64,000 nucleotides of DNA from Fulvivirga ligni (lineage in GTDB: Bacteria; Bacteroidota; Bacteroidia; Cytophagales; Cyclobacteriaceae), in assembly GCF_021389935.1 (NCBI RefSeq), contig NZ_CP089979.1:1593001-1657000 (forward strand), given 5' to 3'. The translations under genes were made by a program, and so were the position numbers. Under the pieces are notes generated by a model. It ran no database searches and was not told the origin of the DNA. It saw only the letters and a program-made list of their open reading frames with translations. This document shows, in pieces, positions 1 through 64,000 of this stretch; the first letter of the stretch is position 1; every line of letters starts with the position of its first letter.

Positions 1-83
1 CTAAATACAATCAGCTATTAAGAATTGAAGAGGAGCTTGGTGAAACAGCTTATTTCCCTGGAATTAAAGCTTTCAATAAGTAA
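1..83 (+). CDS. eno: Enolase, C-terminal end only (5' end outside the window)
   Basis: The reading frame is open from the first base (first full codon at 3) to TAA at 81-83 and gives 26 residues containing NQLLRIEEELG, followed by a short tail ending in AFNK. This is the well-conserved last helix of enolase, the glycolytic enzyme converting 2-phosphoglycerate to phosphoenolpyruvate. A septum-formation protein of the FtsB/DivIC type follows, an arrangement familiar in Bacteroidota and consistent with the call. Only the last few per cent of the gene is visible, so integrity cannot be judged. Confidence 0.85.
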   Translation, partial: KYNQLLRIEEELGETAYFPGIKAFNK

Positions 84-90
84 TTATAAA

Positions 91-120
91 AGCCCCAGAT
101 TTCTGGGGCTTCTTTTTCTT
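91..120 (+). terminator. Rho-independent terminator after eno
   Basis: An 8-bp perfect stem (AGCCCCAG at 91-98, CTGGGGCT at 103-110) with a four-base loop is followed by a T-rich run. It begins 8 bases after the enolase stop and separates it from the next gene. Confidence 0.85.
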
Positions 121-161
121 CTTATTTTTTGATAACTTAAGAAAACTGATTTTTTCAATAC

Positions 162-446
162 ATGAAATTGCCAAAATTCACAAAGAACTTTTATTTCATA
201 TTCAGCTTTTTCTTTCTGATATGGATGCTTTTTATTGATGCTAACGACTTAATCACTCAGTTTCAATTAAAGCAACAGAAAGACGATCTTGAGGATGAAA
301 AGTCTTACTATCTAGAGAAGATTGAGGATGTGAAGAAAGACAGGCAAGAGCTTTTAAGTAATGATAAATTACTTGAAAAGTTTGCCCGTGAAAAGTATTT
401 CATGAAAAAAGAATCTGAAGATCTATTTGTTATTGTAGAAGAGTAA
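162..446 (+). CDS. Septum formation initiator, FtsB/DivIC family
   Basis: A 94-residue bitopic membrane protein: a short basic N-terminus, one hydrophobic segment at about residues 10-26, then a charged, heptad-like coiled coil at about 33-70 and a short C-terminal domain. Size and layout are those of FtsB/DivIC, which form part of the divisome core with FtsL and FtsQ and act in the periplasm. Its place just after eno supports this. Family members diverge strongly in sequence, so assignment rests on architecture and context more than on motifs; which of FtsB or DivIC names fits cannot be decided here. Confidence 0.75.
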   Translation: MKLPKFTKNFYFIFSFFFLIWMLFIDANDLITQFQLKQQKDDLEDEKSYYLEKIEDVKKDRQELLSNDKLLEKFAREKYFMKKESEDLFVIVEE

Positions 447-452
447 GTCTTC

Positions 453-1532
453 TTACAATAAATCCAAATCAAATTTTCCTGCCACTTCATTTAAGTCCTG
501 CACTACCTTCGGATTTAATGGTATACCAGAGATAACTCTCTCTCTCTCAGCTTCTCTTTCCGGATCTCCTGGTATCAATACCTTCTTGCCTGGCACTGCT
601 TTCGTATTTCTAAATCTTTGAATCCAATTATCCATGTGTTCTTTGAATTCATCGGCAGGCCTGAAAGCATCTATCCTCATTGCACCTAGAAAATGACCAA
701 GCCCTTCACCCACTGGATCTTTGGCTAGTGGAAGAAAGCTTACAAATGGTGGAGCCCATGGGCCGTAGTTAGCACCTGAGAAAACGGCAGAGAAGATATC
801 TACTATAGAGCCCAAAGCGTATCCCTTATGACTGCCATGTTCTCTATCACTACCGAGTGGAAGTAAAGCACCTCCATCTTTAAGCTCAAATGGATTGGTA
901 GATGTTTCGCCATCTCTATTTTGGATCCAGCCTTCCGGAGCATCTTTTTCCTGTCTTTGTAATATTTCAAGCTTGCCATTGGCCGCTGTGGTTGTGGCCA
1001 TATCTGCTACAAATAATGGTTGGTCTTTAGTAGGAATGGCCACAGCAATAGGATTTGTACCTAACATTCTCTCTGTAGCAAAAGTTGGAGCAACCAAAGG
1101 GCTGGCATTAGTCATAGCCATACCCACCATATCCTTTTCAGCGGCTAACATGGCATGATACCCAGCTATTCCAAAATGATTGGAATTCTTGACACTAACC
1201 CATCCTGTTCCCACATTTTTAGCTTTCTCCATGGCAATTTCCATAGCTTTTATGGCTATGACAAGCCCTAGTCCCCTATCTCCGTCAATAACTGCGGTGC
1301 TGGGGGTTTCATGTAGAATTTTTACATTTGGCGTAGCATTGATTCTTCCAGCTTCCCATAATCTAACATAACCCGTTAATCGAGCTACTCCATGAGAATC
1401 TATACCGCGAAGATCCGCCTTTATCAAAACATCAGTAGCTTGCTCTGCTTCATCATTAGGACAACCCATTTTCAAGAAAACGGATTTTGTAAATGCTCTT
1501 AGCTTATTTTCAGGGTATGTTATGTTCTCCAT
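453..1532 (-). CDS. Ldh2/malate dehydrogenase-type oxidoreductase
   Basis: A 359-residue NAD(P)-dependent oxidoreductase of the Ldh2 (malate/L-lactate/ureidoglycolate dehydrogenase, Pfam Ldh_2) family, unrelated to Rossmann-fold lactate dehydrogenases. Visible family signatures are DSHGVARL with His47, NSNHFGIAGYH with His119, and a later GSHKGYALG. I chose ATG at 1532 because the longer reading begins with TTG at 1541, inside a good -7 promoter box. It faces the FtsB-like gene tail to tail (stops 6 bases apart). The substrate is not readable from sequence; malate, lactate, sulfolactate or ureidoglycolate are all used in the family. Confidence 0.8.
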   Translation of the reverse strand: MENITYPENKLRAFTKSVFLKMGCPNDEAEQATDVLIKADLRGIDSHGVARLTGYVRLWEAGRINATPNVKILHETPSTAVIDGDRGLGLVIAIKAMEIAMEKAKNVGTGWVSVKNSNHFGIAGYHAMLAAEKDMVGMAMTNASPLVAPTFATERMLGTNPIAVAIPTKDQPLFVADMATTTAANGKLEILQRQEKDAPEGWIQNRDGETSTNPFELKDGGALLPLGSDREHGSHKGYALGSIVDIFSAVFSGANYGPWAPPFVSFLPLAKDPVGEGLGHFLGAMRIDAFRPADEFKEHMDNWIQRFRNTKAVPGKKVLIPGDPEREAERERVISGIPLNPKVVQDLNEVAGKFDLDLL

Positions 1533-1538
1533 AGGTGG

Positions 1539-1546
1539 CAAATTTA
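1539..1546 (-). promoter_or_regulatory. -7 box (TAAATTTG) of the Ldh2-family gene
   Basis: On the minus strand TAAATTTGCC matches the Bacteroidota -7 consensus TAnnTTTG and lies only 6 bases before the ATG at 1532. Transcription from it would start at or next to the start codon. Confidence 0.45.
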
Positions 1547-1589
1547 TATTATATATGTTCTAACATAAAATTGTGCAGGTTAAAAATGC

Positions 1590-2504
1590 CTATAAAGAAT
1601 GAAGTACTCCTTCTTTCAATGAGTAGGTGGAGACTTTTATAGCATTGAAAAAATGCTGTTTTAATAACCAATGAATGATGCTGCTTGCTACCACAATCAT
1701 ATCTACGCGCATTTCGATCATGCCTGGAATAGCCATTCTGCCATCACGGTCATTAGTAATGATCTTGTTGTGAATGTGCTCATAAGCCTCGAGGGTGAGA
1801 GGTAATTCACTATCAGTATCGTTAAAACTAAGGTTGAATTGATGGCAATATATCTCACTTAATGTATCAAATGTTCCCGAAGAGCCAATCATGTCAACAG
1901 GTTGAAAATGTTTGATCTTCTCAATAAGAGGAGTTAGTTGTTGGCCTAAATATTCTTCCAGCTTCGCAAGTTCATCTTTAGTTATTGGATCATGATGATG
2001 AAACTGGTCTAAAAGCCTTTGAGCTCCTATCTCAAAACTTTGTTTCCATAAAACTTCATTTTCATTGCCAATGATAAATTCTATACTTCCACCTCCTATA
2101 TCAATAATGAGTACTGGGGATGAACCAAGTGTCACAGCATTCTTTACTCCATTGTAGATGTACTGGGCTTCGGTGTCACCACTTATTATATCTACAGAAA
2201 TGCCGGTATTTTCCTTTATATGGCTCACTACTTCTTTTGAATTGTTAGCATTTCTAAATGCACTTGTCGCAAAAGCATATACTTCATCTACCTTGTGTTT
2301 TTTAATAGTTTCTGCGAAAGATGATAACACTTTTGTTGCTCTATCCAGGCCTTCTTGAGTAATCATACCATGACTAATTCCTCCTTTCCCAATTCTTACA
2401 GGAGTTTTGATGGAGTATGTTATTTTAAAACCACTATCCTCCAGCTCAGCTATTAACAAATGAAATGTATTGGTACCACAGTCTATGATGGCTACTTTCC
2501 TCAT
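1590..2504 (-). CDS. Ppx/GppA-family exopolyphosphatase/phosphatase
   Basis: A 304-residue protein of the ASKHA-fold Ppx/GppA family, which hydrolyses polyphosphate or pppGpp. Motifs in order: phosphate-1 loop DCGTNTFHLL (8-17), TSAFR (80-84), SGDTEAQYIYNG with the likely catalytic Glu112, phosphate-2 loop IDIGGGSIEF (134-143) and GSSGT (207-211). It is the short, single-catalytic-unit form, lacking the C-terminal HD-like and helical domains of E. coli Ppx (about 500 residues). It is divergently transcribed from the acyl-CoA carboxylase gene. Ppx and GppA activities cannot be told apart by eye. Confidence 0.85.
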   Translation of the reverse strand: MRKVAIIDCGTNTFHLLIAELEDSGFKITYSIKTPVRIGKGGISHGMITQEGLDRATKVLSSFAETIKKHKVDEVYAFATSAFRNANNSKEVVSHIKENTGISVDIISGDTEAQYIYNGVKNAVTLGSSPVLIIDIGGGSIEFIIGNENEVLWKQSFEIGAQRLLDQFHHHDPITKDELAKLEEYLGQQLTPLIEKIKHFQPVDMIGSSGTFDTLSEIYCHQFNLSFNDTDSELPLTLEAYEHIHNKIITNDRDGRMAIPGMIEMRVDMIVVASSIIHWLLKQHFFNAIKVSTYSLKEGVLHSL

Positions 2505-2550
2505 AATTCTAATTTTTTCTGAATTTAGAGAATGTCTATAATCCCAGCAG

Positions 2551-2560
2551 CCACATGTGG
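2551..2560. promoter_or_regulatory. 10-bp palindrome CCACATGTGG in a divergent promoter region
   Basis: A perfect 10-bp palindrome lies between the divergent ppx and carboxylase genes, 40 bases upstream of the carboxylase -7 box, with a second small palindrome ATTCGAAT at 2568-2575. It could be an operator; no regulator is identified. Confidence 0.25.
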
Positions 2561-2599
2561 AAAATATATTCGAATCGGGTGATTGCTAGTCAATTTCTT

Positions 2600-2607
2600 T
2601 ATATTTG
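2600..2607 (+). promoter_or_regulatory. -7 box (TATATTTG) of the acyl-CoA carboxylase gene
   Basis: TATATTTG matches TAnnTTTG and sits 23 bases before the ATG at 2631. It argues against the upstream in-frame TTG at 2583, which would be upstream of the transcription start. Confidence 0.5.
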
Positions 2608-2630
2608 ATTATACAGAAATAACGCTAAAA

Positions 2631-4220
2631 ATGGACGAAAATAAATCAAAGAAACCTGTTTACACCCTACCTACAAACCAAGAGAAATATGAACTTCTAA
2701 AGCAGAAGGAAAAAGAAGCTTTAGTGGGAGGTGGAGAAGCAAGAGTACAAGCTCAGCATGATAAGGGTAAATTAACGGCAAGAGAAAGGATCGATCTATT
2801 AATGGATGAAGGTTCTTTTGAGGAAATAGGCCAATTTGTAATGCACAGATGCAAAGATTTTGGTCTTGACAAGCAATATTACCCCGGTGATGGAGTAATT
2901 ACTGGCTATGGTACTGTAAATGGTCGATTGGTTTATGTGTTTTCACAGGACTTTACTGTTTTTGGAGGATCCTTGTCTGAAACTCATGCAGAGAAGATTG
3001 TGAAAATAATGGATTTAGCCATGCAAAATGGTGCTCCTTTAATAGGGCTGAACGATTCTGGTGGTGCTCGTATTCAGGAAGGGGTAGTGTCATTAGGTGG
3101 CTATGCTGATATATTTTACAGAAACACCCTGGCCTCAGGTGTGATTCCTCAAATTTCGGCGATTATGGGCCCATGTGCAGGTGGTGCAGTTTATTCGCCA
3201 GCCATAACAGATTTCATCTTCATGGTGGAAAATACCTCATATATGTTCGTTACGGGGCCAAATGTAGTGAAAACTGTAACACAGGAAACAGTTACTGCCG
3301 AAGAACTAGGTGGAGCAAGTGCCCATAGTACAAAAAGTGGTGTAACACATTTCGCTAGTGCGAATGAAGCTGTATGTATAAATGAGATTAAACAGCTGTT
3401 GAGTTATGTGCCGCAGAATTGTGAGGAAGATGCTCCTGTTTATCCTTATGATTTAAAAGATGATGAAAGTGTACCCGCCCTAGATAATATAATCCCTGAT
3501 AACCCTAATCAGCCATATGATATGCGTGAGATTATTAACCAATTGGTTGATGCGGATAGTTTTATGGAGGTGCATAAGAACTTCGCTGAAAATATTGTAG
3601 TTGGTATGGCCAGAATAGGAGGAAGAAGTATTGGTATTGTTGGCAACCAACCTGCATCGTTGGCGGGGGTTCTGGATATTGATGCCAGTACCAAAGGAGC
3701 TAGATTTGTTCGTTTCTGCGACTGTTTTAATATCCCTTTGCTTGTTTTGGAAGATGTTCCGGGCTTTTTACCAGGTACGGATCAGGAATGGAATGGCATA
3801 ATTACCAATGGTGCTAAGTTACTATACGCCTTTAGCGAAGCCACAGTGCCTAGAATCACTGTAATTACAAGAAAGGCTTATGGAGGAGCTTATGATGTAA
3901 TGAACTCTAAACACATAGGTGCTGATATGAATTATGCCTGGCCAATGGCTGAGATTGCTGTAATGGGAGCCAAAGGTGCGGCTGAAATCATATTTAAAAG
4001 AGAGATTGCCGCAGCCGACGATAAAGAGGCTAAGTTGCAGGAGAAGATAGATGAGTATACAGAGAAATTCGCCAATCCATATAGAGCTGCACACAGGGGC
4101 TATATAGATGAGGTTATTTTACCATCTAATACTCGAACTAAGCTAATTAAGGCTTTTAAGATGCTAGAAAATAAGGTAGCTACTTTGCCAAAGAAAAAGC
4201 ATGGTAATATTCCGTTGTAA
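2631..4220 (+). CDS. Acyl-CoA carboxylase beta (carboxyltransferase) subunit, propionyl-CoA type
   Basis: A 529-residue biotin-dependent carboxyltransferase. It contains [20 protein letters not shown] near the N-terminus, the acyl-CoA pocket [14 protein letters not shown], the oxyanion loop [12 protein letters not shown], and in the second half PGFLPG and [11 protein letters not shown], as in propionyl-/methylmalonyl-CoA carboxylase beta subunits. It transfers carboxyl from carboxybiotin to an acyl-CoA in the cytoplasm. No biotin carboxylase or biotin carrier gene is nearby, so its partner is encoded elsewhere, or it could belong to a sodium-pumping decarboxylase. The start at 2631 is set by the -7 box. 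The M42 peptidase gene follows 49 bases later. Confidence 0.9.
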
Positions 4221-4269
4221 GATGTTGGTTACGAAGGATGTAATTTTATTTTAAAATTGAAGTGAAAGA

Positions 4270-5340
4270 ATGGATAAGAAAAGTAAATCTTTTTTAGAGA
4301 AATATTTAAATAATGCCTCTCCTACCGGATTTGAGTCTTCCGGACAGGAGATATGGTTAGATTATGTAAAGCCTTATATAGATGAATACTTTACAGATAC
4401 CTATGGAACTGTAGTAGGAGTCATTAACCCAAGTGCTGATTATAAGGTAGTTATAGAAGCGCATGCGGATGAAATATCCTGGTTTGTGAACTACATCAAT
4501 GATGATGGCTATATTTATGTTCAACGTAATGGAGGTTCTGATCATCAGATAGCACCTTCAAAAAGAGTCAATATACATACTGATAATGGTATAGTAAAAG
4601 GTGTATTTGGTTGGCCTGCCATACATGTTCGCAGTAAAGAAAATGAGGAAAAACCTACATTAAAGAATATTATCGTGGATGTAGGCTGTGAGAGTAAAGA
4701 AGAGGTAGAAAAGCTGGGAATACACGTAGGTAGTGTAATGACATTCGATGACGAACTTCTTGAGTTAAACAAAAATTATTGGGCAGGGCGGGCTCTGGAT
4801 AATCGAATGGGAGGCTTTATGATTGCCGAAGTAGCAAGAAGGCTTAAGGAGAATGGTAAGCAATTACCTTTCGGATTGTACATCGTAAATGCAGTGCAGG
4901 AGGAAGTGGGCTTAAGAGGCGCTCAAATGATTGCGCAACGCATAAAGCCGGATTTGGCCATTGTTACAGATGTGTGTCATGAAACTACTTCACCACTTTA
5001 TGATAGAATACAAAGTGGCCTGCAAAAGGCTGGTAAGGGTCCTGTGTTAACCTATGGTCCTGCAGTGCATAATAATGTTCTGAAATTAATTATTGAGGCT
5101 GCTGAAAAGGCCAAAATTCCTTTTCAAAGAGCGGCTGCAAGCAGGGCTACAGGCACTGATACTGATGCCTTTGCGTACTCTAATGAGGGAGTAGCTTCAG
5201 CACTTATATCACTTCCTCTAAAATATATGCATACTACGGTAGAAACTGTGCATAAAGATGATGTGGAGAATGTAATCAAACTCATATATGAATTCCTGCT
5301 AAAAGTGAAGAACGGTCAGGATTTTCGTTATATCAAATAA
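4270..5340 (+). CDS. M42-family metallo-aminopeptidase
   Basis: A 356-residue peptidase of the M42 (glutamyl aminopeptidase/endoglucanase-like, TET) family. The expected dinuclear metal and catalytic residues are all visible: EAHADE (His65, Asp67), RALDNRMGG (Asp177), VQEEVGLRG (Glu211-Glu212), TDVCHET (Asp234) and a C-terminal MHTTVETVH. The usual insertion between residues about 75 and 165, the dimerisation domain of these oligomeric enzymes, is present. No signal peptide, so cytoplasmic peptide turnover is expected. It is followed by a strong terminator. Confidence 0.88.
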   Translation: MDKKSKSFLEKYLNNASPTGFESSGQEIWLDYVKPYIDEYFTDTYGTVVGVINPSADYKVVIEAHADEISWFVNYINDDGYIYVQRNGGSDHQIAPSKRVNIHTDNGIVKGVFGWPAIHVRSKENEEKPTLKNIIVDVGCESKEEVEKLGIHVGSVMTFDDELLELNKNYWAGRALDNRMGGFMIAEVARRLKENGKQLPFGLYIVNAVQEEVGLRGAQMIAQRIKPDLAIVTDVCHETTSPLYDRIQSGLQKAGKGPVLTYGPAVHNNVLKLIIEAAEKAKIPFQRAAASRATGTDTDAFAYSNEGVASALISLPLKYMHTTVETVHKDDVENVIKLIYEFLLKVKNGQDFRYIK

Positions 5341-5341
5341 G

Positions 5342-5396
5342 AAACCTTACTTCCCAATTTAGGAGAAATTTTCCTGAATTGGGAAGGTTTTAATTT
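5342..5396 (+). terminator. Terminator after the M42 peptidase gene
   Basis: A long imperfect stem starts 2 bases after the stop: AAACC plus CTTCCCAATT pair with AATTGGGAAG plus GGTTT, with the internal arms AGGA/TCCT and a short loop, then TTTTAATTT. Confidence 0.8.
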
Positions 5397-5446
5397 AACC
5401 CTCCTTTAAAAACCCTCTTTACAAGCAGATAGATCACTTTTGATAG

Positions 5447-5463
5447 TTGGCACTGGCTTTGGA
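5447..5463 (+). promoter_or_regulatory. Possible sigma-54 (-24/-12) promoter before the YfiR gene
   Basis: TTGGCACTGGCTTTGGA carries TGGCAC, five bases, then TTG in the correct register for an RpoN promoter; only the final C of the -12 TTGC is replaced (by G). It ends 29 bases before the start codon. No TAnnTTTG box is seen in this gap. Confidence 0.4.
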
Positions 5464-5492
5464 TGTAAGAAAACTGTCCAACTAGTATAATT

Positions 5493-6017
5493 ATGAAAAT
5501 ATTAAAATCTGCAACAGTACTGACAGTTTTTCTACTGTCGGGGTTCTTTGGAACAGCACAGGCACAGGGAAGGCCAATTCATGAAATTCACTCGATGATG
5601 ATTTATAACTTCATCAAGTATATTCAGTGGCCAAGCTCAGATCAGTCTCAGAATTTTGTGATTGCCGTAATTGGTGATGATGAAGTGTACAATACCTTGA
5701 ACACTTGGTATGGAGGAAAATTACGCGGGAATAAGAAGTTTGTAGTGAAGAAATTCGGTAGTCCATCTGAAATTTCTGAATGCCACATCTTATATGTAGC
5801 GAAGGGAAGTAGCAAAGATTTTGACACTATCAAAGGTCAGTTAGCAAACAAATCTACATTGATCATAACAGACAAGCCAGGATTAGGTGAGAAGGGTAGT
5901 GGAATCAACTTTAGAACGGTGAATAATAAATTGGCCTTTGAATTAAATCAAAAGGTAATTGAAGAATCACGTTTGAAAGTTTCGGGTCAGCTGTCTAGTA
6001 TGGCCATATTAATATAA
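5493..6017 (+). CDS. YfiR-family periplasmic protein
   Basis: A 174-residue secreted protein with a clear signal peptide (basic MKILK, hydrophobic core, AQAQ before about residue 25). The mature part matches the YfiR family (DUF4154): an early YNFIKYIQWP helix, then a VIAVIGDD strand and a terminal segment ending in SSMAIL. In Pseudomonas YfiR is a periplasmic repressor of the cyclase YfiN; no diguanylate cyclase gene is adjacent here, so the role may differ. A short two-cysteine pattern as in classical YfiR is not obvious: I see a single Cys, in SECHILYVA. The upstream gap offers a sigma-54-like promoter. Confidence 0.75.
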   Translation: MKILKSATVLTVFLLSGFFGTAQAQGRPIHEIHSMMIYNFIKYIQWPSSDQSQNFVIAVIGDDEVYNTLNTWYGGKLRGNKKFVVKKFGSPSEISECHILYVAKGSSKDFDTIKGQLANKSTLIITDKPGLGEKGSGINFRTVNNKLAFELNQKVIEESRLKVSGQLSSMAILI

Positions 6018-6142
6018 CAAGACATTATTTTTTTAGCTTTTGGTATCAATTAGTATAATGCTCAAGAATATCATTGTATTAGTGCTATGTAAACATTGCA
6101 AAAGGAACTTTGCAGGTGTGAAAAATACGATTGATATAACTA

Positions 6143-6227
6143 GGTGGACTATTTGAGTTCATTAGACTAAATATGGTAAAGGCCCTGCCTTTACCATATT
6201 GATACCTTCAATTTTTTATTGTCCACC
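6143..6227. repeat. Nested inverted repeats in the gap before the metal-receptor gene
   Basis: An inner hairpin has 14-bp perfect arms (AATATGGTAAAGGC at 6170-6183, complement at 6187-6200) and a 3-base loop. It lies inside an outer pair GGTGGAC (6143-6149) / GTCCACC (6221-6227). A further GATCAA/TTGATC pair follows at about 6232-6250. The inner hairpin is followed by a T-rich stretch after about 12 bases, so it may be a terminator, but the nesting suggests a structured RNA or a remnant of a small mobile repeat. The rest of the 273-base gap 6018-6290 holds nothing I recognise. Confidence 0.5.
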
Positions 6228-6290
6228 AAGTGATCAAGATTTATTGATCGGATTTTTTAAACTTTTATTTTTTCAGCCGTAACTTTAAAA

Positions 6291-7076
6291 ATGCATGATT
6301 ACGGCACTATGAAATTAACAGATCAAATGGGTTATGAGGTTATCATACCTCATAACCCTAAGATCGTCTCTCTCGTCCCCTCAATTACAGAACTCCTCTT
6401 TGATTTACAGTTAGAATCCACCATACTCGGAGTTACTAAATTTTGCATACATCCTTCAAGTAAAGTTTCTGATCTGCCCAAGATAGGAGGTACTAAAAAT
6501 TTCCATTTTGATAAAATAGATTCCCTAAAGCCAGATCTTATTATTGGTAATAGAGAGGAGAATTATAAAGATGGTATTCTAGAGCTGAAAAAGCATTATC
6601 CCGTATGGATGAGTGATATCAATACCCTTGATGAAGCTCTTGAAATGATTTGTCAAATAGGCCTTTTTACTGATAGAGAGGTTTTGGCTAATGAATTGAT
6701 CTCCCAAATTAAATCCGAGGAAGCATTACTAGCAAAGAGGGCACCTAAAAGGGTCCTTTATCTCATTTGGAGAAAACCGTATATGTTAGCAGGTAAGAAT
6801 ACCTTTATTGACCATATGCTGGAGAAGATAGGCTTTATTAATGCAGTGGAAGGTGTTGACAGATACCCTGCGCTCACTTTAGAGGAAATGATAGCACTAT
6901 CTCCGGAGCATATCTTTCTATCATCTGAGCCATTTCCTTTTCAGAAGAAGCACATTGAGGAGTTTGAATCAATCGTGCCCAGAGCTAACATCCATCTGGT
7001 CGATGGTGAAATGTTCTCCTGGTATGGATCACGATTGACTCAAGCTTTTCCTTATTTCCAGTCTTTAGTTTTTTGA
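6291..7076 (+). CDS. Helical-backbone metal receptor (BtuF/FepB-type substrate-binding fold), no signal peptide
   Basis: A 261-residue protein of the Peripla_BP_2 family, which binds vitamin B12, haem or iron-siderophores for ABC importers. The pattern KIVSLVPSITELLFDL near residue 25, then ILGVTKFC and SLKPDLIIGN, is typical. Unlike BtuF it has no signal peptide or lipobox: the N-terminus is MHDYGTMKLTDQ, so as annotated it would stay in the cytoplasm. An alternative ATG at 6309 does not change that. No permease or ATPase is adjacent. It converges on aroA, the stops overlapping by 12 bases. Substrate unknown. Confidence 0.8.
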   Translation: MHDYGTMKLTDQMGYEVIIPHNPKIVSLVPSITELLFDLQLESTILGVTKFCIHPSSKVSDLPKIGGTKNFHFDKIDSLKPDLIIGNREENYKDGILELKKHYPVWMSDINTLDEALEMICQIGLFTDREVLANELISQIKSEEALLAKRAPKRVLYLIWRKPYMLAGKNTFIDHMLEKIGFINAVEGVDRYPALTLEEMIALSPEHIFLSSEPFPFQKKHIEEFESIVPRANIHLVDGEMFSWYGSRLTQAFPYFQSLVF

Positions 7077-8297
7077 TAAAACAAAGCCCGCTTTTTCCAT
7101 ATCATTCCAGAAACCAGGGTATGACTTGTTCACCACTGAGGGGTCTTTAATCTCCACGCCGGTTTGGGTAGCTAAAGGAGCAAATGCCATGGCCATACGG
7201 TGATCATGATAAGTGTCAAATGATAAACCATTTTGAGAATCAATTCCGGTAGATGGAATGATCTTCCATGAGTTGCCTTCTTCCAGGAGCTTAGCATTGA
7301 ATTTTGATAGCTCATTTTGTAAAGCAGCAATTCTATCCGTTTCTTTAATTCTTAAGCTCTCCAGGCCTACCATATTGCAGGTAATGCCTTTAATAGCACA
7401 AATAACTGATACAGTTTGAGCCAGGTCAGGGCAATGAGTGAAATCAAAGCTTACTTCCTTTTGATGATCACATTTCTCCAAGATGGCACCGACCTCACTA
7501 AATGTAGTTTTAACGCCTAATTCTTTCATGAAATCAGCCATTTTTCTGTCACCTTGAATAGAGTCATCTTTTAAGTTTTTCAACATGACATTAGCCTCAT
7601 TGCTAAGCGCTACAAAGCTATACCAGTAGCTCGCCGCAGACCAGTCCGGCTCTACTTCATAGGCGCATGGGCTATAATTTTGTTTGGCAATCGTGATACT
7701 AGATCCTTCCCAGCTAGCAGCTACACCAAACGCCTTCATTACTGCTAAGGTCATATCTATATAAGGGCGACTACCAATATGACCAGTTAGCTTTATCTTT
7801 AAGCCATTGGGCAATGTGGGAGCTATCATAAGCAATGCAGATATATACTGACTGCTGATGTCGCCGGGAACTTCAAGTTCATCAGTAAGTTGATGAACGA
7901 TCTTTTTTATCTTAATTGGAGGATATCCTTCATTGTTTAAATAGGTAATATCAGCTCCTAGTTTTTGTAATGCTTCAACTAATATTTTGATAGGCCTTTC
8001 TTGCATTCTAGCCGTACCTGTAAGGATTTTTTCATCTTCTTTTACACTGGCAAAGGCTGTTAGGAATCTCATGGTGGTGCCCGCATCTAAAACGTCCCAT
8101 GTGTCATCCTTTAGGTCTAATAACCTTAGCATAGTTTGAGTGTCTCGCGCTTCCGAAATATTTCCTATTTCAGAATTTTCTGAGCATAAAGCATTGATGA
8201 TCAGGGCACGGTTAGCAATACTTTTTGATGCAGGTAGAACAATGGTGGTGTTCTCAATCACATCATGCTTTTCTATATAAATTTTTTTTGAATCCAC
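7065..8297 (-). CDS. aroA: 3-phosphoshikimate 1-carboxyvinyltransferase (EPSP synthase)
   Basis: About 410 residues. It joins shikimate-3-phosphate and phosphoenolpyruvate in the shikimate pathway. Visible motifs: LPASKSIANRALI (substrate-binding Lys and Arg), DAGTTMRFLTAF, QERPIKILVEAL, GDISSQYISALLM, KETDRIAAL and DHRMAMAFAPLA. The GTTMRF loop replaces the G-N-A-G-T-A of classical class I enzymes, as in other Bacteroidota. There is no ATG near the start: GTG at 8297 gives a normal length, while TTG at 8315 or 8318 would add 6-7 residues. It belongs with aroB and pheA on the same strand. Confidence 0.9.
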   Translation of the reverse strand: MDSKKIYIEKHDVIENTTIVLPASKSIANRALIINALCSENSEIGNISEARDTQTMLRLLDLKDDTWDVLDAGTTMRFLTAFASVKEDEKILTGTARMQERPIKILVEALQKLGADITYLNNEGYPPIKIKKIVHQLTDELEVPGDISSQYISALLMIAPTLPNGLKIKLTGHIGSRPYIDMTLAVMKAFGVAASWEGSSITIAKQNYSPCAYEVEPDWSAASYWYSFVALSNEANVMLKNLKDDSIQGDRKMADFMKELGVKTTFSEVGAILEKCDHQKEVSFDFTHCPDLAQTVSVICAIKGITCNMVGLESLRIKETDRIAALQNELSKFNAKLLEEGNSWKIIPSTGIDSQNGLSFDTYHDHRMAMAFAPLATQTGVEIKDPSVVNKSYPGFWNDMEKAGFVLSKN

Positions 8298-8388
8298 GGT
8301 AAGAACTTTTAACAACAATTTTTATAAAATAACGTTTTTAATTTGGCATTATTTGTGATAAATAACTTTAAAACATGTCTATAATCAA

Positions 8389-8556
8389 ATGAAACAGAGA
8401 AGAAACTTGGCTTTAGCCTTAGGCGTATCAGTAGGAGCATTAATTGCTGTAGCTTCCGCAGGAAGAGGTAGAAATACAAATACCCGCACAGACAACAGAA
8501 CAGCGCAACGTAAGCAAATCGATATTCCAGATGAAATAGAGGCATATTATATCTAA
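8389..8556 (+). CDS. Small membrane-anchored hypothetical protein (55 residues)
   Basis: ATG at 8389 to TAA at 8554-8556, too short for usual gene-size cut-offs. The product starts MKQRRNLALALGVSVGALIA, one hydrophobic segment after a basic start, then a polar arginine- and asparagine-rich linker and the acidic end DIPDEIEAYYI. It runs opposite to the flanking aroA and aroB, and its stop overlaps the aroB stop. A real protein is likely because the N-terminus is a classic start-transfer segment and the gap has no other content; the function is unknown. Confidence 0.6.
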   Translation: MKQRRNLALALGVSVGALIAVASAGRGRNTNTRTDNRTAQRKQIDIPDEIEAYYI

Positions 8557-9587
8557 AGGCTATTGTAGTAATTAATAGCTTCTGATACTTCCTCAGATGT
8601 AATCTCTATGTCCCAATTGGCTTCTCCTATATTTTTAAGTAGTGAAGCCATAATTTTGTTTTTCTGATTTTTCTTATCCTGAATTAAGTAGGAAAGAATT
8701 CCATCTAAATCATTGGGTTTAATTTCTGTTTTATCAAAAACTGAAAGAATATATGCTTCCAGAGCTTTACATTCTTCATTTGATATAAACCCTTTTTTAA
8801 CACTTAAGTAGCCTTCGCATATCATACCTGCCGCGATGGCCTCACCATGTAAAATAGCTCTATCTTCATTAAGTAGATAGCTTTCTATCGCATGACCAAT
8901 GGTATGACCGAAGTTTAATACTTTACGCAGACCCCCTTCGTAAGGATCATTATTAACGATATCTGATTTTATCTTTACTGAATGAGGCACCACCTCTGAC
9001 CAATTCAGCTTAGGAAATGTCATCTCATTTAACTTCACCCAACCAGAATGATCTGCTATTAGGTGATGTTTAATAACTTCTGCAAAGCCGGAACGTAGCT
9101 CATTTGAAGGTAAAGTCTTTAAAAATGTCTGATCTATAATTACGGCATTTGGGTCTCTGAAAAGGCCAATGTGATTTTTGTATCCATTAAAATCTATGCC
9201 CAATTTACCCCCAACGCTGGCATCTACTTGAGATAGTAATGTTGTTGGGATATTTATAAAGTCAATCCCTCGTTTATAGGTGCTGGCACAGAACCCACCC
9301 ATGTCTCCAATAACTCCACCACCCAGGTTGATTAGCACTGATTTTCTGTCAAAGGCGTAATGGGTCAGCTCTTGCCAGATGAAACCGCAGGTGTCTAGTG
9401 TTTTATTTATTTCACCACTTTTGATCTCTATAACTATATGCTCAGAGAGATGATTTGTGATCAGCGGATAGCAATCTTTTCTGGTGTTTTCATCCACCAA
9501 AACAGCTATTTTATTATAACCGCCCTGGTTTAAAATCTCACTTACTTTTACGCCTGCCTCTGATGTATAAATTATGTCACTAGTCAC
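8553..9587 (-). CDS. aroB: 3-dehydroquinate synthase
   Basis: A 344-residue NAD- and metal-dependent cyclase making 3-dehydroquinate from DAHP, the second shikimate-pathway step. The nucleotide-binding GGGVIGDMGGFCAS, the substrate loop PTTLLSQVDASVGGK and the metal-binding FGHTIGHAIES are all intact. The start codon is GTG at 9587; no nearby ATG fits. It lies 39 bases downstream of pheA on the same strand, so the two are probably co-transcribed. Confidence 0.93.
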   Translation of the reverse strand: MTSDIIYTSEAGVKVSEILNQGGYNKIAVLVDENTRKDCYPLITNHLSEHIVIEIKSGEINKTLDTCGFIWQELTHYAFDRKSVLINLGGGVIGDMGGFCASTYKRGIDFINIPTTLLSQVDASVGGKLGIDFNGYKNHIGLFRDPNAVIIDQTFLKTLPSNELRSGFAEVIKHHLIADHSGWVKLNEMTFPKLNWSEVVPHSVKIKSDIVNNDPYEGGLRKVLNFGHTIGHAIESYLLNEDRAILHGEAIAAGMICEGYLSVKKGFISNEECKALEAYILSVFDKTEIKPNDLDGILSYLIQDKKNQKNKIMASLLKNIGEANWDIEITSEEVSEAINYYNSL

Positions 9588-9626
9588 GATTAGAAAAAAG
9601 AATAGGTTGAAAAATTGAAGGTGCTA

Positions 9627-10709
9627 TTAGCAAAGTCTAGTGTAGCTTCCCAGCCATTTTATTTTGATGTTAGGGTCATTCATGATTTGGCTGATGTTCT
9701 CATCATCCTTATGGCCTTCAAACTCTACTAAAAACCAATATTTAAAGCCCTTTCCTTCTTTTGCAGGATAGCTTTCTATTTTGGTAAGATTAATGCCATT
9801 TTTATGAAAACCCTGAAGGAAGCCAGCCAGACTACCTGGTTCATTATCATTCGAAAGTTTTACTAAAATGGTAGTTTTATCATTGCCACTTGAAACATTA
9901 TTGAAGTTTCTGCTGATGATAAGAAAGCGAGTGTAATTGTCCGGGCTATCTTCTATGTTTTGAAATAAGATAGGTAGATGATACATCTTTCCTGCTATGT
10001 GAGAGCATATGGCTGCACTGTTTTCTTCTCTGGAGGCTAGTTTAGATGCCTTAGAAGTAGAATCAACCGGTATAAGCTCAACACTTTTATCGAAGTACTC
10101 ATCTATGAATTTGCCACATTGTTTAAAGGCAATATCCTTAGAGTAGATTTTTTTAATATGCTTGGTGCTATCGCAATTGGAAGCAAATGAAAAGTGTATA
10201 GGCATAGGTATTTCGGCCACTATGTTGATGTCATAATCACATAGCACCTTAATGGTGTCATTCACCATACCCTCCTGATTGTTTTCAATAGGGATTATAC
10301 CAAATCTTACTCTTTCTGTAGCAACGGCGTCAAAGACAGACTTAATGGTTTTCAAAGGAGTATAGTCTCCCATGGCACCAAATCTTGCCTCAGCCGCCTG
10401 ATGAGTGAAGCTGCCCTCAGGGCCTAAATACGCCACCTTTTCAGGTAATTCCAGATTACGACTAACCGCAAATATTTCTAGAAATATAGCTTCTATCGCA
10501 TTTTTATCAAGTTTACCTGTGCTGGCCGCGCTGAGCCTTTCTATGATGGCTTTTTCTCTTTCAGGCCTATAAACACTAGCATTAGTACTCTGCTTAATGT
10601 TCCCGATTGTTTTGACCAGTTCCATTCGCTCGTTTAATAAACTTAAGAGCTCATGATCGATTGAATCAATCTTTTTTCGGAGGTCGTCTATGTTTAATAC
10701 TTCATTCAT
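9627..10709 (-). CDS. pheA: Bifunctional chorismate mutase/prephenate dehydratase (P-protein)
   Basis: About 360 residues from ATG at 10709; the longer reading (to 10751) starts with a non-ATG codon and adds a hydrophobic stretch that does not fit. Domain order: AroQ-type chorismate mutase (about 1-85, with LRKKIDSIDHELLSLLNER), prephenate dehydratase (about 95-275, starting YLGPEGSFTHQAA and with DSPDNYTRFLII), and an ACT domain (about 285-360, NEPGSLAGFLQGF and KIESYPA) for phenylalanine feedback. It makes phenylpyruvate from chorismate. It is divergent from proline dehydrogenase. Confidence 0.92.
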   Translation of the reverse strand: MNEVLNIDDLRKKIDSIDHELLSLLNERMELVKTIGNIKQSTNASVYRPEREKAIIERLSAASTGKLDKNAIEAIFLEIFAVSRNLELPEKVAYLGPEGSFTHQAAEARFGAMGDYTPLKTIKSVFDAVATERVRFGIIPIENNQEGMVNDTIKVLCDYDINIVAEIPMPIHFSFASNCDSTKHIKKIYSKDIAFKQCGKFIDEYFDKSVELIPVDSTSKASKLASREENSAAICSHIAGKMYHLPILFQNIEDSPDNYTRFLIISRNFNNVSSGNDKTTILVKLSNDNEPGSLAGFLQGFHKNGINLTKIESYPAKEGKGFKYWFLVEFEGHKDDENISQIMNDPNIKIKWLGSYTRLC

Positions 10710-10763
10710 TACGGAATAAAGATATTTAAAAAATAAAACAACCAAGAGCAAAAGGTTAATTTA

Positions 10764-10771
10764 TATCTTTG
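10764..10771 (+). promoter_or_regulatory. -7 box (TATCTTTG) of the proline dehydrogenase gene
   Basis: TATCTTTGCGG is an exact match to the Bacteroidota -7 consensus and lies 19 bases before the ATG at 10791. The same extended string occurs before lysS. Confidence 0.65.
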
Positions 10772-10790
10772 CGGAATTATTTCATGGACT

Positions 10791-11972
10791 ATGCAGATTG
10801 AATCTAATATATCATTTGATGATACCTCGATAGCTTTTGAAGCCAAATCAAATAAGGCGCTGAATAAGGCTAATTTTATTTTTTCAGTAGTTAATAATCC
10901 GTTTATATCTAAGTTGTCAACTAGTGCTGTGAAAGTGGCCTTGGCTCTTCATATGCCTGTAAAGGGAATTATTAAGAATACAGTATTTGAGCATTTTTGT
11001 GGGGGTGAGACTATTAAAGATAGTGAGAAAACCATCAATGAGCTTTTTGAATATAACGTTGGGACTATTCTTGACTATTCGGTAGAGGGTGAGGGTAATA
11101 CTGAAAATTATGAAAAAACTAAGGATGAGGTAATCAAAACTATCCTTACGGCCCATGAGTCTGATGCTATTCCTTTCAGCGTTTTTAAGGTCACTGGTAT
11201 TGGTTCTACTAAAGTTTTGCAGAAAAAGCAGGAAGGAAAGGATCTTTCGGAGCAGGAAAAGCAAGATTGGGATAGACTGCATTCCAGAGTACATCAGATC
11301 TGTGAAGTGGCTTATGAGAAGAAGGTGAGAATTCTTATAGATGCTGAAGAGTCGTGGATTCAGGATAGTATTGATGAATTGGCTTATGAAATGATGAAGA
11401 AATTCAATCAAAAGCAGCCAATCGTTTACAATACATACCAAATGTACCGATCAGATATGCTGGGCAACCTTAAAAATGCTTTTCATTATGCTGCTATGGA
11501 TAACTATTTCTTAGGGGCTAAGTTGGTACGTGGTGCCTACATGGAGAAGGAGAGGGAGAGAGCTGAAGAGATGAATTATGAAAGTCCTATTCATATTAAC
11601 AAGGAAGCTACAGATGCTGACTTTGATAAGGCACTTTCGTTTTGTATAGATAATAAGCAGCGCATAAGTATTGTATGCGGATCTCACAACGAATATAGTA
11701 ATCACTATTTAACCTTGCTTATGGGTAAGCATAGCATGGTGAATAATGATTCGAGAGTGTTTTTTGCTCAGCTTTATGGAATGAGTGATAACATATCATT
11801 CAATCTGGCTAAGGCTGGTTATAATGTGGCTAAATACGTGCCTTACGGCCCGGTGAAGTCAGTAATGCCTTATCTGTTTAGAAGGGCCAATGAAAATACT
11901 TCAGTAGCAGGCCAGAGTAGCCGTGAATTAACGCTGATCAGAAAGGAAATTAAGAGAAGGAGTAAAAAGTAA
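10791..11972 (+). CDS. Proline dehydrogenase
   Basis: A 393-residue single-domain flavoenzyme oxidising proline to pyrroline-5-carboxylate, without the aldehyde dehydrogenase half of PutA. The barrel motifs include LVRGAYMEKERERAEEM, VCGSHNEYSN, FAQLYGMSDNISF, KYVPYGPVKSVMPYLFRRANEN, which carry the substrate-binding arginines and FAD contacts. An insertion of about 70 residues before the catalytic half is common in Bacteroidota and eukaryotic forms. No P5C dehydrogenase is nearby. A strong -7 box precedes it and a perfect hairpin covers its stop codon. Confidence 0.9.
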   Translation: MQIESNISFDDTSIAFEAKSNKALNKANFIFSVVNNPFISKLSTSAVKVALALHMPVKGIIKNTVFEHFCGGETIKDSEKTINELFEYNVGTILDYSVEGEGNTENYEKTKDEVIKTILTAHESDAIPFSVFKVTGIGSTKVLQKKQEGKDLSEQEKQDWDRLHSRVHQICEVAYEKKVRILIDAEESWIQDSIDELAYEMMKKFNQKQPIVYNTYQMYRSDMLGNLKNAFHYAAMDNYFLGAKLVRGAYMEKERERAEEMNYESPIHINKEATDADFDKALSFCIDNKQRISIVCGSHNEYSNHYLTLLMGKHSMVNNDSRVFFAQLYGMSDNISFNLAKAGYNVAKYVPYGPVKSVMPYLFRRANENTSVAGQSSRELTLIRKEIKRRSKK

Positions 11973-11999
11973 TAATGGATATTATTTATCCATTATTAC
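11969..11999. terminator. Perfect 13-bp hairpin covering both convergent stop codons
   Basis: GTAATAATGGATA (11969-11981) and its exact complement (11987-11999) enclose a 5-base loop. The proline dehydrogenase stop and the OmpA-protein stop both fall inside it. There is no long T-run on either side, so it may act as a bidirectional processing or stalling structure rather than a canonical terminator. Confidence 0.6.
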
Positions 12000-14015
12000 A
12001 AACTCTACTCTTCTGTTTTTTACACGTCCGGATTCAGTGTCATTAGAGGCTATTGGGTTAGCTTCTCCGAAACCTAAGGAAGATATTCTTTTCTTCTTAA
12101 TACCCTTGTTTACAATGTATTCCATTACGGATCTAGCTCTGTCTTCAGATAGTTTCTGATTATAGTTTGCAGAACCTAAAGAGCAGGTGTGCCCATCGAG
12201 CTGAATGACCACTGATGGATTGTCTTCCATGAATTTGAATACCTTATCTAACTGAGGAATAGATTCAGATCTTAAAGTGGCTTTATCAAAGTCAAAATAA
12301 ATATTGTCCAAAGGTATTCTCTCACCCACTTCAATTGGAGTCATGTGAATAACATATTCCAATTTCTCATCTTCGAAAACAGTAGAAAGGTCTATCTGAT
12401 GGGTTTCTACTGAAAGGTAATTTTCAGCTTGCCCTGAAATTTCATAGGTGTGACCTTTTGGTATAATAAAATCAAAAATACCTGTATTGTCAGTAGATGG
12501 ATGCCATTCCGCCAGATCCATTTCTTTGTTATACACTACCAACTCTGATGTGGGAATAGGTTCCAATGTATTCTTATCTACAACTTTTACTTTTAGCTCT
12601 ACGGTTGGTTCCGGTAACTCATAAGCAGGAAGCTCCAGGCGGTATATGTCTGCATCCACGCCGTTTCCACGAGTGTAATACGCATACTTACTATCATAGG
12701 CTAAGTGAAAGAAGATCTCATCGTCAGTGGAGTTGATGTAGGGGCCCAGGTTTTCCGGAGTACTCCAATTAGTCCAGGTATCATCTAGTCTTCTTGAGAT
12801 GTAAACATCACTTCCTCCAAAACCTAAATGACCGCTAGATGAGAAATACAAGGTCTTACCATCAGCAGCAAGAAATGGTGAAGATTCTTCTTCAGGCGTA
12901 TTAATGCTAGGTCCCAGATTTTTTGGAGTTGACCATCTGCCGTTCTCTTGTCTAAAGCTCACATAAAGGTCTCTCATACCTTCGCTATCTCTTCTCTGTA
13001 CAGACATGATAATGATCTGCTGGTTGATTCCTAAATAGTAGTTAGCAAAACGAGAGAAGTTCTCTTCATTTTCTATAAATACCGGTTCCACCTTAGATAG
13101 TCCTTCAGGGGTTTGTGTGGCTATAGAAAGCCCTTCAGTCATTTTGTTTTTCCTGTAGCGATTGCCAAGTAACAATACATATCCATCTCCTTTTGGAGTA
13201 ACACTACAGATGAAATTCGGCCCTTTATTATTTAAGCCTTCGCCAATGTTCTTGGCTTTAGTCCATTCTCCATTATCATCCTTAGTAGATATCCATATAT
13301 CCTCCAGATCATCTTCACCACCAATGTTTTGTGGATCCTGAACTCTGCTGAAGAACATAGTTTTTCCATCTGGGGTAAGAAGAGGTTTTAGATCTTTATA
13401 GGGGCTGTTAATGCTGTCGCTTAACCTCTCAGCCTGAACCGATTCGTATATACCGTCTGCGATTTTGATATCTATTTTGATAGGATCTTTTGAATCTGAA
13501 ATGGCTATAGCATCTATTCCGTTGTATCCAGGCACATCTTTTCCATGAAGAATAACTTTTACCGCTGTTACCTTATACGGTGTAGGGTCAGTGAAAATGT
13601 TGATTATTCTACTTTTTAAAGGAATAGGTCTTGGCGTAAACTCATTGATGAAGTGCTCACCGCCATTTTCATCATAAGCAAACACTCTCCAGATAGCAGT
13701 TGGGTTAATTGACTCAGCAATAGCTATTTGTTGAATGGAGATCGGTTCCGCAAAACCTACTTTAATAAAATCTTCCTGATCAGGTTTTTTAGGTGTCCAG
13801 GCCCTACTTGATCCCTCACTTCCGGGGTATATATCCGGTTCACCAAGAATCTGACTTGCCTTGTAGGATTCACCGGCCAGCTGTGCCAGGTGCATGGGTG
13901 TTTTCCTTTCAGAAGAAAATTCAATCACTTTTGAAGCCCATAGCACTTTTTGAGCATTTACCTGTGTGTTGAATAGAAAGAATGTAATTATTAATAATAA
14001 AAAATTTCTAAGCAT
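11982..14015 (-). CDS. OmpA-family outer-membrane protein with PD40 repeats
   Basis: A 677-residue exported protein: signal peptide 1-21 (ending VNAQ), a region of about 150 residues resembling a discoidin-like sheet, PD40/WD40-like beta-propeller repeats (about 195-460, with LTPDGKTMFFSR, VTPKGDGYVL, LAADGKTLYFSSSG), a carboxypeptidase-regulatory-like Ig domain (about 470-560) and a C-terminal OmpA peptidoglycan-binding domain (about 565-677, IYFDFDKATLRSES, LDGHTCS, LGFGEANP, NRRVEFVI). This is the layout of T9SS-associated OmpA proteins found beside PorP/SprF. It starts 2 bases after the PorP gene stop and is surely in its operon. Confidence 0.87.
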   Translation of the reverse strand: MLRNFLLLIITFFLFNTQVNAQKVLWASKVIEFSSERKTPMHLAQLAGESYKASQILGEPDIYPGSEGSSRAWTPKKPDQEDFIKVGFAEPISIQQIAIAESINPTAIWRVFAYDENGGEHFINEFTPRPIPLKSRIINIFTDPTPYKVTAVKVILHGKDVPGYNGIDAIAISDSKDPIKIDIKIADGIYESVQAERLSDSINSPYKDLKPLLTPDGKTMFFSRVQDPQNIGGEDDLEDIWISTKDDNGEWTKAKNIGEGLNNKGPNFICSVTPKGDGYVLLLGNRYRKNKMTEGLSIATQTPEGLSKVEPVFIENEENFSRFANYYLGINQQIIIMSVQRRDSEGMRDLYVSFRQENGRWSTPKNLGPSINTPEEESSPFLAADGKTLYFSSSGHLGFGGSDVYISRRLDDTWTNWSTPENLGPYINSTDDEIFFHLAYDSKYAYYTRGNGVDADIYRLELPAYELPEPTVELKVKVVDKNTLEPIPTSELVVYNKEMDLAEWHPSTDNTGIFDFIIPKGHTYEISGQAENYLSVETHQIDLSTVFEDEKLEYVIHMTPIEVGERIPLDNIYFDFDKATLRSESIPQLDKVFKFMEDNPSVVIQLDGHTCSLGSANYNQKLSEDRARSVMEYIVNKGIKKKRISSLGFGEANPIASNDTESGRVKNRRVEFVIMDK

Positions 14016-14017
14016 GG

Positions 14018-15067
14018 TTAGTATCTTGATTTGGCAGGCGCCAGGTCAGCAAAATGAAGGGAAAGGTGAACTTCGTAGGTTCCGATGCCTCTGTCATTAT
14101 ATCTTAAAGACGAGGTGTTCAAGTCATAGCTGAAGGCCACTTTGAAAAGCTGAGATTCAAATTCTGTTAATACAATGAATGAATCATCAACTCTGTACCA
14201 TCCGCCAAGTCTGGCAATTACATATTTAGACTGGCCTGCAGATACAGAGCTAAGCTTGTAGCTGAGGTAAGTGCCTAAGTTATGTTGCCACTCTTTGTCT
14301 TGCTGTGAGCTGAAAACATTTGCTGAGATTGTTGCCTTCTGTGATAAGTTGAAAACAATACCTCCATGATACTTATATAATAAAGGCAGTTGACTATCTG
14401 ACCCATCATACATGGATTCATCAGGATGGTTCATATGAGCCACTGAAAAGCCAGAATTGATGCTCTTGATTAGCTTATTGCCATCTTGAATAGGGTTATA
14501 AAACCAGAAAATTCCAGAGTTTAAATCAAGGAAAGTCCTGTTTTCCAAATTTCCAACTTCGGAGGCTGGGATGGAAGAGTCAAAACCTACAAACGGGTTA
14601 TATTGCTCACCCCATTGTAGACCCTCAGAATCAATCCTCTTATTGATAAAACCTGCCTGCAAGCCAAAGCTAATTTGGTGGACTAGCTTTCTATCTAATG
14701 GTAGATTGTATGCGAAGGCAGCATTAGCTCCGGTGGTTTTGAAATTTTTATTTTCCCCGGCTACATCGTTATATACAGATACACCAAAGCCACCGATATG
14801 TCCGTATGGCTTTGTGTGCTGTGATTCATAGTAAGGTACTATTAATGATACCTGACTAGTGGTGTATGGGAATAATAAACTTCTCCACTGAGATCGGTAA
14901 GATACACCCACCGTCATGTTTTCCTCCACCCCGGCAAGTGCGGGGTTAAGGTAAAGTGAAGAATTATAGAACTGCGAAAAAACTGCATCTTGTGCGAATA
15001 GGCTAGTTTGGGTAGCTGCCGCAATAATTACTAATAAGAAAACAGTTTTGATTTTTTTACCTAGCAC
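14018..15067 (-). CDS. PorP/SprF-family type IX secretion membrane protein
   Basis: About 349 residues. After a signal peptide ending TSLFAQ comes DAVFSQFYNSSLYLNPALAG, the hallmark N-terminus of the PorP/SprF family, outer-membrane beta-barrel partners that anchor type B sorting-domain cargo to the type IX secretion system in gliding bacteria. I prefer GTG at 15067, 5 bases after the upstream stop, because it puts a compact signal peptide at the N-terminus; the longer reading from 15124 would overlap the upstream gene by 53 bases. The upstream gene encodes just such a cargo protein. Confidence 0.88.
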   Translation of the reverse strand: MLGKKIKTVFLLVIIAAATQTSLFAQDAVFSQFYNSSLYLNPALAGVEENMTVGVSYRSQWRSLLFPYTTSQVSLIVPYYESQHTKPYGHIGGFGVSVYNDVAGENKNFKTTGANAAFAYNLPLDRKLVHQISFGLQAGFINKRIDSEGLQWGEQYNPFVGFDSSIPASEVGNLENRTFLDLNSGIFWFYNPIQDGNKLIKSINSGFSVAHMNHPDESMYDGSDSQLPLLYKYHGGIVFNLSQKATISANVFSSQQDKEWQHNLGTYLSYKLSSVSAGQSKYVIARLGGWYRVDDSFIVLTEFESQLFKVAFSYDLNTSSLRYNDRGIGTYEVHLSLHFADLAPAKSRY

Positions 15068-15071
15068 TACT

Positions 15072-17027
15072 TTATTTTGCGAGTGTAATTGTACCTGTTT
15101 TTTCAAAAGTCTGTCCATTTTCAAATTCTCCCCTCACCACATAGGTAAATACGTTGTTCTCTTTGCTTTCACCGTCAGATGATCCGTTCCATCCCTGGTT
15201 TTGAGCCTCATTAAGATTTTTTGTGCTATATACTAATGAGCCCCATCTGTTATAGATCTCAAAGTTGAAATTGTCATCTAAAATATTCTGACCGTATACT
15301 TTTACTACGTTGTTTTCTGGATTCGAAGAAGTAGGACTGAATACGTTAGGCACGTAAATGTTGTTTTTAACTGAAATTGCAATCTTTACATTACTTTCAG
15401 CGCTACATACATCGTCAGTACTAAATACTTCGAGACCAATGAAAAACTCACCTTTCTCAGAGAATGTGTGGGTAGCCACTTTTTGGCTGCTCACAGATCC
15501 ATCACCAAAATTCCAGGCATAACTAGCTTGAGACTGGTCAATAGGAGTGAACGTATATTCTATGCCAGGAGAGTACTCACCGTTTTCAGGTGTTGGAGTA
15601 ATCTCAAAAGAGGCGATTGGATTATAAATTTTAATTGTTTTCTCAACCTTCTTAGAAGCGGTACAGCTATTAGAGGCGGCGAAAGCAATAGTTACTTCAG
15701 CATCGGATAGTGAAGGATTGTAAGTAGCACTTAGTCCATTATCCACAAGATCACCTGATCCTGAAACCAATGACCAACCTTCAGGCGAGATAGCAGCTCC
15801 CGTTGATCCAGCAGTTAGGGTAATTAAACCATCACTGAAACATGCCATATCTGGAGTGTTAATTGAAAGGTCTAATGTTTCTCCTTCATTTACAGCAACA
15901 GCTTTGTTAATGTTAGAAGAACAGTTTTTGTCTTCTATTGAAATAAAGTTATATGTGCCGGCGGCAAGAGCTAATACTTTGTCAGCGCCATCATTAGAAG
16001 TAACTGTAACATCGGTAGTTCCATCATTATATATTAAAGTAAATGGAGCCTCACCAGTAAATTCTATAGTTACAGAAGCAGTTTCACCTTCACAAACTGA
16101 AATATCACTTGGAAGAGTAGCTATGCTAGGTTTGGTGTAAATACCTACGCTTGCCGTTCCGCTTACAGATCCAGAATTATCATTAGCATCTTTTACCGCT
16201 GTAAGAACGTACTGACCTGCTTCAGTAACAGGAAGCTGATAAGGAGATGTGTTAATCACTAGTGCGGTTTGCGCTACATTATCTTTTGTATATTCAACTG
16301 TCCAAGGTGCATCACCTGTAAGTTCAATGGTTAAGTTGTCAGAAGCTCCAGGGCAAAGATCAAGATCTCCTGCGATTTCTGCAGTTGGAGCTGTAAATAC
16401 GCATTGCTCATCTAAAGCAATTGAAATATGACCGTCATCACCTAAACTTCCTTGCTCCCATCTTAGCACACTATAACCACCAAATTCACTAATGTTTTTA
16501 TTGTTAGCGCCAGTGCCATATTGGAAATATGGTTGAGGAGGGCTAACTAAAGTAATGATGTAGCTTGGGGTTGTTACAGAATAAAGCTCGAAAGCATTGT
16601 AATCAATTTCATAATACTTCCATAGATCTGTTAGATCCGTACCCTGCCCCAGCTGAATATTTGGAGTATTATACGATGTTGCATTCATTCTTACATCCAT
16701 AAACCACTGAGAACCAACAGGAAATTGTGTATTTCCGTTAGTTAGAAGTGTTAAGGTTCCTTTAAGATGAATTTCTGTATCTGTGATGATGAAATAAGCA
16801 TCCTCGTTAAATTCAAACGTAGTTGTTAGGCTAGCATTGAACAATCCTTTAAGAGAAAGGCTGTAGTTGTTTGAGCCTGAAAATGAGCTTGCATAATATA
16901 AAACATCATTTTCTCCCAGGTCATCACACTCGGGGCGCACTACTGTTTGTGCATGGCTTATCCCTAAAGAACTAAGGAAAAGCGAAAGGATTAAGAAAGA
17001 GTATATGTGGTAAAAATTCTTTTTCAT
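15072..17027 (-). CDS. Secreted PKD-domain protein with type B (CHU_C) T9SS sorting domain
   Basis: A 651-residue surface protein: signal peptide 1-27 (ending SHAQ), a unique region to about 215, several Ig-like/SprB-type repeats rich in Cys, Gly and Thr (about 215-465, with the recurring pattern C-EGETASVTIEFTGEAPFT), a PKD domain (about 475-550, SYAWNFGDGSVSS) and a C-terminal gliding-motility-associated domain (about 555-651, NIYVPNVFSPTSSNPENN, FEIYNRWGSLVY, GWNGSSDG, FTYVVRG). That domain is the CHU_C type B signal for type IX secretion. It heads the operon with the PorP and OmpA genes. Confidence 0.88.
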   Translation of the reverse strand: MKKNFYHIYSFLILSLFLSSLGISHAQTVVRPECDDLGENDVLYYASSFSGSNNYSLSLKGLFNASLTTTFEFNEDAYFIITDTEIHLKGTLTLLTNGNTQFPVGSQWFMDVRMNATSYNTPNIQLGQGTDLTDLWKYYEIDYNAFELYSVTTPSYIITLVSPPQPYFQYGTGANNKNISEFGGYSVLRWEQGSLGDDGHISIALDEQCVFTAPTAEIAGDLDLCPGASDNLTIELTGDAPWTVEYTKDNVAQTALVINTSPYQLPVTEAGQYVLTAVKDANDNSGSVSGTASVGIYTKPSIATLPSDISVCEGETASVTIEFTGEAPFTLIYNDGTTDVTVTSNDGADKVLALAAGTYNFISIEDKNCSSNINKAVAVNEGETLDLSINTPDMACFSDGLITLTAGSTGAAISPEGWSLVSGSGDLVDNGLSATYNPSLSDAEVTIAFAASNSCTASKKVEKTIKIYNPIASFEITPTPENGEYSPGIEYTFTPIDQSQASYAWNFGDGSVSSQKVATHTFSEKGEFFIGLEVFSTDDVCSAESNVKIAISVKNNIYVPNVFSPTSSNPENNVVKVYGQNILDDNFNFEIYNRWGSLVYSTKNLNEAQNQGWNGSSDGESKENNVFTYVVRGEFENGQTFEKTGTITLAK

Positions 17028-17106
17028 AGTGGCTGAGAGGCTTTACCCTCCTTTAAAGTCCAACATTACAATTTGTAAGTGCACAATGGCACTAATTTCT
17101 TACATA

Positions 17107-17114
17107 CAAAAATA
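17107..17114 (-). promoter_or_regulatory. Possible -7 box (TATTTTTG) of the T9SS operon
   Basis: On the minus strand TATTTTTG lies 79 bases before the sorting-domain gene, leaving a long leader that contains AGGAGGG at about 17048-17054. The rest of gap 17028-17299 shows only the lysS promoter. Confidence 0.35.
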
Positions 17115-17258
17115 ATAGAAATTTAGGTCCCATGCGAACATAATAGCATGAATATTTACATCTAAACTTTCAATAGTTAAATTAAATATTGAATTTTTAA
17201 ATAAATGAAGGCCTTTGGTATCCTCTCCTTTTTGCTACTTTAATTTCAAACTTTCATC

Positions 17259-17266
17259 TATCTTTG
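17259..17266 (+). promoter_or_regulatory. -7 box (TATCTTTG) of lysS
   Basis: TATCTTTGCGG is an exact Bacteroidota -7 match, 33 bases before the lysS ATG. Confidence 0.65.
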
Positions 17267-17299
17267 CGGTTTCAGTGTTGAAATTGAATTTAAAGAATT

Positions 17300-19033
17300 A
17301 TGCAGTTAAGCGAACAAGAGCTCGTAAGAAGAGAAGCTAAGGAAGAATTAGAAAAGTTAGGGATCAATCCTTACCCTTCAGAATTATTTGAAGTTAATGT
17401 GTCAACTAAGGAGATTAAGGATAACTACGAGAAACAAAAGTTAGATTATAAGAATATTTCGCTTGCTGGAAGATTAATGAGTAAAAGGGTAATGGGCTCA
17501 GCTTCGTTCGCTGAGATTCAGGACTCTAAAGGAAAGCTTCAGATATATGTAAGAAGGGATGATATCTGTCCTGGAGACGATAAAACATTATATAATACGG
17601 TATTCAAAAAACTTCTGGATAGAGGTGATTTTATAGGAGTTAAAGGATACGTGTTTACAACTCAGACCGGTGAGCTTTCTGTTCACGTTACAGAACTAAC
17701 GGTTCTTTCTAAATCTTTAAAACCGCTACCAGCAGTAAAGGAAACAAAGGATGAAGAAGGAAACATCGTAAAGCATGATGCTTTCTCATCTCCTGAATTA
17801 AGATACCGCCAGAGATATGTGGATTTAGTGGTTAACTCTCATGTAAAAGATGCTTTCATTAAAAGAACGCAGCTGGTAAATAGCATGAGAAATTATCTGA
17901 ATGACAAAGGTTATTTAGAAGTAGAAACGCCTATTCTTCAGCCATTATACGGAGGTGCGGCTGCCAGACCATTTAAAACGCATCATAATACCTTAGATAT
18001 GACATTGTATTTAAGGATTGCCAATGAGCTTTACCTAAAAAGGCTTATTGTAGGTGGTTTTGATGGCGTGTATGAGTTCTCTAAAGATTTTAGAAATGAG
18101 GGAATGTCTCGTTTCCATAATCCTGAATTTACACAAGTTGAGCTTTATGTGGCCTACAAAGATTACTATTGGATGATGGATCTGGTAGAAGAAATGATAG
18201 AAAAAGTGGCGCTTGATCTTCATGGAACTACCAAAGTGCAAGTAGGTGAAAATGTTATTGACTTCCAGAGACCATGGAAGAGATTTACCATGTTTGAAGC
18301 TATTGAACATTTTACAGGTATTGATATCTCTGAAATGAATGAGGAGGAGCTGATAAAAACAGCAAAAGAGCTTAATGTACCTATCGATGAAACAATGGGC
18401 AAAGGTAAGCTTATAGATGAAATCTTTGGTGAGAAGTGCGAAGGACAGCTTATACAGCCAACCTTCATCACTGATTACCCGGTAGAGATGTCTCCTTTGG
18501 CTAAGAAACACCGTGAAAAAGAGGGATTAGTAGAAAGATTTGAAGCCATTGCCAACGGAAAAGAAATCTGTAATGCATTCTCAGAGCTTAACGATCCTAT
18601 CGATCAGAGAGAAAGATTTGAAGAGCAGCTGGAGTTAGGTAAAAGAGGCGATGACGAGGCTATGACTTTAGACGAAGATTTCCTTCGTGCTTTAGAATAT
18701 GGTATGCCTCCAACAGCTGGTCTGGGAGTAGGAATTGATAGATTGTCAATGATCATGACCAATTCTAACTCTATCCAGGATGTGCTTTTCTTCCCTCAAA
18801 TGAAGCCAGAGAAGAAAGTGGCTTATGCTACAGTAGAAGACTATGCGAAAATAGGAATTAGAGAAGATCTAGTGCCAATTATTCAAAAGCTTGGCTTGCT
18901 TACAGTGAAGCAGGTGAAGGAAGCAAATGCCAATAAGTTATTTAATGATGTATGTGGTACACGTAAGAAGATGAAACTTAATGACGTGAAAAACCCAACA
19001 TTAGAAGAAGTTACAGCATGGATTGAAGGGTAA
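17300..19033 (+). CDS. lysS: Lysyl-tRNA synthetase, class II
   Basis: A 577-residue class II aminoacyl-tRNA synthetase charging tRNA-Lys. An OB-fold anticodon-binding domain (about 55-150) precedes the catalytic domain, with motif 2 [18 protein letters not shown] and motif 3 [14 protein letters not shown]. After residue about 505 there is an extra 70-residue C-terminal helical domain ([18 protein letters not shown] and on), normal for Bacteroidota and absent from E. coli LysS (about 505 residues). The ATG start follows a good -7 box, and a terminator follows the stop. Confidence 0.95.
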
Positions 19034-19060
19034 TCCTTCTTGGCAAAACTTATAAACCAA

Positions 19061-19089
19061 AAGGCTATCTCAATGAGGTAGCCTTTTTT
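19061..19089. terminator. Bidirectional terminator between lysS and lptD
   Basis: AGGCTATCTC and GAGGTAGCCT pair (one G-T) around a 3-base loop and are followed by TTTTTT on the plus strand; on the minus strand the stem is followed by TTTT. It serves both convergent genes. Confidence 0.8.
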
Positions 19090-19110
19090 GATTTTATAGA
19101 AAACTGAACA

Positions 19111-21813
19111 TTAGTTGTCGTAGAAACTTCTTGTTCTGTTCAGTTTAAGGTCTTGAAGTAGAGCTGATTTTACTCTTATGGTGAAGTTGTAGTTAGTGTA
19201 AACTCCAAATGGAGTCCAGTTTAAGTTCATCTCCCAGCAGTGTAGGTCTCTTGAAATTCCAAAAGTAGTGGCAGAGACTGCTTTTTTCACAAAGTCATAA
19301 CCAGTATTAAAGGTTATTTTCCATTTTTCAGATAGTGAAAAGTCACCAGACATACGGAGCGTCTGAGTGATGTTGGCTTCCTTAAAACCTACTTTTGAAT
19401 AGTTAAAACTATAGTTAAGCCTTAAACTCCAGGGGATAGTAAAATCTACATAAGAGTCCGGGTTGTTCAGCAAATAATCCTTGTCTGTTTGGTTGAGGTC
19501 TGAATTGTTAATTCTGTCTCGCGTTTCTTCATCGCTCTTCTGGCCTTTGGGGTTTAAATTGGTGCTCAGGGCAATGTTAGCATTACTCAGCTGCCCTAAT
19601 CCCTGGCCGTTATTCCAGGCATATTGATCTATTCTGGTTTGCGTGATAACCTGCTCACCTCTAGAGTTTTCAGAGATATTATCAATTCTATATAAATACG
19701 GGTTTACCGTACCTGATAGGTTAACGTTAACTTTCTTTTTGAAAACTGAGGTGTTAGCTCTGAATGTAATATTCGAAAGTTTAAAAGAGTCTGCTACGAA
19801 GTTATATGAGGTGTTAAATCCAAAGCTATTGAGTATGGGAATCTTCTCGGCCTTGTTGGTCGAGTCTGCCTTGGCTTCGTTTTTCATTTCCAGGGAGTTG
19901 TTTAAGCCAAAACTGATGGACCCACTTTCGCCATAGGAGGGTGCTGAATAAACATATCCCTGATATCTAGATTTTAACTGTACATCTCCTTCTTCGGTAG
20001 TAAGCTGTTGCCAATAATCGTATTTAGGATCCCCAAAATCTGGCCGATAGGAAAGTGACATGGTTGGGTTCATTACGTGCCTTATCTTTATCTTACCTTG
20101 TTTCAAATTAAAGAAACCATACAGTCGGGTACTAAAGCTGGTGCTGAAGCTGTACTCATATACTCTGTTGAATCCTGGAATAGTGTCTGCGATTTGAGCT
20201 GTTGTGCCGTCATCATCCAGCTCCCATTGTAGTTTGTCGAAATACCAGTTTTCGGAATAGTTGAATGATGGTGAAGCAGTGAAGTACTTTAAAAGTTTAA
20301 AAGAAGTACTTAAAGGAATCTTATGCTGAAGCCCTTTTCTTGAATTTTCGAAGAACAAACCCAGATTATCAAAGGTAAATGGAGCAATACTATCCTGTGC
20401 AGGATTAGAGCCAATTCGGCCTAAATTGTTAGTGATGTTGTTGGTTCCGGTTAGCGAGTATCTTACGTTAAGTTTTTCCACCCAGCTGTCTGAAGCTCCA
20501 TTTTTACTTTTAAATGGATAAACATTGGTCATGTTAAATGACAAAGAGGGTAAAAGTAAATCCACCTCTCTGGTAGAAACGTCTTGGTTGTGTCTCATAC
20601 TCAAACCCAGAGAGAAGGGAGTGCCCTGAAAAGTTTTTGAGTAAGATACGTTGGAGCTTAGCTTTCTGGTAAAGTTGTTGATTCCGTTCTGGCCATCATC
20701 AGTGCTAAATCCTAAATAGTTATTTGAGTTGTATGACGAAGTTGCAGCGTTTACTGAAGCAGAAAAACGGCTATTGCCTTTAGACTGAGGTGTATGGCTA
20801 ATGGATAGTCGGTAGTCATTTCGAGTATCTTGATCTTCTATATTGGATGAAAGTCTGAGTTTAGTGTAATCGAAGTTGATATTACCATTATAGGCATATC
20901 TCTTTTTGTATACAGTGTTTAAATGAACTCCATGTCCTCCTTTAGAATAAACATCGCCTCTAAGGGCGACTTTCACATAATCACTTATATCGAAAAAGTA
21001 CCCGCCACCTCTGAGGTAGAAACCACGTACTCTTTCTTCACCATAAGAAGGGATGATAATACCTGAAGAAGCTTCATTTTTAGCCGGGAACATCCCGAAT
21101 ATAAAACCCAAGGGTGTTGGTACGTCATTTATTTCCAGATTAAATGGCCCGGCAACTATCTTGTCATCAGGAATGGCTTTAGTTTTTCTGGCTCTGATTC
21201 GGTAATGCGGGTGGGCCAGGTCACATGTAGTATAAGTGTTGTCAATACTAAAAAGCTCATTCTCAGAGTTTTTAAATACAGTTTTTCCGTGTAGATATCC
21301 TTCGCCCTGCTGGGTGACTACTTCAGTGATTTTCGCGTTACCAGTTTTAAAGTTATAAATAATGTCTTTGGTCTCGTAAGTTTCGGCACCATTTTGAAAG
21401 ATAGGATAGCCAACTTTTCTACCTAACGAGTCAAGCTTACCGTGTGCAGTTAGCGTTTGTTTGTTGTAATCAATTTCAATTTCATCGGCCTCTAGTTTGA
21501 TGTTTCCATAATCAATTTTCGCATCACCATAAAGCTTTACTATTTTTGTGCTGATGGAAAAATTGATAGAATCTCTGGCAGAATAATTGATTGTGGTCTG
21601 GATATCACCTTTTGGAGTCTCATTTTTTAAAGAATCCGCAACCAATACTGTACTATCGCTGTTAACGGTAGTGTCAGCATTTATTGATTTTTTACCCAAA
21701 GTCTCCGTAGGTGCATTTAAATTTTTTTCAGGAGTTTGAGCATGACATATAGAAATGAATAAACCAAAAAAGACTAAAAGTAGTGTGTACTTGGCAGAAG
21801 ACAAGAATTCCAA
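19111..21813 (-). CDS. LptD-family LPS transport protein (outer-membrane barrel)
   Basis: About 900 residues. After a signal peptide (LLLVFFGLFISICHAQ) there is a low-complexity linker, an OstA/LptA-like jellyroll (about 85-205, with LYGDAKIDYGNIKLEADEIE) and a very long C-terminal beta-barrel rich in alternating aromatic and polar residues, ending FTIRVKSALLQDLKLNRTRSFYDN-like. This is the Bacteroidota LptD-like family inserting lipopolysaccharide in the outer membrane. The reading frame is open to an ATG at 21915 inside the divergent amidase gene, but a -7 box at 21862-21869 favours TTG at 21813 or 21804, which also place the signal peptide at the N-terminus. Confidence 0.82.
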   Translation of the reverse strand: MEFLSSAKYTLLLVFFGLFISICHAQTPEKNLNAPTETLGKKSINADTTVNSDSTVLVADSLKNETPKGDIQTTINYSARDSINFSISTKIVKLYGDAKIDYGNIKLEADEIEIDYNKQTLTAHGKLDSLGRKVGYPIFQNGAETYETKDIIYNFKTGNAKITEVVTQQGEGYLHGKTVFKNSENELFSIDNTYTTCDLAHPHYRIRARKTKAIPDDKIVAGPFNLEINDVPTPLGFIFGMFPAKNEASSGIIIPSYGEERVRGFYLRGGGYFFDISDYVKVALRGDVYSKGGHGVHLNTVYKKRYAYNGNINFDYTKLRLSSNIEDQDTRNDYRLSISHTPQSKGNSRFSASVNAATSSYNSNNYLGFSTDDGQNGINNFTRKLSSNVSYSKTFQGTPFSLGLSMRHNQDVSTREVDLLLPSLSFNMTNVYPFKSKNGASDSWVEKLNVRYSLTGTNNITNNLGRIGSNPAQDSIAPFTFDNLGLFFENSRKGLQHKIPLSTSFKLLKYFTASPSFNYSENWYFDKLQWELDDDGTTAQIADTIPGFNRVYEYSFSTSFSTRLYGFFNLKQGKIKIRHVMNPTMSLSYRPDFGDPKYDYWQQLTTEEGDVQLKSRYQGYVYSAPSYGESGSISFGLNNSLEMKNEAKADSTNKAEKIPILNSFGFNTSYNFVADSFKLSNITFRANTSVFKKKVNVNLSGTVNPYLYRIDNISENSRGEQVITQTRIDQYAWNNGQGLGQLSNANIALSTNLNPKGQKSDEETRDRINNSDLNQTDKDYLLNNPDSYVDFTIPWSLRLNYSFNYSKVGFKEANITQTLRMSGDFSLSEKWKITFNTGYDFVKKAVSATTFGISRDLHCWEMNLNWTPFGVYTNYNFTIRVKSALLQDLKLNRTRSFYDN

Positions 21814-21861
21814 TTTGCGTAGCGTATTTTTCGGTTTTAGAGAAAAAATTACAATTTTGTG

Positions 21862-21883
21862 CAAAGTTATTGGAATAACTTTT
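21862..21883. promoter_or_regulatory. Palindromic divergent promoter of lptD and the amidase gene
   Basis: AAGTTATTGGAATAACTT (21864-21881) is a perfect inverted repeat with a 2-base centre. Its arms carry opposite -7-like boxes: TAACTTTG on the minus strand (21862-21869) toward lptD and TAACTTTT on the plus strand (21876-21883) toward the amidase gene. Confidence 0.5.
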
Positions 21884-21898
21884 AAGAAGCGAAAGATT

Positions 21899-22702
21899 GT
21901 GAAGAATATTGCCATAGTTTTTCTTCTGTTAGCAATAACCTTGCTAACTTCATCTACACCGATAAGAAGAACAGATTTTAAAGTAAGAACAGTAGTTATT
22001 GATGCCGGACATGGTGGTCATGATCCAGGTACTCATGGTAGTAGCACTAAGGAAAAAGACCTGGTTTTAGCCGTGGCTTTGAAGGTTGGTGGCTACATAG
22101 AAGAGTATTTGCCAGATGTAAAGGTGATCTACACCAGAGATGATGATACTTTTGTGCCACTAAAAGGAAGAGCAGAAATAGCTAATAAAAATAAAGCTGA
22201 TGTTTTCATTTCTATTCACGCTAACTCATTGCCAGATAACGTAAGCGCTGATCGAAAAAGCAGAATCAGAGGCACTGAAACTTATGTAATGGGAGCTCAA
22301 AATACTGGTCGAAACCTGGAGGTAGCCAAAAGGGAAAACTCGGTAATTATGCTTGAGGAGGATTACGAAAAAACATACGGCTTCGATCCTAAGTCACCAG
22401 AGTCATACATTCTTTTTTCTCTTACGCAGTCTGCTTTTCAAGAAAAAAGTATTTACTTGGCAACACAAATTGAAAATCAATTTAAACAGAGAGCGGGTAG
22501 AAACAGTTTAGGAGTAAAACAGTCAAGTTTATATGTGTTGTGGAGTACGGCTATGCCGAGTGTATTGGTAGAAATCGGATACTTGTCTAACACCACTGAA
22601 GAAAAACAACTGAATGATGCTTCCGTTCAAGGAAATATAGCCTCTGGAATTTTTAGAGCTTTCAGAGATTATAAAAATGAAATTGAATCTTTAAACAAAT
22701 AA
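21899..22702 (+). CDS. N-acetylmuramoyl-L-alanine amidase (AmiC type)
   Basis: About 267 residues of an Amidase_3 zinc enzyme that cleaves the peptide stem from peptidoglycan during cell separation. Zinc and catalytic motifs: VIDAGHGGHDPG, FISIHANS and VLVEIGYLSN, with the final Glu. I chose GTG at 21899 because it gives MKNIAIVFLLLAITLL, a clean signal/anchor segment, directly after a -7-like box; an ATG at 21755 is in frame but would overlap lptD by over 50 bases and bury the signal segment. mlaD follows 3 bases after the stop. Confidence 0.88.
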   Translation: MKNIAIVFLLLAITLLTSSTPIRRTDFKVRTVVIDAGHGGHDPGTHGSSTKEKDLVLAVALKVGGYIEEYLPDVKVIYTRDDDTFVPLKGRAEIANKNKADVFISIHANSLPDNVSADRKSRIRGTETYVMGAQNTGRNLEVAKRENSVIMLEEDYEKTYGFDPKSPESYILFSLTQSAFQEKSIYLATQIENQFKQRAGRNSLGVKQSSLYVLWSTAMPSVLVEIGYLSNTTEEKQLNDASVQGNIASGIFRAFRDYKNEIESLNK

Positions 22703-22705
22703 TAA

Positions 22706-23659
22706 GTGAAGATATCCAAAGAGTTAAAGGTTGGCGTATTTATGATGTTCTCTATCGCCATTCTTTATTTAGGTTTTAATTACCTTAAAGGAGTTGATTT
22801 TTTCTCGTCTAATTCTAAATACTACGCTGTTTATGATAATGTGGATGGATTAACACCCTCTAACCCCATTTTCATTAATGGTTTTGTGGTAGGTCGTGTA
22901 AGCAGTATAAAGCTGCTTCAGAATTATAATGATCAGGTACTGGTAGAGATGGATATTGATGGAGATATTACTTTAGGAGACTCTGCTATTGCTAAGCTGA
23001 ATAGTGATTTTCTGGGTAATAAATCTATTTTGTTGAGCACAGGAAATGTAGACAAGCCATTAATGCCTGGAGATACATTAATTGCTATACTTGATAAAGG
23101 TATTGCTGACATTCTTGCAGAAAGTGCTCAGCCCGTAGCCAATAATCTGGAAGCTACCATAAAAAAAATAAACTCTATTTTAGATAACTTGAATGGAAAC
23201 AGTCAGAAAATAAATAGAATGATGGACGGTTTTGAAAGAACTCCGGTTGTTTTAAATGCTACTATAGTAGAAGTAAAACAAAGGCTAGGCTCTATCAATG
23301 AAACATTTGATGAGGTAGGAAGTCAGCTGAACTCTACGCTGGCGCAAGCAGAGCCTATGCTATCTAATCTGACACAATTTAGTGATTCATTAAAAAGGCT
23401 CGAGCTGAATGAGACGGTAAGAAAGGCAAACGAAGCCGTAGGCAACCTCAATGAAGCTGTAAAGCAATTCACTCAGAATGATGGCACCCTAGGTAAGCTT
23501 ATTAATGAAGACTCGCTTTATAATAATCTTAATAATACGGTTCGAAGTCTGGATGCGCTCATCATCCACTTGGATACACAACCAAAAGACTTCCTATCTC
23601 CTTTTGGTAGGAAAAAGTCAAAAATTGAAAAAAATAGAAGAGAGGCTGCTGAAGATTAG
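22706..23659 (+). CDS. MlaD/MCE-family lipid transport protein
   Basis: A 317-residue periplasmic protein anchored by one helix at about residues 8-26. An MCE domain (about 37-115, with YDNVDGLTPSNPIFINGFVVGRVSSI) is followed by a long helical region with repeated polar heptads and the end SPFGRKKSK. MlaD-like proteins pass phospholipids between the membranes as partners of an MlaFE ABC transporter; no such permease is in the window. The start is GTG at 22706, 3 bases after the amidase stop, so the two are an operon. Confidence 0.85.
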   Translation: MKISKELKVGVFMMFSIAILYLGFNYLKGVDFFSSNSKYYAVYDNVDGLTPSNPIFINGFVVGRVSSIKLLQNYNDQVLVEMDIDGDITLGDSAIAKLNSDFLGNKSILLSTGNVDKPLMPGDTLIAILDKGIADILAESAQPVANNLEATIKKINSILDNLNGNSQKINRMMDGFERTPVVLNATIVEVKQRLGSINETFDEVGSQLNSTLAQAEPMLSNLTQFSDSLKRLELNETVRKANEAVGNLNEAVKQFTQNDGTLGKLINEDSLYNNLNNTVRSLDALIIHLDTQPKDFLSPFGRKKSKIEKNRREAAED

Positions 23660-23670
23660 CAGCCTTTTCT
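23644..23670 (+). terminator. Terminator overlapping the 3' end of the mlaD-like gene
   Basis: GGCTGCT (23644-23650) pairs with AGCAGCC (23658-23664) and is followed by TTTTCT. The left arm is coding sequence and the stop codon lies at the foot of the loop. The following gap to 23826 holds another weak hairpin (GCGTT/AACGC near 23720-23745) and no other feature. Confidence 0.7.
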
Positions 23671-23826
23671 ATTCCTGTCTTTCTACACACAATCCCGATG
23701 GTTTTCTGATAGTTTTTGCGTTATTTTATACAAACGCTAACTATTATAATTAATGATGTACACTAAGTGCATTCAGCTTCCTCATAGGCTGTTTTTTAGC
23801 ATTGGTGTGTCAGTTTATTTATCCTT

Positions 23827-25449
23827 ATGAATATAGAATTTAATAAAAACGAAGATCATTTAAAGCAGCTTATCTACCAGCTCGAGAAGAAGGAAGAGAA
23901 GACTAAGCTGGGTGGAGGTGAGAAGAAGATTGCCAAGCAGCATGAGAAGGGAAAACTTACGGCCAGGGAGAGAATCAGCTACCTGGTAGATGAAGGGAGT
24001 GAGCCTTTAGAAATAGGTTTGCTGGCAGGAAATGATATGTACGCGGAGGTAGGTGGCTGCCCTTCAGGGGGTGTGGTCACGGTAATAGGTATGGTACAAG
24101 GCAGAACCTGTGTGATAGTGGCTAACGATGCCACTGTAAAAGCTGGTGCCTGGTTTCCTATTACTGCTAAGAAAAATATGCGAGCCCAGGAAGTGGCCAT
24201 GGAAAACAGACTTCCTATCATTTATTTGGTAGACAGTGCAGGAGTGTTTCTTCCTATGCAAAACGAGATATTTCCAGACAAGGAACACTTCGGTCGTCAG
24301 TTTAGAAATAATGCGAAAATGTCTGCTATGGGCATAGTGCAGATAGCGGCCATAATGGGTAGCTGTGTAGCTGGTGGAGCTTATTTGCCTATCATGTCAG
24401 ATGAGGCTATGATAGTAGATAAAACCGGATCAATATTCTTGGCAGGCTCATATCTGGTAAAGGCAGCTATAGGCGAAAGTATTGATAATGAAGCACTTGG
24501 AGGTGCTACCACTCATTGCGAAATCTCTGGCGTTACTGATAATAAATTTGATAATGATGAAGCTTGCCTGGATTATATCAAATCAATTTTTGATAAAATT
24601 GGAGACGATGAAAAGGCTGGTTTTAGCAGAGTAGAAGCGGTGGAGCCAGAAAAGCCTGAAGATATACTGGGTACGGTGCCGAAAGACAGAACTACTCCTT
24701 ATGATGTGAAGGATGTGATAAAACATCTGGTTGACGGTGGTGAATATGATGAGTATAAGGGTTTGTATGGTAAAACCATTGTTTGTGCTTATGCCAGAAT
24801 TGATGGCTGGGCAGTAGGCATTGTGGCTAACCAGAGAAAGGTGGTAAAAAGTAAGCAAGGTGAGATGCAGATGGGGGGTGTAATCTATTCTGATTCAGCC
24901 GATAAAGCGGCACGATTTATTATGAACTGTAATCAGCGAAAGATACCTTTGGTATTTCTGCAAGACGTTAGTGGTTTCATGGTAGGCAGTAAAGCAGAGC
25001 ATGGTGGCATTATTAAAGACGGAGCTAAAATGGTAAATGCCATGGCTAACTCTACAGTGCCTAAGTTCACCATAGTAATGGGTAACTCATATGGAGCAGG
25101 TAACTACGCCATGTGTGGCAAAGCCTATGATCCTCGTCTTATTTATGCCTGGCCTACATCCCAGATAGCGGTGATGAGTGGCGCCTCGGCAGCGAAGACG
25201 CTATTGCAGATCAAAGTAGCTACATTGAAAGCTCAGGGTAAAGAAATTACTCCTGAAGAAGAAGAAACGTTACTGAAAGAAATTACAGATAAATATAATG
25301 AGGAGCTAAGCCCGTACTATGCGGCTTCCAGATTGTGGGTAGATGGTATCATCGATCCTAGAGAGACCAGAAGGGTTATATCTACTGGTATTGACGCAGC
25401 CAATCATGCTCCTGTAGAAAAGTTTAATGTTGGCGTAATACAAACATAA
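23827..25449 (+). CDS. Acyl-CoA carboxylase beta subunit, methylcrotonyl-CoA carboxylase type
   Basis: A 540-residue carboxyltransferase subunit. Signatures are those of methylcrotonyl-/geranyl-CoA carboxylase beta: [77 protein letters not shown] and later SGFMVGSKAEHGG and NSYGAGNYAMCGKAYDP. It probably acts in leucine or isoprenoid breakdown. It is a distant paralogue of the carboxylase at 2631-4220 and, like it, lacks a neighbouring biotin carboxylase. The SirB1-like gene follows 8 bases downstream. Confidence 0.88.
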   Translation: MNIEFNKNEDHLKQLIYQLEKKEEKTKLGGGEKKIAKQHEKGKLTARERISYLVDEGSEPLEIGLLAGNDMYAEVGGCPSGGVVTVIGMVQGRTCVIVANDATVKAGAWFPITAKKNMRAQEVAMENRLPIIYLVDSAGVFLPMQNEIFPDKEHFGRQFRNNAKMSAMGIVQIAAIMGSCVAGGAYLPIMSDEAMIVDKTGSIFLAGSYLVKAAIGESIDNEALGGATTHCEISGVTDNKFDNDEACLDYIKSIFDKIGDDEKAGFSRVEAVEPEKPEDILGTVPKDRTTPYDVKDVIKHLVDGGEYDEYKGLYGKTIVCAYARIDGWAVGIVANQRKVVKSKQGEMQMGGVIYSDSADKAARFIMNCNQRKIPLVFLQDVSGFMVGSKAEHGGIIKDGAKMVNAMANSTVPKFTIVMGNSYGAGNYAMCGKAYDPRLIYAWPTSQIAVMSGASAAKTLLQIKVATLKAQGKEITPEEEETLLKEITDKYNEELSPYYAASRLWVDGIIDPRETRRVISTGIDAANHAPVEKFNVGVIQT

Positions 25450-25457
25450 GTTACTGA

Positions 25458-26318
25458 ATGAAACAAGAAGAGATAAAGGCCTTAGTATCACTTTTAGATG
25501 ATGAAGATGCTGAAATTATAGCACATGTGGAACAAAAGATTATCTCACTGGGGGGGAGCATGATTCCTATGCTTGAAAATGAGTGGGAAAGCAATCTTAA
25601 TCCTTCTGTGCAATCTCGCATTGAAGACCTTATTCACACTTTACAATATGATTTACTTCAGGAAAGGCTGCAAAAATGGTTTGCTCAGGATGATGGAGAC
25701 TTGCTTGAAGGCATGTGGCTAGTAGCTACTTACCAATATCCCGATCTGGAGTTAACTAAGTTGAGGCAGGATTTTGAACAGATCTATTATGATGCCTGGT
25801 TGGAATTCAAGTCCGATGTGCATCCATATGATCAGGTGAAGTTGTTGAATAGTGTATTGTTTAATAAGCTCAAATTCGGAGCTAATACTAAGAACTTTCA
25901 TTCGCCCAGTAATTCTATGATAAACATTGTGCTGGAATCAAGAAAAGGAAATCCTATATCTCTTTGTGTACTTTACATGCTGGTAGCCAGGAAATTAAAA
26001 ATGCCGGTGTATGGTGTTAACCTGCCAAATCTTTTCATTTTAACTTATAAAAGTGAGATAGATGGGGTGGACCAGTTTTATATCAATGCTTTCAATAGAG
26101 GCCTGATCTTTTCCAAAGATGATATTGATAACTACATCCACGAACTAAGGATAAATCCACAAGACTCTTTTTATGAGCCTTGTGATAATCGTGAAATCGT
26201 ATTGAGATCTTTAAGAAATTTGGTAGTGAGCTTTGATAAAATCGGGGATCACGCTAAATCTGAAGAGATCAAAACTCTGCTTGAGAGCTTGGGTGATCAC
26301 GGTCATTTGGGAATATAA
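25458..26318 (+). CDS. SirB1-like transglutaminase-fold protein
   Basis: A 286-residue cytoplasmic protein. An N-terminal HEAT-like helical stretch (about 1-75) precedes a SirB1/transglutaminase-core-2 region (about 75-285) with NSVLFNKLKFGANT, SRKGNPISLCVLYMLVARKL and VNLPNLFILTY. The Cys in SLCVLYM is where the family keeps a nucleophile-like position; the rest of a catalytic triad cannot be assigned by eye. Biochemical function of this family is not established. It probably shares the mRNA of the preceding carboxylase gene. Confidence 0.75.
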   Translation: MKQEEIKALVSLLDDEDAEIIAHVEQKIISLGGSMIPMLENEWESNLNPSVQSRIEDLIHTLQYDLLQERLQKWFAQDDGDLLEGMWLVATYQYPDLELTKLRQDFEQIYYDAWLEFKSDVHPYDQVKLLNSVLFNKLKFGANTKNFHSPSNSMINIVLESRKGNPISLCVLYMLVARKLKMPVYGVNLPNLFILTYKSEIDGVDQFYINAFNRGLIFSKDDIDNYIHELRINPQDSFYEPCDNREIVLRSLRNLVVSFDKIGDHAKSEEIKTLLESLGDHGHLGI

Positions 26319-26319
26319 A

Positions 26320-26886
26320 TTATCCCCTTTTTACCATACAGCCAATAGGTCTACCACCTTTGGTGGCAGCTTTACCTGAAAGTAAATTATCGATATTTGC
26401 TTTCAGGTATTGATCTTTTACATCAGTAGCTACTTGAGGATTATTGTCAATCGCTCCTTGGTAGAAAACAGAGAAATATCCACCATTATTCTTAAGTAAG
26501 AATACTTCAGGGCTCTTTGAAGCATGAAATGCATTCATCACACTTTGATCTTTATCAGCCAAATAGGGTACTTTTAGTCCCCAGGTAGAAATCTTGTTCG
26601 CCATTTCTGTGGCTGATTCTTTATCTTCTACATGAGAGTTGATCAATATAAATGATAGGCCTTTAGACTCGTATTCAGCTATAAGCTGAGTAATTCTGCC
26701 TTCATAGTAAACAGAGTAAGGGCATACATTGCTAGTGAAAATTACCACCACACCCTTGCTGCTTTTATAATCTGTTAATGAAGTATTGCTACCATCAGTA
26801 ACATTCTTTAACGTAAAGTTGCTCACCTCCTGGCTGAAAGCTTGAAATGAACATAATGCCAATATTAGAACAATTAACTTTTTCAT
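26320..26886 (-). CDS. Exported thioredoxin-fold (redoxin) protein with a single active-site Cys
   Basis: A 188-residue protein with a signal peptide (MKKLIVLILALCSFQAFSQ) and an AhpC/TSA-redoxin fold: GVVVIFTSNVCPYSVYYE, LSFILINSHVED, VPYLADKDQSVMNAF, SPEVFLL. The active-site motif is CPYS: Cys55 is present but the resolving Cys of CxxC is a Ser. Another Cys lies near the C-terminus (PIGCMVKRG). It could be a one-Cys peroxiredoxin-like or an isomerase-like protein in the periplasm. It lies 4 bases downstream of the phosphopantetheinyl transferase gene. Confidence 0.78.
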   Translation of the reverse strand: MKKLIVLILALCSFQAFSQEVSNFTLKNVTDGSNTSLTDYKSSKGVVVIFTSNVCPYSVYYEGRITQLIAEYESKGLSFILINSHVEDKESATEMANKISTWGLKVPYLADKDQSVMNAFHASKSPEVFLLKNNGGYFSVFYQGAIDNNPQVATDVKDQYLKANIDNLLSGKAATKGGRPIGCMVKRG

Positions 26887-26890
26887 GACT

Positions 26891-27526
26891 TTAAATATTG
26901 AAAGCTAAGATATAGTTTTCTTCAACTCTATATTCCAGTTTATAGCTTTTGGTAATACCATTGACAATTATTTTGCCAAAAACTGTTCCGATAAGTTCAA
27001 GTGTAAAGGGTTCTACCCGAATATGGTCTTTAAAAGATAGGTTCTTTGAGCTGTAAATTTTGTACAAGGCTTCTTTGGCGCACCAATAAACCCCCAATTT
27101 TTCAATGCTATTATCAGCATCTTCTACTTCCTTTTCATCTAAGAATTTATGCTGTACCCTCATTAGTTTCTCCTTTTTCTGCTCCAGATCAATGCCCACA
27201 TCTTCCTTTAAATCCAGTAATATGGAAACATAAGGATATGAATGTGAAAGAGAGATTTCAACACTGCTATTTTTAAGAAATGGCTTGCCATGTTCATTTT
27301 TAATTACACCATGATACGGCAGGTTCAGCTGCTCGCACATGGCCATTAAAGTAAGTCTTCCTGCCAGCCATTCCATCTTCTTATGCTCGTGCCTAAAGGT
27401 GTTGAGCAAGCTGTATTCATCGGTTTTGCTTTTAAGTGCTTCAAACAAATAGTTGTAAGATTCTTGTATGTGCCAAAGGCCCAGGAATCTGCTATTATTT
27501 ATTTTTTCGATTTTGTAGAGTGGCAT
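26891..27526 (-). CDS. 4'-phosphopantetheinyl transferase (Sfp/AcpT superfamily)
   Basis: A 211-residue enzyme transferring phosphopantetheine from CoA to a carrier-protein serine. Key motifs: WLAGRLTLM (52-60), GKPFLKNSSVEISLSHS (80-96), the magnesium-binding VGIDLEQ (Asp113, Glu115) and WCAKEALYK (148-156). Length is that of the two-domain Sfp group rather than the short AcpS. No polyketide or peptide synthase is in the window, so its target is unknown. Divergent from the WD40 gene. Confidence 0.85.
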   Translation of the reverse strand: MPLYKIEKINNSRFLGLWHIQESYNYLFEALKSKTDEYSLLNTFRHEHKKMEWLAGRLTLMAMCEQLNLPYHGVIKNEHGKPFLKNSSVEISLSHSYPYVSILLDLKEDVGIDLEQKKEKLMRVQHKFLDEKEVEDADNSIEKLGVYWCAKEALYKIYSSKNLSFKDHIRVEPFTLELIGTVFGKIIVNGITKSYKLEYRVEENYILAFNI

Positions 27527-27584
27527 TTGATAACTGACTGGAAACTTGCTTCTTTGCTTAAAATTTAAAAATAATCATTATTTC

Positions 27585-28502
27585 ATGGGCAAAGTTAACG
27601 TTTCCAAACTCAAAACCTTTACCGGACATAATGATTGTGTTTATACCCTGGAGAGAACCCAGTATGATCATATTTTCTTTTCTGGTGCTGGCGATGGAAT
27701 GGTAGTGTATTGGAACCTGGCCGAATCAGAGAATGGTAAGCTCATAGCCCAACTTCCAAATTCTATCTACGCCTTACATTATATGCCTACCAGAAATTTG
27801 CTGGCAGTGGGTCATAATTATGATGGGATTCATTTAATAGACTGGGAAAATAAGAAGGAAACAGGATCATTAAAGCTAACAGACGAAGCCATTTTTGATA
27901 TTGATTCTTATAAGGATCATTTGATTGTGGCTGATAAGAAGGGCACCGTAACTATAATCAATATCGATGAGCTGCGGATAGTTTATAAAATTCATTCCAG
28001 TGATTATAGCGCACGCTGCATTGCTGTAAGTGAAGACCTGAATGAAATGGCCGTTGGTTTTAGCGATCATAAAATCAGGGTTTACTCTCTGGAAGACTTC
28101 AGTTTGAAGTACGAGCTGTCTGGTCATGATAATTCTATTTTCACTTTGAAGTACTCGCCTGACAATCAGCTTTTAATGAGTGCGGGAAGAGATGCTCATT
28201 TGAAAATTTGGGATATCAAAGCAGGATATTTATTGTTAGAAGATATAGTGGCCCATATGTATGCCATTAACCACCTGGATTTTAGCCCGGATGGTAAACA
28301 TTTTGTAACTTGTAGCATGGATAAATCCATAAAAGTTTGGGACACTCATACTTTTAAATTGTTGAAGGTAATAGATAAAGCCAGACATGCAGGGCATGGT
28401 ACTTCCGTGAATAAGTTACTATGGTCTAATCATAATAATCTTTTGGTAAGTGCAGGAGACGACAGGGCAATATCAGTATGGGATATTCAGTTTAATAATT
28501 AA
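27585..28502 (+). CDS. WD40-repeat protein
   Basis: A 305-residue beta-propeller with about seven WD40 blades. Clear examples are KTFTGHNDCVYTLE near the start, LSGHDNSIFTLKYSPDNQLL, SAGRDAHLKIWDIK, CSMDKSIKVWDTH and SAGDDRAISVWDI at the end. No enzyme domain and no signal peptide, so a cytoplasmic scaffold is likely. The true start is ATG at 27585; the longer reading begins with TTG. The DivIVA-like gene follows 27 bases later, which hints at a shared role but does not prove one. Confidence 0.85.
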   Translation: MGKVNVSKLKTFTGHNDCVYTLERTQYDHIFFSGAGDGMVVYWNLAESENGKLIAQLPNSIYALHYMPTRNLLAVGHNYDGIHLIDWENKKETGSLKLTDEAIFDIDSYKDHLIVADKKGTVTIINIDELRIVYKIHSSDYSARCIAVSEDLNEMAVGFSDHKIRVYSLEDFSLKYELSGHDNSIFTLKYSPDNQLLMSAGRDAHLKIWDIKAGYLLLEDIVAHMYAINHLDFSPDGKHFVTCSMDKSIKVWDTHTFKLLKVIDKARHAGHGTSVNKLLWSNHNNLLVSAGDDRAISVWDIQFNN

Positions 28503-28529
28503 TAGTTGGTTTAACTACAATTTTGTGCT

Positions 28530-29534
28530 ATGAAAATTACACCGTTAGAGATAAGACAAAAAACATTTGAGAAAGCCTTTAGGGGGCTGGATAAAGATGA
28601 GGTGAATGCGTTTTTGGTCACTATGTCTCAGGAATGGGAAAAACTGGTAGATGAGAATAAAGAACTTAAGATAAAGTTAGAGTCTTCTGAAAAAGAAGTG
28701 GAGAAGCTTAGAGAAGTAGAGAACTCTTTATTCAAAACGCTTAAAACAGCGGAAGATACCGGAGCCAATATGATAGACCAGGCTACTAAAACAGCTGAGC
28801 TACACCTGAGAGAAACTCAGATGAAAGCAGAGGCTATTTTGAATGACGCCAAAACCAGAGCGAAGGACATAATGGAGGAGGCCGAGATAAAGTCCAGAAC
28901 CACTATTGATGACATGGAGTCTGAGGTGAAATCATTGGCTCATATGTACCGAACACTAGAAAATGCCAAGGATGATCTTCTTTCAGATATAAAAACATTT
29001 GCTACTGAGTCATTAGAAAAAGTAGAGCGAGTAAAGGCTCAGAAAAAGAAGTTTAATATAGAAGAAGAGATGCTTCGTATTAAAAGAGAGTCTGTTGATA
29101 AAGCTGCCAAAAGTGCCCTTAAGTTTGAAAAGGAAACTTTAGATGAGATTAAGCTGGAAGTAATAGCCCCAAAAATTGAACCTAGGGTAGAAATAAAACA
29201 CAAACCTCAGGAGGAGGTACAAGCGCCAAAGGAAGAAGTACCCGAAGAACCTAAAGTAGAAGAGGAAGAGATTGCTACTATGGAAATTCAGGAGGAAACT
29301 CAGGAAGAGGAGCAAGCAATAGCATCAGCAGAAGTAGAAGAGGAGTCATTTGAGGAAATTGAAGAAGCTGAGGAAGAAGAGGTAGTTGAAAAAGTGGAAA
29401 TTGTGGAGAAGGAAGTGGTTTTTGAAATCAAAAAAGAGGAGCCTGAAGAAGAGCCTGCTACCATAGAGCCACCAGTAAAGAATAATAAAGTTAAAGATAA
29501 TAAGAGTACATCTTTCTTTGATGACATTGAGTAA
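28530..29534 (+). CDS. DivIVA-domain coiled-coil protein with acidic tail
   Basis: A 334-residue protein. The N-terminus MKITPLEIRQKTFEKAFRGL followed by DKDEVNAFL is a clear DivIVA/GpsB membrane-binding domain, and residues about 30-195 form a long coiled coil. Residues about 215-320 are strongly acidic (runs of EEVEEEE-like repeats with P and K), probably disordered. In Gram-positives DivIVA marks poles and septa; in Bacteroidota the role of such proteins is little known. folB starts within its stop codon (TAATG), so translation is coupled. Confidence 0.82.
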   Translation: MKITPLEIRQKTFEKAFRGLDKDEVNAFLVTMSQEWEKLVDENKELKIKLESSEKEVEKLREVENSLFKTLKTAEDTGANMIDQATKTAELHLRETQMKAEAILNDAKTRAKDIMEEAEIKSRTTIDDMESEVKSLAHMYRTLENAKDDLLSDIKTFATESLEKVERVKAQKKKFNIEEEMLRIKRESVDKAAKSALKFEKETLDEIKLEVIAPKIEPRVEIKHKPQEEVQAPKEEVPEEPKVEEEEIATMEIQEETQEEEQAIASAEVEEESFEEIEEAEEEEVVEKVEIVEKEVVFEIKKEEPEEEPATIEPPVKNNKVKDNKSTSFFDDIE

Positions 29535-29893
29535 TGGGGAAAATTCAACTGAAGGGGCTGAGGTTTAAAGCATACCACGGCTACTATGATGAGGAGCGTC
29601 AGAAGGGAAATCAATTCGAAGTAAATATTTCAGTAAAAACCATCTTCAAGCAGGCATCAGAACATGACGATCTTGAAGGTACGGTTGACTACGAGCACCT
29701 TTACAGGATTATTAAGGAGGAAATGGAAATCTCCTCTAAACTACTTGAACATGTGGTGAAAAGAATTTCAGATAGAGTAATGTCTGAGATTGCAGCTGTG
29801 AAGAAAGTAAAGGTTTCCTTGTCCAAATTTAACCCTCCCTTCGGAGGCGATTGCCGTGAGGCGGTAGTAACTATTAAGGCTAGCCGAGACTAG
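29534..29893 (+). CDS. folB: Dihydroneopterin aldolase
   Basis: A 119-residue enzyme of folate synthesis that releases glycolaldehyde from dihydroneopterin. The T-fold signatures are KGLRFKAYHGYYDEER with the family's catalytic-site Glu, TVDYEHLYRIIKEEM and LLEHVVKRISDRV, then KVSLSKFNPPFGGDC. The ATG overlaps the stop of the DivIVA-like gene (TAATG). It converges with the IscA-like gene, with a 4-base overlap. Confidence 0.9.
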   Translation: MGKIQLKGLRFKAYHGYYDEERQKGNQFEVNISVKTIFKQASEHDDLEGTVDYEHLYRIIKEEMEISSKLLEHVVKRISDRVMSEIAAVKKVKVSLSKFNPPFGGDCREAVVTIKASRD

Positions 29894-30210
29894 ATTTTAG
29901 GGAGCTCTTCACCTGCTTTTACGAAAGTAAATCCTCTGGCATCTGCGCCTTCATAGAAGTCTACTTCAAGGCCGAGCAGATACATGGTCTCTCTTTTTTG
30001 CACAAGTACAGTTACACCATCTTGTAGATATTCCAGGTCTGTATCTTTCTTTTGGTCAAACCCAAGCATGTAGGTGAATCCAGCGCAGCCACCGGCTCCT
30101 TTAATGCCAATGCGAAGAGAATAACCTTCAGGGATATTCTTGTTATCCATAATATTCTTCACTTCTTCTACCGCTTTAGCCGTAAGGGTTACAGGCACTA
30201 ATCCATCCAT
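29890..30210 (-). CDS. IscA/HesB-family iron-sulfur protein lacking the C-terminal CxC
   Basis: A 106-residue A-type-carrier-like protein: LTAKAVEEVKNIM, LRIGIKGAGGCAGFTYMLGF with Cys42, and VDFYEGADARGFTFV near the end. The last segment is where IscA/ErpA has C-G-C; here it is DARGF, so only one of the three cluster-binding cysteines remains. The fold is intact. It may be a degenerate or differently acting member, common in Bacteroidota as far as I recall. A real gene with its own start; the gap of 163 bases to 30374 holds no other feature. Confidence 0.8.
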   Translation of the reverse strand: MDGLVPVTLTAKAVEEVKNIMDNKNIPEGYSLRIGIKGAGGCAGFTYMLGFDQKKDTDLEYLQDGVTVLVQKRETMYLLGLEVDFYEGADARGFTFVKAGEELPKI

Positions 30211-30373
30211 GATTATCTGTGTTTTGTTTATCCTACTGTAAACTTAGAAAAGAAAAAATTAATTTCTGAATAGCTTATTTTTAAATAATTCGGAGGCAAT
30301 TATCTCAGTTTTAAAATAATTTCGTTGTAAACTCATTGAATTAATTAATTTAGAGACTGAACTATAAAAACTT

Positions 30374-30895
30374 ATGGAATTAGTTATTGAATTCGCTAAA
30401 CTACTGATACCGGCTGCTATAGTTTTATATGCTATGTATCTGGTGGTGAAGTCTTTTTTAGATAAAGAAATCGCAAAACAAAGCCTTGAAGTGAGAGGCA
30501 AAAGTATAGAGACAGTGCTTCCCAACAGGTTGCATGCCTACGAAAGGGTATGTCTATTTCTTGAGAGAATCACTTTAAATAACCTTATTCCACGTTTGAA
30601 TAATGGTCAATACACAGCCCGTGAGTTTCAGCATATTATGATCAATGAAATTCGCGAGGAGTACAATCATAACGTGTCTCAGCAGCTTTACATGAGCAAC
30701 GAGGTTTGGGAAATGGTGAAAAGTGCCAAGGAAGAACTTATTACTCTAATCAATGAGTCTGTTGCCGAAATGAAGCCCGAGGCTACTAACCTGGATCTTG
30801 CCAGACATCTGTTTGAAAAAGCAGCTCATCTGCCAGATGATAAGATTCAAGTTACTTTGCTTACTTTGAAGAATGAGATAAGACAAGCGTTTTAA
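30374..30895 (+). CDS. Hypothetical membrane-anchored protein
   Basis: A 173-residue protein with one N-terminal hydrophobic helix (about 5-26) followed by a helical cytoplasmic-type domain: VCLFLERITLNNLIPRLN, then EFQHIMINEIREEYNHNVSQ and SNEVWEMVKSAKEELI. It resembles conserved Bacteroidota hypothetical proteins placed before YkvA-type genes; no function is known to me. It is the first of a plus-strand run of five tightly packed genes and lies 3 bases before the YkvA gene. Confidence 0.65.
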   Translation: MELVIEFAKLLIPAAIVLYAMYLVVKSFLDKEIAKQSLEVRGKSIETVLPNRLHAYERVCLFLERITLNNLIPRLNNGQYTAREFQHIMINEIREEYNHNVSQQLYMSNEVWEMVKSAKEELITLINESVAEMKPEATNLDLARHLFEKAAHLPDDKIQVTLLTLKNEIRQAF

Positions 30896-30898
30896 AAA

Positions 30899-31303
30899 AT
30901 GGCTGCAGAAGGAAATAAGTTTTTTAAGAAGGCACAGCGCATGGCTGCTGAAATGATTCAAAATAGAGGTAAGCTCAATGATTTATTGAGTAACTCTGTG
31001 GAGAAGATTCAAACTTATTTATCTAAAAACAATGAAAGTCAGCCTTTACAAAGAGCCCTTACTATTGTAAGGATGGTACGGGCTTATATTAATGGCAGCT
31101 ACAGAGATGTTCAGAGGAAGAATATTCTTCTAGCTATAGCGGCGCTGGTCTATTTTGTGATGCCCATCGATTTAATGCCTGATTTTATTCCTATTACTGG
31201 TCTTGTAGATGATTTTGGAATTATGCTTTGGGTGTACAAACAGCTGCAGGAAGAAGTGGATGCTTTTTTAGCCTGGGAGGATACTCAGAATAACATTGCC
31301 TAG
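30899..31303 (+). CDS. YkvA-family protein (DUF1232)
   Basis: A 134-residue protein with the DUF1232 signature YFVMPIDLMPDFIPITGLVDD (about 83-104), a membrane hairpin with a helix on each side. The N-terminus is a basic helical region. Function of the family is unknown. Start ATG comes 3 bases after the stop of the previous gene. Confidence 0.8.
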   Translation: MAAEGNKFFKKAQRMAAEMIQNRGKLNDLLSNSVEKIQTYLSKNNESQPLQRALTIVRMVRAYINGSYRDVQRKNILLAIAALVYFVMPIDLMPDFIPITGLVDDFGIMLWVYKQLQEEVDAFLAWEDTQNNIA

Positions 31304-31324
31304 CAAAATGCTGTTTTACCAGGC

Positions 31325-31990
31325 ATGAACAATATCCCAAAGTCAGCCCTGGTTTTTGGTAGCACTGGCCTTATTGGCCATCATTTGTTGCAAGCCTTAC
31401 TTTCAGATGAATATTATGATAAGGTATATGCGGTGAGCCGTAAGCCTATTCTTAATGACTCACCCAAACTGATAACTATCCTGGCCGATTTTGAAAATGT
31501 AGAAGAAAGGGTTCAAGGTCTGGAGTTTGATGATGTTTATTGCTGCCTGGGCACCACCATTAAAAAAGCGGGAAGCAAGGAGCAGTTTCGAAAGATTGAC
31601 TATGAATACCCTCTAAAAGTAGCTGAGATGCTTCCTGCAAAAAAGGACGTTCAGTTTCTGATTGTCTCTGCCATGGGCGCTAAAAGTTCTTCGAAGATAT
31701 TTTACAGCCAGGTGAAAGGTGAAGTGGAAGATGCTTTGAAGCTAATCAAGTTCAAAGCTTTACATATATTTAGGCCCTCTTTATTGTTGGGTGATAGGGA
31801 AGAAAAAAGAGCGACAGAAAAAATTGCTATAATACTTTTTAAGGTGTTTGAATTTGCCTTTGTAGGGCCATTAAAGAAGTATAAAGGAATTGAAGCTAAA
31901 AAGGTAGCCGAGGCTATGTATGCTTCAGCAAAAAAGAACTTATTGGGGCTACATGTCCATGAATCAATAGAAATAGAAAACATAGTTTAA
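31325..31990 (+). CDS. NAD(P)-binding Rossmann-fold protein, SDR-like (HTATIP2 type)
   Basis: A 221-residue atypical short-chain dehydrogenase. The nucleotide-binding loop ALVFGSTGLIGHHLLQAL starts at residue 8, then VYAVSRKP, YCCLGTTIKKAGS and IVSAMGAKSSSKIFYSQVKGEVE with the Ser...Tyr-x3-Lys-like pattern (Y-S-Q-V-K). It resembles the TIP30/HTATIP2 branch. The substrate is unknown. The stop overlaps the dtd start by one base. Confidence 0.75.
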   Translation: MNNIPKSALVFGSTGLIGHHLLQALLSDEYYDKVYAVSRKPILNDSPKLITILADFENVEERVQGLEFDDVYCCLGTTIKKAGSKEQFRKIDYEYPLKVAEMLPAKKDVQFLIVSAMGAKSSSKIFYSQVKGEVEDALKLIKFKALHIFRPSLLLGDREEKRATEKIAIILFKVFEFAFVGPLKKYKGIEAKKVAEAMYASAKKNLLGLHVHESIEIENIV

Positions 31991-32442
31991 TGGTTGCAGT
32001 AATTCAGCGTGTTACCGAGTCATCGGTGAAGATAGAAGGAGAGGTAAAGGGAGAAATAGGCTTAGGACTTACCATACTTTTGGGTATAGAGGAGGCTGAC
32101 AATCAGGAGGATATAGAGTGGTTAAGTCGGAAGATAACTAACATGCGCATTTTTAATGATGACGAAGGTGTAATGAATAAAAGTGTGCAGGATGTTGAGG
32201 GAGATATATTGCTGATTAGTCAATTTACGCTTCATGCCAGTACTAAGAAAGGAAATAGGCCATCATATATAAAGGCCGCCAAGCCGGACGTGGCCATTCC
32301 ACTTTATGAACAGTTCATAAAGCAAGTGGAGGCGGACCTGGGTAAATCAGTACAGACTGGTGAGTTTGGAGCGGATATGAAGGTTTCTCTGGTTAATGAT
32401 GGCCCTGTAACTATTATTATTGATACAAAGGATAAGAAATGA
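31990..32442 (+). CDS. dtd: D-aminoacyl-tRNA deacylase
   Basis: A 150-residue enzyme that removes D-amino acids mis-attached to tRNA. The two signature patches are SQFTLHA (77-83) and NDGPVTI (138-144), and the N-terminus MVAVIQRVTESSVKI is typical. Length is normal. Start overlaps the upstream stop (TAATG) and its own stop overlaps the MazG-like start (ATGA). Confidence 0.93.
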   Translation: MVAVIQRVTESSVKIEGEVKGEIGLGLTILLGIEEADNQEDIEWLSRKITNMRIFNDDEGVMNKSVQDVEGDILLISQFTLHASTKKGNRPSYIKAAKPDVAIPLYEQFIKQVEADLGKSVQTGEFGADMKVSLVNDGPVTIIIDTKDKK

Positions 32443-32765
32443 CCCTGGAAGAAGCTCAGAAGATCGTAGATGAATGGATTAACACCACTGGTGTGAGGTA
32501 CTTTAATGAACTGACCAACACTGCCATTCTCACAGAGGAAGTAGGGGAGGTTGCTCGTATTATGGCCAGAAGATATGGCGAACAATCCGAAAAGGAATCT
32601 GATAAGAATAAGGACCTTGGCGATGAAATGGCTGATGTGCTATGGGTGCTCATCTGCCTGGCTAACCAAACCGGGATAGATCTTACCGAGGCTTTTAAAA
32701 AGAACCTTGAAAAGAAATCTATCCGCGATAAAGATAGACATAAGAATAATGAGAAGTTGAAGTAA
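32439..32765 (+). CDS. MazG-like nucleotide pyrophosphohydrolase
   Basis: A 108-residue all-alpha NTP pyrophosphohydrolase. The metal-binding pattern is visible as TEEVGEVARI and DLGDEMADVLWVL (the E-x-x-E and E-x-x-D helices). Short single-domain members clear non-canonical nucleotides. It overlaps dtd by four bases, a pairing consistent with housekeeping quality control. Converges with the ComB gene. Confidence 0.85.
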   Translation: MTLEEAQKIVDEWINTTGVRYFNELTNTAILTEEVGEVARIMARRYGEQSEKESDKNKDLGDEMADVLWVLICLANQTGIDLTEAFKKNLEKKSIRDKDRHKNNEKLK

Positions 32766-33473
32766 TTAAGCGCTCAGGCAGATTTCGCCATCTCTAATTA
32801 CTGGCACTACATCATATTCATCCATTTTCATGCAAAACTCAATGTCCTCATGTATGTTGAGGTTATTCAATCTTTTAGCATGAGAAGAGCCTTTGATAAC
32901 ATCAAGCAACTGAGCTTCAGAGTATTCGAAGGCTGTGTGTGCGAAAAGCGGTGCATCGCATTCATTTACGAACTCGCCTTTCAGCCTTTTTACCAAGGCT
33001 CCTGCGAATAATGAATCTTCCATATTCACTTTACCTTTCCAGCCAGCACAGAAGATCAGAGCGTCTTTGTCCTGCTTTTTTAGGTAGTCAGCCACAGCTG
33101 ATATGTTTAAGAAAGATCCAATGATGATTTCAGCCGCTTCGGCAGATTTTTCTATGGCTACGGTGCCATTGGTGGTGGTAACGGCCACTTTCTGGTTTTT
33201 AACATTCTCCGCCATATAGTCGAAAGGAGAATTGCCCAAATCAAAGCCTTCTACCTTAATGCCATTTCTTTCTCCGGCAATGAAATATCCTTGCTCACGC
33301 ATTTTAATGCAGGCATCTCTATCCGCAAAAGGACGGATGGCCTTTACCCCGTGTGCTATGCCGGTAGTCATGCAAGAGGTGGCGCGCAGAATATCTACGA
33401 TCACCACCACTTTACCTTTTAGATCAAATAAGTGTATAAGCTCAGGGCTTAAACAGACATCTATTTTTTTCAT
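32766..33473 (-). CDS. 2-phosphosulfolactate phosphatase (ComB family)
   Basis: A 235-residue protein matching the ComB family, named for dephosphorylation of 2-phosphosulfolactate in coenzyme M synthesis. Visible landmarks: VVIVDILRATSCMTTGIAHG, AGERNGIKVEGFDLGNSP, TTTNGTVAIEK and FCAGWKGKVNMEDSLFAG. A bacterium without methanogenesis may use sulfolactate otherwise, for example in sulfonate metabolism, but no such genes are adjacent. It is the last gene of the plsC-gatC-TPR-gcvT-comB run, 9 bases after gcvT. Confidence 0.82.
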   Translation of the reverse strand: MKKIDVCLSPELIHLFDLKGKVVVIVDILRATSCMTTGIAHGVKAIRPFADRDACIKMREQGYFIAGERNGIKVEGFDLGNSPFDYMAENVKNQKVAVTTTNGTVAIEKSAEAAEIIIGSFLNISAVADYLKKQDKDALIFCAGWKGKVNMEDSLFAGALVKRLKGEFVNECDAPLFAHTAFEYSEAQLLDVIKGSSHAKRLNNLNIHEDIEFCMKMDEYDVVPVIRDGEICLSA

Positions 33474-33482
33474 ATATGACTC

Positions 33483-34565
33483 TTAGATCAGAGGTAATTT
33501 GTTTACAACGGCCTTTAAAGCCTTATTTCGTACTGATATGAAAATCTCTGACCCGCTTGTAGCAAATTCTTTCTCCACATAACCTAGACCAATTCCCTGA
33601 CCTAGCGTTGGAGACATGGTGCCTGAAGTTACTTTTCCAATTACCTTACCTTCACTATCATGGATTTCGTAGTCTTTTCTAGGAATACCTTTGTCTTCCA
33701 TTTTAAAGCCTACAAGCTTTTTAGTTACACCTTCTTCTTTTTGTGCTTTCAAAGCTTCAGAGTTAGTGAAGTCTTTAGTGAACTTGGTGATCCAACCCAG
33801 ACCAGCCTCAAGAGGAGAGGTAGTGTCATCTATGTCATTTCCATAAAGGCAATATCCCATTTCCATTCTTAAAGTATCTCTGGCACCTAATCCGATAGGC
33901 TGAATGCCTTCTGGCTCTCCAGCTTTAAGGATTTCGTTCCATATTTTTTCTGCGTCAGAATTTTTCACGTAAATCTCAAATCCACCTGCACCTGTATAAC
34001 CGGTAGCCGACATGATTACGTCAGTTACACCACCGAACATACCTACTGTGAAGTGATAAAATTTGATAGCTGAAAGATCAGTTGTAGTTAGTTTTTGAAG
34101 CACTTGAACAGCCTTTGGTCCTTGCACTGCGAATAGAGACATGTCATCAGATATGTTAGTCATATCCACACCTTCAGTATTGAATTTAGAAATCCAATTC
34201 CAGTCTTTTTCTATATTAGAGGCATTCACTACAAGCATATACTCTTCCTCAGCCATTTTGTAAACCAGAAGGTCATCTACAATACCGCCGTCTTCATTGG
34301 GCAGGCAAGAATACTGAGCCTGACCAATAGTAAGCTTTGAAGCATCATTGCTGGTCACGCTCTGGATCAGGTCTAATGCCTTTGGTCCTTTAAGCATAAA
34401 TTCACCCATGTGCGATACATCAAAAATACCCGCACCTGTTCTCACCTTCACATGCTCCTCTATGTCTTTCGTGTATCTTACAGGCATGTTATAACCTGCA
34501 AATGGAACCATTTTGGCTCCTAGCTTTTCGTGTATATCGTTAAGCTGTACTTTTTTTAATTCCAT
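33483..34565 (-). CDS. gcvT: Glycine cleavage system T protein (aminomethyltransferase)
   Basis: A 360-residue folate-dependent enzyme that takes the methylene group from the aminomethyl-lipoyl H protein. Motifs include [83 protein letters not shown] and the C-terminal [14 protein letters not shown]. Length is normal. No gcvH or gcvP is nearby; the gene is 29 bases downstream of the TPR membrane protein and co-oriented. Confidence 0.93.
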
Positions 34566-34594
34566 GGATTTTAATTTAAGGCCTTAGGCCAGGG

Positions 34595-37500
34595 TTAAAA
34601 ATTTGCTTCCTCTTCTGCCACCTGTTTTACCAGCTGGTTATAATCATTTACAAAGTTTTGAAAAGCCTTATCAGAGATGAGAGGCTTTAAATCTTCCATG
34701 CTTAGCTGAGCATAATTGTCTAGCTGAACACGCGCGCACTGCAAAATATATGCTTTTAAAAGCTTTACTGATCTAGGATTGATCTCAATAGCATTGATCA
34801 AAATATTATAAGCTTCAAACTTATCACTTACATTTAAGAAGTTTGCTGCCGCAATAGTTGCCTCTTCTTTAAATGGATTCATATAGGCAATCAGTTTGTA
34901 GTTTTCAGCAGCCTTGGTGGTATCTCCACTGGCTTCACTTACTAACCCACTGAAATAATGCTTTTCTATTGCGTGCTCCTTGTCAAATTCAATGCCTTGG
35001 TTAATCTTGGTGGCCAATCCGCGAACGTTGCCTTGTGCAGCCAGCATGTTGAGCTCAAACCATTGTATCTTGTCAAATAGAGTCTTGTCAGTGATTTGTA
35101 AGCCGGCAACAGAAGCATAGATATCAATGGCAGCTTCATTTAAGTCCTTCTTCCAGAGCTTGTTAGACATATCTAAAATAGCCTGACCTTTGTAGTTGGC
35201 ATCTGTAATATTGTCAATCAGACCTTTAAAGAGAGTAGTGTCTTTATAACTAAGCTGATACCTGAGGAATAAATACTTTTTATTGTCCGGTAAATCAGAA
35301 AAACTCTGCTGTGGATTGAGTATCTCTAACATCATTTTGGCTATCTCACGAGTGCCTTCTGGTCCGGTAGAAGATAATTTAACCCATTCTTCCATAGCTT
35401 GCGGAATGTGGCTGGCTTCTGTTAAAGCAATAGCTTTGTTGAATGGAGCATCTTTGAAGAACCTTTCTGAAGCCCAGGAGAAATGATCAATAGCCGTTTC
35501 TGATGCTCCTTGCTCCAGAGCCCATAAGCCCAAAGTATTAAAGAATTTACCTCCCTGGATAGGACTGTTGTTAGCCAACCAGTTAAGTTTTCTAAAAGCC
35601 TGAGTGATATTGTTTTGCTTGTACCAATTGATGCTAAGTCCGAAAGAAAGCATCTCATAAGCCTCAGCATTTTCTGGTCGACTGGCTAAGCTTAAAATAG
35701 GTTTGCTGCTAAGGGAGTCAGTAGCAAAAAGCTGATTGAAACTCTGGTTGTATAAAACGGAAGCTTCTAAAAATGAAAGGCTTGAGTCTTTCGGCCAGTA
35801 GTCAGATGAGAAATGATCTCTGTTCTGATTGTAAAGTGCCAATTCATTATTCATAGCAATAAGATCTCCCTTACTATCCCAATCACTAAAAATAGAGTCA
35901 AGATCTATATCTAATTTGTTTTTAGCCAACAATGCTACCAGGTTGCTTTGCGCCGTCTTGGCAGTGATCTCGTAGTTGGTGGCTTTTTCAATATAGAAAG
36001 ATGCAGTGTCTACAATGTTGGTTTTAGCGTAAACTATACCGAGGTTGTTCTCTAGTCTGGGATTGTTAGGAAGTTTAGCATTACCTTCATTCAAAGTGAA
36101 TAGAGCATCAAAGAAGTTGCCTTGAGTAAGATACAGATTGCTTAAGTTGGCGTATGCCTGAGGTGAAGGGTTTTTAGCTATTGCTGTTTTGTAGTTGATA
36201 GCCGCATTAATATCATCTCCTCTCTTTTCGGCCAGGTTGGCTAGCATATAGTGAGATTTATGATTCTGATAACCATAAAAAGCTCCTTGCTTGTAGTAGG
36301 TGTCAGCCAGTGGAAATTCACCATTAATGTAGTGCATGTCAGCTATGCTGTTATAATATGCTGAGTAGCCTTTATGCACATAGATGCTCCATCCTGCTGT
36401 GAATACTAATGCAGCACAGGCAATAAGGCCCGCAAAGCAATAAGTGAAATACGGCATATTGCTAGGCTTGTAAAGCACTTTGTACACTTGCATATTTTTG
36501 CCTAGTGGCTCTATAAAATTGCTGGTGATGTAAACCAGGAAAATCACGCCAAATCCCAAATGAGCATATATGATAACATCTTCGATAACATATAATGCGG
36601 GATCATTAAAAGTAGCCGTGAAATGTGCTATAGTGGCAAAGCATACCACAAACATGATGATGAAAATCAAAGCTCCATTTACTGAAGCCCCTAAAATATT
36701 GGCAAATTGAGCAGCTCTTCTCTGGAATCCCCAAATGCCTATGATGGCAGAAACCGCTAGTAGTAAATAGGTATTGATATAGACAATGTTCCAATCAATA
36801 ATACCTCTGTCATGCAAATAGAGCAATAACACGTTGATCAGGTAAATAGAACTGATCAGGTAGAAATGAGTTAATGAGTTTTTGGAGCTGGCACTGTTTG
36901 ATCTGGTAAGTAGATAAACAAAACTAGCAATGATCTCATGCGAGACCATGATGATGAAAACCAGTGACACTAACAGCGGGTTGATTATGCCATAAACAGA
37001 CATGTAAAGGAACGGAGTGTTCACTTCAGCTGTATAGTAAATAATCGCTCCGAGCACTAAAGTGATAAGAGTGAAGGTGGCTAATCGTGTTAGAAACGAG
37101 AAGCTATCGTTAATTTTATTAAAGAAATAGGCCGCTGAAAAATATATAAGAATGGTGCCTATTAGTCCCCACTTTTGAGAACTCCCGAAGAGTAGCAGCA
37201 CTTCAAATTTAAAATTGACCAAAAGGCCGAGGAATACAGTAAGACCCACGAAAAACCAGAAACTTGGTAAGTCAGATACTACTGTAATGAAAATAACCAT
37301 CCCAATAATGGTAATGGCAAACAGTAAATAATAAGACGTGGGAGAATATAGAGCCTCTGAACCAGTGAAATTCTGAAAAAACAGAATGTTATCATCGGTG
37401 GTGTTCAGGGTAAAAGGCCCTAGTTTAAAAGAGTCTATGAGGGTGCTGATACGTTCAGTCTTGGCCATGGTGTCCCAGCCAATAATTCCTTCTGTACCAA

Positions 37501-37612
37501 TAAAATAGTTGTAGCCAAACCAAACTAATGTGCCTGCTGCCATCAGTAAAAGCAGAAGGTATACTGCCTGCTGCGGTTTTGGCCATTCTTTCCAAAAAAG
37601 CCTGGATTGCAT
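34595..37612 (-). CDS. Large multi-pass membrane protein with C-terminal TPR repeats
   Basis: A 1005-residue protein. Residues about 15-400 contain roughly a dozen hydrophobic segments, beginning VYLLLLLMAAGTLVWFGYNYF. Residues about 420-1000 are tetratricopeptide-like: NGEFPLADTYYKQGAFYGYQ, AINYKTAIAKNPSPQAYANL, GNFFDALFTLNEGNAKLP, and later ASETAIDHFSWASERF and SGDTTKAAENYKLIAYMNP. The function is unknown; a role in envelope assembly or surface transport would be a guess. Similar layouts occur across Bacteroidota. It sits between gatC (10 bases away) and gcvT. Confidence 0.75.
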   Translation of the reverse strand: MQSRLFWKEWPKPQQAVYLLLLLMAAGTLVWFGYNYFIGTEGIIGWDTMAKTERISTLIDSFKLGPFTLNTTDDNILFFQNFTGSEALYSPTSYYLLFAITIIGMVIFITVVSDLPSFWFFVGLTVFLGLLVNFKFEVLLLFGSSQKWGLIGTILIYFSAAYFFNKINDSFSFLTRLATFTLITLVLGAIIYYTAEVNTPFLYMSVYGIINPLLVSLVFIIMVSHEIIASFVYLLTRSNSASSKNSLTHFYLISSIYLINVLLLYLHDRGIIDWNIVYINTYLLLAVSAIIGIWGFQRRAAQFANILGASVNGALIFIIMFVVCFATIAHFTATFNDPALYVIEDVIIYAHLGFGVIFLVYITSNFIEPLGKNMQVYKVLYKPSNMPYFTYCFAGLIACAALVFTAGWSIYVHKGYSAYYNSIADMHYINGEFPLADTYYKQGAFYGYQNHKSHYMLANLAEKRGDDINAAINYKTAIAKNPSPQAYANLSNLYLTQGNFFDALFTLNEGNAKLPNNPRLENNLGIVYAKTNIVDTASFYIEKATNYEITAKTAQSNLVALLAKNKLDIDLDSIFSDWDSKGDLIAMNNELALYNQNRDHFSSDYWPKDSSLSFLEASVLYNQSFNQLFATDSLSSKPILSLASRPENAEAYEMLSFGLSINWYKQNNITQAFRKLNWLANNSPIQGGKFFNTLGLWALEQGASETAIDHFSWASERFFKDAPFNKAIALTEASHIPQAMEEWVKLSSTGPEGTREIAKMMLEILNPQQSFSDLPDNKKYLFLRYQLSYKDTTLFKGLIDNITDANYKGQAILDMSNKLWKKDLNEAAIDIYASVAGLQITDKTLFDKIQWFELNMLAAQGNVRGLATKINQGIEFDKEHAIEKHYFSGLVSEASGDTTKAAENYKLIAYMNPFKEEATIAAANFLNVSDKFEAYNILINAIEINPRSVKLLKAYILQCARVQLDNYAQLSMEDLKPLISDKAFQNFVNDYNQLVKQVAEEEANF

Positions 37613-37621
37613 AATAGTAAT

Positions 37622-37909
37622 TTACTCTAGAACTTTAGGTACTCTGAAATAGTCAGAGTCCTTTTTAGGGGCGTTTTCAAGCGCTTTTTCATGGCTTAGA
37701 TGTGGTTTTACCTCATCTTCTCTTAAAACGTTTATTTCATGAGACATGGTAGTGAGAGGTTTTACGTCATCAGTATCCAACTCATTGAGTTTTTCTACCC
37801 AAGTAAGGATCTTCGTCATATCAGCCATCATTTCCTCGGCGGTGTCCTCGTCAAACTCCAACCTGGCCAAATGGGCTATTTTATTCAGAAGGTCTCTATC
37901 TATATTCAT
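37622..37909 (-). CDS. gatC: Asp-tRNA(Asn)/Glu-tRNA(Gln) amidotransferase subunit C
   Basis: A 95-residue GatC, the small scaffold of the GatCAB complex that turns Glu-tRNA(Gln) into Gln-tRNA(Gln). IAHLARLEFDEDTAEEM, ILTWVEKLNELDTDDVKPL and the C-terminal FRVPKVLE are typical. gatA and gatB are not in the window. Its start lies within the end of the plsC gene (14-base overlap). Confidence 0.9.
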   Translation of the reverse strand: MNIDRDLLNKIAHLARLEFDEDTAEEMMADMTKILTWVEKLNELDTDDVKPLTTMSHEINVLREDEVKPHLSHEKALENAPKKDSDYFRVPKVLE

Positions 37910-38630
37910 GTAGTTGTTTATTTAATTCAGCACTAATTATATCATAAGTCTTTTGTTTTAGCATGGGCAGGTCATCAATAGTTAACCCTTCAGTGCTAAT
38001 TGGCTCATGATAAATGATCTTCATTAAATGACGCCAGGGCAACAAGGTGTGCTCTGGCAAAATTATCCAATTAAAGGGAATTGTTACAGGAATAATATCA
38101 ATTTGTTTATCTATGGCTATCCTGAAAGCACCGTCTTTAAAGCGGGTCATTGAGGGTGGTTCTTTAGTAAGAATGCCACCTTCAGGAAATATAACCAGAT
38201 TCTTGCCCTGATCAATAGCTTCTCCTCCTTTTACAAAAGTAGAATAACGACTTTTTAAGCTGTTGCGGTCTACCGTTATGTGAAGCCTTTTATACATAAA
38301 TCCGAAAAGAGGAATCTTCTCCATGTCATTTTTGCCCACAAAAATGCTGTTGAAAGGATTTAGGCCCATGGCAGGAATATCCAGATAGGAAGCATGGTTA
38401 GGGCAGAAAACATAGCGCTTTCCTTTCTCTCTTTTGAATCTCACTTCGTTTTTGAAAGGGATGAATATCAAGGTCAAAAAAGAAGCGGCCCACCAGCGAT
38501 TAGCTCTGCCTACCCATTGGTGCTGACTAGGGAATAATACCGGAATCATAAGCAGAGGGAAGAAAAGAGCAAAGAGTAACGCGAAAGCTAAAATAGCATA
38601 AGCAGCATGGATACCGCGTATGAGCTTCAT
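37896..38630 (-). CDS. 1-acyl-sn-glycerol-3-phosphate acyltransferase (PlsC type)
   Basis: A 244-residue membrane enzyme making phosphatidic acid. An N-terminal hydrophobic stretch (about 8-35) precedes the acyltransferase blocks NHASYLDIPAMGL (the N-H-x4-D catalytic motif), FPEGGILTKE, RFKDGAFRIA and IIPVTI. It heads a five-gene minus-strand operon. The 78-base gap upstream to the thioesterase gene has no clear -7 box. Confidence 0.88.
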   Translation of the reverse strand: MKLIRGIHAAYAILAFALLFALFFPLLMIPVLFPSQHQWVGRANRWWAASFLTLIFIPFKNEVRFKREKGKRYVFCPNHASYLDIPAMGLNPFNSIFVGKNDMEKIPLFGFMYKRLHITVDRNSLKSRYSTFVKGGEAIDQGKNLVIFPEGGILTKEPPSMTRFKDGAFRIAIDKQIDIIPVTIPFNWIILPEHTLLPWRHLMKIIYHEPISTEGLTIDDLPMLKQKTYDIISAELNKQLHEYR

Positions 38631-38708
38631 ATATAAAATTTTATGGTTAAGGCTATGAGGCGAATATAAATGTTATCATTCAAATATGAATTATATTATC
38701 ACCATGAT

Positions 38709-39263
38709 TTATGAGTCGAACTGAATTATGCATTTTTGATCTTTAATTAGTAGAAGGGCCTTATCAAGATCTAGAGCTGCCTTGGTCTCATCCATTTTTT
38801 GATTAAAAGAAAACTTTAGCTCTTTTCGCTTCATGGCCTCAAAGAATCGCCTCACTTCTACTTTATTCTCAAGAATGAGAGGAGGCACTGAGGTAGGTTT
38901 GTCGTGATCATCTTTAGCTACCATGGTCACGTAAGAAGTATTGGTATGTTTTACGCTGCCGAGCTTCACATTTTCAGCTATCACCTTTATGCCTATAACT
39001 AATGAGGTGTTTCCCACATAGTTAACAGAGGCTTTTAATGATACCAAATCTCCCACGTCTACAGGTTGTAGAAACTCAACATTATCTACAGATACCGTTA
39101 CGCAATAGTTGCCTGCGTGTTTAGAAGCACAGGCATATGCCACTTTGTCTATCAGTGATAATAAAATACCACCGTGAATTTTACCCCCAAAGTTGGCATA
39201 TGCCGGTATCATGAGCTCAGTGATAGTGGTCTTAGAATAACTTACTTTTCTTCCAGGTTGCAT
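38709..39263 (-). CDS. Acyl-CoA thioesterase, hotdog fold
   Basis: A 184-residue single-hotdog thioesterase (BACH/YciA group). NFGGKIHGGILLSLIDKVAYACASKHAG carries the usual catalytic Asp (LIDKVAYACA), followed by TVSVDNVEFLQPVDVGDLV. The tail of about 50 residues after residue 130 is polar and helical, longer than in YciA (about 130). Cleaves acyl-CoA esters in the cytoplasm; the substrate length is unknown. Confidence 0.82.
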   Translation of the reverse strand: MQPGRKVSYSKTTITELMIPAYANFGGKIHGGILLSLIDKVAYACASKHAGNYCVTVSVDNVEFLQPVDVGDLVSLKASVNYVGNTSLVIGIKVIAENVKLGSVKHTNTSYVTMVAKDDHDKPTSVPPLILENKVEVRRFFEAMKRKELKFSFNQKMDETKAALDLDKALLLIKDQKCIIQFDS

Positions 39264-39320
39264 GCCTTTAAGATAGTATTTAATTTAAATTGACCCTAAA
39301 AAATTGATCTTCTCTTTCTT

Positions 39321-39914
39321 TTAAGCGCTGGCTGCATGATAATAGCAGGTGATCAGAGAGTCCATGCTTTCTTCACCGGCTATAATAGCTTCAATTTTAT
39401 TCCATCTCAAATCATCAATCAAAGGCCTCAATGGCTGCTGATGCTTCAGGATTTTCATAAATGAAGGGGTTAACTTTTTATCCCAGATTTTAGAATACTT
39501 TAAGAGGTCGTCTGGGTAAACTACTTTTCTTTTCGTGCCCTCGGGGATGCCTCTAAAAGGCTCACTGATATTCAGATAGCCGTAATCATCAGTGAGTTGC
39601 TCTCCGGGGTGAATGTCTCTAATGGCGATTTCAAAATCATAGGGTGTGGTAAAGCAGTTAGAGTTAAAGCTATGATTTACAAAGCGGCCATTATCCCAGC
39701 ACAGTACATAGTTGCCTTTGTTGTTTCTGTAACTGTAGGTGTCTAAAATATCTTTGTAGATATCGTCCAAAGCATCGAGCTGCATTGGGGTGAATTCTTG
39801 ATCCAGTTTGTCTAGTGCCCAGGTGATAGTGCCGGCAGGTATAAAACTAGTGGCAATTACTCCATACCCCAGTTCCTTGCTGATGTATTGAAGTCTTGTG
39901 TTAGGGTGAATCAT
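39321..39914 (-). CDS. SET-domain protein methyltransferase
   Basis: A 197-residue SET-domain protein. The methyl donor and active-site patches are visible: GYGVIATSFIPAGTI (16-30), RFVNHSFNSNCFTT (77-90, the N-H-S motif), and PGEQLTDDYGYL (103-114) with the catalytic-type Tyr111. SET enzymes methylate protein lysines using S-adenosylmethionine. In bacteria few are characterised, and no target is suggested by the neighbours (thioesterase and a small membrane protein). The 194-base gap 39915-40108 downstream of the next gene and upstream here has no recognised feature. Confidence 0.8.
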   Translation of the reverse strand: MIHPNTRLQYISKELGYGVIATSFIPAGTITWALDKLDQEFTPMQLDALDDIYKDILDTYSYRNNKGNYVLCWDNGRFVNHSFNSNCFTTPYDFEIAIRDIHPGEQLTDDYGYLNISEPFRGIPEGTKRKVVYPDDLLKYSKIWDKKLTPSFMKILKHQQPLRPLIDDLRWNKIEAIIAGEESMDSLITCYYHAASA

Positions 39915-40108
39915 TTATCTTATTAGGTCATAGACTATAAGATAAGTACAATATATAATTAGTTGTATCAGGTAGTTGCCATTATTTTTTCGGGGGAATT
40001 CAAAGTAATGTTTTGCCGTGGGTGCAGCGGTGTTAAATTTTCATTGCAATGTGCTTATTCTCAGATATATACTAACGATTATTTGTGCTGATTACAGTTT
40101 GGAAATCT

Positions 40109-40399
40109 TTAGCCAAGGTTAGCATCTAAGGCTTCGCTTTCAAAACTTTTGCCTTTTCTTCCTGCATTTTTTGCTATTAGATAAGAAATGAAGCCGCCCA
40201 AGCAGGCACCAGCCAAAGCACATACATAATTTATAAGTACATCGTCGAACAGGATATCGCTAATCACTGCTCCTGCTAGTTCCAGTCCCACCCACAGAAT
40301 GATAGTGATTAAAATGAATAGCAAAGGTTTTAATCCCTTTTTCTTAACAATCGCAATATTCGTTTTACATAGAAAAATGATGGCAATAATCTCTAACAT
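40109..40399 (-). CDS. Small hypothetical membrane protein
   Basis: A 96-residue protein with three hydrophobic segments (about 1-12, 26-46 and 59-77), the last glycine-rich (CALAGACLGGFISYLIAKNAG), and a polar C-terminus. ATG start at 40399. I do not recognise it. A terminator hairpin ends the upstream desaturase gene just before its start, so it may be expressed only by read-through or from its own promoter. Confidence 0.55.
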   Translation of the reverse strand: MLEIIAIIFLCKTNIAIVKKKGLKPLLFILITIILWVGLELAGAVISDILFDDVLINYVCALAGACLGGFISYLIAKNAGRKGKSFESEALDANLG

Positions 40400-40414
40400 C
40401 TCTTTAAGGTTTGT

Positions 40415-40455
40415 ACAAAAAATAAGGGTGACAATATATTAAATATCATCACCCT
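40415..40455 (-). terminator. Terminator after the desaturase gene
   Basis: Read on the minus strand, AGGGTGA and TCACCCT (40425-40431 with 40449-40455) form the stem, an inner AT-rich pairing extends it, and TATTTTTT follows. Confidence 0.75.
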
Positions 40456-40482
40456 CTACAAGAGATATATTTTACTAAAGCC

Positions 40483-41256
40483 TTAGGCTGCTACCTTATT
40501 GGCTTCTGATAATTCTATTTCTTTAGGCTTCACTATTTTAACAATACCTACTTTGTCAAAAATCTTAATGGCAATGTAAGTAGGGTCAATTTCGTGCCAT
40601 CTTACCCCACCGAAGTTAGCTCTGTTGCCATGCTTGTGGTGATTGTTATGATAGCTTTCTCCCATCATAAGAAAATCAAATGGTAGGAAGTTTTTGGATG
40701 TATCCCCAACTTTATAGTTAGTGTAACCATACTTATGAGCAAACCAGTTAATTATTGCTCCGTGAATAGGAGAAAGTAAAAACTGGATAGGTAATAATAA
40801 CCATAACCACCAGTGTGTGGCGAACACAGCGTATACTGTAATATAAACACCGGCCCAAATTAATCTAGAGAACCATGATCTGGCAAACTTGTCAAATGCA
40901 GGCCACTCCGGCACATCTTTAGTGAATCTTGAATCTACTGTTACCTTTTTGCTGGTAATGTCAGAGTAAATAGTTTTTGTTTTCCACATCATTTTCCAAA
41001 TGCTCTCATCGTATTTAGGAGAGTGTGGGTCATTAGGTGTATCTGCATAGGCATGGTGCATGCGGTGCATAATACCATAACCGTAAGGGCTCAAATAGTT
41101 AGATCCCTGGAAGAACCAGGTAAGTACGAAGAATACTTTCTCCCAGCCTTTGCTCATAGTAAAAGACTTATGAGAGGCGTATCTATGCAGGAAAAAGGTT
41201 TGGAAAAATAGCGACAAGTACCAATGCGCTACAAAAAATATCAGTATTACTTCCAT
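40483..41256 (-). CDS. Acyl-CoA/fatty acid desaturase
   Basis: A 257-residue integral membrane di-iron desaturase. The three histidine boxes are HRYASH (24-29), HRMHH (64-68) and YHNNHH near residue 215, with four or so membrane segments. It inserts a double bond in acyl chains, adjusting membrane fluidity. Length is a little short compared with delta-9 desaturases (about 300), lacking the cytochrome b5-type tail. Followed by a terminator. Confidence 0.85.
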   Translation of the reverse strand: MEVILIFFVAHWYLSLFFQTFFLHRYASHKSFTMSKGWEKVFFVLTWFFQGSNYLSPYGYGIMHRMHHAYADTPNDPHSPKYDESIWKMMWKTKTIYSDITSKKVTVDSRFTKDVPEWPAFDKFARSWFSRLIWAGVYITVYAVFATHWWLWLLLPIQFLLSPIHGAIINWFAHKYGYTNYKVGDTSKNFLPFDFLMMGESYHNNHHKHGNRANFGGVRWHEIDPTYIAIKIFDKVGIVKIVKPKEIELSEANKVAA

Positions 41257-41355
41257 CGATTATTTTGTTTAGTATGCGTACAAAGGGTGATGTAAAAGCC
41301 CTTTTACCTATAGACAGCACTTTTTTCAGTTTGTGACAAAAAAGATGAAATTTTT

Positions 41356-41973
41356 TTAAAAATTACTTTCTAGCTTGTCCATGATTTCCTGCTTCACGTT
41401 TTTTATAAGATCTGCAGGTGACCCAAAATGGCAGGCCTTTTTAAAGCTTTCCAGTAAATTGGTCTGCGGTAGGTCTATTTTTATCTTACTAGTTTCTTGT
41501 GAGAGTTTGTCCTTCGCCCTGCTAAATAGCTGGCGGCAGTTGTCTTTCTTTTTATCGAAAATAATCTGAAGCTCTTCGTATTCAAAGTTGAAAAACTCAC
41601 GAAGTAAATAAATGCCTTTTTCCACTGGCTCCAGCTTTTTATGAATAACATCCAGGGCAGCAGAAATTTCGTTTTCCATATCAAAGTTGAAAAACTCCTT
41701 TTCCTTATACCAGTCTATCAGTTCGGCAGGCTTAATGTTTTGAAGGCATTCATCTTTCTTTCTTTTTAAGGTTTCAAGATGATTCAAACAATTATTGGTG
41801 ACTGCTCTTATAAGATAAGCCTTGGTATTTTCTATCTTTTCTGTGTTGATGGTAAGCCATTTTAGGAAGGTGTCCTGCACAATATCTTCTGCATCAGCAA
41901 GTGACCCTACCATTTTGTAGGCAATCTGCTGCAATACAGGCTGATACAGTGCTATCGTCTGGCTTTTGTTCAT
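41356..41973 (-). CDS. Sigma-70-family (ECF-like) RNA polymerase sigma factor
   Basis: A 205-residue sigma factor. Region 2 (about 8-70) includes YKMVGSLADAEDIVQDTFLKWL and the region 2.4-like RAVTNNCLNHLETLKRKK. Region 4 is at about 110-160 (LEPVEKGIYLLREFFNFEYEELQIIF) and is followed by a C-terminal extension of about 40 residues (SFKKACHFGSPADLI), seen in ECF groups where the extension replaces an anti-sigma factor; none is adjacent. The start is ATG at 41973; the TTG at 41982 overlaps the -7 box. Confidence 0.82.
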   Translation of the reverse strand: MNKSQTIALYQPVLQQIAYKMVGSLADAEDIVQDTFLKWLTINTEKIENTKAYLIRAVTNNCLNHLETLKRKKDECLQNIKPAELIDWYKEKEFFNFDMENEISAALDVIHKKLEPVEKGIYLLREFFNFEYEELQIIFDKKKDNCRQLFSRAKDKLSQETSKIKIDLPQTNLLESFKKACHFGSPADLIKNVKQEIMDKLESNF

Positions 41974-41979
41974 GAACCT

Positions 41980-41987
41980 CAAAGATA
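41980..41987 (-). promoter_or_regulatory. -7 box (TATCTTTG) of the sigma factor gene
   Basis: On the minus strand TATCTTTG ends 6 bases before the ATG at 41973. A TSS at the usual distance would fall on or beside the start codon. Confidence 0.5.
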
Positions 41988-42032
41988 CACCTTAATTTCA
42001 GCAAAAAACAATATATGTACTGCTTTAAAGCA

Positions 42033-43394
42033 TTATTTGAGGTTTTGTCGGGCGGATAGTTTTCGTGTAAGTATATAAAATCTTGTGATCATTATACTTG
42101 CTACCAAGGAAAGCCCGATTAACAGCCCATACCACACCCCCTGAGCTCCCATGTCCATGTGAAATGCCAGATAATATCCGATAGGAAGAGCTAAAACCCA
42201 GTAGGCAATAAATGTAAGAATTGTAGGTGTTTTTACGTCTTCCAGACCCCTCAGGGCACCAAGAGATACTACTTGTATGCCGTCAGATATTTGGAATAAT
42301 CCCGCGATTATAAGTAATGAGGAGGCGAGCTCAATTACTTCAGCATCGTTGATGTACAATGTGGGTAGCCAATACCTGCCTATGATAAATGTAAGCGCTG
42401 TGGCAGACATAAACATGACGGCCATGATAAATAGCGTAGAAGCAGCGATTTTTAAGGTACCAATGTTCTTTTTTCCCAGCTGATTACCTACTCTAATAGT
42501 AGCAGCTGCAGATAGCCCGGAAACCATCATATAACTTACTGCGGCCAGGTTTATCGCAATTTGGTGTGCGGCAAGCTGCTTGGTGCCTATCCAACCGATC
42601 ATAATTACGGCAAAGCCAAATGCGCCTACTTCAAACACAAATTGAAAACCAGCAGGGAGACCAATGGAGAGTAGTTTTTTGAAAATCTTCCTACTGTAGT
42701 CACCCAGGCTAAATCCTGATCTATAGGCTTGAAAAGCCCTTCCTTTGTAAATATATAGTACCATCCATAAAGCCAATATTACCCTGGCTATAAAAGAGGC
42801 CCAGCCGGCGCCATTCAGCCCCATCATAGGTATGTTCAGACTGTCTGAGCCATAAATGAATAAATAATTTAAGCCTACATTGGCCAGGTTAGACCCTATC
42901 ACCACAATCATGGCTTGCTTGGTGAAAGATAGCCCTTCGGCAAACTGTCTGAATGTTTGAAATACCATCAGAGGTATTAAAGACAGCATGATGATATTCA
43001 AATAAGGAATGGAAATTTTTACCACTTCAGGGGGTTGATTGATGTGGTAAAGTACCGAACTGCCCAATTTTACCCCAATAAATAGAATTATGCCGGTAAT
43101 GACATTTATAACCAGAGCATGTTTAAGATATGAGCTGGATTTCTCAGTGTCTTTTTCTCCATCCGCGGCAGCTACTAGTGGAGTGATGGCATAGGAAACA
43201 CCAATCCCAAACATCAATAGAAGATTAAAAACTACCATGGCCAATGAGGCTCCTGCTAAAGGTAGAGCGCCGAGCCTGCCCACCATCATACTATCAGCTA
43301 CGTTTACCATCATATGGCCGAGCTGGCTAAGCATAACCGGGTAGGCAAGAAGGAAATTCTTCTTTAAATGACCTATAAATAGCTTTTTTTTCAT
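42033..43394 (-). CDS. MATE-family multidrug/sodium antiporter
   Basis: A 453-residue membrane protein with 12 hydrophobic segments in two similar halves. LGHMMVNVADSMMVGRLGALPLAGASLA near the N-terminus and WIGTKQLAAHQIAINLAAVSYM in the second half are NorM/DinF-type signatures. It extrudes drugs or metabolites against a Na+ or H+ gradient. The Nudix gene lies upstream on the same strand, 33 bases away, so the two may be co-transcribed. Confidence 0.9.
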   Translation of the reverse strand: MKKKLFIGHLKKNFLLAYPVMLSQLGHMMVNVADSMMVGRLGALPLAGASLAMVVFNLLLMFGIGVSYAITPLVAAADGEKDTEKSSSYLKHALVINVITGIILFIGVKLGSSVLYHINQPPEVVKISIPYLNIIMLSLIPLMVFQTFRQFAEGLSFTKQAMIVVIGSNLANVGLNYLFIYGSDSLNIPMMGLNGAGWASFIARVILALWMVLYIYKGRAFQAYRSGFSLGDYSRKIFKKLLSIGLPAGFQFVFEVGAFGFAVIMIGWIGTKQLAAHQIAINLAAVSYMMVSGLSAAATIRVGNQLGKKNIGTLKIAASTLFIMAVMFMSATALTFIIGRYWLPTLYINDAEVIELASSLLIIAGLFQISDGIQVVSLGALRGLEDVKTPTILTFIAYWVLALPIGYYLAFHMDMGAQGVWYGLLIGLSLVASIMITRFYILTRKLSARQNLK

Positions 43395-43427
43395 GAGTTA
43401 GGGGCAGTAATTGTAGTATTCTAAAAA

Positions 43428-43982
43428 TTATATGCCGAGTATTCTGGCCACTTTTAATATGCCTGCCACACTCATACTGTCGGTAATTTCCTGATTCATC
43501 ACCATCTCCAAAGCGTCTTTAAAAGGCAGCTTTTTAAGTAGTAAATCAGATTCTGATTCTTCAAGATTTTGCTCGCCCATACTCAGGTCACGTGCTAGAA
43601 ATATCCTGCCTTCCTCATCTGTCACTGAGTTTGAGGTGTGAAAGCGCATGATCATTTCCCATGAATTGGCAGATAAACCGGTCTCCTCTTTTAATTCTCT
43701 CTTAGCGGCATCTAGCGGGTCTTCTTTTAAAGGGCCACCGCCTTCAGGAATTTCCCAGGAGTATTCATCTATTGTGTATCGGTATTGACCAACGAGCCAG
43801 GTGTTGCCCTCCTCATCTATAGGAATAATACCAATGGCCTTATTTTTAAAAAACACCTTACCATAAATGCCTTCACCGCCGCCAGGATTAATAATCTGGT
43901 GCTCCTCAAGCTTTATCCAGGGATTATCATAAATCTGATTGGTTGATAGCGTTTTCCAGGGATTTTCATTGGTGTTTTTCAT
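43428..43982 (-). CDS. Nudix hydrolase (ADP-ribose pyrophosphatase-like)
   Basis: A 184-residue Nudix enzyme. The Nudix box reads GGGPLKEDPLDAAKRELKEE-TGL, with the REL-x-EE-x-G core at about residues 96-104; WEIPEGGG precedes it, typical of ADP-sugar pyrophosphatases. Hydrolyses nucleotide-diphosphate compounds; exact substrate unknown. Start is ATG at 43982: the longer TTG reading at 44009 would begin within the -7 box at 44007-44014. Divergent from rnhB. Confidence 0.87.
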   Translation of the reverse strand: MKNTNENPWKTLSTNQIYDNPWIKLEEHQIINPGGGEGIYGKVFFKNKAIGIIPIDEEGNTWLVGQYRYTIDEYSWEIPEGGGPLKEDPLDAAKRELKEETGLSANSWEMIMRFHTSNSVTDEEGRIFLARDLSMGEQNLEESESDLLLKKLPFKDALEMVMNQEITDSMSVAGILKVARILGI

Positions 43983-44006
43983 AAAGCGGATACATTGAAT
44001 CGGCTG

Positions 44007-44014
44007 CAAAGCTA
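44007..44014 (-). promoter_or_regulatory. -7 box (TAGCTTTG) of the Nudix gene
   Basis: On the minus strand TAGCTTTGCAG matches TAnnTTTG and lies 24 bases before the ATG at 43982. Confidence 0.5.
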
Positions 44015-44087
44015 TTAAATACTAGGTAGCAGTTACGAGGTGTGCGTTAAAAGTAGGTTAATATTTTTGGTTGTAACGGAGGTCATC

Positions 44088-44095
44088 TATTTTTG
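44088..44095 (+). promoter_or_regulatory. Promoter of rnhB (-33 TTTG, -7 TATTTTTG)
   Basis: TATTTTTG ends 5 bases before the rnhB ATG, and TTTG at 44066-44069 lies 18 bases before the -7 box, the expected -33 spacing. The leader would be absent or a base or two. Confidence 0.55.
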
Positions 44096-44100
44096 TTAGC

Positions 44101-44700
44101 ATGTTATTATCGTTTTTTAGTGAAGACAAAGTAGAGGCAGGCTGCGACGAAGCCGGTAGAGGCTGCCTTGCAGGACCCGTAGTGGCAGCAGCTGTAATAT
44201 TACCCCGAGATTATAAGCACGACGTCTTAAACGATAGTAAGCAGCTAAGCAGAAAGCAGCGAGAGCTTTTTCGCCTGGAAATAGAAAAAGAAGCCATAGC
44301 TTGGGCTGTTTCTTTCGTAGATAATAACGAAATTGATGAGGTGAATATCCTTAACGCTTCATTTCTGGCCATGAATAGAGCAGTAGATCAGCTTACAAAA
44401 GCTCCGGAACTATTGCTTATAGATGGAAACAGGTATAAACCACACAATGAAATTCCTTTTGAATGTATCATAAAAGGTGACGGAAAGTATTACTCCATAG
44501 CCGCCGCTTCTATCCTGGCCAAGACTTATCGTGATGAGTATATGTACGATTTGGCTGAGAAACATCCTGAATATCAATGGAATAGTAATGTAGGTTATCC
44601 TACTACTGCTCATAGAGCGGCTATAAAAGATTTTGGGGTAACGGATTATCATAGAAAATCTTTCAGATTATTACCCGAACAGTTAGAGCTTTTTGAATAA
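44101..44700 (+). CDS. rnhB: Ribonuclease HII
   Basis: A 199-residue RNase HII that cuts RNA in RNA-DNA hybrids and removes misincorporated ribonucleotides. Conserved blocks: [21 protein letters not shown] (12-32, with the catalytic Asp16-Glu17), [20 protein letters not shown] with the third acidic residue, and [19 protein letters not shown]. Length is normal. The -7 box is 5 bases before the ATG. The TANGO2-like gene follows 6 bases after its stop. Confidence 0.94.
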
Positions 44701-44706
44701 AAACCC

Positions 44707-45453
44707 ATGTGTTTAATACTTCTGGCATATAAGACTCATCGTGAATATCCACTAATTATAGCGGCCAACCGTGATGAATTTTATGACCGGAAAACTGACC
44801 ATGCGCATTTCTGGGAAGATCATGATCAAATACTGGCAGGGAGAGATCGGGAAGCCGGGGGCACTTGGATGGGTATAACCCGATCGGGTAAAGTGGCCAT
44901 GCTCACAAACTATCGGGACCTCTCCCATATCAAGGAAGGAGCTCCTTCACGTGGTCACTTGGTATCTGACTTTTTGAAAGAAGATATAGAAGCAGAGACC
45001 TACTTGCGAGAAATTGAAACCGTAGGAAGGAGGTATAATGGCTTTAATCTTATTTGTGGAAGTGCAGATGAACTTTATTACTATGGTAATTATCAGGAGG
45101 GCGTGCATGAGATCAAGCCTGGTATTCATGGATTAAGCAATGCTTTGATGGATACACCATGGCCTAAAGTAGAAAGAGGCAAAAAGGAACTAGCTGATCT
45201 CATTGAGAAAGACGAACTCAGGGTGGAGGATTTTCTGGAAGTGCTTCATGATGATATAAAAGCTCCTGATGATCAGCTGCCGGAAACGGGAGTGGGGATA
45301 GAAATGGAACGCATGCTCTCACCTATGTTTATCAAAAGCCCGAATTACGGTTCCAGATGTTCTACTGTAGTATTGGTTAAAAAAGATGGGTCGTTCAGCT
45401 TCTTAGAAAGGACTTATGATCGAGAGGGAAATAAGAGAGATTATATTTTTTGA
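44707..45453 (+). CDS. TANGO2/NRDE-family protein
   Basis: A 248-residue member of the NRDE (TANGO2, transport and Golgi organisation 2) family: MCLILLAYKTHREYPLIIAANRDEFYDR with the name-giving N-R-D-E and the N-terminal Cys2, then GGTWMGITRSGKVAMLTNYRD and SNALMDTPWPKVERGK. The N-terminal Cys resembles an Ntn-hydrolase nucleophile after Met removal; biochemical function is not settled. It is likely in one transcript with rnhB. Confidence 0.85.
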   Translation: MCLILLAYKTHREYPLIIAANRDEFYDRKTDHAHFWEDHDQILAGRDREAGGTWMGITRSGKVAMLTNYRDLSHIKEGAPSRGHLVSDFLKEDIEAETYLREIETVGRRYNGFNLICGSADELYYYGNYQEGVHEIKPGIHGLSNALMDTPWPKVERGKKELADLIEKDELRVEDFLEVLHDDIKAPDDQLPETGVGIEMERMLSPMFIKSPNYGSRCSTVVLVKKDGSFSFLERTYDREGNKRDYIF

Positions 45454-45555
45454 TAGAAAGGGAATAATACCCTTGACTGATATTGTCAGAAGTTTTTACA
45501 TTTGAAAGAACCTCATTGAACCTGAGTGTAGTGTATTTATTTTCTACAACACTAA

Positions 45556-45585
45556 CCAAATTCACTCATGGTATATCCATTATTA
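45556..45585 (+). promoter_or_regulatory. Weak candidate LytTR direct repeat
   Basis: CCAAATTCA (45556-45564) and CCATTATTA (45577-45585) lie exactly 21 bases apart, in the same sense as the gene that follows. Only about 5 of 9 positions agree, and the distance to the start (164 bases) is longer than at the other sites. The rest of the 296-base gap 45454-45749 shows no other feature. Confidence 0.25.
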
Positions 45586-45749
45586 ACATACTGTTTTTAG
45601 TCAGATAGCCATTGAACTTTCGTGTTTCGAGTAGGTCAGATTTTCTGATAATCGGAGATGTAGTTAGGTGTATTTGGTGTCATTATTTAGTGCGATGAAT
45701 GGTCTGTACAGGTCATCCAGAGCTAGTTAGGAAATTAAATTAGATAGAG

Positions 45750-46475
45750 ATGAAAAGCAACCTAAACCTTATTGTAGTAGAAGATGATCCTATTATTGCT
45801 GAAGACATAAGAGAAACACTTATACATCTGGGGCATCATGTAGTAGACTGTGTATATAATGCTGAGCAATGCCTGGCCCTGTTAAAATGTAGTAAGGTAG
45901 ATATGCTAATTATGGATGTAGATCTGGGTAGAGATGAAATGGACGGTATTTCTTTAGCCAGAAAGGTGAAGCAGGAATACGGATATCCCTTTATATTTCT
46001 CACTTCATATTATGACGATGATACTTTGAAGCGTGCAGCAGATACCCAACCAAGAGCTTATGTGCTCAAACCTTTTGTTGAGAAAGACTTAAAAGTTGCT
46101 TTAGAAGTATCCATGGCCAGAAACGCTATTAGTAGGAATGTTACAACGGGTCATAGTTATGAAAATGATCGGCTCTTCGCTAAAGATCATGGTGTGCTGC
46201 AAGCTATTGCTATTAAGGATATTATCTACTTTAATTCTTGTGATAATTACTGTTACATTTTCGTGAAAGGAGCCAAGTATATGGTGCTCCATCGATTAAA
46301 AGATTTTCTGGATTTATATGGTCATTATGGGTTTCGACAGGTACACCGCTCTTTTGTAGTAAACCTCCATCATCTGGACCAAATCACTGAAGATTATGTC
46401 CATTTAAATGATTATAAAGTGCCTATAGGAAAGTCTTACAAGAAAGACTTTTTAAACAGCCTTACGGTGGTATAA
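45750..46475 (+). CDS. LytTR-type response regulator
   Basis: A 241-residue response regulator. Receiver domain (about 6-120) with acidic pair EDD at 11-13, phosphoacceptor Asp56 in DMLIMDVDLG and the conserved Lys in VLKPF; then a short linker and a LytTR DNA-binding domain (about 145-241, with YFNSCDNYCYIFVKG and FRQVHRSFVVNLHH). LytTR domains bind pairs of short direct repeats. No kinase gene is next to it; the LytS-type kinase is 3 kb away. The LytTR-only gene lies 120 bases downstream on the same strand. Confidence 0.9.
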   Translation: MKSNLNLIVVEDDPIIAEDIRETLIHLGHHVVDCVYNAEQCLALLKCSKVDMLIMDVDLGRDEMDGISLARKVKQEYGYPFIFLTSYYDDDTLKRAADTQPRAYVLKPFVEKDLKVALEVSMARNAISRNVTTGHSYENDRLFAKDHGVLQAIAIKDIIYFNSCDNYCYIFVKGAKYMVLHRLKDFLDLYGHYGFRQVHRSFVVNLHHLDQITEDYVHLNDYKVPIGKSYKKDFLNSLTVV

Positions 46476-46502
46476 CTTTTACCAAGTTATAAGCATACTT
46501 CA

Positions 46503-46532
46503 CCAATTATTAGCCAATGATGGCCAATTATT
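46503..46532 (+). promoter_or_regulatory. Direct repeat CCAATTATT x2, 21-bp period: candidate LytTR operator
   Basis: Two perfect 9-bp repeats (46503-46511 and 46524-46532) are separated by 12 bases, which include a third CCAAT at 46514-46518. The pair ends 64 bases before the LytTR-only gene. Two 9-bp repeats with a 12-base spacer is the pattern known for ComE- and PlnC-type LytTR regulators. Confidence 0.55.
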
Positions 46533-46595
46533 CATTGATTGTAGCTAACGGGATGTGGATCTTGTACACATGTTCAACCCACAAAAAGTTTCAAT

Positions 46596-46982
46596 ATGAT
46601 AACGCGCATCAATGATCTAGAAGAGGAATTAGTAGTAGAGGATGCTTTTCCTAAATTATTCCGAATAGCAGTACCTACGCTTGAAGGAATAACCTTCGTT
46701 TCTGTAGAAAAAATAATTTTTTGTAAGGCAGATAGCAACTATACTGAGTTGATTATGACTGACCATAAAAAGTTATTAGTTGCCAAGAGTCTCAAGCAAT
46801 TTGAAAGAATATTAATGGGCTCTGGTTTTTTTAGAATTCATCATAACGCCATAGTGAACCTGAGCCATATACAAAAATATGTGCGAGGCAGCGGCGGTTA
46901 TGTTGTGCTTACTGAGGGGCATCACCAGGATGTGTCCCGACGGCGAAAACACTCTTTTCTAAAGACTGTAGATTACCTCTAG
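46596..46982 (+). CDS. Stand-alone LytTR DNA-binding protein
   Basis: A 128-residue protein made almost only of a LytTR domain (about 20-125: VEKIIFCKADSNYTELIM, FFRIHHNAIVNLSHIQKYVRG, GYVVLTEGH). There is no receiver domain, membrane segment or signal sequence, and the ATG start is close to a perfect direct repeat, so it is not a truncated fragment of a longer gene. It may act without phosphorylation or pair with the nearby response regulators. Followed by a good terminator. Confidence 0.82.
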   Translation: MITRINDLEEELVVEDAFPKLFRIAVPTLEGITFVSVEKIIFCKADSNYTELIMTDHKKLLVAKSLKQFERILMGSGFFRIHHNAIVNLSHIQKYVRGSGGYVVLTEGHHQDVSRRRKHSFLKTVDYL

Positions 46983-46985
46983 AAT

Positions 46986-47010
46986 AAAGCTCCTTATGGA
47001 GCTTTTTTTA
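46986..47010 (+). terminator. Terminator after the LytTR-only gene
   Basis: AAAGCTCC and GGAGCTTT form a perfect 8-bp stem around TTAT, followed by TTTTTTA; it starts 4 bases after the stop. Confidence 0.85.
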
Positions 47011-47017
47011 TTTCACA

Positions 47018-47048
47018 TCCACTTGCTAACCGGAGTGTTCCACTTGCT
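47018..47048 (+). promoter_or_regulatory. Direct repeat TCCACTTGCT x2, 21-bp period: candidate LytTR operator
   Basis: Two identical 10-bp units at 47018-47027 and 47039-47048, exactly 21 bases apart, end 75 bases before the lipoprotein start. Confidence 0.55.
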
Positions 47049-47123
47049 CATTGGTGGTATGAAGGCCTTCCCCGACTGCCTAATTTCAGGTTTATATACA
47101 TTTTTAACTAACTAAATAAATTT

Positions 47124-48459
47124 ATGAAAACACTTAGCAAATCATTAATTCCTGTGGCTATGAGTCTGCTTGTGATGGTGGGAGCTATCTCTTCTTGTCA
47201 GGAAGAAGAAATAGCAGCTCAGCAGGAAGAAAAAGGTCAGGTGGATGCTTTTTGGGGGAAGCACCATGGCTAGAACTGATGGAAAGGCACAAATGGCAGA
47301 TGTCCTGGCGCGATCCTTGGCAAAAAGCTTAAGAGATGAGAGAGTACGAGCTCTTGTAAAGCGAGAAGTTTTAGAGAAACGGGATGGAGATTATAATGTG
47401 CTTTTTGCTCGTATAAAAGATGTAATAGTTCCTAATTCTAATACTCCATTTTATGAGGTATTGGGAAGAAACAGTGGTATGAATAAAGATCAATGGAAGC
47501 AGTATTTAGATGAAGTAGAAAGTAATTTTCCATTATTACAAATCGCAGTACCTGAGTTGCCTGAAATTAAACCTGAAGAATGGAATATTGGTGAGCACAT
47601 ACCAGCGGTCGCTATCAATAATTTAGCAGGTTATACACCTACATTAAAAGGTTATTCTAATGAGGTAGAGCCTATGCTGTTTGATACTGATGTGCCTCCG
47701 GAGGAACTTACAGTTGTGGTAAGTGAGAACGAACGACTATTGGTTTTTTCTGCGCATGGACCTGATATTGAAATTCCTCCTTTCTATTACAATAAGCTCC
47801 ATATCCTTATTGAAAAAATAAAGTATTATGATTGGAAATGGTTACACTGGGATGACGGTGGCTTCGGTGATGGGGATGATGATGGAGATGACAACGGTGG
47901 AGGATCTGGAGGAGATACAGAGGTTGACTGCGATGGTAAAGATGGAGATAGAATTACCAATAATGATAAAGATAACTATAACAAATGGAAGTTTACAACG
48001 TCCAAGAATGCAAAGAAGGCTGAGCCTTGGGCTTCAGGGGCATTTGAAATGAGAGCAGTAATTATTAGATCGAATGTTTCTAATGAATCTCTTGTGAAGA
48101 TTGAGAAATTTGTAATAGCCCCTCGAGCAGACGTTATAGATTGTAATGCATGGGGAAATAACTGTAGTTTATTTTGGTTTAATGTAGACGCCGAAGTCAT
48201 TACCTGGGAACCCGAACTGCATGGTTTAGAAATGATGTATGAATTTATTGAGGAAGATTCAGGTCCTGATATCACTCTTACTCTTGGGGCAACACTTCAA
48301 GCAACAGAGGCTTTGGAAATTGAAGGTGGTGTACAGGTGAATATTCCTGTAAACCATGATAAATTGGGTAGCTCAATAGTTGAATACTGTGATAATACTG
48401 ACGGAGAAGGAACGAAATATAACACCGGTTCACTTTACTTCTACGTAAACCAGCAATAA
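47124..48459 (+). pseudogene. Frameshifted lipoprotein gene (signal and body in different frames)
   Basis: ATG at 47124 opens a lipoprotein signal, MKTLSKSLIPVAMSLLVMVG then AISSC with a lipobox-like Cys25, but stops at TAG 47271-47273 after 49 residues. The body, a 404-residue frame (47245-48459), continues in the +1 frame. Removing one base from TTTTTGGGGG (47249-47258) joins them into about 444 residues. The body has a helical N-part (GKAQMADVLARSLAKSLRDE), an acidic glycine- and aspartate-rich linker near residues 205-235 and a beta-rich end. It resembles DUF3103-type secreted proteins, but not certainly. The cause may be a real mutation, phase variation or a sequencing error. Confidence 0.75.
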
Positions 48460-48485
48460 CCAAGTCAATGTTTAGTACAAATAAG

Positions 48486-48516
48486 TTGAGGTGTTCCAAT
48501 GGGGGATGCCTCAATT
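48486..48516. terminator. Hairpin between the lipoprotein gene and the convergent regulator gene
   Basis: TTGAGG (48486-48491) and CCTCAA (48509-48514) pair, with partial inner pairing, and a T-rich stretch follows on the plus strand. Confidence 0.5.
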
Positions 48517-48520
48517 TGCT

Positions 48521-49213
48521 TTATAACTTCTCCTCAAACTCTTTGCTCACACTCTCTTTATATTGTTCACCTATCGGTATTTCTATATCATCAATTTCTA
48601 CATCTGCTTTGGTGAAAGCCGTCACTTTTTCGGTGTTGATAATATAGCTTCGGTGAATTCTCAGAAACCTGTTATCCAGCTGATTATGAAAAGCACTGAG
48701 GCTTGTTTTGATGAGAAACTGTTCGTCATGCTTTACTATTTTCACATAGTCCTTTTGGCTTTCAATGTATAAAATATCCTGAAGCAATAGCTTGATATTC
48801 TTCTTGTTACGCTTTACAAAAATGTATTCTTTAGTAAGATTGTCTAGTTTGGAACCACCACTGGATAAGGTGAAAAACTTCTCTATGGCCTGAAAAAACC
48901 GCTCGAACACTATGGGCTTCAGTAAATAATCAACTGCATTGAGTTCAAAACCCTGAAGTGCGTAATCTCTGTGAGCGGTGGTGAAAATTACCTGAGGCTT
49001 CTCATGGAGGTTTTTGATGAAATCGGTGCCTTTCAGAAGAGGCATTTCGATATCCAGGAATATCAGATCTATAGTTCTGGTTCTCAATACCTGATGTGCT
49101 TCAATGGCATTGGCGCAAGAGGCAACCAGTTCTAAACTAGGTACTCGTGAAATGTGCTTCTCCAATAATTCTCGAGCTAGTTCTTCATCATCTACTACCA
49201 TACATCTGATCAT
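48521..49213 (-). CDS. LytR/AlgR-type response regulator
   Basis: A 230-residue regulator: receiver domain (about 2-118; acidic pair VVDDEE, phosphoacceptor Asp54 in DLIFLDIEMP, Lys in LLKPI) and LytTR domain (about 135-230; FLRIHRSYIINTEKV, IPIGEQYKESV). Its start overlaps the stop of the kinase gene upstream by 4 bases, so the two form a two-component operon of the LytS/LytR (YehU/YehT) type. A candidate operator lies upstream of the operon. Confidence 0.92.
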   Translation of the reverse strand: MIRCMVVDDEELARELLEKHISRVPSLELVASCANAIEAHQVLRTRTIDLIFLDIEMPLLKGTDFIKNLHEKPQVIFTTAHRDYALQGFELNAVDYLLKPIVFERFFQAIEKFFTLSSGGSKLDNLTKEYIFVKRNKKNIKLLLQDILYIESQKDYVKIVKHDEQFLIKTSLSAFHNQLDNRFLRIHRSYIINTEKVTAFTKADVEIDDIEIPIGEQYKESVSKEFEEKL

Positions 49214-50253
49214 GATAATTCTAGTTTTAAGGTAACTTTAAAAAACTCCTGCGTTTCCTCAATATGCAAATGGTGCTTTTCAGGATAGAGTAAATTCAGT
49301 CGTTTCTTTGCATTGGCTAATCCAATGGCCTCTCTGTTTAGTTGTGGCCCATCGGAAACTATCTGCGGTTTACTGTTCCTTGCGGTGAAAGCAATTATTT
49401 CAGAAGAAGCCTTCAAATCAATATCAATACTTGCTACTTTAATTTCCTCTTTTACCCCATGTTTAAAAGCATTTTCAATGAAAGTAAGCATAAGTAGAGG
49501 CGCTATTTCTGCAGTGGATTCTACCTTATGAGTAAAATGTACTTGAAGCCTTTTTCCATATCTCACTTTCTCCAGCGCTAAATAATTTTCCAGTAAACTA
49601 ATCTCTCCACTTAAAGGCACAAACTGGTCGTTGCACCGGTAAAGCATATAATCAAAGATGTCCGAAAGCCGGGCGATGACATCAGGCGTGTCATCAGACT
49701 TTTTTAGTGCCAGAGTATACAGGTTGTTCAGAGTATTGAAGAGAAAATGTGGATTGAGTTGGTTTTTAAGCAGATTGAGTTCTGTGATTTTTTGTTGCTC
49801 TCGTAGCTCTACCAATTCCCGTTGTCGGGTATAGTAAGACCAGGAGGCCAGTAATAGGGTAGGGAAAATATGCCAGATGATTTCATTAAAAAACACTTTG
49901 AAGTCGGTTACACGCCACCAGTAGCTGGCATCAGGCACACGAAATGAGGAAGCATATTCTATTTCCAGATAGTAATATCTAAGGGTAATCATTAAAGCAA
50001 ATGACAAATACAGATAGGCCAGCACCGATAATGTAAACAGGATTTTATTTTTATGCAGTAGCTTCGGCACCAGCAGATATAAAATTCCATAGGCGCTAAA
50101 CATCTGTGATAGCAGCTTATAAAAATCCAGAATCATCAAAGTGCTTCTGTCTTCTACTAAAACCCAGGCTGTGCTAACATAAAATACGTAGATGCAAATC
50201 CAAAAAAGGACATGACGGACATAGGTTTTTTGTAAAAGGCGGGATAAGGTCAT
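49210..50253 (-). CDS. LytS/YehU-type sensor histidine kinase
   Basis: A 347-residue membrane kinase of the His_kinase (PF06580) family. Four hydrophobic segments (about 14-32, 42-62, 70-92 and 122-140) form the sensing part, then a short coiled coil and QLNPHFLFNTLNNLY with phosphoacceptor His169, then an ATPase domain (about 245-345, ENAFKHGVKEE, and GLANAKKRLNLLYP). Co-operonic with the LytTR response regulator. Confidence 0.92.
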   Translation of the reverse strand: MTLSRLLQKTYVRHVLFWICIYVFYVSTAWVLVEDRSTLMILDFYKLLSQMFSAYGILYLLVPKLLHKNKILFTLSVLAYLYLSFALMITLRYYYLEIEYASSFRVPDASYWWRVTDFKVFFNEIIWHIFPTLLLASWSYYTRQRELVELREQQKITELNLLKNQLNPHFLFNTLNNLYTLALKKSDDTPDVIARLSDIFDYMLYRCNDQFVPLSGEISLLENYLALEKVRYGKRLQVHFTHKVESTAEIAPLLMLTFIENAFKHGVKEEIKVASIDIDLKASSEIIAFTARNSKPQIVSDGPQLNREAIGLANAKKRLNLLYPEKHHLHIEETQEFFKVTLKLELS

Positions 50254-50332
50254 CTATAATGGTTTGGAGGTAAATATATAATTAAAAGATTAATCCTAAG
50301 TCTGAGAAAGTAAAGGTTGGGCCATATGAACT

Positions 50333-50365
50333 GATGGTTGGTAGACTGTAATTGATTGTTTGTAG
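50333..50365 (-). promoter_or_regulatory. Imperfect direct repeat, 21-bp period: candidate LytTR operator
   Basis: On the plus strand GATGGTTGGTAG (50333-50344) and GATTGTTTGTAG (50354-50365) agree at 10 of 12 positions, 21 bases apart. Read on the minus strand it faces the kinase-regulator operon, 79 bases before its start, and starts like the other sites with a CCAAC-type motif. The same gap also serves the secreted-protein gene at 50447. Confidence 0.5.
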
Positions 50366-50446
50366 GCAGTTGTCTCCAGTACGTCTATTATTTGTAAGTA
50401 GCATGCCACTAAAAGATAGATTAGGGCATAATCTAAAACGAATCAA

Positions 50447-51706
50447 ATGATGACCAATCTAAAAATCAACCTGCTACTGAGTTTATCGATAGTAATCTTC
50501 ACGTTAAGTCATGCTTCAGCTGAAGAGCATTATTACCGCCAGCTTTTGTACAATCATGTCTCTCCTTATGTGCCGATTGTAGGTATTCATGAAATAAGTA
50601 AAGAGGAGGCCATGGGCGAGTCTCACTACCTTTTTAAGTATGACAAACAAGGAAGAATAAGCGAAATTATCAGTAATTATTATCTGGACGGGCGACTTCA
50701 TTTTTTAGCGTCTATAGGTGCATATAGAGCAGTGTTTACTTATGAAACAGGCAAAGAAATACGCACTTATTATGATAAAAACAATCAGAGAATAATCAAT
50801 GCAATGAATGTTTATAAGGAAGTCTATAATGTTGATAGCAAGGGATTTAAATATGCTCTGCATTATTATGATCTGGATGATGAACCTATGGAGTCTGTTT
50901 GGAATATCTCCAGGTATGAGTGGAAAAGACATAAGAATATGGTAGTGGAAAATCGCTATAACCTAAAAGATGAACCAATGCAGATCTCTTTGTTTTTTGA
51001 ATTTAAAACAACGGGCATTGTGTATGATAAAAAAGGTTGGCCAAAGGCACAATACAATCTGAATGATGACTTGGAAATAACGGATAATAGCATTGGCGTA
51101 GCAGCCTATCTGGATGAATATGCTGAAAATGGTGATCATGCAAAAGTATCATATCATAATAGCAATGGAAATTTGGTGCTGAGCATGAAAGGAGGTTGTG
51201 CAGTAATTGAAGCGTATTATAATGAGAATGGCGTGGAAATAGGGAGCACTTGTTTTGATGTTAACAAAAATGAAATCAAGAAGATAGATGTCAATGAGGT
51301 GAAGCTGGCAGCACTAGCCAGTGTCAGGGATTCTGCCGAAATAAAAAGAATAGCTTTGGATTATATGGTTGCTCTCCAAGAGCAGAAACCTGAGCTGATG
51401 AGAGACGTAGTACATCATCAACTATCGCAGAAGACCTTCGCTTTTAACAGAAGGGAAAAGAAAGAGGAGGTACAGAATACAAATTATGATGAAATGGTGG
51501 AGAGGGCGACATCGTTTAATAAGGCCAATAATATGTTTCCTCAAAGCCCCGCGAATCAGATAGTGGTGCTTGATATTTATAACAGGATAGCCACGATAAA
51601 ACTAGTATCTGATAGCTGGGTGGAATATATGCAAATGATCAAAATGGAGGATAAATGGAGTATTATCAATCAGGTATGGCAATATAAAATTCTTAAACTC
51701 TACTAA
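50447..51706 (+). CDS. Secreted protein with repeats and a C-terminal NTF2-like domain
   Basis: A 419-residue protein with a signal peptide (about 1-25, ending SHASA). Residues about 60-290 contain loosely repeated short units of the type YDL-D-EPM / YNLKDEPM / YNLNDDLE / YYNENGVEIG, like RHS/YD or WG-like beta repeats. The last 120 residues (about 300-419, AEIKRIALDYMVALQEQKPE, SDSWVEYMQMIKMEDKWSIINQVW) match an NTF2-like, lumazine-binding-type fold. Function unknown. It is divergent from the LytS/LytTR operon with a shared control gap, which makes it a candidate target. Confidence 0.65.
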   Translation: MMTNLKINLLLSLSIVIFTLSHASAEEHYYRQLLYNHVSPYVPIVGIHEISKEEAMGESHYLFKYDKQGRISEIISNYYLDGRLHFLASIGAYRAVFTYETGKEIRTYYDKNNQRIINAMNVYKEVYNVDSKGFKYALHYYDLDDEPMESVWNISRYEWKRHKNMVVENRYNLKDEPMQISLFFEFKTTGIVYDKKGWPKAQYNLNDDLEITDNSIGVAAYLDEYAENGDHAKVSYHNSNGNLVLSMKGGCAVIEAYYNENGVEIGSTCFDVNKNEIKKIDVNEVKLAALASVRDSAEIKRIALDYMVALQEQKPELMRDVVHHQLSQKTFAFNRREKKEEVQNTNYDEMVERATSFNKANNMFPQSPANQIVVLDIYNRIATIKLVSDSWVEYMQMIKMEDKWSIINQVWQYKILKLY

Positions 51707-51723
51707 CTGTCGTAGCCTAAAAT

Positions 51724-51760
51724 AGAGCCCGATGGACCATTGTTAAGTCGGGCTCTTTTT
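51724..51760 (+). terminator. Terminator after the secreted-protein gene
   Basis: AGAGCCCGA (51724-51732) and TCGGGCTCT (51748-51756) form a 9-bp perfect stem followed by TTTT. Confidence 0.85.
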
Positions 51761-51788
51761 GAAATGAAAAGTTATTTATTTACCTTAG

Positions 51789-51802
51789 AGACCAATCGGT
51801 CT
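51789..51802. promoter_or_regulatory. TetR operator 1 (AGACCAATCGGTCT)
   Basis: A 14-bp inverted repeat with one mismatch lies 11 bases before the TetR gene start and matches operator 2 at 13 of 14 bases. It follows a -7-like TACCTTAG at 51781-51788. Confidence 0.8.
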
Positions 51803-51813
51803 TTTTTGAATTT

Positions 51814-52410
51814 ATGAAAGGAGCAGCAACCAAGGATAAGATCATCAAGCAGTCGGCAGAGTTGTTTAATATTTATGGCTATCACGGCTGTTCGTTAAAT
51901 CATATTATGGATGCTACCCAATTAAAAAAAGGAGGCATTTATAATCATTTCAAAAATAAGGATGAAATAGCTCTGGAGGCTTTTAACTATAACTACAATC
52001 GTGTTTTAAAGCGGTTTAGAGAAAGGCTGGATAAGGATACCACTTCTTTGCAAAAGCTTCATTCTGTGATAGATGTGTTTGTTTCTTATTATGATGATCC
52101 TATGGTGAAAGGTGGAGGCTGTCCAATTTTCAATACGGCCACAGATTCTACCAATACCCATCCGGAGCTTAAGAAAAAAGCGCAAGAGGGCATCAGGGGT
52201 TTACAGACTTACATAGAAATAAAACTGAAGGAAGGAATAAAGGCCGGTGAGTTTGTTAGTGATATTGAGCTGTCAGAGATATCGACACTTTTTATAGCCA
52301 CTTTAGAAGGAGCGTTGATCATGTCTCGTTTGCACGATGATAGAAAAAGTATTGATTTTGCCGCAGATTATCTGCGTAAATATATAGTTGATAAGGTTTT
52401 AGCAAAATAA
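51814..52410 (+). CDS. TetR/AcrR-family transcription regulator
   Basis: A 198-residue regulator. The N-terminal helix-turn-helix domain (about 5-50) has AELFNIYGYHGCSLNHIMDATQLKKGGIYNHFKNKDEI; the C-terminal ligand domain (about 60-198) contains GGGCPIFNTATDS, typical of the group with a TetR_C_6-like domain. Two near-identical operators precede this gene and the hydrolase gene, pointing to autorepression and control of the hydrolase. The ligand is unknown. Confidence 0.92.
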   Translation: MKGAATKDKIIKQSAELFNIYGYHGCSLNHIMDATQLKKGGIYNHFKNKDEIALEAFNYNYNRVLKRFRERLDKDTTSLQKLHSVIDVFVSYYDDPMVKGGGCPIFNTATDSTNTHPELKKKAQEGIRGLQTYIEIKLKEGIKAGEFVSDIELSEISTLFIATLEGALIMSRLHDDRKSIDFAADYLRKYIVDKVLAK

Positions 52411-52428
52411 AAAATTTTGACCAAAAAC

Positions 52429-52442
52429 AGACCGATCGGTCT
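52429..52442. promoter_or_regulatory. TetR operator 2 (AGACCGATCGGTCT)
   Basis: A perfect 14-bp palindrome between the TetR gene and the hydrolase gene, 6 bases before the hydrolase ATG. Confidence 0.85.
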
Positions 52443-52448
52443 TTAATT

Positions 52449-53336
52449 ATGAAGAAAAAACAAATTAAGCCGCCTCTTGCCCTGCGTATGGTAGGGTGGT
52501 TATTTCCTAAACTTGAAAAAGTAGCTCCATTTTTGGCCAAAAGGTGGTTCGTTCGAGTGTTTTTCACGCCTGTGAGATATAAAATGCCTTATGGAGAGGT
52601 GGATGCCATGAAAGAAGCCAGCATTCATCAGCTGGAGTTTGAAAATAAGAAAGTACAATATTATAAGTGGGGTACAGGCAAGCCTATCTTATTCTCTCAT
52701 GGTTGGATGGGGCGTGGCACCCAATTTAGAAAGTTCATTCCTGTGTTTAACCAGGCCGGATATCAGGTAATATCTTATGATGCTACTGGGCACGGAAAGT
52801 CAGAAGGAAAAAAATCTCACCTAATGGAGTTCGTAGGCATTATCGAAAAGCTTCATGAATTGGAAGGGCCTTTCGAAATGATAGTAGGGCACTCTCTTGG
52901 CGGCGTGGCTTCCATGCATGCTATCCACAGAGGCCTTCCCACAGATAAGCTCGTGATGATAAGTAGCCCTACAATTGCTGATAAAATTGTAGGAGAATTT
53001 CTGTTGAGGTTAAATGCTTCAGACGTTTGTAAAGATTATTTTGAAGCTTACATCATGAAGAAATATGGTAAGCCTTTTTCTCACTATTCGGCTTCATATA
53101 TCGTGCAGAGCCTCAGGCCTGTAGACTTACTTCTTATTCATGATGAAGATGATCCTGAAGTAGGTATTGAAAACCCTGAAGCTATCCTTTCTTTATATCC
53201 ATCAGCCACTCTGGTGAAAACTCAGGGCTTGGGGCATACCAGAATTCTAAAGGATGAAAAAGTGATAGAAGCCTGTCTCAATTATTTAAAAAAGGAGGCT
53301 TCGTCGGTCGAGGCAATTAATCACTCAATAGGATAA
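52449..53336 (+). CDS. Alpha/beta hydrolase
   Basis: A 295-residue serine hydrolase. LFSHGWMGRGTQFRKFIP holds the oxyanion hole, MIVGHSLGGVASMHA the nucleophile elbow with the catalytic Ser near residue 155, and LLIHDEDDPEVG then GLGHTRILKDEKV supply the acid and the His. A basic N-terminal stretch of about 50 residues precedes the fold; no signal peptide. It is the only gene controlled by operator 2 and the likely target of the TetR regulator. Confidence 0.88.
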   Translation: MKKKQIKPPLALRMVGWLFPKLEKVAPFLAKRWFVRVFFTPVRYKMPYGEVDAMKEASIHQLEFENKKVQYYKWGTGKPILFSHGWMGRGTQFRKFIPVFNQAGYQVISYDATGHGKSEGKKSHLMEFVGIIEKLHELEGPFEMIVGHSLGGVASMHAIHRGLPTDKLVMISSPTIADKIVGEFLLRLNASDVCKDYFEAYIMKKYGKPFSHYSASYIVQSLRPVDLLLIHDEDDPEVGIENPEAILSLYPSATLVKTQGLGHTRILKDEKVIEACLNYLKKEASSVEAINHSIG

Positions 53337-53409
53337 TTTACCGTTCAAGTAATATTTATACACTATAGAGCAGGCCTTTACGTTATTAGCGGTTGATAGC
53401 AATATTTAT

Positions 53410-53417
53410 TATTTTTG
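53410..53417 (+). promoter_or_regulatory. -7 box (TATTTTTG) of the ABC ATPase gene
   Basis: TATTTTTG lies 22 bases before the ATG at 53440. The gap 53337-53409 shows nothing else. Confidence 0.45.
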
Positions 53418-53439
53418 AAAAGATCAGCCTTTATTAGAT

Positions 53440-54150
53440 ATGACAAAGATTATTGAAACAAGCGAAATTTCTAAGATTTATAAAATGGGTACACAAACAG
53501 TGGAGGCCCTTAAATCTATTTCAATCAGTATTGATAAAGGTGAATATGTAGCTTTTATGGGACCTTCTGGTTCTGGTAAGTCTACGTTAATGAATATCAT
53601 CGGCTGCTTAGATACCCCAACTAACGGTACTTACATTCTTAATAATCATGATGTAAGCGACCTTACTGAAAATGAGCTGGCTGAAATCAGAAATAAAGAG
53701 ATTGGTTTCGTATTCCAAACCTTTAACCTTCTTCCAAGAGCATCTTCTTTAGAAAATGTGGCATTGCCATTGATTTACGCTGGTTATGGAAAAGCTGAGC
53801 GTGAAGAAATTGCTATGGAAGCGTTAAATAACGTAGGGCTGGGAACAAGATTTGATCACAAGCCTAACGAGCTTTCTGGTGGTCAGCGCCAAAGGGTAGC
53901 TATTGCTCGTGCTTTGGTGAATAACCCGAGTATTATCCTGGCGGATGAGCCTACAGGTAACCTGGATACCAAAACCTCATATGATATTATGGACCTTTTT
54001 CAGCAACTGCATGATAAAGGGAACTCAATCATTATGGTAACTCACGAAGATGATATTGCTCACTATGCTCATAGAATAATTAGGCTGAGAGATGGATTGG
54101 TAGAAACAGATGTGATCAATGAAAATGTAACTCGACCTGAGCGAGTATGA
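53440..54150 (+). CDS. ABC transporter ATP-binding protein (LolD/MacB type)
   Basis: A 236-residue ATPase. Walker [10 protein letters not shown] (41-49), Q-loop [10 protein letters not shown], signature [15 protein letters not shown] (about 143-157), Walker [13 protein letters not shown] and H-loop [11 protein letters not shown] are intact. The MacB/LolD/FtsE group works with FtsX-like permeases for lipoprotein release, efflux or export. No permease is next to it; the cobalamin adenosyltransferase gene follows 5 bases downstream. Confidence 0.9.
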
Positions 54151-54155
54151 GCTAA

Positions 54156-54704
54156 ATGAAGATATATACAAAGACGGGAGATAAAGGAAGTACTGCCCTT
54201 TTTGGTGGGCAGCGTGTTTCAAAAGCAAACTTAAGAATAGATACTTACGGTACAGTAGATGAGCTTAACTCATACATCGGCCTGGTAAGAGATCAGGAGG
54301 TGAATGAAAGTAGAAAGGATTTTTTAATAGAAATTCAAGACAGGCTTTTCACTCTGGGATCTATCTTAGCCACTGAGCCCGGAAATACCAAGGTAAAAAC
54401 CCCACCTCTTACTGATCAGGATATTGAAGCCCTGGAGAAGGAAATAGATAAAATGGATGAGGCTCTCCCACCCATGCGCAGCTTTGTGCTTCCAGGTGGT
54501 CATCAGTCAGTTTCTTTTTGTCATGTCACCAGGTGCGTTTGCCGCAGAGCGGAGCGCCTTACAGTGGCACTAGCCGATCTGGAAGAGGTTCAGCCCAATG
54601 TAATTCAATACCTTAACAGACTTTCAGATTATCTATTTGTGTTAGGTAGAAAAATGTCTGCCGAACTGAATGCAGAAGAGACTCCCTGGAAACCAAAAAT
54701 GTAG
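54156..54704 (+). CDS. Cob(I)alamin adenosyltransferase, PduO type
   Basis: A 182-residue enzyme that attaches adenosine to cobalamin, making coenzyme B12. The ATP-binding N-terminus KIYTKTGDKGSTALFGG (3-19), then RIDTYGTVDELNSYIGL, and RCVCRRAERLTVAL plus NRLSDYLFVLGRKM form the helical bundle's active site. Length is normal. It probably supports methylmalonyl-CoA mutase or other B12 enzymes; the acyl-CoA carboxylase at 2.6 kb fits such propionate chemistry, but is far away. It lies 5 bases downstream of the ABC ATPase gene. Confidence 0.92.
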   Translation: MKIYTKTGDKGSTALFGGQRVSKANLRIDTYGTVDELNSYIGLVRDQEVNESRKDFLIEIQDRLFTLGSILATEPGNTKVKTPPLTDQDIEALEKEIDKMDEALPPMRSFVLPGGHQSVSFCHVTRCVCRRAERLTVALADLEEVQPNVIQYLNRLSDYLFVLGRKMSAELNAEETPWKPKM

Positions 54705-54706
54705 AA

Positions 54707-54734
54707 AAATTCAGCTTCGGTCCTGAATTTTTTT
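54707..54734 (+). terminator. Terminator before ilvE
   Basis: AAATTCAG (54707-54714) and CTGAATTT (54723-54730) pair around an 8-base loop, followed by TTTT. Confidence 0.75.
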
Positions 54735-54736
54735 GA

Positions 54737-54744
54737 TATTTTTG
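54737..54744 (+). promoter_or_regulatory. -7 box (TATTTTTG) of ilvE
   Basis: TATTTTTG follows the terminator of the previous gene at once and lies 31 bases before the ilvE ATG. Confidence 0.45.
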
Positions 54745-54775
54745 TTAACCCACCATAGAATTAAATATTTACGTT

Positions 54776-55840
54776 ATGATAGATACTCACAATATAAACG
54801 TACAGAAAATAGATAGTAGTAAAATAGGTCAGGTAGACTTTAATAATATCCAATTTGGTAAAGTTTATTCAGACCACATGTTTGTAGTAGATTATAAAGA
54901 TGGCGAATGGAAGAATCTGAATATTAAGCCATATGCGCCAATCACTATGAGCCCGGCTAACCCTACCTTGCATTATGGGGTGTCTATCTTTGAAGGACTA
55001 AAAGCTTACAAGCATGAAAATGGCGATGTGGCTGTTTTTCGTCCAGATAAAAACTTTGAAAGACTTAATTTCTCAGCGCGCAGAATGTGCATGCCTGAGC
55101 TTCCAGAGTCAGTTTACTATGAAGGTTTAGATACCCTTTTGGCTTTGGATAAAGCATGGGTGCCTTCTGTTACTGGTACATCGCTGTATATCCGTCCATT
55201 CATTATCTCTGATGATGATTTTATTGGCGTTACTCCTTCTTCAAACTTTAAGTTTATGATCATTACCTGTCCGGTAGGTTCATACTATGCCAAGCCGGTA
55301 AGAGTGAAGATAGAAACAGATTTTGTAAGAGCGGTACAAGGTGGTAGCGGCGCTTGCAAAACAGGATGTAACTATGGACCAACCCTTTATCCGGCTCAGC
55401 TTGCAAGACAAAATGGTTATGATCAGCTGGTTTGGACAGATGGTAAAGAACATAAATATGTAGAAGAGTCAGGTACTATGAACCTGATGTTTATCATTGA
55501 TGGTAAGCTTATAACACCAGCCACTGGAGATACCATTCTTAACGGTATTACCAGAAATAGTGTGATTAATATGGCTAAAGACTGGGGCTTAGAAGTGGAA
55601 GAAAGAAAAGTAGAAGTAGCTGAGGTGATCTCTGCTATTAAAGACGGATCATTGCAAGAAGCATTTGGTGCGGGTACTGCTGCTACCATTGCACATATTG
55701 AGCTTATCGGTTTTGATGGTACAGATTACACTTTACCTCCAGTTGAGAACAGAGAATTCTCAAATAAGGTGTTAAAAGAGTTAGATGATATTAAATACGG
55801 CAGAACTGTAGATAAATTCGGCTGGTTAAGAAAGATATAA
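54776..55840 (+). CDS. ilvE: Branched-chain amino acid aminotransferase
   Basis: A 354-residue fold-type IV PLP enzyme of valine, leucine and isoleucine metabolism. HYGVSIFEGLKAYKH, NFSARRMCMP, TGTSLYIRPFI and SGACKTGCNYGPTLYP with the PLP Lys195, then EESGTMNLMF and GITRNSVI, agree with the eukaryotic-like BCAT group (about 350 residues) rather than the shorter E. coli IlvE. Stands alone between two terminators with its own promoter. Confidence 0.93.
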   Translation: MIDTHNINVQKIDSSKIGQVDFNNIQFGKVYSDHMFVVDYKDGEWKNLNIKPYAPITMSPANPTLHYGVSIFEGLKAYKHENGDVAVFRPDKNFERLNFSARRMCMPELPESVYYEGLDTLLALDKAWVPSVTGTSLYIRPFIISDDDFIGVTPSSNFKFMIITCPVGSYYAKPVRVKIETDFVRAVQGGSGACKTGCNYGPTLYPAQLARQNGYDQLVWTDGKEHKYVEESGTMNLMFIIDGKLITPATGDTILNGITRNSVINMAKDWGLEVEERKVEVAEVISAIKDGSLQEAFGAGTAATIAHIELIGFDGTDYTLPPVENREFSNKVLKELDDIKYGRTVDKFGWLRKI

Positions 55841-55860
55841 ACACAATAAAATTTCTAAAA

Positions 55861-55893
55861 AGAGGTTGCTAATTCAGTAACCTCTTTTTTTTG
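55861..55893 (+). terminator. Terminator after ilvE
   Basis: AGAGGTTGCT and AGTAACCTCT form a 10-bp stem (one G-T) with AATTC loop, followed by TTTTTTTT. Confidence 0.88.
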
Positions 55894-55921
55894 TCTTCGT
55901 TTTAATAATTTAACTAATCTA

Positions 55922-56416
55922 ATGAATTATATGAATCTTAAAGTGACGATGCTTTTCGTTCTCTGCCTGCTATTTTCTCATTTTACGTTTGCCCAGCGCA
56001 GGCTCATAGTAGCAAAGAAATTTCGTCCTCCCAAGTATTCATTCTATGAAGGCCAAACCATTAGATTTAAAATAAAAGGCGAGAAATATTGGAATAAGGG
56101 CCTAATTCAGGGGCTTGGTGATGATTTTATAAGAATGCACTATGCTAAGATCATGCTTAGCGAAATTGAAGCCATTGATATAAGATCTCAGCAAAAGAAT
56201 TTTTTAAATACACTTACCGGCATTTTAGCCATAGGGGCTATTGGATTTCCCGGGCTGGATACTATTAATGGGGTATTAGTGCATGGTGAAAGTGTAGATG
56301 GGAAATCATGGCTCATAGGAGCATACCTGGCTACGGGCGCTGTTATTTTATACTTTATACAAAAGCGTAAGGTGAAAATTGGTAAGAAATACCTACTTAG
56401 GGTGGGGGAAATTTAA
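55922..56416 (+). CDS. Hypothetical secreted or membrane protein
   Basis: A 164-residue protein with an N-terminal signal (LKVTMLFVLCLLFSHFTFAQ). A beta-rich middle (RPPKYSFYEGQTIRFKIKGE, LGDDFIRMHY) precedes two hydrophobic segments at about 103-120 and 133-150, then a basic tail. I do not recognise the family. The start is ATG at 55922; Met4 (55931) is an alternative with the same signal. Confidence 0.6.
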   Translation: MNYMNLKVTMLFVLCLLFSHFTFAQRRLIVAKKFRPPKYSFYEGQTIRFKIKGEKYWNKGLIQGLGDDFIRMHYAKIMLSEIEAIDIRSQQKNFLNTLTGILAIGAIGFPGLDTINGVLVHGESVDGKSWLIGAYLATGAVILYFIQKRKVKIGKKYLLRVGEI

Positions 56417-56453
56417 TCCTGGATACATGTCTTTATATTTCTTATTTAAATCC

Positions 56454-56461
56454 TAAATTTG
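56454..56461 (+). promoter_or_regulatory. -7 box (TAAATTTG) of prfB
   Basis: TAAATTTGCG matches TAnnTTTGC and lies 23 bases before the prfB ATG at 56485. Confidence 0.5.
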
Positions 56462-56484
56462 CGTCTTTTAAATTAATATAGAAT

Positions 56485-57586
56485 ATGACTACAGACGAGT
56501 TGAAAGACTTGAAGGCGCGAATTGAAGCCTTGAGGAGGTATCTTTGACTACGATAAAAAGTTAGCCGAAGTACAAGAAGAAGAGCTGGTTACCGCCCAGC
56601 CCGGTTTTTGGGATAACCCTTCCGAAGCCGAAAAAATAATGAAAGGCATAAGAGCCAAAAAAACCTGGACAGATAGCTTTACCAATGTTTACACCCTTAT
56701 GGAAGACCTGGAAACTCTAAACGAGTTTTATCAGGAAGATGAGGTAAGTGATGAAGACATGGATAAAGAGTATGCCAAAGTTGAGAAAGCTGTAGAGGAT
56801 CTTGAGTTCAAAAAGATGCTAAGCAGCGAAGAAGATCAGCTGGGAGCTATTCTGGAAATTAACCCTGGAGCCGGTGGTACCGAGAGTCAGGACTGGTCAG
56901 ATATACTGAATAGAATGTACATAATGTGGGGTGAGTCTCACGGGTACAGCGTAAAGCAGGTAAACTATCAGCCTGGTGATGTAGCTGGTATTAAATCTGC
57001 CACTCTGGAAATTGAAGGTGATTTCGCTTACGGTAATCTTAAATCAGAAATTGGAGTGCACCGTTTAGTGCGTATCTCTCCATTTGATTCCGGAGGTAGA
57101 AGACACACCTCATTTGCTTCAGTATATGTATCACCGATTGTGGATGATGACATAGAAATTGAAATTAACCCTGCGGATATTGAGTTTCACACTTCTCGTT
57201 CGGGAGGTGCCGGAGGTCAGAACGTAAACAAGGTGGAGACTAAAGTACAGATTACACACAAGCCTACAGGCATAGTGGTAGTTTGTCAGGTAGAGAGATC
57301 GCAGCTTGCTAACCGTGAGCGTGCTATGAAGATGTTGAAGTCCAGACTTTATCAAATGGAGCTTGAAAAGAGAAATGCTCAACGTGAGCAAGTGGAAAAC
57401 TCCAAAATGAAGATTGATTTCGGCTCGCAGATCAGAAACTACGTGCTGCACCCTTACAAATTAATAAAAGATGCCAGAACAGGCGTGGAAAGAACGGATG
57501 TTCAAAACGTGCTTGATGGCGACCTGGATGATTACATAAAAGCCTTTCTTTTAGGCTATCAGGACCAAAAAGGAGATAATAATTAA
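56485..57586 (+). CDS. prfB: Peptide chain release factor 2 (programmed +1 frameshift)
   Basis: RF2 recognises UGA and UAA stop codons. The gene begins at ATG 56485 and reads 20 codons to an in-frame TGA at 56545-56547, then continues in the +1 frame from GAC at 56546 to TAA at 57584-57586, giving 366 residues (E. coli RF2: 365). Domain 3 is intact: [18 protein letters not shown] carries the catalytic GGQ; the stop-recognising SPF lies in [11 protein letters not shown]. Annotators that ignore the shift start it wrongly at 56639. The MFS gene overlaps its stop (TAATG). Confidence 0.95.
56532..56548 (+). promoter_or_regulatory. RF2 autoregulatory frameshift site
   Basis: GAGGAGGTATCTTTGAC contains a Shine-Dalgarno-like AGGAGG, three bases, then CTT TGA C. 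It is the same as the E. coli site apart from AGGAGG for AGGGGG. When RF2 is scarce the ribosome slips +1 at CTT and makes RF2. Confidence 0.93.
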
Positions 57587-58752
57587 TGAGAGACATTGCG
57601 GCAAAGCAGCCAAAAACTTACACACTTCAATTTTGGCTGCTTTGCGCAAGTTCTTTTTTGTTCTTCGCTAGTTTTAATATGATAATTCCGGAGCTTCCGG
57701 ATTATCTCACTTCACTAGGCGGTGCTGATTATAAAGGCTGGATTATAGCCATATTCACCTTAACCGCCATGTTATCCAGGCCTTTTAGTGGTAAGCTGGC
57801 AGACAGCGTAGGGAGAATACCTGTGATGATGGTCGGTGCTATTGTGTGCTGCATTATGGGGCTGTTCTATCCATTAGTGGCTACAGTGTCAGGCTTTTTT
57901 ATACTCCGATTTTTTCATGGCTTTTCTACAGGTTTTAAACCTACAGGAACGGTGGCCTATGTAGCTGATATAGTACCAGATCATAGAAGAGGGGAGGCTA
58001 TGGGGCTGTCAGGAATGTTCGGAACATTGGGTATGGCCAGCGGTCCGGCATTAGGAAGCCAGATAAAGATTTGGTTTTCCTTAGATGTAATGTTCTATAC
58101 TTCCTCAGCTTTAGCCATTCTTTCTATTCTTATTTTGATTGGCATGAAGGAGACCTTGCAGAACAAGCAGAAATTCCATTTAGGCCTGCTTAAAATTTCA
58201 TCTTCAGAGATATATCATCCTGATGCTATAATTCCTGCGGTGGTGCTGGCGCTCATGGTATTTTCTTTTGGGCTCGTGCTGACCATAGTACCAGACTTTA
58301 CTGATTATTTGGGAATAGAAAACAAAGGAGTCTACTATGCTACTTTTACGGTTTCATCTCTGGTAGTGAGAATCTTGGCTGGTAAAGCCTCAGATAAGTA
58401 CGGAAGAATAGTAGTGCTTCAGGTGGCATGTGTGCTTTACGCCGCTGGTATGATAGTTACTGGGCTCTCTACTAACATTTGGTGGTTCCTAAGTGGAGCT
58501 ATATTGTTTGGCTTGGGTACCGGTATGAACTCACCAACCATTTATGCCTGGGTGGCAGGCAGATGCGATTTTAAAACCCGGGGAAAAGGCATGGCTACCG
58601 CTTTTATTGGCCTGGAACTCGGTATTATGCAGGGTTCTATATTTTCTGCAGAAATTTATAATAACAATCCTGATAATTTCTTTTTAGCCTTTTTAGTGGC
58701 TGCATTGTTAGCATTATCGGCTTTACTTTTTTTGCGTAAAAAAAACGGCTAA
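57586..58752 (+). CDS. MFS transporter
   Basis: A 388-residue protein with 12 membrane segments. The loop 2-3 motif GKLADSVGRIPVMMVG (about 65-80) and a second GKASDKYGRIVVLQV in the second half identify the major facilitator superfamily; FHGFSTGFKPTGTVAYVAD lies in helix 4. It is closest to the drug/H+ or sugar efflux branches; the substrate is unknown. The ATG overlaps the prfB stop, so translation may be coupled. Confidence 0.9.
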   Translation: MRDIAAKQPKTYTLQFWLLCASSFLFFASFNMIIPELPDYLTSLGGADYKGWIIAIFTLTAMLSRPFSGKLADSVGRIPVMMVGAIVCCIMGLFYPLVATVSGFFILRFFHGFSTGFKPTGTVAYVADIVPDHRRGEAMGLSGMFGTLGMASGPALGSQIKIWFSLDVMFYTSSALAILSILILIGMKETLQNKQKFHLGLLKISSSEIYHPDAIIPAVVLALMVFSFGLVLTIVPDFTDYLGIENKGVYYATFTVSSLVVRILAGKASDKYGRIVVLQVACVLYAAGMIVTGLSTNIWWFLSGAILFGLGTGMNSPTIYAWVAGRCDFKTRGKGMATAFIGLELGIMQGSIFSAEIYNNNPDNFFLAFLVAALLALSALLFLRKKNG

Positions 58753-58844
58753 TTCCGTTTATCAAATAATAATTACTTACGCTAAACGCTGCCGTATTTC
58801 TTTTTATATTAACTTTTCTAATAGCTATACTTTACTATAATTGA

Positions 58845-61484
58845 ATGAATATTCATAAGGAGGTTTTAGATCATGTGGAGGCCGGTGTAGAGTATTTCAC
58901 GGCTGTGCGCGATGCTGATAATCAGCTTGTTGACTTTAAGTTGGAATATTATAATCGTGCTGCAGTTCCTTTTGTGCCTATTGCAAATATTTCAGATGCT
59001 GAAGGCACTACGCTAAAGACCAAATTTCCCCCTGTAGCCGTGGCGTATTTTGATAACTATGTGCAGGTAGTGGAGGAAGATATCATATTTGAAAGCGAAG
59101 AATTTCATGATAAAAGCAAGCAGTGGTATCATGTAGTGGCTAAAAAGCTTGGAGATGGTCTGCTGCTCAGTTTTACCGATGTTACTGGTAGAAAGGATAT
59201 AGAGCAAGAATTGAATAACTCAAATAGTGAGCTTCAAACGCTTCTTAATCATAATCCTGCCTTTATTGTTCGTCTGGATGAGCATCTCAGGTATCTATAT
59301 GTTAATAAGGCCGTTTTAGATAGGATAGGCTTGCGTTACTCACAAATGCATCAGCAGAATATCAAAAAATTCTACCCTATATCCGAAATAGATGCTTTCG
59401 TAGAAGGTGTTGCAGATGTTTTCAAGGAAAAGGCACAGCAAGTTCGCTTTACCTCTATCACCAGAGATAATCAGGTTATTTATTATCAGACACTCATGCT
59501 TCCGGAATTTGATGATGATGGCAGGGTAGTTTCTGTTCTTAATATTACCAGAGATATTACGGATCTTAAAAACGCTGAAATCAACTTAAAGCAAACAAAG
59601 GAAAAGTTTGAAATGATCTTTAATAATGCCTTTCAGTTTATGGTATTATTGAATAAGGAAGGAAAAATACTGGAGGTAAATCAAACGGCACTGGCGGCCA
59701 GTGGATATAATTCAGACGATTTGTTTGGTAAATTCTTTTGGGAACCGAAATGGTGGTTTTACAGAAGAGATGATGAGTTTTTGAAGCAGGTGCTGCATAA
59801 GGTTTCCAGAGGGGAGTTTTATAGGGATGAGATTGAAATTAAGGTGCTGGGACGCCACATGATTCTCGATTTTTCTCTAAAGCCTGTAACGGATAAAGAA
59901 GGTAATATTCAATATATCATAGCCGAAGGTAGAGACATAAAAGAGTTGATCGATACAAGGAAGCAACTGCATGAAACCAGTAATTTTCTTCAAACCTTGG
60001 TTGCCCATATTCCTGATGGTATAGCCAGGCTAAATAGTAATGATGAAGTCATCTATCTCAATAAAAATTGTGCTGAAAGGTGGCATTTGGATCCAGATAA
60101 ATATCACGGCATTTCCTTTTATGATATACAGATCCCTGAGCAGAAGAAGGCTTTATTTGAGCAGAACTTAAGAAAAGTAAAGGAGAGTAAGCGTACTGAA
60201 AGCTTTATGACAGCTATAGACGGCAATTATACCTATGTAGCCTTAAGTCCGGAGTTTAATGCAGAAGGTGAGGTAGTTTCTGTTCTGTCGGTGAGCAGAG
60301 ATATTACAGAGCTCAGGCAGAATCAAAATGCACTGGAGAAGATCAATAAAGAACTTACTCACACCAATGAAATGCTCATAAAGGCTCAAAATGATCAGCA
60401 AAAGCTGTTTGATCAGCTCATCGCATCTGAGAAGCAGACCAGAACTTTAGTGCAGCATTCGCCTAACGTGATTATTCGCCTATCGCCAGATTTGAAATAT
60501 AAATTTGTCAACGACTCATTAACTCAATATACAGACTTGTCTATCCTCACTTTTGAGGGGGTGGATATACTTGCCATGAGTTGGCCTAAAGGAGCTGTAA
60601 ATGATTTTGAAGAACTTCTACTTGCAGCCAAACAAGGAGATAAGCAAAGGGTAATAGAGTTTCAAGTAGGAGAAAGAGTGATTCACGGCATGTTCAATGC
60701 AGTGCCGGAGTATGATATTAAAGGGAAGCTGGAGAGTATACTGGTGATAATGACGGACTTAACCGAGCAGAAAGAATTTGAAAACCAGTTAATACTTCAA
60801 AAGGAAAAATTAGAAGAAGTAAATGCAGATTTAGAGGCATTTACCTATACTGTTTCTCATGACTTACGTACACCCATAAGGGGTATTTTAGGACATAGTG
60901 AAAAACTGAAGGGCGAGAATCTTAACGAAGATATGGAGAGAAGTCTTGCGGCAGTTCAGAAGAATGCTAAAAAAATGGAAGTCTTGATAGATGAGCTTCT
61001 GGCATTTTCCAGAATAGGCAGGTCAGAAATTTATAAGGCCTCGATAGATATAAAAGATGTTTTCAATGAATCTCTATCAGAGCTAAGCCATCAGCACGAG
61101 TTTAATTATGAAATAGCCTCAAATATGCCTATTATAAGGGCAGATAAGCACATGCTGAAGCAGGTGGTCATTAATCTTTGTGATAATGCTGTAAAATATA
61201 GTAAAAAGGTAGAGTCACCGAAAATTAAAGTGAGCTATTTCACTGATGATCATGGACATATCGTTTATTGCATTGAAGATAACGGTATAGGTTTTGAACA
61301 AAAGTATGGTGATAAAATCTTTGAGGTATTTCATCGTTTACATACAGAAACTGAATATCCTGGCGTAGGTGTAGGCCTGGCTATTGTAAAGCAAATTATA
61401 AATAAGCACAATGGTGAAATTTGGGCTAAATCAGAGCCAGGAAATGGTACCACGGTTTTTTTCAAAATACCAGATAAAAAATAA
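58845..61484 (+). CDS. Multi-PAS sensor histidine kinase (soluble)
   Basis: An 879-residue cytoplasmic kinase without membrane segments. About five PAS modules lie at about 1-120, 130-245, 250-370, 375-490 and 535-645 (for example PAFIVRLDEHLRYLYVNKA, PNVIIRLSPDLKYKFVND). The HisKA domain (about 660-725, FTYTVSHDLRTPIRGIL) has the phosphoacceptor His in SHDLRTP, and the ATPase domain (about 765-879) has NLCDNAVKYS, EDNGIGF and GVGVGLAIVKQI. It probably phosphorylates the single-domain regulator 11 bases downstream. The last part resembles phytochrome-like and bacteriophytochrome-type kinases. Confidence 0.92.
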   Translation: MNIHKEVLDHVEAGVEYFTAVRDADNQLVDFKLEYYNRAAVPFVPIANISDAEGTTLKTKFPPVAVAYFDNYVQVVEEDIIFESEEFHDKSKQWYHVVAKKLGDGLLLSFTDVTGRKDIEQELNNSNSELQTLLNHNPAFIVRLDEHLRYLYVNKAVLDRIGLRYSQMHQQNIKKFYPISEIDAFVEGVADVFKEKAQQVRFTSITRDNQVIYYQTLMLPEFDDDGRVVSVLNITRDITDLKNAEINLKQTKEKFEMIFNNAFQFMVLLNKEGKILEVNQTALAASGYNSDDLFGKFFWEPKWWFYRRDDEFLKQVLHKVSRGEFYRDEIEIKVLGRHMILDFSLKPVTDKEGNIQYIIAEGRDIKELIDTRKQLHETSNFLQTLVAHIPDGIARLNSNDEVIYLNKNCAERWHLDPDKYHGISFYDIQIPEQKKALFEQNLRKVKESKRTESFMTAIDGNYTYVALSPEFNAEGEVVSVLSVSRDITELRQNQNALEKINKELTHTNEMLIKAQNDQQKLFDQLIASEKQTRTLVQHSPNVIIRLSPDLKYKFVNDSLTQYTDLSILTFEGVDILAMSWPKGAVNDFEELLLAAKQGDKQRVIEFQVGERVIHGMFNAVPEYDIKGKLESILVIMTDLTEQKEFENQLILQKEKLEEVNADLEAFTYTVSHDLRTPIRGILGHSEKLKGENLNEDMERSLAAVQKNAKKMEVLIDELLAFSRIGRSEIYKASIDIKDVFNESLSELSHQHEFNYEIASNMPIIRADKHMLKQVVINLCDNAVKYSKKVESPKIKVSYFTDDHGHIVYCIEDNGIGFEQKYGDKIFEVFHRLHTETEYPGVGVGLAIVKQIINKHNGEIWAKSEPGNGTTVFFKIPDKK

Positions 61485-61495
61485 CCTAAACTTGA

Positions 61496-61909
61496 ATGGA
61501 TAAACAGTATTATGTAATTGTAGAGGATAGTGAAGATGACCTGGAATTTATCTTAGACGGGTTAAGAAAAGTAACTAACACTTTTGAACAAAAAGTACTT
61601 ACTGACGGTAGACAGGCAGATCATTTCATTACCGATTTGATTGATATGAAGCGTGAATTGCCAAAGATGATGTTACTTGATCTGAAACTACCTATGCTTA
61701 CAGGACTGGAAATTTTAGAAAAATTGAAGGGACATGAGTATACAAGAAAAATCCCTGTAATTATTTTCACCTCTTCTCAGTCTCACGGAGATGTGGAAAA
61801 GGCATATGAAATTGGAGTGAATGCCTTCGTAGTGAAGCCGATAGATTATAAGCAGTTTATATTAGCAGCTGAAAATATAGGCAAATTCTGGCTGGGCTAT
61901 AATATATAA
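61496..61909 (+). CDS. Single-domain response regulator (CheY-like)
   Basis: A 137-residue receiver domain with acidic patch EDSEDD (10-15), phosphoacceptor Asp62 in MMLLDLKLPMLTG, Thr/Ser in IIFTSSQS and Lys in FVVKPIDY. No output domain, so it works as a phosphotransfer or protein-protein switch for the kinase encoded just before it, as in Rcp1-type pairs. Confidence 0.92.
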   Translation: MDKQYYVIVEDSEDDLEFILDGLRKVTNTFEQKVLTDGRQADHFITDLIDMKRELPKMMLLDLKLPMLTGLEILEKLKGHEYTRKIPVIIFTSSQSHGDVEKAYEIGVNAFVVKPIDYKQFILAAENIGKFWLGYNI

Positions 61910-61970
61910 AAGGCCGGCTCAAAAGTGTAATCTTTGCAGATTAGGTCTCCACTTTTGAGCCAGCCTTTTA
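61908..61970. terminator. Long bidirectional terminator (20-bp arms)
   Basis: The left arm (61908-61927) and right arm (61950-61969) contain the perfect pairs GGCTCAAAAGTG/CACTTTTGAGCC and AAAAGGC/GCCTTTT with one mismatch between them. T-runs follow on both strands. It separates the regulator gene from the convergent head-GIN gene. Confidence 0.88.
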
Positions 61971-61987
61971 CTATTTATTCTGAGTAA

Positions 61988-62677
61988 TTAAATTTTCCTT
62001 ACTGACCCGCTACCTGCAGTTTTGCTGTTTACTTTTTTAGGATTTCCTTTATAATGAACACTTCCGCTTCCGCTAATCCTGGCATCTATAGACTCCTCGG
62101 CGTAAACTTCGCAGCTTCCTGATCCTGAAATACTTACGCTGTAATCTTTGGCTTTAAAGTCACTGGCCATAACATCTCCTGATCCACTCACTGAAGCTTC
62201 TACAGAATTGGCTTCACCTTCCAGTTTCACTTTACCTGATCCTGAAATAGAAATATCTACATTGTCAGAGCTGGTTTGGATCTGAACTTTACCAGATCCA
62301 CTTACTGACACTCTTAAATCATCAGTTTTGAATTTATTCTGACCGTATATTTTACCTGAGCTGGAAACGCTGAGTCCTTCTATGGAAGGCATTGTAATAT
62401 AAACTGTTAAGTCATCATCGCTAGACCAGTTAAACCATCCACTACCTTCTTTTTTAATTACTAGCTTGCTGCCTCTTACTTCTGTTTCTACCTCTTTCAG
62501 TACATCATTAGAGCCTTCTAAAACTACCTTATATCCATTGCCTTGAGTAACATAAACTTTACCTGCAGTGCTTAGGTTAACAGACTTAAAATCAGATACT
62601 GATCTCTCTTCTTTCTTTTGAGCTAAAGTGGCAGTAAAGCATGCTACCACGAGCATTAAGGTTGATATAGTTTTCAT
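61988..62677 (-). CDS. Head-GIN-domain protein (DUF2807)
   Basis: A 229-residue exported protein with signal peptide 1-19 (ending TLAQ). It is a right-handed beta-helix-like structure: EERSVSDFKSVNLSTAGKVYVTQG is the DUF2807 head, then the repeats GSGKVQIQ, ISGSGKVKLEG, VSGSGDVMA, ISGSGSCEV, ISGSGSVHYKG, AGSGSVRKI every 18-20 residues. The family is common in Bacteroidota and is suggested to be adhesin- or stress-related; its function is unproven. Confidence 0.88.
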   Translation of the reverse strand: MKTISTLMLVVACFTATLAQKKEERSVSDFKSVNLSTAGKVYVTQGNGYKVVLEGSNDVLKEVETEVRGSKLVIKKEGSGWFNWSSDDDLTVYITMPSIEGLSVSSSGKIYGQNKFKTDDLRVSVSGSGKVQIQTSSDNVDISISGSGKVKLEGEANSVEASVSGSGDVMASDFKAKDYSVSISGSGSCEVYAEESIDARISGSGSVHYKGNPKKVNSKTAGSGSVRKI

Positions 62678-62803
62678 ATTTTGAGTTGTTGTTTATTATT
62701 AAAGACTAGCACGGTGAAAAAAGGTTGCATCATCGCCTATAAAAAGAGTCTTTTACCTAATATTTTCTCAAAAAGTCGCTTTCTTTGTGCCTTTTGAGCG
62801 GAT

Positions 62804-63700
62804 ATGAGTGGAATAATACTTTGTGTTTTAATGAATGTGGGCATTTTCACCTGCTTTAAGATGTATGCCAGGTTTAAGGTGAATACCTTTCATGCTATTA
62901 CCATTAACTATTTGGTTTGTGTGGTTACAGGACTAATCTCTGCAGGCGATGGTAGTTTGGATTTTATTACCAAAACTAATGAGACCTGGTGGTGGATGGC
63001 TCTTTTTCTTGGGTTTGTATTCATCGGTACTTTTTACCTGATGGCCAAAACCACGGAAGTTTATAGCATGACCGTGTCAAGCATAGCTTCTAAAATGTCT
63101 TTGATTATACCGGTGCTGAGCAGCATTTTCATTATAGGTGTTCAGGCTAAGACCTACACTTCATTGAATATTATAGGTATGGTGCTGGCACTGCCGGCCA
63201 TATTTCTCAGTTCTTATAAAAAAGGAGGAGATAAAAAGGCGTTCAAATTTAGCTGGGAGCTCATGCTGCCATTACTGGTTTTTGTGTTGGGTGGACTTAT
63301 AGATTCGTCCATTAATTATAGTAATCATTTTCTGCTCAAAGCTGATGAAAAGGCAGATTTTTCAATCATGATTTTCCTCTTTGCAGGAACCACAGGAAGT
63401 ATTTTAATGCTATTGGAACGAGAGCCGCTAAAGCTTAAAAGCGTCATTGCAGGATTAGCTTTGGGGATCATTAACTTCTTTTCTATCTATTTCTTATTGG
63501 TCGGTCTTTCCTCTTTTAACAATGATGGGGCATTTGTATATCCACTGATTAATGTGGGCATCATTGTGATAAGCTCTTTGGTCTCCATCATCTTTTTCAG
63601 AGAGAGGTTATCTGTTAAAAATCAAATTGGAATTGCTTTGGCCGTTTTGGCGATATTCCTAATTTCATACCAGGAGATATTATCTTATGGAGCAGGTTGA
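62804..63700 (+). CDS. DMT/EamA-like membrane transporter
   Basis: A 298-residue membrane protein with about ten hydrophobic segments and short loops, in two similar halves, as in the drug/metabolite transporter superfamily. The start MSGIILCVLMNVGIFTCF and VASKMSLIIPVLSSIFIIG-like segments fit. The substrate is unknown. The YigZ-family gene starts inside its end (14-base overlap). Confidence 0.78.
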   Translation: MSGIILCVLMNVGIFTCFKMYARFKVNTFHAITINYLVCVVTGLISAGDGSLDFITKTNETWWWMALFLGFVFIGTFYLMAKTTEVYSMTVSSIASKMSLIIPVLSSIFIIGVQAKTYTSLNIIGMVLALPAIFLSSYKKGGDKKAFKFSWELMLPLLVFVLGGLIDSSINYSNHFLLKADEKADFSIMIFLFAGTTGSILMLLEREPLKLKSVIAGLALGIINFFSIYFLLVGLSSFNNDGAFVYPLINVGIIVISSLVSIIFFRERLSVKNQIGIALAVLAIFLISYQEILSYGAG

Positions 63701-64000
63701 TCATTTTTTTACCGTAGAAGGAGTTTCTGAGGGACTTTATAAGGAGAAGGGCAGTAAGTTCATTGCTTATGCCTACCCTGTAAAGAATGAGGAGGAAGTG
63801 AAGGAAACGCTCCTGGAACTAAAGAAGCAGTACTATGATGCCAGGCACCATTGCTATGCCTATATGCTAGGTGCCGAAAGAAAAGACTACAGGGCCAATG
63901 ATGATGGTGAGCCCAATCATTCTGCCGGCGATCCTATACTCGGGCAGATCAACTCTAAAAACCTTACCAATGTGCTGGTAGTGGTTGTGCGATATTTTGG
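63687..64000 (+). CDS. YigZ/IMPACT-family protein, N-terminal part (3' end outside the window)
   Basis: From ATG at 63687 the frame is open to the window end (104 residues): FTVEGVSEGLYKEKGSKFIA and YDARHHCYAYMLG then NDDGEPNHSAGDPILGQI and VLVVVVRYFG. This is the YigZ/IMPACT signature, including DDGEP-x-S-AG-x-PIL. Members may regulate translation or amino-acid stress responses; bacterial function is poorly known. Full length is usually about 200 residues. Confidence 0.88.
   Translation, partial: MEQVDHFFTVEGVSEGLYKEKGSKFIAYAYPVKNEEEVKETLLELKKQYYDARHHCYAYMLGAERKDYRANDDGEPNHSAGDPILGQINSKNLTNVLVVVVRYF

Follow-up and report, generated by a model that had tools for sequence, protein, structure and literature searches.

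The stretch of DNA analysed here (64,000 nucleotides of Fulvivirga ligni, referred to as the window) contains a group of LytTR-linked genes with three pairs of short direct repeats in gaps beside them. On the plus strand, a REC-LytTR response regulator without a directly adjoining kinase gene (45750..46475; Pfam Response_reg 7e-19, LytTR 8e-16) is followed by a receiver-less, LytTR-only regulator of 128 aa, in which LytTR is the sole domain (46596..46982; Pfam LytTR 4.8e-17). The closest homologues of the latter (50-54% identity) have ~247-250 aa and, where inspected, a receiver domain. A terminator-like hairpin with a subsequent T run (46986..47005, plus strand) lies between this gene and the second repeat pair, site B. 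Downstream on the same strand, a lipoprotein gene is encoded in two frames: judged from sequence and translation, the first (47124..47264) provides signal peptide and lipobox, while the second (47245..48459, an ORF of 404 aa) encodes the body and is the probable target of site B. A Pfam search assigned this body to no family, and its homologues were present in 12 of the 97 other family genomes searched. The minus strand carries a LytS-type histidine kinase (49210..50253; Pfam His_kinase 1.4e-25) and the REC-LytTR response regulator of the same LytS/LytT operon (48521..49213; Response_reg 2e-20, LytTR 9e-18). Divergent from this operon is a plus-strand gene for a secreted protein (50447..51706), which could be an alternative target of site C and has a 42% identical homologue in the same divergent position (L263/L296). 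LytTR domains are frequent in these bacteria, with 23 in this genome and a LytTR match in all 98 family genomes examined. A search of 72,556 plasmid records with the LytTR-only protein gave five matches, the best at 43% and none of them useful.

An earlier note on this DNA described three same-sense repeat pairs with a period of 21 bp, and re-reading of the sequence bore out their coordinates. The units given there were CCAATTATT at 46503/46524 (site A, 9/9 identical), TCCACTTGCT at 47018/47039 (site B, 10/10) and GATGGTTGGTAG/GATTGTTTGTAG at 50333/50354 (site C, 10/12). Measured to the start codons at 46596, 47124 and 50253, the unit distances of 75 bp for B and 79 bp for C were recovered, whereas A lies 63 and not 64 bp upstream. 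Exact repeats of at least 9 bases at lag 21 number four in the whole window, namely A, B and two pairs in open frames (49752 and 60137), and each other lag from 12 to 40 yields 0-3. The non-coding DNA of the window has two exact pairs at lag 21, compared with a mean of 0.04 at other lags. ComE and PlnC sites, which served the note as a comparison, have other half-site sequences and come from other organisms. Likening the geometry to 9-bp repeats separated by a 12-bp spacer was right according to excerpts of PMC6193735 and PMC4847170. In this region, two same-sense repeats of 9-11 nt with a spacer of 11-13 are present, as in direct-repeat promoters bound by LytTR proteins, and a LytTR regulator gene recognized by Pfam adjoins the pairs.

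The matrix used to score sites A and B draws solely on LytTR repeats published for other organisms, namely 17 of the 25 rows for LytTR Regulatory Systems (LRS) in the part of PMC6193735 consulted. The eight excluded rows comprise an incomplete one, a row whose repeat has eight letters, an additional row with a 13-bp spacer, two from Chlamydia, an archaeal one and two 11-bp Bacteroides rows. Site A (ACCAATTAT-12-GCCAATTAT; 46502..46531, plus strand) reaches 16.4 (p=0.001 within its own gap) and site B (TCCACTTGC-12-TCCACTTGC; 47018..47047, plus strand) 16.1, a score equalled by 0/2000 shuffles of its gap. Among 192 upstream gaps taken as controls from this genome, the highest score is 13.1 and none attains 16. 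Further copies surround site A: a weaker third one, CCAAGTTAT, at 46482, 21 bp upstream of 46503 (in the frame of the site A unit, ACCAAGTTA from 46481), and a half-step copy, CCAATGATG, at 46514. The similarity of A and B extends into the 13 bases behind the second repeat, since TCATTGATTGTAG (46532..46544, plus strand) and its counterpart TCATTGGTGGTAT (47048..47060, plus strand) agree in 10/13 positions with TCATTG-T-GTA in common; such or better identity occurred in 125 of 200,000 random 13-mer pairs. The stretch after site A may represent a -33 region. A search for a Bacteroidota promoter element near the repeats, 63-79 bp before the start codons, gave none that was convincing, and a sigma-70 promoter scan found 15 sites vs 17.4 in shuffles. 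In the 6.52-Mb genome, CCANTTRY-N13-CCANTTRY has four matches (backward control, two), of which two lie in open frames; outside open frames, only A and B match. A large regulon of site B was considered and dismissed, as a pattern with up to three mismatches gave 12 matches vs 6 for the reversed control. The sole 2-mismatch match of the site B pattern in the genome appeared by eye to be coding.

The spacing also stands out beyond the window. Strict removal of duplicates left 416 gaps close to LytTR or LytS genes, taken from this genome and from relatives; 34 of them contain a 10-of-12 repeat at lag 21, compared with a mean of 5.67 and a maximum of 14 at other lags, in a test that treats related genomes as independent. 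The excess is seen in the loci in hand when the effect was first noticed (11/90; other-lag mean 1.20), in LytTR loci of the own genome fetched later (6/52; mean 0.45) and in loci of other genomes fetched later (17/274; mean 4.02, maximum 11). Own-genome control gaps show no excess (4/181; other-lag mean 3.37); the genomic background was drawn from 20 stretches of 20 kb, hand-picked at roughly even steps, and from whole-genome pattern searches. Eight foreign loci without LytTR have lag 21 in 0/58 gaps (other-lag mean 0.69), a control that leaves out L195, the locus whose two lag-21 gaps are A and B of the window itself. With the published matrix, loci resembling that of the LytTR-only gene yield 24 pairs at lag 21 vs 1-6 at other lags (14 to 31), and the own-genome control two pairs at lag 21. 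The same matrix finds no lag-21 excess in 20 other LytTR loci of the genome (2 vs up to 3), which hold no exact 9-bp pair and six 10-of-12 pairs at this lag, nor in 29 kinase loci of the genus (2 vs up to 3), and no pair at lag 21 in the top-Pfam loci or beside relatives of the 45750 regulator. The 29 LytTR loci picked by best Pfam score have a single 10-of-12 pair (mean 0.49) and no exact one at lag 21, and without a clear excess there, the signal is therefore unequal among LytTR groups.

Conservation in relatives proved partial. For six of the seven closest homologues of the LytTR-only protein (at least 50% identity), the gap that follows the regulator gene contains a pair with p<0.05; for the seventh, p is 0.09. 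Across all regulator homologues, a significant pair was present in 12 of 42 testable gaps and lacking in 30. A 4-member alignment served for the genome scan. A matrix for the LytTR-only clade, based on 20 half-sites hand-picked, not blindly, from pairs already seen, gives 11.5 per unit for site B vs 5.0 and 6.6 for site A, which has A at position 5, where these half-sites always have C or G. The lipoprotein of the window was rejected as a conserved LytTR target, as LytTR was nearby in just 1/9 homologue loci; blastp, moreover, did not match it to the lipoproteins encoded behind regulators of the clade.

Site C has a character of its own. The part kept in relatives is offset from the unit given in the note (GTAGACTG at 50341 and GTAGGCAG at 50362) and, read on the minus strand toward the kinase operon, consists of CTGCCTAC (50369-50362) and CAGTCTAC (50348-50341) at lag 21 (50341..50369). 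The resulting unit, YWGYCTAC, differs from that of A and B. The best 12-base pair in this gap has p=0.006 vs shuffles, and the published matrix gives no match, scoring 5.0 on one strand and 6.2 on the other (gap p=0.59 and 0.058). As excerpts of PMC4847170 describe a LytTR family without common consensus, a match to published half-sites is not required here. C-type pairs precede two homologous kinase genes in the same orientation (L263 and L042, each 11/12, p=0.003), which supports site C as a putative LytTR-type site. The kinase homologues provide 22 gaps of 100 bp or more; of these, only the same two contain the motif pair and 16 have no GYCTAC; a single GYCTAC is found in L268, L269, L270 and L272. 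Genome-wide, site C is the sole match to a pattern that was itself drawn up from C together with its relatives.

The computed geometry, the fit of A and B to published half-sites, their genomic rarity and the recurrence of similar pairs beside homologous regulators support a reading to which we give a probability of about 0.8: A, B and C would be LytTR boxes with assigned readers and adjacent targets. LytTR-type sites are well supported at A and B. In the likeliest arrangement, A belongs to the receiver-less LytTR gene, B to the lipoprotein gene and C to the LytS/LytT operon. The idea of one local regulon is unsupported because the units of A/B and C differ, C misses the published matrix and A falls below B in the clade matrix; at least two specificities are most likely instead. 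We infer protein-site pairing, activation and feedback as follows. Each half-site would bind one LytTR domain, with the two domains 21 bp (two helix turns) apart on the same DNA face, and the boxes would lie upstream of the promoter of the adjacent gene, most likely in an activating role. The LytTR-only protein 46596, or one closely related to it, may recognize site B, with the lipoprotein gene, presumably a separate transcription unit past the terminator-like hairpin, as output. Site A could act on the LytTR-only gene through either of two proteins, and site C would be read by the regulator of the LytS/LytT operon, with that operon and/or gene 50447 as output. Autoregulation at A and C is plausible.

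That the repeats are chance or general intergenic repeat noise is very improbable: short two-copy repeats are common and the own-genome control has four lag-21 gaps, near the other-lag mean of 3.4, but lag 21 is prominent beside LytTR/LytS genes and does not stand out in the controls, and the genomic two-block pattern outside open frames singles out A and B. At site A, autoregulation and a relay starting at the upstream REC-LytTR gene are equally likely. In such a two-step relay, which we place just short of even odds, the 45750 regulator at A switches on the LytTR-only gene, whose product then binds B. Five loci of 45750 relatives (L235, L237, L252, L257 and, in the own genome, L106) have a 21-bp pair immediately after the regulator gene, ahead of the next gene on that strand, as A is placed behind 45750, and L297 has the order REC-LytTR gene, 21-bp pair, LytTR-only gene. 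Yet these five are a minority among 30 examined, and their half-sites fit A only partly in L235 (TTCACTAA) and L106 (TTCACTAA/ATCACTAA), with the other three differing again. Alternatively, and tentatively, the LytTR-only protein reads both A and B as a phosphorylation-independent activator with positive feedback, like HdrR and BrsR of Streptococcus mutans minus the membrane inhibitor gene. This would suit its lack of a receiver domain and the likeness of A and B in geometry, published-matrix fit and 10/13 following bases, and autoregulation by receiver-less LytTR proteins is documented in the part of PMC6193735 consulted; the deviating position 5 of site A and its low clade scores speak against it. 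Somewhat less likely is the notion that site C serves the divergent gene 50447 and not the kinase operon. The site lies about midway between the two genes (78 and 82 bp) and the divergent neighbour is kept in L263, but the half-site aims at the kinase in 3/3 pairs (window, L263 and L042), and the divergent neighbour in L042 is no 50447 homologue (best blastp alignment 10 residues, E=3.8).

The closest known counterparts are the LRS of S. mutans (HdrR, BrsR) and relatives. According to excerpts of PMC6193735, these likewise combine a receiver-less LytTR regulator with promoter-upstream 9-bp direct repeats and a 12-bp spacer, and their half-sites ACCACTTAT/ACCGCTTAT and ACCACTTGC are near site B. 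They differ in that a membrane inhibitor gene follows the regulator in one operon, whereas in the window the next gene is the lipoprotein gene, past the terminator-like hairpin and with its own repeat pair; the half-site of C is also unlike theirs. LRS-like operons of Bacteroides, from the same phylum, also have direct repeats in front of a Bacteroidota-type promoter, but their repeats are 11 bp long with an 11-bp spacer, their regulators have transmembrane segments and a membrane-protein gene stands in first position (PMC6193735, Table 3, consulted in part). More generally, the accessible text of the YpdB paper describes the sites of nearly all LytTR regulators as two repeats of 9-11 nt, 11-13 nt apart (PMC4847170), and AgrA recognizes a pair of direct repeats upstream of its promoters (excerpt of PMC4227749); both systems differ from the window in half-site sequences and organisms. 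No paper on LytTR sites in Cytophagales was among the literature titles listed.

Taken together, the repeat geometry is already known, while the recurrence of pairs in the gap from a regulator gene to the next gene and the possible two-step relay are new. A matrix that is mostly Gram-positive in origin works in this genome, which suggests that the mode of recognition is conserved across phyla. As a joint reading that is possible, though short of probable, Cytophagales and relatives may follow a rule by which certain LytTR clades have a 21-bp pair before the next gene, with a second-tier receiver-less relay in the present case, its LytTR-only protein descending from a kinase-controlled ancestor and standing between the REC-LytTR regulator and the lipoprotein gene. 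If a pair between regulator and next gene marks the target, half-sites could be read clade by clade from genomes. Such a placement rule would be valuable given how numerous LytTR regulators are in these genomes and, if true, would make many LytTR systems testable at once.

The complete 6.52-Mb genome that holds the window encodes 23 LytTR domains. In the island studied here, a REC-LytTR gene (start 45750), a LytTR-only gene (46596) and a lipoprotein gene (from 47124) are accompanied on the opposite strand by a LytS-type kinase (49210..50253) and its REC-LytTR regulator (48521..49213). Three direct-repeat pairs with a period of 21 bp had been claimed for this region, and all of them are present in the window sequence: site A (46502..46531, + strand), site B (47018..47047, + strand) and site C (50341..50369, − strand). 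At a start-to-start distance (lag) of 21, the whole window contains four exact repeats of 9 bp or more, two of them within open frames, and each other lag from 12 to 40 yields zero to three. Site A has a weaker third copy 21 bp upstream, and the 13 bases following A and B agree at 10 of 13 positions. Such repeat geometry is already known, and the Bacteroides examples published in PMC6193735 comprise 11-bp repeats with 11-bp spacers. Among the titles listed by searches of mainly open-access literature, none concerns LytTR sites in Cytophagales.

Judged by sequence, A and B agree with LytTR sites already known and are candidate boxes. A matrix built from 17 of the 25 rows of Tables 2 and 3 in PMC6193735, restricted to repeats of the LytTR Regulatory System (LRS) of other organisms, scores them at 16.4 and 16.1, respectively, with a spacing of 21 in both cases. 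When the gap of each site is shuffled, A has p=0.001 and none of 2000 shuffles attains the score of B; the upstream gaps of this genome that served as controls (192) score at most 13.1. Site B (TCCACTTGC-12-TCCACTTGC) compares with the published S. pneumoniae LRS pair (ACCACTTAC-12-ACCACTTGC; PMC6193735). A genome scan with the two-block pattern CCANTTRY-N13-CCANTTRY retrieved A, B and two matches within open frames, four in all, and its backward control gave two. Upstream of the REC-LytTR gene lies a weak pair by the same published matrix, ACCAAATAC-13-TCCGATTAT (45648–45678, minus strand), with a score of 10.8 at spacing 22, inside the control range.

Among the matches listed in 14 same-genus genomes, the LytTR-only protein reaches a top identity of 50%, and hence appears to have no close orthologue in the genus. 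Its nearest homologues (50–54%) are about 249 aa long, with a receiver domain wherever inspected, and a TPR and histidine-kinase gene precedes the regulator in all four loci checked (L205, L208, L209, L210). Behind the regulator, the gap holds a published-matrix pair with p<0.05 in six of the seven closest homologues (p=0.09 in the seventh). This evidence is weakened by the opposite orientation of the following gene in L010, a best spacing of 20 instead of 21 in L207 and L010, and a poor pair in L206. A testable gap was available for 42 of 60 homologues examined, and 12 of these have p<0.05 versus about two expected. With a matrix from the half-sites of this clade, B scores 11.5, like the members (6.5–12.6), and A lower (5.0 and 6.6). 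The lipoproteins behind five of the clade regulators form one family (24–55% identity), to which the window lipoprotein does not belong.

The lipoprotein gene (47124–48459) lies in two frames, one with signal peptide and lipobox and the other with a 404-aa body, which overlap around 47245–47264, close to a G run; its homologues in eight uncut loci are single frames of 384–487 aa. The split may reflect a pseudogene, a sequencing error or a slippage switch. The homologue is followed in five of nine loci (L287, L289, L290, L292, L293) by a gene for a 232–236-aa protein that looks secreted, which is absent behind the lipoprotein gene in the window, and in the other four by a gene with a product of 172–255 aa.

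Site C fails with the matrix from the published tables, where its two strands score 5.0 and 6.2. At L263, a locus with a kinase homologue (51%), CTGTCTAC occurs twice at lag 21 in the orientation of C (11/12, p=0.003), 58 bp ahead of the kinase and with a homologue (42%) of the divergent secreted-protein gene (50447) in the corresponding place; L042 carries AGTCTAC twice (11/12, p=0.003). Of the kinase-homologue gaps, 22 are 100 bp or longer; GYCTAC is found in six of these, two with pairs and four with a single copy (L268, L269, L270, L272), and is absent from 16, including L271, L275 and the 14 lower-scoring homologues. No adequate gap is available in eight homologues that are close or nearby (L040, L041, L264–L267, L273, L274). 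When up to one mismatch is allowed, the C pattern matches the genome once, although C was bound to match a pattern derived from itself and its relatives. The best reading of site C is that of a candidate box for the LytS/LytT regulator, distinct in specificity from A and B.

The spacing extends beyond the window. Across 416 non-coding gaps of 236 loci picked by LytTR or LytS protein similarity, window excluded, a 10-of-12 repeat at lag 21 occurs in 34; the other 49 lags average 5.67 and reach at most 14 (Poisson 6e-16, relatedness of loci ignored). The loci where the effect was first seen contribute 11 of 90 gaps (mean 1.20), and it is repeated in later-fetched loci of the same genome (6/52; mean 0.45, maximum 2) and of other genomes (17/274; mean 4.02, maximum 11). 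Control gaps give 4/181 in the same genome (mean 3.37, maximum 9) and 0/58 in eight foreign loci without LytTR (mean 0.69). Relatives of REC-LytTR 45750 alone yield four lag-21 pairs versus a mean of 0.39; no clear excess was found in loci picked by best Pfam score. Most lag-21 pairs listed end about 40–100 bp ahead of a start codon, a distance that is uncontrolled. With the matrix from the tabulated LRS repeats, LytTR-only-like loci have 24 pairs at lag 21 versus 1–6 at other lags, and no excess is seen in other own-genome LytTR loci (2), kinase loci (2), top-Pfam loci (0) or 45750 relatives (0). The spacing is therefore more widely shared than the half-site is; certain LytTR groups either break the rule or keep their targets in other places.

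Several further repeats were noted. Behind regulators related to REC-LytTR 45750 (36–38%), gaps in L235 (1298–1494) and L106 (2037–2126) contain 21-bp pairs with a different half-site, TTCACTAA/ATCACTAA, perhaps a third LytTR specificity. In the control set, a non-coding array of GAGTAAATAGATTT with a 21-bp period (L092 2374–2450; G000:C1 near 2102400) lies in a stretch without listed LytTR domain. A non-coding stretch of the LytS kinase locus L046 harbors, from 3259, a long simple repeat of 7 bp (GTTAATT-like).

LytTR proteins are described in PMC4847170 and PMC6193735 as using direct repeats adjoining the promoter, and by described LytTR protein behaviour the boxes would most likely be activating. 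A terminator-like hairpin (46986–47005) lies between the genes for the LytTR-only protein and the lipoprotein, so that B is probably dedicated to a transcription unit of its own. Lacking a receiver to phosphorylate, the LytTR-only protein may be regulated through its amount, and site A could govern that amount either in a relay via 45750 or in feedback via the LytTR-only protein itself. In 5 of 30 loci with 45750 relatives, a lag-21 pair immediately follows the regulator, and the next gene lies on the same strand. L297 (1680–6009; genome G045) has in a row the genes for a propeller-type sensor kinase and a REC-LytTR protein, two copies of CACACTTAC as a 21-bp pair, and a LytTR-only gene, the same order as in the window, with a LytTR-only protein of another type (29% identity). 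On these grounds, a relay from 45750 to the LytTR-only protein appears slightly preferable to feedback at site A.
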